This document shows positions 1-29,060 of a stretch of 29,060 nt of DNA, piece by piece. The DNA lies in IMG/VR virus record IMGVR_UViG_3300046008_000316, positions 1 to 29,060 of that record; one strand, 5' to 3'. This DNA comes from a virus. How positions within the stretch are numbered: the first letter of the stretch is position 1; every line of letters starts with the position of its first letter. A model generated the notes under the pieces. That model was not told where the DNA came from, searched no databases, and was given only the letters and a program-made list of their open reading frames with translations. The translations under genes were made by a program, and so were the position numbers.

Positions 1-12
1 GAGAGACATAAA

Positions 13-135
13 ATGTGTGAGAATAGATTAGAATTTAAATCAGCTAGACATAAGATGTTAGTAAGCGAAGCTATTAACAAACTATGTGATAATGATGTGT
101 TGTTATCCTACGATGGGTGGTATGTGAAAGTGTAA
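13..135 (+). CDS. Small hypothetical protein (40 aa)
   Basis: A 40-residue open frame starts at ATG 13 behind a purine-rich GAGAGA stretch and ends with TAA at 133-135. The product (MCENRLEFKS..., ending DGWYVKV) is mixed-charge with no membrane segment or motif I recognise. It lies directly upstream of a terminator hairpin, as expected for the last gene of an operon entering from the left of the window. The position is the main support, since a frame this short could occur by chance. Confidence 0.45.
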   Translation: MCENRLEFKSARHKMLVSEAINKLCDNDVLLSYDGWYVKV

Positions 136-145
136 GATTTGTAAA

Positions 146-184
146 ATTCCCAGAAAATCGAAAGACATTCTGGGAATCATTTTC
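146..184 (+). terminator. Probable rho-independent terminator
   Basis: A perfect 10-bp inverted repeat (ATTCCCAGAA, 146-155, and TTCTGGGAAT, 168-177) with a 12-nt loop is followed by a short T-rich run (cattttc). It ends the transcription unit of the small gene at 13-135. Confidence 0.65.
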
Positions 185-570
185 AGTATCATTGCTGGAG
201 AGGCTAACGAATGTTGTCAAAACCTGTGATAATTCCCAGTTTCCAAAACCAAAGTTTCAAAACCAGTTAGCCTACCACTGTGAAAGGGGCTAATCAGTGA
301 ATCAAAACATACCCGAAATTTGCACGTTAAGGCACCTTAGAGAAGCGTTCTCTAAAAAGTAATACCATTGGTGCGGTTCAACCACTACACGCCTTAAATC
401 GCCAGTATTTAGCTTCAAGTTTCCAGAACCAGTTACACTGTGATTGATTTAGGGGCTAACCAGTGTGTCACTGAGCTATCAAAATTTCCACGTTAAGGCA
501 CCGCCACGCTTCGTTCTAGTTTTAGTGATACGTTTGTATAGGTTCGCCTGGAAACATCGAAAATTGACAT

Positions 571-598
571 AAACTGAACCGTTTAGTTTAGATTTTTT
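571..598 (+). terminator. Terminator-like hairpin
   Basis: Positions 571-589 form an 8-bp stem with one G-U pair (AAACTGAA / TTTAGTTT) and a 3-nt loop. A run of six T follows at 593-598. The stem is AT-rich and thus weak. It lies between repeat units B and C, so it may end a short transcript from the repeat region. Confidence 0.4.
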
Positions 599-606
599 AA
601 AATTCT

Positions 607-668
607 ATAAAAATCAATAACTTACAGAATTTACTTTTTAAAATACCTGTAAAATCAACAAGTTACAG
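607..668. repeat. Imperfect direct repeat (about 20 bp, two copies)
   Basis: ATAAAAATCAATAACTTACAG (607-627) recurs as GTAAAATCAACAAGTTACAG (649-668), 42 bp apart with a few differences. Short, closely spaced, AT-rich direct repeats can be iterons for an initiator protein, but two copies are weak evidence. Confidence 0.4.
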
Positions 669-1142
669 CAAAGATACCTTGAAAGCCGCGTATTATCTAG
701 CATTGCAAACCTATAGCCTAAATTCGCACGTTAAGGTACCTGTAAGCCGTTTTCTAGCGTTAGCGGTATCTTTGTATTCCTTTTGACCTTACTCGGCTTA
801 AAACGCAAATTTGAGGCTGTATAGGCGTGCTTTACAGTCAAGCTAAACCTTGACAGTCTACCAGTGAATAACCTTATAAAGTTTATGGTTTTATAGTCAT
901 GTTGGAACTGGTAGCAGTTGGACAAAAAATTCGCTTATATAAGGAATAAATCTATTTTTATATTGTTAAAGAGCAGGCAGGCGCAATCTTTGCCGCGTGA
1001 AATAGGATAAATTATTTTAATTTGCATCAAATGCGGTAAATTGTCGCACCTGTAAAATTGGATAAGTCTTTGATTTAATTATTTAAAATGTTTAGCGGTT
1101 CAAATAATTGTGATAATTAACTTGAAAAATAAAATCTTTTTG

Positions 1143-1170
1143 TTGCGTTAAATCAAAAAAAGTGTAAAAT
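1143..1170 (+). promoter_or_regulatory. Predicted promoter for genes from 1227
   Basis: TTGCGT (1143-1148) and TAAAAT (1165-1170) are separated by 16 bp, with TG directly before the -10. It lies 57 bp upstream of the first gene after the gene-free region. Confidence 0.5.
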
Positions 1171-1226
1171 TTAACCCGTAGCAAAGAAAACAATTTTTCA
1201 ATAACAACAAAAAAAGGTGATTCAAA

Positions 1227-1547
1227 ATGATTACTAATTTAAAAGCGCGTATTAATCGCGCATTATTACAAAGTTTAAGCGTCAATGCCTTTTGTGCAAA
1301 GATGCAAGCATATAAAGGTGCATTGCGTAGTTTAATCTTCAAGCAATGGCATAAACTCGTAAAACAGTTTAAAAATAACGCCGTAATCATTACAGCGTCA
1401 AAATTATCCGCTTCTTTGTTTGTTGTGGTTAGCAATACAACAAGCGTAGCAGGTGCAAAAGTGTTAAATCCTGGCAGGATGTTATCGTTGCAACATTTTG
1501 AGGCGTTTCAACGGGTTTATAGTTTTAATTTATTAATTGTTCAATAG
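1227..1547 (+). CDS. Hypothetical protein (106 aa)
   Basis: Start ATG 1227 is preceded by AAAGGTG, a good ribosome binding site, and the gene lies just behind a predicted promoter. The product is basic in its first half (KARINRALLQ, KQWHKLVKQF) and more hydrophobic in the second (SASLFVVVSN). I see no known domain. It is the first gene of a tight same-strand series running to the terminator at 3573. A 95-codon antisense frame overlaps it but lacks a comparable start. Reality of the gene is supported mainly by start signals and spacing. Confidence 0.6.
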   Translation: MITNLKARINRALLQSLSVNAFCAKMQAYKGALRSLIFKQWHKLVKQFKNNAVIITASKLSASLFVVVSNTTSVAGAKVLNPGRMLSLQHFEAFQRVYSFNLLIVQ

Positions 1548-1556
1548 GAGTTTTTT

Positions 1557-1772
1557 ATGAGAAGAAGGTATGTTTTCAAGGTTCTAGTGGAGCCACAAAA
1601 GGCGTTGTCTAACGCAGTCCATGTGGTAAGGTTAAACGGTTTTCAGTCATTGCATTATGATAATTGTCACGATATGCAACAAAATGTGGTTCAAGACTTA
1701 GCAAACTTAGGTTTTAAACGGGTTAAGTACTTTCAAGGTGTTTTAAGTGCTACATGGTGCGAATTATGTTAA
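1557..1772 (+). CDS. Hypothetical protein (71 aa)
   Basis: ATG 1557 follows a clear AGGAG site with 6-nt spacing and begins 9 bp after the preceding stop. The product starts basic (MRRRYVFKVLVEP) and has a pattern of alternating hydrophobic residues compatible with a small alpha/beta fold, ending in a Cys-containing tail (WCELC). No family is recognised. The next small frame overlaps its stop codon, indicating translational coupling. Confidence 0.65.
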   Translation: MRRRYVFKVLVEPQKALSNAVHVVRLNGFQSLHYDNCHDMQQNVVQDLANLGFKRVKYFQGVLSATWCELC

Positions 1773-1870
1773 TTTTCGGCATTCTAGGCGTCATTTTCTG
1801 CATTACTGTGGTTTGTGTTATTTGTGTTATTTGTCGCGCTTTAATCGGCGCTAATTATCCAATTTATTAA
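1766..1870 (+). CDS. Small single-pass membrane protein (34 aa)
   Basis: This 34-residue frame starts at ATG 1766, overlapping the previous stop by 7 nt. An in-frame ATG at 1754 would add four residues. Nearly all of it is one hydrophobic helix (LIFGILGVIFCITVVCVICV), followed by Arg-Ala and a short polar end. A GGTG stretch 6-7 nt upstream may serve as ribosome binding site. The next gene follows 13 bp later. Tiny membrane proteins of this kind are common in phage early operons; its role is unknown. Confidence 0.55.
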   Translation: MLIFGILGVIFCITVVCVICVICRALIGANYPIY

Positions 1871-1883
1871 AAAGGTGGTTGTT

Positions 1884-2351
1884 ATGTCATGTTTTATTGT
1901 GTCAAAAATTGAAATTATAACATTGTCGGCTATTTTAGCCGATTTTAATAAAATCAATAACTGGGTTCAAATGTTTCAAATTGCAAAAGATTTGCACAAA
2001 GTGAATGTGCAAAGTGTGAACGCGCGATATAACGAAAAATCGCGTTATTCTGCTATAAAATTCTACGATTTTGAATTTAACGGTTATGATTTTAAAGCAA
2101 TTCCAGATGCACAAAAGGCAAAATTGATTGATTGCTATTTGTATCAATGTAGCTGCAAAAAAGGTTATAAAAACATTCAAGTTATAAAAGATTTGCATGA
2201 ATTACGTGAAAGTCTTATTTTCAATGATAATGATCATGACGCGGCAAAATGGGGTATTGAATTAGCTGATTTACCGCTAAATCAACGCGAATCGCATCAA
2301 GACTACTGGAATAGAATAAACGGATTTGGTAAAGATCACGTCACACGATAA
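1884..2351 (+). CDS. Hypothetical phage protein (155 aa)
   Basis: ATG 1884 is chosen because the strong AAGGTGG ribosome binding site lies 5 nt ahead of it; a GTG at 1875 would sit inside that site. The product opens MSCFIVSKIEI, the style of opening seen in small phage proteins of unknown function, and has Lys/Asn/Tyr-rich central parts plus a Cys pair (YQCSCKKGY). The C-terminal third contains an acidic ANDNDHD-like patch and aromatic residues. I cannot assign a family. It is co-oriented with its neighbours and probably in the same operon. Confidence 0.65.
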   Translation: MSCFIVSKIEIITLSAILADFNKINNWVQMFQIAKDLHKVNVQSVNARYNEKSRYSAIKFYDFEFNGYDFKAIPDAQKAKLIDCYLYQCSCKKGYKNIQVIKDLHELRESLIFNDNDHDAAKWGIELADLPLNQRESHQDYWNRINGFGKDHVTR

Positions 2352-2363
2352 CAAGTTTTTTAA

Positions 2364-2404
2364 AGGTTAAGCGCGGAACCTACTTTTAAATGACGCGCAT
2401 TTTT
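2364..2404 (+). promoter_or_regulatory. Two mutually exclusive small hairpins before 2425 gene
   Basis: AGGTT (2364-2368) can pair with AACCT (2377-2381). GCGCG (2371-2375), which lies in that loop, can instead pair with CGCGC (2394-2398), followed by ATTTTTC. The two structures overlap, as in an attenuator, but both stems are only 5 bp. The second could act as a weak terminator. Confidence 0.3.
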
Positions 2405-2424
2405 CTTATAGGATACAAAAAATT

Positions 2425-3108
2425 ATGATTACTGCAAACTTACCACGCTTTCAGCTCTTGACAGTGAGTAACACTAAAACACTAAAAAGCATAGAACAAG
2501 GTTATTTTACCGCGATTATGCACTTGCAACCGTCGAAAACACTTTGTCCTTTTGCATCATCTGGTTGTTTTGAATCATGCCTAAATACAGCGGGCAGAGG
2601 TAATTTTAGCAATGTGCAAAAAGCACGCGCTAAACGCTCACAATTCTACCATGATGACCCGATAAGTTTTTTTAACTTGTTACGGTATGAATTATCGCAG
2701 CTTGTAGCATATAGCAATTATATAGGTTTAAAGCCTTGTATCCGTTTAAATGGTACAAGTGACATTGTACTGGAAAAAAAGCGCGGATTTAATAACATCA
2801 TGCGCGAATTTCACACGGTGCAATTTTACGACTACACAAAGATACCAGGACGTGAAAAATTGCCTAAAAATTATCATTTGACGTTTAGCAGAAGCGAAGT
2901 GAATGAAAATGACTGTTTAAATGAATTACAAAAGGGTCGCAATGTCGCGGTTGTTTTTGACGTTTTGCCGACAACGTGGAACGGTTATCCTGTAATTTGC
3001 GGCGATAATGATGATCTAAGATTTCTTGATCCAAAAAATGTAGTTGTCGGATTAACTGCAAAAGGTAAGGCAAAAAAAGATGATAGTGGGTTTGTTGTTA
3101 AAATTTAA
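2425..3108 (+). CDS. Conserved phage protein with Cys cluster (GP88/RLNGTSDI-type)
   Basis: A 227-residue protein, start ATG 2425 with TAGGAT upstream. Around residues 41-60 it has a Cys cluster, CPFASSGCFESCLNTAGRG, followed by a basic SNVQKARAKRSQF stretch and, mid-protein, the motif RLNGTSDIV. These features recall a phage family of unknown function related to the gene-product-88 group, in which the Cys cluster precedes a TAGRG-like turn. The clustered Cys residues could bind a metal or an Fe-S centre (inference). The rest looks like an alpha/beta enzyme-type fold, with predicted strands such as NVAVVFDVLP. It sits in the early operon upstream of two small genes. Confidence 0.7.
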   Translation: MITANLPRFQLLTVSNTKTLKSIEQGYFTAIMHLQPSKTLCPFASSGCFESCLNTAGRGNFSNVQKARAKRSQFYHDDPISFFNLLRYELSQLVAYSNYIGLKPCIRLNGTSDIVLEKKRGFNNIMREFHTVQFYDYTKIPGREKLPKNYHLTFSRSEVNENDCLNELQKGRNVAVVFDVLPTTWNGYPVICGDNDDLRFLDPKNVVVGLTAKGKAKKDDSGFVVKI

Positions 3109-3124
3109 TTATAGGTAAATTATC

Positions 3125-3382
3125 ATGTATCAAATAAGATTGAATAAAAAAGACGTTTTAAACGGCTGTCGGTATAGTTGGGAATACGTCCAGAACTTAC
3201 AACAAGGTTTAAACGTGATACCCTATAAGATAGAACTATCTTTTTTTAAAAAAAATGATAATTTTATTATAAGCGTCCAACATTTTGAAATCGCAGGTAA
3301 TCACATTTGTGTTAATTATGAATTTTCAACTTATGAAAAAGCGCGTAAAACATTAAGCGTTTTTAATAAATTTTACGGATAA
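3125..3382 (+). CDS. Hypothetical protein (85 aa)
   Basis: ATG 3125 lies 16 bp after the preceding stop, with a weak AGGTAA site ahead. The product is a small, probably alpha/beta protein rich in Asn, Lys and aromatic residues (MYQIRLNKKDVLNGCRYSW...). It contains a hydrophobic strand-like FIISVQHFEI segment and ends in a helix-like EKARKTLSVFNKF stretch. No motif is recognised. The following gene starts 9 bp downstream, so both are likely co-transcribed. Confidence 0.6.
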   Translation: MYQIRLNKKDVLNGCRYSWEYVQNLQQGLNVIPYKIELSFFKKNDNFIISVQHFEIAGNHICVNYEFSTYEKARKTLSVFNKFYG

Positions 3383-3391
3383 GGGGGAGGT

Positions 3392-3568
3392 ATGCGAATA
3401 AATAAAAAATTACTGGAACAAGGGCGCATTTTATCTTTTATCGGTGCGATAGATTTTTATAAGTCAATCGACGGGTTCTATATTGTTTGCCAACGTAATA
3501 GAATAATTGCTAAATGTAAAAGTTACAGTGCGGCAAGGTTAGTATTAACAAGTGTTTTAAATCAGTAG
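3392..3568 (+). CDS. Hypothetical protein (58 aa)
   Basis: A short frame from ATG 3392 to TAG 3566-3568 is preceded by GGGGGAGG, one of the strongest ribosome binding sites in the window. The product is basic (MRINKKLLEQGRILSFIGAI..., ending ARLVLTSVLNQ). Its ending, SYSAARLVLTSVL, resembles the C-terminus of the upstream 85-residue protein (TYEKARKTLSVFN), so the two may be distant paralogues. It is the last gene before the terminator at 3573. Confidence 0.65.
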   Translation: MRINKKLLEQGRILSFIGAIDFYKSIDGFYIVCQRNRIIAKCKSYSAARLVLTSVLNQ

Positions 3569-3572
3569 AATT

Positions 3573-3602
3573 AAAAACCGCCTTTTAAGGCGGTTTTTTT
3601 TT
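3573..3602 (+). terminator. Strong rho-independent terminator
   Basis: A 12-bp perfect stem (AAAAACCGCCTT / AAGGCGGTTTTT) with a TT turn is followed by a long T-run. It closes the operon that starts at about 1143. The TTGCCT after the T-run recurs after the terminators at 11866 and 15594, so these junctions share sequence. Confidence 0.9.
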
Positions 3603-3737
3603 GCCTAAAATTCTAGTTGAATCAAAAGGTTACGACCTAGCCCTGGCAAGTGTGAAATGTTAGCGACTAGGTGCGGTATCATTCCACCAACCCTAGAATC
3701 ACCAATTTCACCACCCATACTTGACATATCGCAAACC

Positions 3738-3767
3738 TTTACAACCCAACCTACCCTATGCTACAAT
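3738..3767 (+). promoter_or_regulatory. Promoter, extended -10
   Basis: TTTACA (3738-3743), an 18-bp spacer and TACAAT (3762-3767) preceded by TGC form an extended -10 promoter. It drives the gene at 3795. A TTGACA at 3721 is too far upstream to serve this -10. The stretch 3603-3737 before it has no gene. Confidence 0.7.
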
Positions 3768-3794
3768 TACTCAACCAAACCGAGAGGAACTATT

Positions 3795-4160
3795 ATGAAT
3801 AACATCTACCCCTTACTCACAACCTTCAGTCTACCACTACATCAACCTCATGAATTCTCATCTATTTGTGAACCACTATGTACTATGACCGAAGGTCGAG
3901 AACCTGACATCTACTCATCGAACGTTCCATTCCTGTGTATCATCGAAGATATTAGATTCCCTAATGAACTTCATTTACAAATTATGAAACCTTATATTTG
4001 CACTAAAATCAACTTTGAAGACGACCCAGAACCGCTACCCTATAATGTGGGTTACGCTTGGTCGTATTTAGATGATACTGACTGGGTAGATAATGCGTTT
4101 CAATCTATACACGGTGATGATTACACTGATACTAAAGTTATAGGATTTATTAAATTATGA
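3795..4160 (+). CDS. Hypothetical protein (121 aa)
   Basis: ATG 3795 has a GAGAGGA site 6 nt upstream and follows a good promoter; the frame extends further upstream but with no supporting start. The product is acidic towards its C-terminus (DDPEPLPY, YLDDTDWVDNAF) and rich in Pro and aromatic residues. No family is recognised. Its stop overlaps the next start (ATGA), so the two genes are translationally coupled. They form a short operon together. Confidence 0.7.
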   Translation: MNNIYPLLTTFSLPLHQPHEFSSICEPLCTMTEGREPDIYSSNVPFLCIIEDIRFPNELHLQIMKPYICTKINFEDDPEPLPYNVGYAWSYLDDTDWVDNAFQSIHGDDYTDTKVIGFIKL

Positions 4161-4363
4161 AATACAACCAATTCGTAGAACTATTCCAAGATGATGACCC
4201 TTACGAAGTCACGGATATGTGTTTGAAATACATCAAAGAAGCTAACTCCGAGAATAAAACCATCCAGCACTTAGTGCGTATTGCAAAGAAGGAATTTGAA
4301 TCCGAATACCTACTCCCTGACATTATTAAACTTCTCGCGCATTGCGAACGTACTGGATATTAA
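4157..4363 (+). CDS. Hypothetical helical protein (68 aa)
   Basis: Begins within the ATGA overlap with the previous gene. The product is all-helical in character (MKYNQFVELFQDDDPYEVTD..., IKLLAHCERTGY) and acidic overall. No known motif. The next promoter (4366-4394) starts immediately after its stop, so it ends the two-gene unit although no clear terminator is seen. Confidence 0.65.
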   Translation: MKYNQFVELFQDDDPYEVTDMCLKYIKEANSENKTIQHLVRIAKKEFESEYLLPDIIKLLAHCERTGY

Positions 4364-4365
4364 AC

Positions 4366-4394
4366 TTGACGAGCGAAGCGAAGTATGATAGGTT
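4366..4394 (+). promoter_or_regulatory. Promoter, extended -10
   Basis: TTGACG (4366-4371), a 17-bp spacer and TAGGTT (4389-4394) preceded by TGA. The architecture matches the other extended -10 promoters in the window, though the -10 is weak. It lies 34 bp before the phosphoesterase gene, which lacks an obvious ribosome binding site. Confidence 0.55.
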
Positions 4395-4427
4395 ACGCAA
4401 ACTAACCCTTTACCTAATCTATCCTAT

Positions 4428-5486
4428 ATGACTAACCATAATAAACTAACCAAAGAAGAACTCATTAAACAACTTCAAGACCTACCTTTCCCTCACACTA
4501 GAAAACGTGTGCGGGAAAGGATACCTGATTCTCAGTGGTTACACCACTTCGGGACATTTTCCGCTTTTAAACAATGTGCGGGGCTAGGAAGCAATAAACT
4601 AGAAAAACAATTCACTTCCCATGTCGCTTCCCATGCTATTGCATCTTCTAATGTGAACACTAATCTAATTCAACAGGACTTAAAAGAGTATGCAACTAAA
4701 TTCAAGATTGAAAATACTTCTCGATACAAAACTGTACTTAGTATATCAGATATACATTCTACCTCTGCGGATGTATTCACTATCGGCACTTTCCTTGATG
4801 TTTCAGTTAGGACTCAGCCAACGCATATAGTTATTGCTGGAGATATTTTCGATTTTCCACACTTCTCGAATTACAATCACGACCCTAGAAATCACAGTGC
4901 GTTAGACGAATTAGTGTGGGTACATAACTTTCTATCGAAACTACGCGAACTAAACCCACAAGCTGAAATTACACTATTATCAGGTAACCATTGCGCCAGG
5001 TTATTTAAGCATTTATCAGAAAATTCACCCTACTTTGCTGACATCTTAGACAAGTTCTCAAACATCACACCGTCAGCTATTTTGCGCTTAGATGAACTAC
5101 GCATTAACTTTGTAGGTACGATTACCTTCGGTAACTACAAAGAATCGCGTATCAGAAAAGACAGTGAAAAGAATCATATTGTGATTGGTGACAGCCTTCT
5201 AATAGGACACTACCCTACTGTGAAGAAACACGGTATTCCTAGTATTTTTGGACATCATCACAGATTTTTAACATTTCCTGACTACAATTACACCTACGGT
5301 TCGTTCTTTCATGTTCAATTGGGTGCAGGCTGCACAATCGATGCTTCTTATACAGAAGATTATCAGCATTGGACGAATGGTTTTTGCTTTACTGTGGTCG
5401 ATACAGTCACAAAGCGTGTTATACATGATTACTGCGATACGACAAATGACTTAGCTATGTTTGGTGGTAAATTTTATGAAAGATGA
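4428..5486 (+). CDS. Metallophosphoesterase (calcineurin-like)
   Basis: A 352-residue protein with the calcineurin-like phosphoesterase motifs in order: SDIH (107-110), AGDIFDF (137-143), SGNHCAR (185-191), GHYP (260-263) and GHHH (275-278). These residues bind two metal ions and hydrolyse phosphomono- or diester bonds. The N-terminal 95 residues lie outside the catalytic fold and are basic near residues 20-40 (PHTRKRVRERIPDSQW), possibly a DNA- or RNA-binding extension (inference). In other phages such enzymes are DNA-processing nucleases or phosphatases; the substrate here is unknown. The gene has its own promoter, no clear Shine-Dalgarno sequence, and overlaps the next small gene by 11 nt. 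Confidence 0.88.
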   Translation: MTNHNKLTKEELIKQLQDLPFPHTRKRVRERIPDSQWLHHFGTFSAFKQCAGLGSNKLEKQFTSHVASHAIASSNVNTNLIQQDLKEYATKFKIENTSRYKTVLSISDIHSTSADVFTIGTFLDVSVRTQPTHIVIAGDIFDFPHFSNYNHDPRNHSALDELVWVHNFLSKLRELNPQAEITLLSGNHCARLFKHLSENSPYFADILDKFSNITPSAILRLDELRINFVGTITFGNYKESRIRKDSEKNHIVIGDSLLIGHYPTVKKHGIPSIFGHHHRFLTFPDYNYTYGSFFHVQLGAGCTIDASYTEDYQHWTNGFCFTVVDTVTKRVIHDYCDTTNDLAMFGGKFYER

Positions 5487-5613
5487 TTTTATTTTTCTAC
5501 TTATTGTTTGCGTTATATCAAACATTATAGTATTCTATCTAGGTCAAGTTTCGGGCGCAAATCAAATTAACGATAAACTAAAAAGGTTTCAAAATGAACA
5601 AGAAAGAAGTTAA
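5476..5613 (+). CDS. Small membrane protein (45 aa)
   Basis: A 45-residue frame from ATG 5476, preceded by GGTGG. It overlaps the phosphoesterase end by 11 nt and the next gene's start by 20 nt, so all three genes are nested and probably coupled. The N-terminal half is one membrane helix (FIFLLIVCVISNIIVFYLGQ). The C-terminal part is polar and helical (INDKLKRFQNEQERS), suggesting a membrane-anchored short coil. The layout resembles small i-spanin-like proteins, but nothing else supports a lysis role here. Confidence 0.6.
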   Translation: MKDDFIFLLIVCVISNIIVFYLGQVSGANQINDKLKRFQNEQERS

Positions 5614-6409
5614 AGAGTTTCGCAACAAGATTAAAGATAAACCGACACCGACTAACGTCGATATTCAAACTAAAGAGTGTGCGAATAACTCAGCTCTCCT
5701 CGCAGAGCGTAAAAAATATCCATTGAAAGCGAAAATTCATCTAACTAATGAGCGTATCAAAGAATGGTACGAGCATCACGAAGGTTTAGTTTATGTAGCG
5801 TTTTCAGGTGGTAAAGATTCTACAGTATTGCTACATCTAGTACGCCAATTATATCCTGAAGTACCTGCTGTATTCTGTGATACAGGTTTAGAGTTTCCAG
5901 AGAACCGCAAGTTCGTAAAATCTATAGAAAACGTAGTGTGGTTAAAACCTAAAATGACGTTTAGAGCAGCGTTAGAGAACTACGGCTTCCCTATTGTGTC
6001 GAAAGAAGTTAGTCAAAAAGTAAATGATTTACAGACTTCTAATTCAGATAAGTTGAAGAACATTCGACTACACGGAAACGAAAAAGGTCACGGTAAATTA
6101 TCGACGAAATGGCAATTCTTAGCCGATGCACCGTTTAAAGTCAGCGCGAAATGCTGCGACATCTATAAAAAGAATCCTTCTAAGCAATATGAGAAAGAAA
6201 CAGGTCGTTATCCATTTGTGGGAACAATGACTGAAGAATCTTCAAGACGGAAGATAACTTATTTGAAAACGGGTTGTAACGCTTATGATAATAATTCTCC
6301 TCGCTCTGCACCAATTTCATTTTGGACAGAGGAAGATATTTGGGAATACATTAAACTTTACGATATACCTTATTCAGAAGTCTATGATATGGGATATGAG
6401 CGTTCAGGT
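5594..6409 (+). CDS. PAPS reductase / PP-loop family, exon 1
   Basis: First 272 codons of a phosphoadenosine phosphosulfate reductase-family protein. It carries the PP-loop SGGKDS at residues 71-76 after a VYVAF strand, then FCDTGLEFPE (94-103), MTEESSRR and the late GYERSG motif. PP-loop enzymes adenylylate or reduce sulfur-containing substrates. Phage members may act in nucleic-acid sulfur chemistry or sulfur metabolism, but the substrate is not visible. The reading frame stays open a few codons past the predicted splice site and stops inside the intron, so unspliced RNA would yield a protein lacking its conserved C-terminal Cys motif. Ribosome binding site AAAGG at 5584-5588. Exon 2 is at 7328-7621; the joined product is 369 aa. 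Confidence 0.85.
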
Positions 6410-6554
6410 TGGAATAATTACAGCCGTGCATAGTGGTGACATTATGTATTATAATAACGTGAACCGTGATACTCGCGGGTGTTTCGTCTAATGACGAAGC
6501 TAACGGGGAACTCTTACTAGGTAATGCTAAAGACAATCCCGTGCTTTTTAAATG

Positions 6555-6583
6555 TTGTATATTTTGTCTACTTGGTGTATAAT
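6555..6583 (+). promoter_or_regulatory. Intron-internal promoter for the endonuclease
   Basis: TTGTAT (6555-6560), 17 bp, and a consensus TATAAT (6578-6583), located 28 bp before the endonuclease start. It would express the endonuclease independently of the host gene, as known for I-TevI-type genes. Confidence 0.55.
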
Positions 6584-6610
6584 ATGAACTTATTAAATTT
6601 GGAGGTTATT

Positions 6611-7285
6611 ATGGAAGAAAAATTAGGTTCTATTTACATCATTAAAAATACAGTTAATGATAAAGTGTATATTGGTCAAACAACCATGAAAGTTCAAGCT
6701 AGATTTAAAGCGCATTGCAAACCATCTACTACCAAAACTAGAGGTTCGTATAAACTTTATAATGCTATGAACAAACATGGTGTTAAAAACTTCTATTACG
6801 AGATTCTACATTCCGATATTTTGGAGTCTGAGTTGAATGAATTAGAAATTTCTATGATTGAAAAATATGACTCTTTTCATAACGGGTATAACTCTACTTC
6901 AGGTGGAGATGGTAGGCATATAGGGTCTATTACAGACGTTTCTAAATTTAAAGAAATGCTTGATTCTAAAATGTTATATTCTGATATTGCAAATTATTTT
7001 AATGTTAATAAAGTAACAGTAATGAGAACGGCTCACGCTATGGAAATTACTAGAAATTGTAAAATGACAAAAGAAATACTTGAAGCAAATCCTGATAAAA
7101 CATACAAAGAAATAGGTCTTTTAGTTGGTTGTAATGCAGCTACAGTTAGACGAGCTGCTAAAAAATTCGGAATGATGAGAGGTACAGGTTATTTCGGATG
7201 GCAACCTATTAACAACAAAAGAAGTGTATCGACTATCCCGTTGGGGAGTACGGTGGAAGATGAGTTGCCACTGGAAGCGCGTTAA
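6611..7285 (+). CDS. GIY-YIG homing endonuclease (intron-encoded)
   Basis: Start ATG 6611 has a GGAGG site 5 nt upstream; the longer frame from 6524 lacks one. The 224-residue product has a GIY-YIG nuclease domain: SIYIIKN (7-13), KVYIGQT (18-24), Arg31 in QARFKAH, and the probable catalytic Glu79 in LEISMIEKY, then the NGYNSTSGG end of the domain. Two helix-turn-helix-like segments follow (around 117-148, YSDIANYFNVNKVTVMRTA, and 163-187, TYKEIGLLVGCNAATVRRA) and would give target specificity. It cuts intronless alleles so that the intron is copied in. The 3' end of the frame overlaps intron core elements (P7 5' strand at 7231), so coding and ribozyme constraints overlap. Confidence 0.92.
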   Translation: MEEKLGSIYIIKNTVNDKVYIGQTTMKVQARFKAHCKPSTTKTRGSYKLYNAMNKHGVKNFYYEILHSDILESELNELEISMIEKYDSFHNGYNSTSGGDGRHIGSITDVSKFKEMLDSKMLYSDIANYFNVNKVTVMRTAHAMEITRNCKMTKEILEANPDKTYKEIGLLVGCNAATVRRAAKKFGMMRGTGYFGWQPINNKRSVSTIPLGSTVEDELPLEAR

Positions 7286-7327
7286 ATCTCTATGAGATTA
7301 AGATATAGTCAGTGCCATTGGAAACAG

Positions 7328-7621
7328 TGGAATAAAATGTGTACTTTCTGCACACTCGGCTTACAACACGATGTAAAACAAGAAGGCGACATAAATCGCT
7401 TTCAAAAACTCGCAATTACACATCCAAAACTACATTCTTACGCAATGAATGATTTAGGATACCGTGAAAAACTCGCTTATATTGGAATTACTGATTTAGA
7501 TGCACCTGAAGGAATGACTTTAGAGGATGTGAAAGCAATGTCTTATAATGTGAAATTAAAACAGATTCCGATTGTAGTAGAACCTGTGTATAAACAAATA
7601 GAACTCGATGCTTCACTCTAG
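7328..7621 (+). CDS. PAPS reductase / PP-loop family, exon 2
   Basis: The C-terminal 97 residues plus stop of the split gene, in frame with exon 1 after splicing (272 codons plus 98 codons). It starts WNKMCTFCTLGLQHD and contains INRFQKLAITHPKLHSY, the Cys-pair and NRFQ-HPK motifs that close this family. The upstream frame reaches back to an ATG at 7292, but that lies in the intron and has no ribosome binding site. The end overlaps the next gene's start at 7608. The joined gene would read GYERSG-WNKMCTFC across the junction, which fits the family pattern ERxG..CxFC. Confidence 0.85.
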   Translation, partial: WNKMCTFCTLGLQHDVKQEGDINRFQKLAITHPKLHSYAMNDLGYREKLAYIGITDLDAPEGMTLEDVKAMSYNVKLKQIPIVVEPVYKQIELDASL

Positions 7622-7859
7622 TTTAATTCTATTCTGCTCGACATTTGTGGCTGTGTTCTTACTTGGATTACAGTCACAGTTCGTACGGGACAAACTCATA
7701 TTACATTCCTTTATCACATCGTTAGGTATCGGATTGTGTCAACTATTCATGCTCAAACTCGCTCCAAACGCAACGCTATTAGAATCAATATGTTTTGTAT
7801 TTGGTGGAGCTTTCGGCATATCGGCATCTATCATTGTACATAACAAAATGTGTAAATAA
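7608..7859 (+). CDS. Small multi-pass membrane protein (83 aa)
   Basis: Starts at ATG 7608, inside the end of the preceding exon. It has about three hydrophobic segments: LILFCSTFVAVFLLGLQ (6-22), FITSLGIGLCQLFML (35-49) and ICFVFGGAFGISASIIVH (61-78). The last Gly-rich helix ending in a His is typical of small phage inner-membrane proteins of unknown function found near early or DNA-metabolism genes. It is not near lysis genes, so calling it a holin would be guesswork. The terminase promoter begins at once after its stop. Confidence 0.7.
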   Translation: MLHSSLILFCSTFVAVFLLGLQSQFVRDKLILHSFITSLGIGLCQLFMLKLAPNATLLESICFVFGGAFGISASIIVHNKMCK

Positions 7860-7860
7860 C

Positions 7861-7890
7861 TTGACAACACCCCTAAAATTATGATAGCCT
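7861..7890 (+). promoter_or_regulatory. Promoter of the terminase operon
   Basis: TTGACA (7861-7866), an 18-bp spacer and TAGCCT (7885-7890) preceded by TGA (extended -10). It lies 32 bp before the small terminase gene and may drive 7923-10454. Confidence 0.7.
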
Positions 7891-7922
7891 TACTTATCAT
7901 ACATCCAAAACAACAATAAACT

Positions 7923-8411
7923 ATGGCAGATTTTGAACAAAGAAAAATCTCAGACTTTGAAAAAGAAAAGATTGACAAGTTCCTAGAAGAATACTTATTC
8001 GACCTAGACGCTAAGAAAGCCGCTATTCGAGTCGGTATTACACCTACCCATGCAGATTCTGTGGCTAAAGGGTGGCTTGAAACACAGTATTTTCAGAATA
8101 GGTATCGAGAAGTTACGACTAAGCAAGATAATCTTCTTACCGATGATGAAGCAGTTAAGAACGAAATGAAACGTGCGTTACTCTCTATCATTAAATGTGA
8201 GAATACAGAAATTGTACCTCCCGCTGCAAGAATACAAGCGATGGACAGGTTGTCAAAGCTGATGGGTCTTGACGCTAAGGTTCAACAGGATACTACGACA
8301 CAAATTTCAAATGTGATGATTGTGCCTGCACCAATGAGTGTTGACTCATGGAGTGAGATGGCTCAACTTCAACAAGCAGAGCTGTATAAACAATTGGAAG
8401 CATCATTATGA
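7923..8411 (+). CDS. terS: Terminase small subunit
   Basis: A 162-residue protein directly upstream of the large-terminase module. Residues 10-60 form a helix-turn-helix-like region (EKIDKFLEEYLFDLDAKKAA..., VGITPTHADSVAKGWL), the form used by TerS proteins to bind the packaging site. The middle is helical and charged (oligomerisation), and the C-terminal tail contains WSEMAQLQQAELYKQLEASL, a likely contact to the large subunit (inference). ATG 7923 has no obvious ribosome binding site although it follows a good promoter; the other leaderless-looking start here is the phosphoesterase. It overlaps the next gene by ATGA. Confidence 0.82.
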   Translation: MADFEQRKISDFEKEKIDKFLEEYLFDLDAKKAAIRVGITPTHADSVAKGWLETQYFQNRYREVTTKQDNLLTDDEAVKNEMKRALLSIIKCENTEIVPPAARIQAMDRLSKLMGLDAKVQQDTTTQISNVMIVPAPMSVDSWSEMAQLQQAELYKQLEASL

Positions 8412-8698
8412 TGACTGAAGAAGAATTTAAACTCCAAGTAGCATATCGCCTGTCTAAACAACTAATCAATCACATTGATAAACTTGTGACGAGTAAGACA
8501 CTTCGATTCACACAGAAACAAGCGTTACAGAATATGCGTGATTCAGGATTGATGAATGCGTTAATCTTAGGTAACTTTAAATGTGTGTCACTAGAGATGT
8601 TAATAGACTTGTTTTCTGTGTTTGATTTAGGGTTGTCGATAGATATTGTGGATAAAGATAGTTATGATACATACACAAACCCTTTAACGGTGCATTGA
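8408..8698 (+). CDS. Hypothetical protein, weak XRE/antitoxin-like resemblance (96 aa)
   Basis: Coupled to terS through ATGATGA. The sequence has a helical N-terminus, then TLRFTQKQALQNMRDSGLMN and ILGNFKCVSLEMLIDLFSVF ending in DLGLSIDIV. The arrangement (helix-turn-helix-like part, then a conserved S-x-E-x-L-I-x-L helix and a strand) recalls Cro/XRE antitoxin-type proteins, but the match is loose. No toxin gene is adjacent, so a toxin-antitoxin reading is unsupported. It may be a small DNA-binding protein in the packaging operon. Confidence 0.6.
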   Translation: MMTEEEFKLQVAYRLSKQLINHIDKLVTSKTLRFTQKQALQNMRDSGLMNALILGNFKCVSLEMLIDLFSVFDLGLSIDIVDKDSYDTYTNPLTVH

Positions 8699-8701
8699 AT
8701 C

Positions 8702-8854
8702 ATGGATGAAGATTTCGATATTGATTTTATAGATGACATAGACTTAGATGATATTTTAGCGAATATGGATTCTAAAAGGGAGTCATTTTTTAGATTACAA
8801 TATAAGCTAGATGAACTGGATTCGTTTGAGATAGGGAGTTGGGAGGATGAGTAA
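8702..8854 (+). CDS. Very acidic small protein (50 aa)
   Basis: A 50-residue frame between the XRE-like gene and terL, from ATG 8702 to TAA 8852-8854, overlapping the terL start by 8 nt. Its first 20 residues are almost all Asp/Glu with Ile/Leu/Phe (MDEDFDIDFIDDIDLDDILA). It contains no Cys. The tight coupling to terL argues it is translated. An acidic peptide of this type could mimic DNA or bind a basic partner such as a terminase subunit, which is speculation. Confidence 0.65.
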   Translation: MDEDFDIDFIDDIDLDDILANMDSKRESFFRLQYKLDELDSFEIGSWEDE

Positions 8855-10454
8855 GGTTTTACGGCTTTCTGATACAGGCGGTGAGATTCCTAAGGGGTAT
8901 AAGATTCACGATGGTGATATTTTAGTTCCTAGTAATACTAATGTGGTGTGGACACCCTCAAAAGGTTCTCAAACTTTAGCATTAAATTGTCCTGCTCAAA
9001 TCATTCTCTATAGCGGATCGCGCGGCAATGGCAAGAGCGACTGTCAGATTTTAAGGTTCAGGAAGCTAGTTGGGATGGGCTATGGTAGGTATTTAAGAGG
9101 TATTATTGTAGACCGTACTTACGGTGCGCTTGATGATCTTGTAAGCAAATCAAAACGATATTTTCCTGCTTTTAATGATGGTGCAAAGTTTTATTCATCA
9201 AAAGGCGAATATAAATGGGTTTGGCGCGATGGGGAAGAATTACTTTTCAGAAGTATTGCAGATGAGAATGATTATCAAAAACTTCACGGTCAAGAATTTC
9301 AGTATATAGGTATTAACGAAATCTCACAATATCCAGACCTTTCAGTATTGGATTTATTATCGTCTTTAAATAGAACATCATTTGTTCCTAGCGAACACCC
9401 TAGAGAGGATGGAACAATTCCTCCAGAAATCCCCCTGTGTATATTTCTCACGAGTAATCCGACAGGACGCTCTGCACTTGAAGTTAAACGTAGATTCGTA
9501 GATGTAGGTAAAAACGGAGAAATTGTAAAACGAGAGGTTAAAATTTTTAACCCTCGCACACAAAAAGAAGAAATTATAGTTAAAACACAGTGTCATATAT
9601 TCGGTTCATATAAAGAAAATACAAAATTATCACCAGAATATGTAGCTGATTTAGAGTCAATTAGGGATGAAAAGCTCCGTAAAAAGTGGCTTTTAGGGCA
9701 GTGGGACGGTGTTGGCGAAGATGATGGGATGTATGCTGATGTATATGATAAAGATATTCACATTGTAGAACCTTTTGATATTCCAAAAGAATGGAAAATA
9801 GATAGGTGTATGGACTTTGGGGAATCTAGTCCTAGTAGTATTGGATATTTTGCTGAAAGTAATGGTGAAGATATTATTTTGCGTAACGGTAAAACTCGCT
9901 CAACTGTAAAAGGCGATTTGTTTTATTTTTCTGAAATATACACTTGTCTTGATGGATATTTAAACAAAGGAACTCGCATACTACCTCATGATTTAGCAAA
10001 AATGATAACTGAACATGAATTGTCTATAGGAATTTACGATAGAGTTATTCCTGGTGTAGCTGATACTGCAATCTTTTCTAACAACATGGGTAACTCTGTG
10101 GCAGGAATGATGGATAAACCTGTGACAATAGGTAATAAAGTTTATCCAGGTGTAAAATGGCGCAGATTAGACTCTTTAAAGAAACCAGGTAGTCGTGTAG
10201 ATGGTGTTAAAAAGATTCGCGAACGGTTTGCTAATGCTAAAACAACCCCAGAAAGACCGTTTCGAGATAAGCCTGCGCTATTTATATTCAACACCTGTAA
10301 GTATTTCATAGATATTATACCTTATAGTGTCCGTGACCCGAAGAACCCTGATGATGTGATTGGTTCAGGAGACCATATAAATGATATGCTTAGATACAAA
10401 TTGCTATCACTGAATACAGGCATGACATCTGGTAAAACAGTAGGCTTGACATAA
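8847..10454 (+). CDS. terL: Terminase large subunit
   Basis: A 535-residue packaging motor. The ATPase domain has a Walker A-like SGSRGNGKS (56-64), Walker B IGINE (154-158) and the coupling motif LTSNP (201-205). The nuclease domain begins around residue 318 with CMDFGE (321-326), whose Asp is the first metal-binding residue, and further acidic residues follow (PGVADTAIF, SGDHINDML). The protein translocates DNA into the prohead and cuts it at packaging. GGGAGG at 8840-8846 directly precedes ATG 8847. The gene end carries the promoter for the downstream endonuclease (TTGACA at 10446). Confidence 0.95.
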   Translation: MSKVLRLSDTGGEIPKGYKIHDGDILVPSNTNVVWTPSKGSQTLALNCPAQIILYSGSRGNGKSDCQILRFRKLVGMGYGRYLRGIIVDRTYGALDDLVSKSKRYFPAFNDGAKFYSSKGEYKWVWRDGEELLFRSIADENDYQKLHGQEFQYIGINEISQYPDLSVLDLLSSLNRTSFVPSEHPREDGTIPPEIPLCIFLTSNPTGRSALEVKRRFVDVGKNGEIVKREVKIFNPRTQKEEIIVKTQCHIFGSYKENTKLSPEYVADLESIRDEKLRKKWLLGQWDGVGEDDGMYADVYDKDIHIVEPFDIPKEWKIDRCMDFGESSPSSIGYFAESNGEDIILRNGKTRSTVKGDLFYFSEIYTCLDGYLNKGTRILPHDLAKMITEHELSIGIYDRVIPGVADTAIFSNNMGNSVAGMMDKPVTIGNKVYPGVKWRRLDSLKKPGSRVDGVKKIRERFANAKTTPERPFRDKPALFIFNTCKYFIDIIPYSVRDPKNPDDVIGSGDHINDMLRYKLLSLNTGMTSGKTVGLT

Positions 10455-10474
10455 ATACATACTTGTGGTATTAT
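10446..10474 (+). promoter_or_regulatory. Promoter within the end of terL
   Basis: TTGACA (10446-10451), 17 bp, TATTAT (10469-10474) preceded by TGG. It starts inside the last codons of terL and leads to the double HNH gene about 100 bp downstream. Confidence 0.72.
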
Positions 10475-10575
10475 CTTAAAACGCAGATAGAGCATCGAAC
10501 TCGAAAAGCCTTTAGTAAGCATTCTGCGTGTTTATCTACTAATCACACACTCCGATTACTATAAGGATTCAAAAC

Positions 10576-11655
10576 ATGGCAAAAATAGCAGATTTACCTT
10601 CACAAGAATATCTAAAAGAATGTTTCAACTACGATGAAGAAACGGGTGAGCTTATATGGAAAGAAAGACCTCTAAGTCATTTTAGCTGTGAATCAAGTAT
10701 GAAATGTACTAATACAATGAAAGTAGGTAGTGTGGCTGGTGTATCGTCAAGTGGTTATTCCAAAATAAAAATAGCAGGTAGCTCATACCAAGTACATTCA
10801 TTGGTGTGGAAATATCACACTGGTTTAAATCCTGTAGGTCAAATTGACCACATCAATGGCGATTCTTTAGACAACAAATTTAAAAATCTACGAGATGTGA
10901 CAAGAAGTGAAAATCAACACAATCGAAGGATGCCTAGTAACAATAAGTCTGGACATAAAGGCGTTAGAAAAACCAAGTATGATACATTTCACGCTTTTTA
11001 TAACATTAAAGGACATGATATTAACTTAGGTAGTTTCGCAACCAAAGAAGAAGCTATAGCTGCTAGAAAAGAAGCTGAGTTGAAAGATTGGTCACATTTA
11101 CATTATAAAACTAAAGTTAAAAATGATTTTGTTTTAACATTGGAGTATCTAAAACAATGTGTTAGATACGAAGATGGTCATTTAATATGGTTAGTACGAC
11201 CACTACATCATTTTAAATCTATAAAAGGATCTAATTCTTGGAACGCTAAATATCCAAATACAATTTTATCAGCCAAAAATCAAGCAGGTTATGTTATAAC
11301 AACAATAAATGCTAAACTTTTTAGAGTTCATAGGTTAATTTATTGGTTATGTACAGGGATTGAAATTCCAGATGATATGTTCATAGACCATATAAATAAT
11401 GTTAGAGATTGTAACAAAATTGAAAACTTGAGATTATGTACGAAAAACGAAAATGCTCAGAATAAGAAAACGAACAGTTCAAATACTAGAAAAGGTTACT
11501 TCTATGATAAAAGTAGATGTAAGTGGAGAGCTGAAATTCAATCTAACGGAAAGGTATATCATTTAGGTAGATTTGAAACAGAACTTGAAGCGAAAGAGGC
11601 TTATCAGAAAGCCGCTTCAGAATTACACAAAGAATACGCAAACTTCGGAAATTAA
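10576..11655 (+). CDS. Double-domain HNH homing endonuclease (HNH-AP2-HNH-AP2)
   Basis: A 359-residue protein with two complete HNH units in tandem. Unit 1: YQVHSLVWKY (71-80), QIDHINGDSLDNKFKNLR (89-106), and an AP2-like DNA-binding end with GHKGVRK and INLGSFATKEEA (126-162). Unit 2: FRVHRLIYWL (249-258), FIDHINNVRDCNKIENLR (269-286), then KGYFYD and YHLGRFETELEAKEAY (306-343). Each unit starts with the same framing (L-x-Q/E-EYLK-x-C, W-x-x-RPL-x-HF). Single HNH units of about 170-190 aa are the common phage form; the fusion is unusual. Start ATG 10576 has AAGGA upstream. It sits between terL and the HU gene, typical of a homing endonuclease inserted between essential genes. Confidence 0.9.
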   Translation: MAKIADLPSQEYLKECFNYDEETGELIWKERPLSHFSCESSMKCTNTMKVGSVAGVSSSGYSKIKIAGSSYQVHSLVWKYHTGLNPVGQIDHINGDSLDNKFKNLRDVTRSENQHNRRMPSNNKSGHKGVRKTKYDTFHAFYNIKGHDINLGSFATKEEAIAARKEAELKDWSHLHYKTKVKNDFVLTLEYLKQCVRYEDGHLIWLVRPLHHFKSIKGSNSWNAKYPNTILSAKNQAGYVITTINAKLFRVHRLIYWLCTGIEIPDDMFIDHINNVRDCNKIENLRLCTKNENAQNKKTNSSNTRKGYFYDKSRCKWRAEIQSNGKVYHLGRFETELEAKEAYQKAASELHKEYANFGN

Positions 11656-11659
11656 AACT

Positions 11660-11836
11660 ATGCAAAACCTAGAAACAAAACACGGTCGTCATTCAGCAGG
11701 AAAAGGCTCATTAGAACGAGTCACAGACCGTAAGAAATATGAAGCCAGTTACGATAGAATTTTCGGTAAGAAACCTTACAACCGAAATAAAGTCGAAGAA
11801 GAATTTGACAAGAATGTGTCTAATGTGGTAGACTAA
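11660..11836 (+). CDS. Small basic conserved phage protein (58 aa)
   Basis: Start ATG 11660, 5 bp after the endonuclease stop; the upstream part of this frame overlaps the HNH gene and is not used. The product is basic at the N-terminus (KHGRHSAGKGSLERVTDRKK) and continues YDRIFGKKPYNRNKVEEEF. The K-HGR/K, D-R-x-x-Y-D-R-IFG pattern is seen in small uncharacterised phage proteins near terminase or portal genes. The function is unknown. It is followed by a terminator. Confidence 0.65.
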   Translation: MQNLETKHGRHSAGKGSLERVTDRKKYEASYDRIFGKKPYNRNKVEEEFDKNVSNVVD

Positions 11837-11865
11837 GATTGTTTTCATATTAAACTCCTTGAATT

Positions 11866-11898
11866 AACCCTTATTTGAGAAATCAAATAAGGGTTTTT
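11866..11898 (+). terminator. Strong rho-independent terminator
   Basis: A perfect 13-bp stem (AACCCTTATTTGA / TCAAATAAGGGTT) with a GAAA loop and a T-run. It closes the terL-HNH unit and is followed by TTGCCTAATG, related to the post-terminator sequence TTGCCTGATG at 15631. Confidence 0.92.
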
Positions 11899-11931
11899 CT
11901 TTGCCTAATGAAAATAAATTGTATAAAACAC

Positions 11932-11961
11932 TTGACAATTACACAATAACTATGCTAAATT
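11932..11961 (+). promoter_or_regulatory. Promoter of the HU gene
   Basis: TTGACA (11932-11937), 18 bp, TAAATT (11956-11961) preceded by TGC. The nearer TATGCT is only 13 bp from the -35 and was rejected as -10. Confidence 0.7.
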
Positions 11962-12011
11962 ACGCTAACTTATTTATAAATCCTTAAACTAACCTAAAGG
12001 AACAACAAAAC

Positions 12012-12287
12012 ATGGCTTATTTAGACGTAGTAAAATCAACAAAAGAATCTTCTGATGTACAATTAACGACAGCTCAAACACGAAATGTGATTGAAACATT
12101 TTTCAATGTGTTAGCTGCTGCTGTAGCAGAAGGTTCTGTTCGCGTACCTAATTTCGGTACATTCAAAACTAAAACGAAAGCAGCTAGACCTGCTAGAACT
12201 GGACGTAATCCTTCTACTGGTGAACCGTTAGAAATTGCGGCTTCAGACGCAAAAGATTACATCGCATTTAAGCAGTCTAAAGCATAA
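12012..12287 (+). CDS. HU/IHF-family DNA-binding protein
   Basis: A 91-residue histone-like protein with a helical dimerisation half (QTRNVIETFFNVLAAAVAEG) and then VRVPNFGTFKTKTKAARPAR, TGRNPSTGEPLEI and SDAKDYIAFKQSKA. This is the HU/IHF beta-arm region with the GRNP-x-TGE signature and the proline that intercalates into bent DNA. It bends and compacts DNA and could help packaging, recombination or regulation. The AAAGGA site precedes ATG 12012, and the gene has its own promoter and terminator-insulated start. It probably leads the run through 14645, since no terminator is seen before the portal end. Confidence 0.92.
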   Translation: MAYLDVVKSTKESSDVQLTTAQTRNVIETFFNVLAAAVAEGSVRVPNFGTFKTKTKAARPARTGRNPSTGEPLEIAASDAKDYIAFKQSKA

Positions 12288-12308
12288 CATTAAGAATTGG
12301 AGGTTTAA

Positions 12309-12611
12309 TTGGACGAAGAATTACATAAAAAGGTAGATAACCTTGAAAGTGTTGTAGATTCAATACTACAGGTTGTACCTATCATCAGCGAACAACCTAA
12401 ACCTCCAACATGTTTGTTTCAAAGAATTTTAGAATGGCTCACTAATAGACTTAAAGAAACCAGCACTATACAGGGTTTAGTGATTTTGATTCCTATGGGA
12501 CTAACTAAAATTATAGACGTGGATGAAAGAACTGCTACAGAAATAGTATTAGCGGCATTGTCTATTGTAGCTGGTCATAATGTGGTAAGAAGTGAGAAAC
12601 ATGAAAATTAA
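12309..12611 (+). CDS. Small membrane protein, holin-like layout (100 aa)
   Basis: Starts at TTG 12309, preceded by TGGAGG 6 nt away; no better ATG exists. The N-terminal half is soluble and coil-like (DEELHKKVDNLESVVDSILQ). Then come two hydrophobic segments, IQGLVILIPMGLTKI (53-67) and EIVLAALSIVAGHNVV (79-94), and a charged end. The two-helix layout with the pattern x-IQGL...x-E-IVLA resembles small phage holin or holin-like proteins. No endolysin is next to it, so the role is uncertain. The HNH gene at 12601 overlaps its end by 11 nt. Confidence 0.6.
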   Translation: MDEELHKKVDNLESVVDSILQVVPIISEQPKPPTCLFQRILEWLTNRLKETSTIQGLVILIPMGLTKIIDVDERTATEIVLAALSIVAGHNVVRSEKHEN

Positions 12612-13155
12612 AGAATTACCATCACAAGAATACTTGCATAAATGTTTCGATTATGATGAAGAAACAGGCGAATTAACATGGAAAGTTCGCCCCTTAGAAC
12701 ATTTTAAAAATACACGGTGTTTTAACGCTTGGAATGTTAAAAATTCCAATAGAAAAGCAGGTACTGTACAAACTAGAGGTTATGTTTCTGTTAAGATAGA
12801 CGGCATTAGATATAGAGTTCATAGAGTAGTTTATAAATATGTGCATGGCGTTGACCCTAACCATATTGACCACATCAACTTCAATACATCAGACAATCGA
12901 ATTTGCAATCTTAGAAGTTGTACACATACTCAAAATCACCAGCATTCTAAAACACAAGTTAATAACACCACTGGTTTTAAGGGTGTGAACATTGTAAAAA
13001 GAAAAGGTTCAGTTAAGTACCTTTCAAGAATAACTATAAATTCTAACAGAATTGTTTTAGGATATTTTAATGATGCAGAAACTGCTTATGCTGCGTACCA
13101 TAAAGCAGCTACAGAACATTTTGGTGAATTCGCTCATTTTGACGAGGAAATTTAA
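12601..13155 (+). CDS. HNH homing endonuclease (single unit, AP2-like end)
   Basis: A 184-residue endonuclease. ATG 12601 is chosen because the paralogue at 10576 starts with the same MxxIxxLPSQEYL framing; a GTG nine bases earlier is possible. Motifs are YRVHRVVYKY, then HIDHINFNTSDNRICNLR (HNH core), then an AP2-like TGFKGVN and VLGYFNDAETAYAAYHKA. Its N-terminus matches unit 1 of the double enzyme at 10576, while its middle (NAWN...AG) and C-terminus (YHKAATE...FAHF) look more like unit 2. It sits just upstream of portal, a usual site for inserted homing endonucleases. Confidence 0.92.
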   Translation: MKIKELPSQEYLHKCFDYDEETGELTWKVRPLEHFKNTRCFNAWNVKNSNRKAGTVQTRGYVSVKIDGIRYRVHRVVYKYVHGVDPNHIDHINFNTSDNRICNLRSCTHTQNHQHSKTQVNNTTGFKGVNIVKRKGSVKYLSRITINSNRIVLGYFNDAETAYAAYHKAATEHFGEFAHFDEEI

Positions 13156-13157
13156 GA

Positions 13158-14645
13158 ATGACTAGCGTAAATAATTTTCACCCATTGTACATGGAAGCAT
13201 TACCAGAAGTCACCTTATTGCGCGATGTGTATAAAGGTGAACGACAAGTTAAAATGAAAGACACATTATACTTACCCGCTGCTCAATCACACATTGTAGA
13301 CGGTATGGGTACAGGTCAAGATGGTCGTCTTTCATACAACGCATACAAAGACAGAGCTGTGTTCCATAACTTTGTGGCTGATGCAGTTGAATCCTATCTA
13401 GGTCTGTTGCATTACAAACCAACGCAATATATCTTACCTGAAAAAATGAAGTTCTTATTAGATTCAGCATCTATTTCAGGTGAGAGTTTAGACCAGTTAC
13501 TTCGTAAAATTCACACACAACAGCTTATAACAGGACGTTGTGGGTTATTGCTAGACATTGATGTCACAGGTAGTGGTAATCCTTATATTGCTTTGTATGA
13601 CGCAGAATCAATCATTAACTGGGACGAAGGTTCTAATCAAGCTGGTTTAAATGCTCTCAACCTCGTGGTCTTAAATGAATCACAATCTGTGCGTGATGGA
13701 TTTGCTTGGAAAGATGTAGAACGCTATCGCGTACTTGTTCTAGGGGATTTAAATGCTAACGAAGAAGATTTACAGTCAGCGGTATACTCACAGATGGTTG
13801 TGGATTACGGTAACGGTAAAGCGATAAATGAAGTGTTCGTTGAACCTAAGATTATGGGTCAATCATTAAACGAAATCCCATTTGTCTTTGTGAACAGTAA
13901 AGATGTATCTGCCACACCTGATAGTCCACCTTTACTAGGTCTTGCAAACCTATGTTTAGCTATCTATCGTGGTGAAGCAGATTACAGACAATCGCTTCAT
14001 ATGCAAGCACAAGATACCTTAGTTGTGGTTGGTGGTAGTCAAACTGACGAAGCGACTCGTGTAGGTGCAGGTGCAGTATTAAACGTAGATATTGGTGGTG
14101 ACGCTAAGTTTATCGGCGTGGGTTCATCGGGGCTACCTGAGCAACGTATGTGTATTCAAAATGACCGTGAAGCAGCTGTAACTAAAGCAGGTCAGTTGAT
14201 GAACAGTAATAGTAAGCAAGAATCTGGTGATGCACTTAAAATTCGTATGGCTGCTCAAACTGCTAACTTGCATCAAGTTGCTGTGACATCTGCTTACGCA
14301 TTAGAAAACCTGCTTAAAAAGTGTGCTAGATGGATGGGAATTGACGACCGTGAGGTCGAGGTAATTCCAAACCTACAGTTCGCAGATAAGGATATGAAAG
14401 GTCAAGACTTCGCACAACTTATCGCTGCTAAGAATACTGGGTTGCTTCCATTGTGTGATGAAACAGTTCACACTATCTTGAAAGAACAAGGTTATACGAA
14501 ACTTTCGTACAAAGATGAACGCAAGAAGATTAAATCAGATGAGTTAGAACCACCGATTAAACCAGATTCCCCTGATATGGTTAATGATAATGTGTCTAAT
14601 CCATCTGCACAGGTTACGTTGAAGCAACAACCTATAAATGGCTAA
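13158..14645 (+). CDS. Portal protein (DUF4055-type)
   Basis: A 495-residue protein with the features of the DUF4055 portal family: an N-terminal MEALPEVTLLRDVYKGERQV region, YLPAAQSH, then RAVFHNFVADAVESYLGLLH, a Gly-rich TGRCGLLLDID, and a C-terminal acidic tail with Pro (ELEPPIKPDSPD). The dodecameric portal sits at one capsid vertex, is the docking site for terminase and forms the DNA channel. GAGGAA precedes ATG 13158. It lies directly behind the HNH gene and ahead of scaffold and capsid genes, the normal order. Confidence 0.9.
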   Translation: MTSVNNFHPLYMEALPEVTLLRDVYKGERQVKMKDTLYLPAAQSHIVDGMGTGQDGRLSYNAYKDRAVFHNFVADAVESYLGLLHYKPTQYILPEKMKFLLDSASISGESLDQLLRKIHTQQLITGRCGLLLDIDVTGSGNPYIALYDAESIINWDEGSNQAGLNALNLVVLNESQSVRDGFAWKDVERYRVLVLGDLNANEEDLQSAVYSQMVVDYGNGKAINEVFVEPKIMGQSLNEIPFVFVNSKDVSATPDSPPLLGLANLCLAIYRGEADYRQSLHMQAQDTLVVVGGSQTDEATRVGAGAVLNVDIGGDAKFIGVGSSGLPEQRMCIQNDREAAVTKAGQLMNSNSKQESGDALKIRMAAQTANLHQVAVTSAYALENLLKKCARWMGIDDREVEVIPNLQFADKDMKGQDFAQLIAAKNTGLLPLCDETVHTILKEQGYTKLSYKDERKKIKSDELEPPIKPDSPDMVNDNVSNPSAQVTLKQQPING

Positions 14646-14699
14646 TTCCTCGCGCCTAAGGACGAAATATACCTATGGGGCTGGAACTATCGAACTGTG

Positions 14700-14774
14700 A
14701 TGAGCAGACACAGGATAATAAAAGGCTCATTTTAGAATCAATGGTGATTCACCAAAACTGAACAATGGTGTTCA
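14700..14774 (+). promoter_or_regulatory. Three hairpins in the scaffold leader
   Basis: The portal-scaffold gap holds ATGAGC/GCTCAT (14700-14730), then two short perfect hairpins with the same loop: GAATCA-ATGG-TGATTC (14735-14750) and TGAACA-ATGG-TGTTCA (14759-14774). The stems differ in outer pairs but keep the CA-AUGG-UG top, suggesting a protein-binding or translational-control element. No T-run follows, so they are not terminators. The scaffold ribosome binding site lies 15-20 nt after the last hairpin. Confidence 0.6.
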
Positions 14775-14802
14775 AACAAACTAACCGAAAGGAAGATTAA
14801 AG

Positions 14803-15573
14803 ATGGCTTTAAAATACGAATTATCAACTTTAGATGAATTAGATGCAACATTACACGATTACTATGCTGCGACAGCCGATGGAAGTAAGTATGTGCTTAA
14901 CGTGGAAGGTGTAAAACCACAAGACGAGTTTAATAAAGTCTACGGTGCATTAGAAAAAGAACGTAATGATTTAAAACAATTAAAACAGAAATTAAACGCA
15001 TTCGGTGATTTAGAACCTGAATCTGTGAAATCACAGTTAGCTCGGATTCAAGAATTAGAAGAACTCGCTAAAGGCAGCGCAATTGATGATGCTAAATTAG
15101 ATTCAATGGTGAATGCACGTCTACAAGCTAAAATTAGTCCTGTTGAAGCTGAGAAAAAAGCTCTGGCTGAAAAACTATCCGAATATGAATCAAAATTAAG
15201 AGAATTAGAGTTAAAAGACCGTCAACGTAGAATGTCTGACGAATTCAACGCACAAATCAAAGCTGCTAAGATTGACCCTCGTTTTGAAGAAACTGTGATG
15301 CTCAAAGCAGAACGTCTATTTGTAGAAAACGATGAAGGTAAATTCTTAACGAAAGAAGATTACTTACCATTCGATGTGTGGTTACAACAACAACAAGCAA
15401 CAAGTTCATATTGGTGGGGTGAAACCACAGGTGGTGGAAGTAAAGGAAGTCAGGGTGGATTTAGAGGTGAGAATCCATTCGTGACAGGTAACTATACAAA
15501 ACAAGCTGAATTATTCTCACAGAATCCAACACTAGCTGCTAAACTTGCTGAAGCTGCTGGTATTAAATTGTAA
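14803..15573 (+). CDS. Capsid scaffold protein
   Basis: A 256-residue helical protein with a long charged coiled-coil centre (about 45-150, KERNDLKQLKQKLNAF... EKKALAEKLSEYESKL) and a C-terminal part with FDVWLQQQQATSSYWW, a GGGSKGS linker and NPTLAAKLAEAAG. This is the layout of phage scaffolds found just before the major capsid gene (WLQ...WW, GGG, then an N-P ending). The C-terminal residues probably contact the capsid protein. AAAGGAAG precedes ATG 14803. A terminator follows, so it is separated from the capsid transcript. Confidence 0.87.
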   Translation: MALKYELSTLDELDATLHDYYAATADGSKYVLNVEGVKPQDEFNKVYGALEKERNDLKQLKQKLNAFGDLEPESVKSQLARIQELEELAKGSAIDDAKLDSMVNARLQAKISPVEAEKKALAEKLSEYESKLRELELKDRQRRMSDEFNAQIKAAKIDPRFEETVMLKAERLFVENDEGKFLTKEDYLPFDVWLQQQQATSSYWWGETTGGGSKGSQGGFRGENPFVTGNYTKQAELFSQNPTLAAKLAEAAGIKL

Positions 15574-15593
15574 GTTCGTTTTTAATCTGAGAT

Positions 15594-15629
15594 AAAACCT
15601 TTCAAGTTAAACAACTTGAAAGGTTTTTT
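15594..15629 (+). terminator. Strong rho-independent terminator
   Basis: A 15-bp perfect stem (AAAACCTTTCAAGTT / AACTTGAAAGGTTTT) with an AAAC loop and T-run. It lies between scaffold and capsid genes. Confidence 0.92.
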
Positions 15630-15650
15630 ATTGCCTGATGTAAATAAAAC

Positions 15651-15680
15651 TTGACAAAATATACGAAAATATGGTAATAT
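15651..15680 (+). promoter_or_regulatory. Promoter of the major capsid gene
   Basis: TTGACA (15651-15656), 18 bp, TAATAT (15675-15680) preceded by TGG. A perfect -35 with an extended -10 fits a highly expressed capsid gene. Confidence 0.82.
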
Positions 15681-15688
15681 CAGCCTAC

Positions 15689-15741
15689 AATCTACATGGG
15701 TGGATTACCAAATACTTTACAATTTCTCACATGGGTGGAAA
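15689..15741 (+). promoter_or_regulatory. Twin hairpins / repeat in the capsid 5' leader
   Basis: ACATGGGTGGA occurs twice (15694-15704 and 15729-15739), 35 bp apart. Each copy is framed by short complementary arms: AATC...GATT (15689-15706) and TTTC...GAAA (15723-15741). The loop CAUGGG resembles the CAAUGGUG loops in the scaffold leader. It lies in the untranslated leader, 40-95 nt before the start codon. Confidence 0.6.
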
Positions 15742-15783
15742 TACATGAAAACACATCAAATTTAATTTTAGAGGAATTATACT

Positions 15784-16800
15784 ATGGCTACTGCCACACA
15801 GCTTTCAGCGTTAATCGTACCACAAATCTTCACTCCGTATGTATTAAAAGAAACGGAAACTAAATCAAAACTAATCCAATCAGGTGCAATTGCTCGTTCA
15901 CCTTTCTTGGATAATTTCTTAACTGGTGGCGGTAACGTAGTTACTATGCCTTTCTGGAAAGACCTTTCTCGTTCAGGTTCTAACGTATCAAGTGATGATG
16001 ATGCAACAAACTCAACTGCACGTCCATTCACTGCTGCTTCAATCACTCAACACAGATTGTCACGCAACGTATCTTACACTTCTACTGACTTAGCTGGTGA
16101 CATTGTAGGTGATGACCCATTACGTCGAGTTGTAAGTCGTGTATCTGACTTCTGGGCTTGGGATATTCAAAACAACGTAGTATCTACATTAAAAGGTTTA
16201 TTCGCTGACAACGCTGCTGCACCAACTGGTTCAGAACACGTTGCTAACGACATGACTGTTGATATTAAAGGTGCTTCATACACTGCGGGTGTAACGTCAT
16301 TCAGTCAAGATGCTTTCGTTGACTCATTGATGACTATGGGTGATAGCTACAATAACTTAGGTGTTATCTGGTGTCATTCTGTTGTTCATGCTCGTATGAT
16401 TAAAGAAGATAGTTATGCGTTAATGCCTGATTCAGAAGGCAAATTAACTATCCCAACATACATGGGTAAATTAGTTATCGTTGACGATATGTTACCACGT
16501 CCTTCTACTGGTGTATTTGAAACATGGATTCTTGGTCAAGGTGCTATTGAGTTAGGTTTAGGTTCACCTAAAAACCCAACTGAAGTATGGCGTAATCCTG
16601 CTGCTGGTAACGGCGGTGGTACTGAAATTCTTTACAGCCGTATGGAATCTGTTGTTGCTCCAGCTGGTACTTCTTATGTGGGTACAGCAACTGTAGGTGG
16701 TGCATCTAATGCTACATTAGAAACAGCAGCATCATGGTTGCGCGTATATCCAGAACGCAAACAAATCCCAATCGCACGTTTAATTACACGCGAGTTCTAA
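15784..16800 (+). CDS. Major capsid protein
   Basis: A 338-residue protein downstream of portal and scaffold. It begins with MATATQLSALIVPQIFTPYV, followed by a segment rich in polar residues (SNVSSDDDATNSTARPFTAA) and the ITQHRLSRNVSYTSTDLAGD region, a pattern of capsid proteins of the HK97 fold in this phage type. Its strong promoter, long leader and GAGGA site indicate high expression. The predicted product has no separate protease or delta domain; the scaffold is a separate gene. A terminator follows the stop within 10 bp. Confidence 0.92.
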   Translation: MATATQLSALIVPQIFTPYVLKETETKSKLIQSGAIARSPFLDNFLTGGGNVVTMPFWKDLSRSGSNVSSDDDATNSTARPFTAASITQHRLSRNVSYTSTDLAGDIVGDDPLRRVVSRVSDFWAWDIQNNVVSTLKGLFADNAAAPTGSEHVANDMTVDIKGASYTAGVTSFSQDAFVDSLMTMGDSYNNLGVIWCHSVVHARMIKEDSYALMPDSEGKLTIPTYMGKLVIVDDMLPRPSTGVFETWILGQGAIELGLGSPKNPTEVWRNPAAGNGGGTEILYSRMESVVAPAGTSYVGTATVGGASNATLETAASWLRVYPERKQIPIARLITREF

Positions 16801-16806
16801 GATTCT

Positions 16807-16846
16807 CCTTCACCTCTCTATAAACATAGAGAGGTGAAGGTTTTAT
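16807..16846 (+). terminator. Strong rho-independent terminator
   Basis: A 15-bp perfect stem (CCTTCACCTCTCTAT / ATAGAGAGGTGAAGG) with an AAAC loop and TTTTATT. It follows the capsid gene. No new promoter is seen before 16867, so downstream genes may depend on partial read-through. Confidence 0.9.
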
Positions 16847-16866
16847 TATAAGATAAGGATTATAAA

Positions 16867-17418
16867 ATGCTAGAATTATTAAAAACGCTAGACCCAGCAG
16901 ATGATACATTGTGGACGGAAGATGGATTACCGTCTTTAAGCGCAGTACAAGCGTTAGTAGGTGACAATGCAATTACTCGTGATGATATTAACAAAGTGGC
17001 GTTAGGTTTAGTACGCGCTAATGTGGCTGAATATACTGTACCTGCAAAGAAAGTTAAAAAAGCAAAAGACGAAGAAGTTGTTGTAGCTCCAGAACCTGTC
17101 GTAGGACAGCCTCAAGACGCTTTAATTGCAAAAGTTGCTCAAGTTAGAGCAGAGTTATCAGCTAAATTGGAATTAAAAGTTCAATTGGAAAGTGAATTGA
17201 CACAATTAAACCAAGAGTTGTTTGGTTTAGAGATTCAATTAAAACCTGTTGATACGAGTGCAAGCAATGCTGAAGCATTAGCTGGTTATGCTCAAGCAGC
17301 GCAAGCTGAACGTGAAGCAAAAGCAATTAAGATGCAAAAAATGATTGACTCAGGTTTATCGTTAAATGAAGTAAAAGATTTACTCGGTATGAATCGCAAA
17401 CGTAAGATTGAGATTTAA
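16867..17418 (+). CDS. Head-region protein with coiled coil (183 aa)
   Basis: The N-terminal 50 residues have the pattern DPADDTLWTEDGLPSLSAV and VGDNAITRDDINKVA, which I recognise from uncharacterised phage proteins encoded near the capsid gene. A Lys/Ala/Pro-rich linker follows (70-95), then a long coiled coil (about 100-175) and a basic end (GMNRKRKIEI). It is probably a minor head or assembly protein. AAGGAT precedes ATG 16867. Confidence 0.7.
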   Translation: MLELLKTLDPADDTLWTEDGLPSLSAVQALVGDNAITRDDINKVALGLVRANVAEYTVPAKKVKKAKDEEVVVAPEPVVGQPQDALIAKVAQVRAELSAKLELKVQLESELTQLNQELFGLEIQLKPVDTSASNAEALAGYAQAAQAEREAKAIKMQKMIDSGLSLNEVKDLLGMNRKRKIEI

Positions 17419-17420
17419 TC

Positions 17421-17741
17421 ATGAGTTCCTTTTTCAGTTATGTTCAAGATGATACCGCTACAGGCGGTGTAGAACGCTTAGTTGACAGTGATGTTACAAG
17501 CGTACCTGCTAGAAGTCGCACCTTATATGCTCCTGCTGGTTCAACTCTGTGCGTTAATGTATCTGGTACTGCTACTGTGGTGATTAAGAGCAATCCATTC
17601 GCTGATGCAGCTAAAGATGTAACACTTACTTCTGTTTCTGCTAGTACAGAATATGTCATTGCTTCAGCAAAACACGTCTTAATTGATGTGACGGCTGTAT
17701 CAGGCACTGTGACTGCTAAATTGATTTGTAACGAGGATTAA
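17421..17741 (+). CDS. Beta-rich small virion-type protein (106 aa)
   Basis: Begins 2 bp after the previous stop. The product is rich in Val, Thr and Ser with alternating hydrophobics (TLCVNVSGTATVVIKSN, VLIDVTAVSGTVTAKLICN), typical of a beta-sandwich. A head decoration or fibre-attachment role would fit its place just behind the capsid genes, but there is no family assignment. Confidence 0.65.
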   Translation: MSSFFSYVQDDTATGGVERLVDSDVTSVPARSRTLYAPAGSTLCVNVSGTATVVIKSNPFADAAKDVTLTSVSASTEYVIASAKHVLIDVTAVSGTVTAKLICNED

Positions 17742-17746
17742 CAGGT

Positions 17747-18124
17747 ATGTCAGCATATATCCAAGACATGAGAGTTGGTGATGATTATAAGTTTTCTATT
17801 GTCAGACAAGGTTTAGACACATTACCTTTAGATATTACAGGGTATAAATTCTGGATAACTTTAAAACGCTCTTTCGATGACTTGGATGCGGATGCTGTGC
17901 TTCAATTTAGCGTAACAGCTGGTGATAATGCAGGTGATGACTTACTTAATGGATTATGTATTGTGCATATACCTGCTTCAATTACGAAAGATGTTCCAGT
18001 AGGTAAATACTTTTGGGATATTCAAGAATCAGCGTTAGGTGGTCAAATCACAACTGTGTTACCACCACTAGCTGATTATAAAGATAAAATCAATGTTTAT
18101 CCAGAGGTTACGAGAGCTATATGA
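17747..18124 (+). CDS. Beta-domain phage structural protein (125 aa)
   Basis: A short protein with MRVGDDYKFSIVRQG, a DITGYKFWITLKRS strand pair and IPVGKYFWDIQ-like ending (PASITKDVPVGKYFWDIQES). This order (low-complexity start, D-I-T-G-x-x-F-W-x-T-L-K, later P-x-G-x-Y-x-W-D-I-Q) occurs in immunoglobulin-like or BppU-like domains of phage receptor or baseplate parts. Here it lies in the head region and may anchor the fibre protein encoded next, with which it overlaps by ATGA. Confidence 0.7.
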   Translation: MSAYIQDMRVGDDYKFSIVRQGLDTLPLDITGYKFWITLKRSFDDLDADAVLQFSVTAGDNAGDDLLNGLCIVHIPASITKDVPVGKYFWDIQESALGGQITTVLPPLADYKDKINVYPEVTRAI

Positions 18125-19287
18125 CAGCAATTACCGTTACCTTAGAAGAATCAATAATTACCGTAACTCCTATTGTTGAAACACAAACTATCATAATTGG
18201 TGGAGGTGGTTCAGGTAGCGGAGCTGTAAATCTCAACGGTTTAGCAGATGTTGCAATTACAACGCCAACAACAGGGCAAGTATTAAAGTTTGACGGAACT
18301 AAGTTTGTTAACGCAAATGATGAAATTGGGGGCAATCTTTCGCTAGATAATTTAACCGATGTAGTTATAACATCTCCTACGAGCGGGCAAGTATTAAAGT
18401 TTAATGGGACGAACTTTATCAACGATACCGATTATTCAGTTTCAACATTAAATGACTTATCTGATGTGACTATAGCGGCTTTAGAAGTCGGTCAAGTTCT
18501 AAAGTATGACGGTGTAGACTTCAAAAACGCTTTTGATGACAACGTGTTACGCCAATATGTACACAATGCTTCAGGTAACGTTTTGCTAAAAGGTAAAGCT
18601 GTTTATGTGAGTGGTTCACAAGGTCAAAGAGTAACTGTAGGTTTGGCTCAAGCAAATGGTGAATCAACATCAAGTAAAACAATTGGTATAGTTCAAAATG
18701 ATATATCTGCTAATGGGAACGGATATATTGTAACTGAAGGAATGATAACCAATATAGATACATCTGGAGCTATAAATGAAGGTGATGCTGTTTATTTATC
18801 ACCAACTGTGGCAGGCGGATTCGTGTATGGATACTCAAACCATCCTGTTGCTCCAAATCATTTAGTTTATATCGGTATTGTAGTTAGAAAACACGCTTCT
18901 ACAGGTTCAATTCTCGTAAAAGTTCAAAACGGATTTGAAATAGATGAATTGCACGATGTACTTATTGTATCACCAACAAATAGACAAGTAATAGGGTATG
19001 ATTCAGTAAGTTCTATTTGGAAAAATCAAACATTACCAAGCTATGAAGTATTCACAGAAGGATTAACCTTAATTGTGGATAATAAGATTCAATTAACGCA
19101 TAAACCAGAAGGAAATTTAGTTTTAAATATGGCTATGGTTTATGACGCAAACGATTATACATCACAGTCAGATTTATATAATAATGTTACTGTGACGAAT
19201 GTATCAACAACATATTATGCAACATTTAGTGTAACAGGTTTAAACGGTAAATACGGTGTAGTTTCATATTTAAGAAGGATTAACTAA
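18121..19287 (+). CDS. Fibre-like virion protein with four repeats (388 aa)
   Basis: Coupled to the preceding gene by ATGA. After a Gly-rich linker (IIIGGGGSGSG, 25-34) come four copies of a repeat with the pattern L-x-x-L-x-D-V-x-I-x-x-P-x-x-GQVL-x-x-DG-x-x-F: at about 38-64, 75-101, 110-136 and, more degenerate, 274-302. Between them is a beta-rich domain (about 140-270) with VSGSQGQRVTVGLAQA and GDAVYLSPTVAGGFVYG. Such repeats are common in tail or head fibres. Because it follows the capsid gene and precedes connector genes, a capsid-attached fibre is more likely than a tail fibre (inference). It overlaps the next gene by 1 nt. Confidence 0.75.
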   Translation: MTAITVTLEESIITVTPIVETQTIIIGGGGSGSGAVNLNGLADVAITTPTTGQVLKFDGTKFVNANDEIGGNLSLDNLTDVVITSPTSGQVLKFNGTNFINDTDYSVSTLNDLSDVTIAALEVGQVLKYDGVDFKNAFDDNVLRQYVHNASGNVLLKGKAVYVSGSQGQRVTVGLAQANGESTSSKTIGIVQNDISANGNGYIVTEGMITNIDTSGAINEGDAVYLSPTVAGGFVYGYSNHPVAPNHLVYIGIVVRKHASTGSILVKVQNGFEIDELHDVLIVSPTNRQVIGYDSVSSIWKNQTLPSYEVFTEGLTLIVDNKIQLTHKPEGNLVLNMAMVYDANDYTSQSDLYNNVTVTNVSTTYYATFSVTGLNGKYGVVSYLRRIN

Positions 19288-20456
19288 TGAGTAGAGTTAT
19301 GCTTTACAGTGGATTACCTAACGCAACGTATGATGCAGGTGGTAGATTACGCACATCGCAATTAACAACATTGTTCGATGGAAAGACGTTAAACGAAGAT
19401 AACGCTCAAATGTGGCACATTGTAGGCACAGGTAATAATTCATTTACACACAATACAAATGTGATGTCTGTTACAAGCGGTCAGTATTTAATTCGTCAAA
19501 GTAATCTATTCACACAATACTACAGTGGTAAATCACAATTAGTTGAATTAACTTTTGATAATTTTCAACCTCAAACAAATGTAACTAAACGAATCGGTTA
19601 TTATAGTAGTTCTGCGACAGCTCCTTATAATACTACCTTAGATGGTTTCTTTTTAGAATCGTCAAACGGCGTGGTTAGTATTGGTGTTTATAACGCAGGT
19701 ACGTTAATAGCGTCAATTCCTCAATCATCATGGAACGGAACAGTTGCGACTTATGATTGGACTAAATTTACTGTCGCTATATTCGACTTCTTATGGTTAG
19801 GTGGAACTGAACTTAGATTGTTCTTAAAATTACCGAATGATGAATTTGTGTTAGCACACACTTTCTATCACGCAGGTTCAGGTGATGGAACATTTATTAA
19901 GTCACCAAATCAACCAGTACGATATGAAATTCGTTCAACGACTGGCACAGGTGCAATGACATCGGTTTGCTCACAGGTATCTACAGAAGGTAGTAATTTT
20001 GAAAGTGGCGAATCGAGAGCTTTGTACTCACCTGTACTTGTGAATTGTAACACAGTAAGCACTATCTACGCATTAAAAGGAATTAGAAAACGTACTACAT
20101 TTAGAGATGTAGCGGTAAAGATAACTAAAATTGGAGCAGTGAACGGCACTACTGCTGATTCAGGTGTTTTATTTTTACTAAAAGACCCAGTGTTATCAGC
20201 TCCTTTAACGTATGTGGATGCTGGTAAAATTCAAGACGGTACTGCTGCAACATCCATTACTGTATCTTCTACAGGAACTGTTATTTTTGCAATACCTATA
20301 TCTAATGTGGCTGAATCTGCTGAAATAACAGAAAACATTTCTACTTGGTTGCAAAATAAAATCGATAATACGATGCACGAATATGTACTTGCATTTATGC
20401 CTTACACAAGTAACCAATCGGTGAGCGCAACCCTAAGCATCAAACTATACGCATAG
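19287..20456 (+). CDS. Conserved beta-rich virion protein (389 aa)
   Basis: Begins at the last base of the preceding stop codon (TAATG). Features are GGRLRTSQLTTLFDGKTL, QMWHIVGTGNNSFTHNT, SGKSQLVELTF, KRIGYYSSS and later QPVRYEIRSTTGTGAMTSVCSQVSTEGS. This order (RLR-x-S-x-x-TLFD, KR-G, PVRYEI, C-S-x-V-x-x-EG) occurs in a family of phage structural proteins of unknown location. The C-terminal 120 residues are a separate beta domain. With the preceding fibre-like protein it probably forms a surface appendage. Confidence 0.75.
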   Translation: MSRVMLYSGLPNATYDAGGRLRTSQLTTLFDGKTLNEDNAQMWHIVGTGNNSFTHNTNVMSVTSGQYLIRQSNLFTQYYSGKSQLVELTFDNFQPQTNVTKRIGYYSSSATAPYNTTLDGFFLESSNGVVSIGVYNAGTLIASIPQSSWNGTVATYDWTKFTVAIFDFLWLGGTELRLFLKLPNDEFVLAHTFYHAGSGDGTFIKSPNQPVRYEIRSTTGTGAMTSVCSQVSTEGSNFESGESRALYSPVLVNCNTVSTIYALKGIRKRTTFRDVAVKITKIGAVNGTTADSGVLFLLKDPVLSAPLTYVDAGKIQDGTAATSITVSSTGTVIFAIPISNVAESAEITENISTWLQNKIDNTMHEYVLAFMPYTSNQSVSATLSIKLYA

Positions 20457-20484
20457 ATGTGGTTGACAGACTTCACCATGAACA

Positions 20485-20519
20485 TATTTCTTGACAAAAT
20501 GCAAGAAATAGTGTAGTAT
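20485..20519 (+). promoter_or_regulatory. Promoter with operator-like inverted repeat
   Basis: TTGACA (20491-20496), 17 bp, TAGTAT (20514-20519). The -35 overlaps a perfect 9-bp inverted repeat (TATTTCTTG 20485-20493, CAAGAAATA 20502-20510) with an 8-bp spacer, a plausible operator. The gene at 20545 follows with an AGGAG ribosome binding site. Confidence 0.68.
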
Positions 20520-20544
20520 GCGCTGTACAATTTAGGAGATAATA

Positions 20545-21075
20545 ATGGCATTTATCGTTGAAGATGGGACAGGTTTAAGTAATGCGAATAGTTATGTTAG
20601 TGTAGCATACGCTAATGCTTATTTTGCAGAACGAGCTGTTACGTCTTGGGATTCGTTAGACGATGAAATTAAATTAGCTTCTTTAATTAAAGCAACAGAT
20701 TATTTTGAATTACGCTGGTCACATTTGTTAATCAGTGAAATTTACAATGAAACACAATCATTATCATTCCCTAGAGTTTATATCGGTACACCTATTTTTG
20801 ATGAAATAGATACCGAACTTCTTGTCGGTTACACAATTCCTGAAAAGATTAAACGTGCTACCTGTGAGTACGCTATTCGTGCGACCACTTCGCAACTTGT
20901 TGCGGATATTAGCACAACAGCAGGTCAATCTACTCGCGTTAAGATTGGACCGATTGAAAAAGAAACAAACTTTACATCAAATCAAAAGAAACCTGAAACA
21001 TTCGCAACGTATCCAAGTGCAGATAATCTAGTAAAATCTTATTTAAAGTCTACTTCAGGGAGGGTAATTAAATGA
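20545..21075 (+). CDS. Head-tail connector (DnaT-like/Ad1-type)
   Basis: A 176-residue protein beginning MAFIVEDGTGLSNANSYVSV, with YANAYFAERAVTSWDS, then KLASLIKATDYFELRW and LSFPRVYIG. This N-terminal pattern is shared with phage proteins often named DnaT-like but encoded in the position of head completion proteins; a connector role is more probable by context. It is the first of four overlapping or nearly overlapping genes, in the standard adaptor, stopper, completion, terminator order. Confidence 0.82.
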   Translation: MAFIVEDGTGLSNANSYVSVAYANAYFAERAVTSWDSLDDEIKLASLIKATDYFELRWSHLLISEIYNETQSLSFPRVYIGTPIFDEIDTELLVGYTIPEKIKRATCEYAIRATTSQLVADISTTAGQSTRVKIGPIEKETNFTSNQKKPETFATYPSADNLVKSYLKSTSGRVIK

Positions 21076-21434
21076 TGAATTGGAATGATTTAGTTATTAC
21101 TGCTGACGAATTGATTAAAGAATTTGGTCAACCTATGACAATTAAACGAGTTACCCAAGGTGAATACGACCCTGCTACAAGTTTAATAACAAACACAACA
21201 ACAAATGTAATAACAACTGGAGTAATCTTTGATTACGGTGAATCCGATATTAACGGAACAACTATCCTGAAAGGTGATAAGAAAGTCTATGTTACTGCTA
21301 ACGGCGTAACACTGATTACAACCAATGACTCTATTGTGGTGGGTACGCAAGAATATCATATTACAGATGTTATGCAAACAAGTCCTGCTGGTGTGAACTT
21401 ATTGTGGGAATTGAAAGTTAGAGGTTTGTCGTGA
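21072..21434 (+). CDS. Head closure / stopper protein
   Basis: Overlaps the preceding stop (ATGA), with a GGGAGGG ribosome binding site. The 120-residue product is beta-rich and has GQPMTIKRVTQGEYDPATS, KKVYVTANGV, a VVGTQEYHI strand and WELKVRGL at the end, as in phage head-tail stopper proteins with a small beta barrel. It caps the portal channel after packaging. A second ATG directly follows the first, so the start may be one codon later. Confidence 0.78.
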   Translation: MMNWNDLVITADELIKEFGQPMTIKRVTQGEYDPATSLITNTTTNVITTGVIFDYGESDINGTTILKGDKKVYVTANGVTLITTNDSIVVGTQEYHITDVMQTSPAGVNLLWELKVRGLS

Positions 21435-21910
21435 TTACATTTAATAGAGCATTAGTTATAGAAAATGTAAATACTCTCACCGATAAAGTAATTAAGCAAA
21501 CATTAGAAAATGTAGTTGATGAACTAATGTTCTTATCACCTGTAGGGCAACCTGACCAGTGGGCTGGTTCAGTTCCTAAAGATTATGAACCAGGTAAATA
21601 CAAAGCAAATTGGCAATACAGTGTAGGTTCTCCAGAATCTGACGTTATTGAAGAAGTAGATGGTTCAGCTGCAATGGAAATCAATTGTGCAACAGGTAAA
21701 AAATTAAAATCACAAATTAAATCACAAAAAACAACAATTGGTAAAACGCATTACTTCACAAATAATGTGTCTTATGCAAGTGCAATTGAATATGGTTCAG
21801 CTATTCACAATCCACAAGCACAAACAGAACCTCATGCTGTAGCAGGATTAACGATTCAGCATTTACCTTTAGCGTTAGAACGAGCTAAGAAAAAGGTACT
21901 TGGAAAATGA
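21431..21910 (+). CDS. Tail completion protein (HK97 gp10-like)
   Basis: Starts at GTG 21431, overlapping the stop of the stopper gene. The 159-residue product has the family features: SPVGQPDQWAGSVPKDYEPGKYKANWQYS (about 35-63), a central KTHYFTNNVSYASAIEYGSA and a C-terminal PHAVAGLTIQ. The YA-x-x-I-EYG motif is characteristic of gp10-like tail completion proteins, which sit at the head-tail joint. Confidence 0.85.
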   Translation: MITFNRALVIENVNTLTDKVIKQTLENVVDELMFLSPVGQPDQWAGSVPKDYEPGKYKANWQYSVGSPESDVIEEVDGSAAMEINCATGKKLKSQIKSQKTTIGKTHYFTNNVSYASAIEYGSAIHNPQAQTEPHAVAGLTIQHLPLALERAKKKVLGK

Positions 21911-22320
21911 GCCAAATCAAAATAAAACAAGCCTTAGAAGCTGGTTTAGCTACGCTAACGCCAAAACTAGATACACAATACGAAAATGTAGCTTACACAC
22001 CAAAAGCAGGTGTACCGTATCAATCAGCTTATTTAATAATGAATAGACCTGATAATCCAACATTAGGTGATGACTTTTACAGAGAAAAAGGGATTTTTCA
22101 AGTAACACTTCGTTATCCATTATTAGGTGGTACTGTGGCTATTATGACACAGGCTGAAAAAATTAGACACCTCTTTAGACGAGGACAAGTCTTTACAAAG
22201 GATTCTATCAAAGTTTTGATAGATAAAACCCCCGAAATTCGGACACTTCCAAATGAGAGTGACCGATTCATAGTAGTAGTTAGGATTTATTTTAGCTGCG
22301 ATATTCACTTAATCGATTAA
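21907..22320 (+). CDS. Tail terminator protein (DUF4128-type)
   Basis: A 137-residue protein overlapping its neighbour by ATGA. It has LATLTPKLDTQYENVAYTP, QSAYLIMNRPDNPTLGDDF, the strand KGIFQVTLRYPLLGG and RFIVVVRIYFSCD at the end, the alternating alpha/beta pattern of the tail-terminator family. It forms a hexameric ring ending tail-tube growth and joining the tail to the head. Its position between completion and tail tube genes agrees. Confidence 0.82.
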   Translation: MSQIKIKQALEAGLATLTPKLDTQYENVAYTPKAGVPYQSAYLIMNRPDNPTLGDDFYREKGIFQVTLRYPLLGGTVAIMTQAEKIRHLFRRGQVFTKDSIKVLIDKTPEIRTLPNESDRFIVVVRIYFSCDIHLID

Positions 22321-22335
22321 GAGAGGATTTATAAA

Positions 22336-24153
22336 ATGGCAAATTTAATTGCTAATGGTGTATTTAAGAAACTTATTTACGCTAAAGAGTTTGAATTAGG
22401 AAAATTACAAGATGTAGCAGGTGAAGGTTTGAAATCTCCAGCTACCGCTAGTGTAGCAGTAGGTATCACCTCTGGTCAAACAACAGGTGTAGGTACCGCT
22501 GCAAACCAAGTTTCTTTCACTGGTTTATTGGTTGAAGGTCAAACAATTTTGATTGGTTCAGATACATACCGTTTAACAGGTGTATCTAACTCAGGTGGTA
22601 ACGGAACAGCATCGACTATCACATCTGTAACAACAGGTTTAACACAATGGGTAAATAGTCATACTGCTGGTGCAAAAGTTACTGTGTTAGCTAGTACAGA
22701 AGAATTTAAAGTCACTACTGGTACAACAGGTGCAGTTGCTCCAAACTTAAACACTACTGCGACTGTTACTACAGGTACAATCAATACTACAACTGTTGTA
22801 ATTAACACATCTGCGGTTGTTATTCCGTTAGGTCAAAAATTCACCATTACAACTGGAGATACTTCTACAACTGTGTATGAAGTAGTTGGTTCTACAGGTG
22901 GTACAACAAATTCATCTGGTGCAACATTAACTGTATATCCTGCGTTGAAAGCAGCTGCTACAGGTGGTATTACATTCAAAACAGGTACGTCTGCACAGTT
23001 CTTACGTCGTGTAACATCTAACTTGGATTTAAAATTACAAACATTTAAATCTAACGAAATAAGATCTGATATGCAACGTAGTTCGCAATCTGTAGGTTCG
23101 CGTAGTGTTGATGGTACGATTTCAGGTGAATTATCAAACAGAACTTATTCTGAATTCATGGAATCAGTATTGCGCCGTAAATTTACCAACCAAGCGGATG
23201 TTGCTATCGCAGCAAGCGGATTCAGTGGCGCTAAAGATTCACCTCGTATCACAATCAGCTTTGCAAGTGACCCTACAGTTTTAACTAAATTGAAAGTAGG
23301 TGACGTAGTCTATTTCACCACTTCTAGTGCAATGGGTTATGAAAACCGCAACATGATTGTGACAGGTGTTACTGCAACACAAGTTACGTTAGATTTGTTA
23401 ATTGGTGAATTAACAGCAGATTTAGTTACTTCTGCGATTACATTCACGATTAAATTGCGCGGTAAAAAAACATACTTCCCTAAAACTGGTCACACTATTG
23501 ATTCGTATGCAATCGAGCATTTCTACGAAGATATTGGTGAATCTGAATTGTTTAAAGGTTGCCGTGCTACCCAAATGTCATTGAAAATGTCACCGTCTGC
23601 TATGGCGACAATCGATGTGATGTTTATGGGTACTGGTATGACTACCAAACAATCACAACAATTAGCTGGTGCAAAAGACGCTGGTACTGATAACGTGGTT
23701 GCTGCTACTAACGGCGCTGTATATCTTAAAGTTAAAAAAGGTAACACTGCTGTATTAGAACGTATCGGCTTATTGACTTCACTTGATGTAACAATTAACT
23801 TGAACGGTTCTAATGCACAGGTAATTGGTTCAGATACTACCCCAGATGTGTTTTTGGGAGCTGTGGATATTCAAGGTAATACAGCTTTGTATTTCCAATC
23901 AGGTCAATACCGTGATATGTTCTTAAACCAAGAAGAAGCATCTTTGGTTGCTGTATTCCGTTCTGACGGTAACGTAGATGGTGAGTTCATCTCTATCGTA
24001 TTACCTAAAATCCAAGCGTCTGGCGCATCTCGTGATGACGGTGAAAAAGGTTTGATTATGACCATGCCTTTCACAGCATTATTGTACGATACTGCTTCAG
24101 GTGTGACGAACTTTGAAAATACATCTATTCAAATTCAAGACAGTTCATTATAA
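22336..24153 (+). CDS. Major tail tube protein with large N-terminal insertion
   Basis: A 605-residue protein, AGAGGA ahead of ATG 22336. The family framing is intact: MANLIANGVFKKLIYAKE (1-18), QFLRRVTSNLDLKLQTF (221-237), EIRSDMQ (241-247), RSVDGTISGELSNRTYSEFM (256-275), KVGDVVYF, RGKKTYFPKTGH, SELFKGC and C-terminal DDGEKGLIMTMPF. Tail tube proteins of this type usually run directly from the first segment to the LRRVTSNL segment. Here about 185 residues of Thr/Gly/Val-rich beta sequence (about 32-217) are inserted, apparently two Ig-like domains. They may decorate the tail surface. A terminator follows. Confidence 0.9.
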   Translation: MANLIANGVFKKLIYAKEFELGKLQDVAGEGLKSPATASVAVGITSGQTTGVGTAANQVSFTGLLVEGQTILIGSDTYRLTGVSNSGGNGTASTITSVTTGLTQWVNSHTAGAKVTVLASTEEFKVTTGTTGAVAPNLNTTATVTTGTINTTTVVINTSAVVIPLGQKFTITTGDTSTTVYEVVGSTGGTTNSSGATLTVYPALKAAATGGITFKTGTSAQFLRRVTSNLDLKLQTFKSNEIRSDMQRSSQSVGSRSVDGTISGELSNRTYSEFMESVLRRKFTNQADVAIAASGFSGAKDSPRITISFASDPTVLTKLKVGDVVYFTTSSAMGYENRNMIVTGVTATQVTLDLLIGELTADLVTSAITFTIKLRGKKTYFPKTGHTIDSYAIEHFYEDIGESELFKGCRATQMSLKMSPSAMATIDVMFMGTGMTTKQSQQLAGAKDAGTDNVVAATNGAVYLKVKKGNTAVLERIGLLTSLDVTINLNGSNAQVIGSDTTPDVFLGAVDIQGNTALYFQSGQYRDMFLNQEEASLVAVFRSDGNVDGEFISIVLPKIQASGASRDDGEKGLIMTMPFTALLYDTASGVTNFENTSIQIQDSSL

Positions 24154-24185
24154 CAACTTCTTCTCCCGAAGTTAGGTTAGGGATT

Positions 24186-24212
24186 AGGGTCGCTTCGGTG
24201 ACCCTTTTCTTT
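24186..24212 (+). terminator. Terminator with TTCG tetraloop
   Basis: AGGGTCGC-TTCG-GTGACCCT (24186-24205; 8-bp stem with one G-T pair) followed by TTTTCTTTG. It closes the connector to tail-tube unit. Confidence 0.88.
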
Positions 24213-24235
24213 GTCCTTTATTTTGTTGAATTTGC

Positions 24236-24265
24236 TTGACAGCTTATACCTAACTGTGGTAATAT
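24236..24265 (+). promoter_or_regulatory. Promoter of the short tail chaperone
   Basis: TTGACA (24236-24241), 18 bp, TAATAT (24260-24265) preceded by TGTGG, almost identical to the -10 element at 24841. The leader holds a small hairpin AATCG/CGATT near 24276-24291. Confidence 0.8.
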
Positions 24266-24330
24266 GCCTTACAAATCGGTAAAACGATTCAATCTTAATT
24301 AACTAACCTAATTAACAAAGGGAAAATAAC

Positions 24331-24732
24331 ATGGCTATTTCATTATCAAGTTTAAACGTAGTAAAAGCATCTGAAACTGCACAAAAATTAGAAATCATTG
24401 ACGAAGAAACTGGTGCATTAACTGGTATCGTCTTAGACGTAATTGGTTCAAATTCAGATAAGATTCAAAAAATCATCACAAAAGTAGCTAACGCTAAACG
24501 TCAAGCTGATAAACTTGCTGAGAAAAAAGGTAAAGATGCACCAGTATCTAAAGTTGAAGATGACATCGAGTTCATTCAAGAATTGACCGCTGCTCGTATT
24601 GTGGGTTGGTCAGGTATCGAAGAACCATATTCAGTTGAAAATGCGCTAGAGCTTATCAAAATCAACCCTGTGATTCGTGAACAAGTTACAACCTTCTCGG
24701 ATAACGTAAGTAACTTCGTTAAGAAAAAATAA
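24331..24732 (+). CDS. Short tail assembly chaperone (G-like)
   Basis: A 133-residue protein directly after the tail tube gene, the place of lambda gpG. After a short N-terminus come DKIQKIITKVANAKRQADKL (43-62) and an acidic-aromatic block ending VGWSGIEEPYSVENALEL (91-108), then NPVIREQV. The W-x-GIE-x-P...N-P-x-I-R-E-Q signature is typical of the G part of tail chaperones, which coat the tape measure during tail assembly. The frame ends AAG AAA AAA TAA. A -1 shift on the A-run would add only nine residues, so this gene has no T domain of its own. Start ATG 24331 has AAGGGAAA upstream. Confidence 0.82.
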   Translation: MAISLSSLNVVKASETAQKLEIIDEETGALTGIVLDVIGSNSDKIQKIITKVANAKRQADKLAEKKGKDAPVSKVEDDIEFIQELTAARIVGWSGIEEPYSVENALELIKINPVIREQVTTFSDNVSNFVKKK

Positions 24733-24756
24733 TCCTTTCTCTCCAAAGGAAAATTT

Positions 24757-24795
24757 AGAAACCCGTTAAAGAAATTCTTGACGGGTTTCTTTTTG
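24757..24795 (+). terminator. Rho-independent terminator
   Basis: AGAAACCCGT (24757-24766) pairs with ACGGGTTTCT (24781-24790), followed by TTTTG. The loop is 14 nt and contains a smaller AAGAA/CTT pairing. It separates the short chaperone from the KilA-N cassette. Confidence 0.82.
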
Positions 24796-24816
24796 TGTGC
24801 GATAATCATATTTAGC

Positions 24817-24846
24817 TTGACATTCTTGGTATATCTGTGGTAGTAT
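24817..24846 (+). promoter_or_regulatory. Promoter of the KilA-N cassette
   Basis: TTGACA (24817-24822), 18 bp, TAGTAT (24841-24846) preceded by TGTGG. The expected transcript starts near 24853 and has an untranslated leader of about 180 nt. Confidence 0.8.
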
Positions 24847-24875
24847 TACGTCAGATTTTCAAGAATCTCAAATCA

Positions 24876-24995
24876 ACTTAATTGTGACATTTTAAGTTAA
24901 TGCTCATAATAATTAGATGAATCGGAAATAACCAATACCGATTAACCCATATTTGAGGGTCTTGAAACATCTAATTATTATGAGCATTTTTATTG
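24876..24995 (+). ncRNA. Long structured leader (possible small RNA or attenuator)
   Basis: A 21-bp perfect inverted repeat (24899-24919 and 24968-24988) closes a 48-nt inner part that itself contains hairpins AATCGG/CCGATT (24920-24943) and ACCC/GGGT (24945-24960), giving a three-way-junction shape. A smaller hairpin AACTTAA/TTAAGTT (24876-24899) precedes it, and TTTTTATTG follows. The whole looks like a terminator placed after a structured RNA, within the leader of the KilA-N gene, so it may be a stable RNA, an attenuator or a riboregulator. The gene start is 43 bp downstream. No known family is recognised. Confidence 0.6.
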
Positions 24996-25031
24996 CTTAA
25001 ATTTTATCAATCCTAATAAAAGGAAACTGCC

Positions 25032-25817
25032 ATGTCACAATTAGTAACTTTAAACTACAACGACTTAACAGTCTTATTTCAATCAGAAGATGCCTATTTA
25101 AACGCAACTTTAATCGCTAAACAATTCGGTAAGAAAACTGAAAATTATCTTCGTACGGACAGCACAAAAGAATACCTAACTGCGTTAGAAAAGCATTTAA
25201 ATTCAATTGCGCCAAAAAGCGTAAATCAACAAAATCAATTAGTTACGGTTAAAGTTGGCGCACCTGAAAACGGCGGTGGAACTTGGTTACATCCTAAACT
25301 TTCAATTCATTTTGCAAGATGGTTAAATGCGGATTTCGGTGTTTGGTGTGATATGGAAATTGAAAAAATGCTACAACCAAAACAAACACCAATTGCCATC
25401 ACAATGACACCTAAAACTGCGATTCCTTATTTGGAAGGTTATTTAGATGCAGCTAAACTTTTTCAAATTCCATTACACTTAGCACAAATTGAAAGCGCGA
25501 AGTTGACTTTTAAAGACACCAACATTGATTTCTCACCGATGCTAAAATTAGCGTCTACACAAGATGATATTCCTGAAGTTGAAATTATGTTAGAACCAAC
25601 AGAACTTGGAAAGCGTTTAGGGTATTCTGCTGCTGAAATGAATAGAGTGTTAGAACGATTAGGTTTGCAAACGCGACCTAATGGAAAAGATTGGATTGTG
25701 ACTGATTTAGGCAAACCTATTTCTTTCTATCACAGTTGGACGAAATTTGGTAAATCAGGGTACAATTACAAATGGAATGTTTCTGAAGTAGAGAAACTGT
25801 TACCTAAATCTATTTAA
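25032..25817 (+). CDS. KilA-N domain protein (antirepressor-like)
   Basis: A 261-residue protein. The KilA-N domain spans about residues 9-112 (SEDAYLNATLIAKQFGKK, YLRTDSTKEYL, GGGTWLHPKLSIHFARWL, FGVWCDMEIEKML), a DNA-binding domain of phage antirepressors and transcription regulators. The C-terminal part (about 185-261) has a second conserved block with EPTELGKRLGYSAAEMNRVL, GLQTRPNGKDWIVTDLG and YKWNVSEVEKLL, an antirepressor C-terminal-type domain. AAGGAA precedes ATG 25032. The gene has a private promoter, structured leader and terminator, and separates two tail chaperone genes, so it looks like an inserted cargo gene (moron). Confidence 0.9.
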   Translation: MSQLVTLNYNDLTVLFQSEDAYLNATLIAKQFGKKTENYLRTDSTKEYLTALEKHLNSIAPKSVNQQNQLVTVKVGAPENGGGTWLHPKLSIHFARWLNADFGVWCDMEIEKMLQPKQTPIAITMTPKTAIPYLEGYLDAAKLFQIPLHLAQIESAKLTFKDTNIDFSPMLKLASTQDDIPEVEIMLEPTELGKRLGYSAAEMNRVLERLGLQTRPNGKDWIVTDLGKPISFYHSWTKFGKSGYNYKWNVSEVEKLLPKSI

Positions 25818-25824
25818 CACTAAC

Positions 25825-25860
25825 AACCTAGCTTATTTTGTAATAAGCTAGGTTTCTTTC
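25825..25860 (+). terminator. Rho-independent terminator
   Basis: A 13-bp perfect stem (AACCTAGCTTATT / AATAAGCTAGGTT) with a TTGT loop and a T-rich tail. It closes the KilA-N cassette. Confidence 0.92.
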
Positions 25861-25876
25861 TTTCTGTCTATCAATC

Positions 25877-25924
25877 TTGACATTTAGGTCTAAGTGTGCA
25901 ATAATACTTAGACCTAAATGTCAA
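25877..25924 (+). promoter_or_regulatory. Promoter within a perfect 19-bp inverted repeat
   Basis: TTGACA (25877-25882), 17 bp, AATAAT (25900-25905) preceded by TGC. The arms 25877-25895 and 25906-25924 are perfectly complementary over 19 bp; the 10-bp loop holds the -10 element. Transcripts from this promoter would start inside the right arm and could not form the hairpin, whereas read-through RNA could. The repeat may be an operator or an RNA hairpin that limits translation from read-through RNA. Confidence 0.7.
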
Positions 25925-25936
25925 ACTCACACCTCG

Positions 25937-26653
25937 ATGATTTCTATAGACGAACACCCATATTCCTTTACAGTACAGCAAGACCTTAGTGATGATGTTA
26001 TGATTTTCACTATCGTATCTTCACGTTCTGCAAAAGTTATGGAACTAGTTAAGAATAAAGTCACCACCGCTAAACGTAATTTAGAACTATTCAAACTCGA
26101 TGACGACACGCTAATTATTGAAGATGATGTGAATGATATTGAATCACATTCTGCTGCAAGTCGATTAGTTTCATGGCAAGGTATCGAAGATGAATTAACA
26201 CATGAAGCTGCCTATTATTTGTGTAAGAATTACCCAGAAATTAGAAAACAAATCATCTATCATTCAGATTTATTAGCGGAACATTTAGATAAATGTGTCG
26301 AAAAGCTGATTGAATTTGCAAAGAACGAATTATTTTTATCAGAAAAACAAAAAGACGGTTCGTCATTACGCGAACATCTTTTAAATATTCAAAAACAATA
26401 TAACGTTACTCCCCCTGAGCTTGTCGAAATAGAGGTTAGCTATTTAGTCATGTACTTGTGGGAGTCCTTTTTAGAACTAAATTCAACTCGTCAAAGTGGT
26501 ATGGGTGTGAATGCAATTAGTTACAGTGAAATTAAAGCATATTGTGAATTGACACAAACACGCTTCAGTCCTTACGAAATCAAAGTTATCAAAATGCTCG
26601 ATAGAGCGTTCTTAGAACATTACAATAAACCTACTCCAGAATCATCGAAATAG
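25937..26653 (+). CDS. Long tail assembly chaperone (GT-like)
   Basis: A 238-residue protein upstream of the tape measure gene. Residues 36-116 repeat the plan of the short chaperone (KVTTAKRNLELF, RLVSWQGIEDELTHEAAYYL, YPEIRKQI). A helical spacer follows, then the T-like domain at about 160-230: VEIEVSYLVMYLWESFLEL, TRQSGMG, ISYSEIKAYCELTQTRFSPY and EIKVIKMLDRAF. The SRQSG-G-x-x-ISYSEIEAW pattern is the hallmark of T-type chaperone domains. Start ATG 25937 is chosen because the only upstream start lies in the promoter repeat. It has no strong ribosome binding site. The tape measure gene starts 12 bp after its stop. Confidence 0.85.
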   Translation: MISIDEHPYSFTVQQDLSDDVMIFTIVSSRSAKVMELVKNKVTTAKRNLELFKLDDDTLIIEDDVNDIESHSAASRLVSWQGIEDELTHEAAYYLCKNYPEIRKQIIYHSDLLAEHLDKCVEKLIEFAKNELFLSEKQKDGSSLREHLLNIQKQYNVTPPELVEIEVSYLVMYLWESFLELNSTRQSGMGVNAISYSEIKAYCELTQTRFSPYEIKVIKMLDRAFLEHYNKPTPESSK

Positions 26654-26665
26654 AGGAATATCATC

Positions 26666-29060
26666 ATGGCAGAAAATACAGAAGCAGTTGGCATTAGTAT
26701 TGACGTAACGGTTAAGAAAGATAAATTTGAATCGTCAATGTCTGCTATTGAAGCAAGTCTTGGTAAAGTTGACGACATGATGAAAAAACTTGAGAAAATG
26801 GAAATTTCTTTAAAGTTCGATGATTCAGCAACAAAGTTATTAACAAATCATTTAAATGGTATAACAAATGCTGTTAGTGCAATTAACAATCAACAAATTA
26901 AACTTAATGTCGATACAGGTTCGTTAAAATCAATTTCGTATGATTTCAAAGCTATTGGTGACGCATCGCAAGCGGTAGGTGGTGTGATGACGGAATCTAT
27001 CAATAAAGCGATTACACAAAACGTAAAAGATGTTAAAGCAGGTTTGAACGAGATTAAGAAATTAGAGGAACAATCTGCTAAAGAAATTGCAGCTGTCAAT
27101 AAAGAATCTAAAAGTAGTAAAGGTTTAGATATAGCGATTGCTATAGCAGATATTAAGAAATACACTTCTGCCGCTATTGCGGCTAAACAAAAAGGATTTG
27201 ATGAAGAATTTGCAGCACAGAAAAAGCACGCTGACGACCAATTAAAAGTATTAGAACAAACTAATGCTATTAAACTCTTATCTCACAAACAAGCAAACGC
27301 TATTGAACTAGCTGAATATAAACTAGGTTTGATTCAACGATTAGCGACATCTAAAGATGCTGCTGAAAAAGAAATTGCACAGATTAAAGCGAATGTAGCA
27401 AATAATACAGCAGCTAAGAAATCAGGTTATGCTGAAGATGTAGATTTATATAAAAAAGCAATGCGGTTGGAAAACGAAGCGTTGAAACTAGGTTTATCAG
27501 CCAAAGTAGAAATGTATGAAAAACAACGCTTAGATATTAAAGATAGACTTCAAAAACAATCACAAGATTTGTTGCAAGAATTAGAAAAACAAAAAAGAAT
27601 GCTTGCTACGGTCACATCAACTACTCCAAACATTAGTGCAGCTACTAGAAATTCAGCATTATCAGAAGTATCAAAAATAAACAACTTAATCCGTGATGAA
27701 CAAGCGAGAATGAGTTCACAATTAAAAGCAGATGCAGACCAAGCCCATAGAGACGAATTATCGCAATTACGTCAACTAGGTGCATCAAAAGTAGATATAG
27801 TAAAAGAAACAAATAGAAGCATGATTCAAGCGATGTCTGAATCAGCAAAACAAAATAGAGTGTTGAGTTCGACAGTCGGTTATCAAATGACCGATAGAAT
27901 GAGTACGTCTGTTCAAACATCAACTAAAAATCCTAGAGCTGATTTAGAAGCTGTCTTAGCATCAGCAAAACAAATCCAATACATTACCGCAAGCAGTTTA
28001 TCAGAACAACTAGCTGAATATAATAGTTATATTCGCAAACGTAACGCTGCTATGCGTAAAGGTAATGAAGAATTAGCGACATATAATCAATTAGAAGCGA
28101 ATCGTATTAACGGTAGTCTTGTATCAGCTATCGGTAATGTGACTAGACAAATTGATGAAGAAATTAAAAAACTACAACAGTTACAATCAGTTGCTAGTAA
28201 TGGTGTAGTGTTAAACAGTATCAATAAAGAAATTGAAGCTCTGCAACGTAGAAAAGCTGTAGCTGAAACACAACGAGTAACTGTGAGTAATACAGGTTTA
28301 AAAGCCGATACAGATGTACAAGTACAACGTCTAGCTGGTCAAACAGGCAATGTGAACGGTCTAACTGATTCAATCAACAAACTTCAAATGGCTATGATGG
28401 CGTTAGGTGTGACGTTATCAGTTAGAAGTGTGATGGAATATGCTGACCATTGGTTGCATTTTACTAATGCAGTTGTGATTGCTACAGAAAAGACTGGTGG
28501 TGCAGTTCAAATGCAAGAACGCTTGTTTAACTTAGCACAAGATTCACGCGCGCCTTTAGAATCAATCACATCTATCTTTATGCGTATGGCTCGTGCTGGT
28601 GAAGCAATGGGTGTATCGCAAGAGAAAACAGTTAAAGCTATCGAAATGGTAACAAAGGCTCTTGCTATCATGGGTACAGACCCTAAGATGGTTAGAGGTG
28701 GTTTGCTACAGTTAGAACAAGCATTAGGTGGTGTAGTTGTGCGAGGTCAAGAGTTCAAGTCTATCTTGGATAGTATGCCTATTATCACACAATCTGTTGC
28801 TAAAAACTACATGGAAGCGGATAAAGCGATTCGTTTAAAAGAAGCTGCTATGCGCGGAGCATCGAAAGCAACATTAGATGCAATCAAAGCAGAAGAAACA
28901 CACGCTTGGACTATTTCACAACTTCGTAATGAAATGTACGCAGGTAATGTGATGTCTAAAGTGTGGATGGAAGCAATGTTATTATCTGCTAACGAAATCA
29001 ATGAAACCTTCGCTAAAACACATAAAACATTTGCACAAGCGTTTCAGTACATGGAATCTT
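26666..29060 (+). CDS. Tape measure protein (partial, N-terminal 798 codons)
   Basis: Open from ATG 26666 (AGAGGA upstream) to the end of the window with no stop. The first 560 residues are mainly coiled coil, Lys/Glu/Ala/Gln-rich (for example DRLQKQSQDLLQELEKQ-like stretches). From about residue 565 (28360 onward) comes a tape-measure N-terminal domain with INKLQMAMMALGVTLS, EKTGGAVQMQERLFNLAQDS, APLESITSIFMRMA and GGVVVRGQEFKSILDSMP. The protein sets tail length and is ejected with the DNA. Such a domain usually lies near the start of the protein, so the long coiled-coil extension ahead of it is notable. Confidence 0.9.
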   Translation, partial: MAENTEAVGISIDVTVKKDKFESSMSAIEASLGKVDDMMKKLEKMEISLKFDDSATKLLTNHLNGITNAVSAINNQQIKLNVDTGSLKSISYDFKAIGDASQAVGGVMTESINKAITQNVKDVKAGLNEIKKLEEQSAKEIAAVNKESKSSKGLDIAIAIADIKKYTSAAIAAKQKGFDEEFAAQKKHADDQLKVLEQTNAIKLLSHKQANAIELAEYKLGLIQRLATSKDAAEKEIAQIKANVANNTAAKKSGYAEDVDLYKKAMRLENEALKLGLSAKVEMYEKQRLDIKDRLQKQSQDLLQELEKQKRMLATVTSTTPNISAATRNSALSEVSKINNLIRDEQARMSSQLKADADQAHRDELSQLRQLGASKVDIVKETNRSMIQAMSESAKQNRVLSSTVGYQMTDRMSTSVQTSTKNPRADLEAVLASAKQIQYITASSLSEQLAEYNSYIRKRNAAMRKGNEELATYNQLEANRINGSLVSAIGNVTRQIDEEIKKLQQLQSVASNGVVLNSINKEIEALQRRKAVAETQRVTVSNTGLKADTDVQVQRLAGQTGNVNGLTDSINKLQMAMMALGVTLSVRSVMEYADHWLHFTNAVVIATEKTGGAVQMQERLFNLAQDSRAPLESITSIFMRMARAGEAMGVSQEKTVKAIEMVTKALAIMGTDPKMVRGGLLQLEQALGGVVVRGQEFKSILDSMPIITQSVAKNYMEADKAIRLKEAAMRGASKATLDAIKAEETHAWTISQLRNEMYAGNVMSKVWMEAMLLSANEINETFAKTHKTFAQAFQYMES

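Follow-up and report, generated by a model that had tools for sequence, protein, structure and literature searches.

Separate genes for the short and long tail assembly chaperones in a clade of uncultured siphophage-type viruses

A clade of siphophage-type viruses, known here from metagenome contigs without a cultured representative, is predicted to encode its tail assembly chaperones in two separate genes: a stand-alone gene for a short G-type protein (G) and, after it, a long gene in which a second G-type domain is joined in frame to a T domain (GT). Most long-tailed phages produce the short and the long chaperone from one gene through a programmed slip of the ribosome, and few recoding events in tailed phages are as well conserved as this frameshift. 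The proposal is built on four features that can be read from the DNA: the homology of the two genes, the lack of a route from the short gene into a T domain, the conservation of the arrangement across the clade and the differences between the two mRNA leaders. The clade quite probably makes both forms of chaperone from the two genes, with G in excess and with a role in tail assembly like that in lambda.

The window, meaning the whole stretch of DNA analyzed, comprises the whole of an IMG/VR virus record (29,060 bases), itself probably a genome fragment. A head-and-tail cluster with terminase, portal, scaffold, capsid, connector, tail terminator and tail tube genes lies upstream of the chaperone genes, which are placed between the tail tube gene (22336-24153) and the tape measure gene, the marker of the expected site of a chaperone locus (Table 1). 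The tail tube protein is 605 residues long, and matches to its relatives start only at about residue 203, so that roughly 200 residues form an N-terminal extension. The product of 18121-19287, encoded amid the head and connector genes, has tail-fibre-like PHROG matches. A family of TTGACA promoter-like sites, mostly with an extended -10 TG, recurs at 10446, 11805, 11932, 15651, 20491, 24236, 24817 and 25877, which suggests that the structural cluster is divided into many short transcription units. A megablast search of phages with positions 15700-24200 gave no match. Rfam and tRNA scans of the window were also empty, so no known self-splicing intron family was detected in it.

Table 1. Features of the chaperone region in the window.
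Feature	Position	Strand	Evidence or description
Promoter-like site for G	24236..24265	+	TTGACA, 18 nt, TAATAT; TG before second hexamer
Predicted hairpin, 5' end of G mRNA	24274..24289	+	ViennaRNA fold; start inferred from -10 box
Shine-Dalgarno-like site of G (AAAGGGA)	24317..24323	+	-5.3 kcal/mol duplex with 16S tail
Stand-alone G-type tail assembly chaperone gene (short form, TAC-N), 133 aa	24331..24732	+	PHROG 313; clade orthologues
Terminator-like hairpin after G	24757..24790	+	13-pair stem, T-rich tail
Promoter-like site, KilA-N gene	24817..24846	+	TTGACA, 18 nt, TAGTAT with TG
KilA-N domain gene between G and GT	25032..25817	+	Pfam KilA-N, E 1e-19; absent from most clade members
Terminator-like hairpin between KilA-N gene and GT	25825..25854	+	13-pair stem
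Promoter-like site for GT	25877..25905	+	TTGACA, 17 nt, AATAAT with TG; best of the region, 11 of 12
In-frame G-T fusion chaperone gene (long form, TAC-NC), 238 aa	25937..26653	+	BLASTP, Pfam
T domain of long gene	26309..26632	+	HMM built here, E 5e-46; same frame as G domain
Tape measure protein gene	26666..29060	+	Pfam TMP_3, E 3e-32; cut by record end

The first-pass annotation of this DNA had described two separate open reading frames with a shared G-type core, and both frames are present as described. The short protein matches the PHROG 313 family 'Tail assembly chaperone' (E 4e-16, residues 1-132) and has no Pfam match at E 1. The long protein combines a G-type domain with a following T domain, the latter recognized by Pfam Phage_TAC_18 (E 9e-19, residues 154-227) and absent from the short protein, in agreement with the earlier assignment of a T-like domain to the long protein only. 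The shared core is borne out by BLASTP, which aligns the two proteins with 33 of 102 positions identical (E 6e-12, residues 22-119 of the long protein), and by a profile-profile comparison of the two orthologue sets (probability 99.4, E 5e-22, 119 columns). An absence of similarity between the two G regions had been named as grounds for refutation, and the BLASTP result speaks against it. One motif was misread, in that the TAKR ascribed to the short protein is NAKR.

The AlphaFold2 models of G (pLDDT 87) and GT (pLDDT 92) share the same strand-strand-helix-helix-strand-helix-helix order, and the last helix of the G part of GT continues into T. In VIA-align, HK97 gp13 (2OB9) is the top row for the N-terminal part of GT (Z 7.5, rmsd 3.2, 94 aligned), followed by YqbN (3KLU, Z 4.7), and is also the top row for the G model, as a weak match (Z 4.8, rmsd 5.8, 100 aligned). 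Foldseek found nothing below E 2 for the G model in the PDB; the matches listed for the GT model among viral models include tape-measure and tail assembly chaperones. Searching the PDB with sequence profiles gave no credible match, with cullin hits at E 0.05 and weaker. In every pair tested, solo G, fused G and T each show a dN/dS ratio below 1 (synonymous sites are almost saturated in the distant pairs), an argument for both copies being functional.

A slip in the short gene leads to no T domain; the first-pass annotation had put the -1 frame at nine residues. Beyond the stop codon, the -1 frame is open for 8 codons and the +1 frame for 12, and neither holds a T domain. Judged by its reading frames, the short gene offers no way into a T domain through a -1 or a +1 slip, and the locus is not of the lambda type, in which T is reached by a slip from the G gene. 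It is very improbable that the short gene nevertheless slips near its A-rich end to give a slightly extended second product beside the GT gene. The window gene does end in AAG AAA AAA TAA, and that of one relative, L124, ends in TTA AAA AAA TAG, containing A-AAA-AAA, but the run is absent from most other clade members, and in nine clade representatives the alternative frames past the stop reach at most 17 codons and never a T domain.

Relatives of the window were collected by homology scans. Scans of virus contigs with single proteins (P0001, P0002 and the tape measure protein) yielded no confirmed relatives, and the T-domain alignment worked, identifying 17 virus contigs with T domains 63-67% identical; two further scans added more. 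Both genes are full or nearly so in 20 metagenomic virus contigs, and in 2 more they are cut by the contig end. In every one of these contigs G stands alone and GT, with its two domains in frame, comes after it; none has the usual arrangement. The remaining clade contigs carry one of the two genes only, adjoining the contig end. As far as these contigs can be read, the split pair is conserved across the clade.

The arrangement outside the clade is different. Both domains were recognized at 69 loci (11 annotated phages, 54 contigs of the first scan and L140-L143), and the T frame is always -1 or +1 relative to G; at a further group of loci, T alone was recognized by the profiles. This survey extends to homologues of the two domains, and each near-identical contig adds to the count. 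Scanning genome_contigs with alignment A2 gave no relative, and with alignment A4 a single Methylobacter MAG contig (L143), which has a -1 frameshift locus. In the Curvibacter and Limnohabitans phages, the sequence AACTTTCGA occurs at the junction of G and T, with T in the +1 frame (about 4180-4221 in L006 and about 4044-4085 in L007), and is a likely +1 slip site. The gathered loci allow -1, +1 and no frameshift to be compared inside one set of protein families.

The origin of the pair was addressed with a tree of G domains. A first tree that included long-branch rows broke up solo G; for the rebuilt tree, L009, L018, L021 and L141 were removed and fewer members of the +1 group were kept. In the rebuilt tree, solo G and fused G each form one clade (100/99 for both), and the split therefore predates the divergence of the sampled members. 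The G domains of Synechococcus and Caulobacter phages adjoin solo G in the best tree. This placement, together with the separate clades and the mere 33% identity between the two G domains of the window, would fit an origin of GT as a xenologue with the same function, that is, a second chaperone locus received from another phage in which G and T had become fused. Such an origin is a serious contender, if somewhat less probable than its opposite, given that a tree constrained to group solo and fused G is not rejected (AU p 0.47), that the scanned loci include no outside donor with G and T fused in frame and that the amino acid sequence of fused G evolves several times faster than that of solo G in the closest trio, which could by itself separate the clades. 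Of the earlier proposal that gene duplication replaced frameshifting, the part that stands is that two homologous genes, present clade-wide, take the place of the frameshift pair; the tree is compatible both with tandem duplication and with acquisition from another phage as the source of the second copy.

The space between G and GT in the window is occupied by a KilA-N gene that has a promoter-like site and a terminator-like hairpin of its own and that the first-pass annotation did not mention. In relatives without an inserted gene, the gap measures 136-183 bp (L023-L036 and L039; similar in L108). KilA-N or AntA genes fill the slot in the window and in L104 (6585-7373), L038 (4023-4811) and L124 (5564-6226). 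The KilA-N insertion is considered secondary because most clade members with the split pair lack it, and for the same reason it was rejected as the cause of the split. A KilA-N gene that broke up an ordinary frameshift locus, leaving the pair as a disrupted or decaying remnant, might be imagined from its position between the two window genes and from the regulators in the same place in the three relatives. It is scarcely credible when most members have the split pair with a short gap only, the long gene has a complete G domain of its own, which splitting could not create, and the dN/dS values are below 1. Domain shuffling within the slot is suggested by the window KilA-N protein, which matches the L104 AntA protein across its C-terminal 144 residues (73%) and, in its N-terminal part, the KilA-N protein of L124 (53% over 125 positions). 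A perfect 21-bp inverted repeat (24899-24988) also lies in the KilA-N leader.

Signals for expression were compared in nine representatives, which amount to about four independent leader sequences, with mRNA starts inferred from the -10 boxes. Near-consensus TTGAC-type promoters with an extended -10 precede both genes in all nine and do not favour G. The earlier suggestion that promoter strength fixes the G:GT ratio finds no support here, the GT promoter being at least as good as that of G. Hairpin-and-T sequences resembling the terminator-like hairpin of the window can be read after G in relatives. The leaders of the two genes differ. All nine G genes have a Shine-Dalgarno match (-5.3 to -6.4 kcal/mol) and leaders of 42-59 nt in which a hairpin is predicted where the mRNA would start. 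The GT leaders are 21-29 nt long and unstructured in eight of nine, and GT is without a Shine-Dalgarno site in eight of nine, the window included, the exception being L124 (-5.9 kcal/mol). The other window genes tested form Shine-Dalgarno duplexes of -3.9 to -11.6 kcal/mol. Folding z-scores of the leaders are ordinary. These differences suggest that the G:GT ratio may be set mainly at translation.

Other elements were seen around the GT start. A perfect 19-bp inverted repeat (25877-25924) spans the GT promoter and is a possible operator; its core has one near match, in the spacer of the G promoter (24244-24253). Short upstream reading frames that start with ATGTC, as judged by eye, overlap or closely precede the GT start in the window (25918-25989) and in the leaders of L038, L039 and L104.

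In the proposed mechanism, G and GT would each be transcribed from their own promoter, with a terminator between them, and GT would provide a second, faster-evolving G domain fused in frame with T. G would probably be in excess through its Shine-Dalgarno site and 5'-end hairpin, against a short GT leader mostly without a Shine-Dalgarno site. As in lambda, the G-type domain common to both proteins would then let many G and few GT molecules cover the tape measure protein, and tail tube subunits would be brought in by T. Both promoters look strong, the distance between fused and solo G is large (33% identity and long branches) and the GT gene of L124 is preceded by a Shine-Dalgarno site, all of which could be expected if G and GT divided the labour and were made in similar amounts, for example for a mixed spiral, with no lambda-type excess of G. 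This division of labour is rather unlikely, however, since GT has no Shine-Dalgarno site in eight of nine lineages, every other window gene tested has one and the lambda system, which uses a -1 frameshift, needs a crucial G:GT ratio of about 30 to 1 (PMC5009743).

It appears slightly favoured on balance that two independently transcribed genes replaced frameshifting, that control of the ratio moved to translation initiation and mRNA stability and that the gap between the genes became a landing site for KilA-N/AntA-type regulators. Lineages that have lost the chaperone frameshift help to show its purpose. If the excess of G is kept by other means here, selection preserves the ratio and not the slip.

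The pair resembles lambda gpG/gpGT and HK97 gp13 in its G-type N-terminal domain, its longer form with a C-terminal T and its location before the tape measure gene. It differs from lambda in having two genes and no frameshift in place of one gene and a -1 frameshift. Pasteurella phage Pm86, Mannheimia phage 1152AP2, Curvibacter phage P26059A and Limnohabitans phage DC31 carry G and T of these families at the corresponding position, but with a single G gene and T in the -1 frame (Pm86 and 1152AP2) or the +1 frame (P26059A and DC31). Chaperones without a frameshift are already known, with T4-like and some Microbacterium phages as precedents. Separate short and long chaperone genes were reportedly proposed for T4-like phages by Vladimirov and colleagues in 2022, and these are presumably T4 genes 26 and 51. 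Their products, gp26 and gp51, both match Pfam T4_baseplate and can be aligned with each other (E 2e-6); in both systems two related genes take the place of the frameshift. The T4 genes belong to another protein family and to a myophage and are divergently transcribed, unlike the present genes, which run in the same direction with a promoter each in a siphophage-type cluster. PRFect lists 342 SEA-PHAGES genomes with two chaperone genes and no joined frameshift gene, and its authors suggest that incomplete annotation lies behind many of these cases (PMC10885494). Some Microbacterium Cluster EA phages have two chaperone ORFs 'without an evident frameshift' (PMC7302621), which, by their description, are like the present pair in apparently being expressed separately and unlike it in not being reported as homologous G and GT genes.
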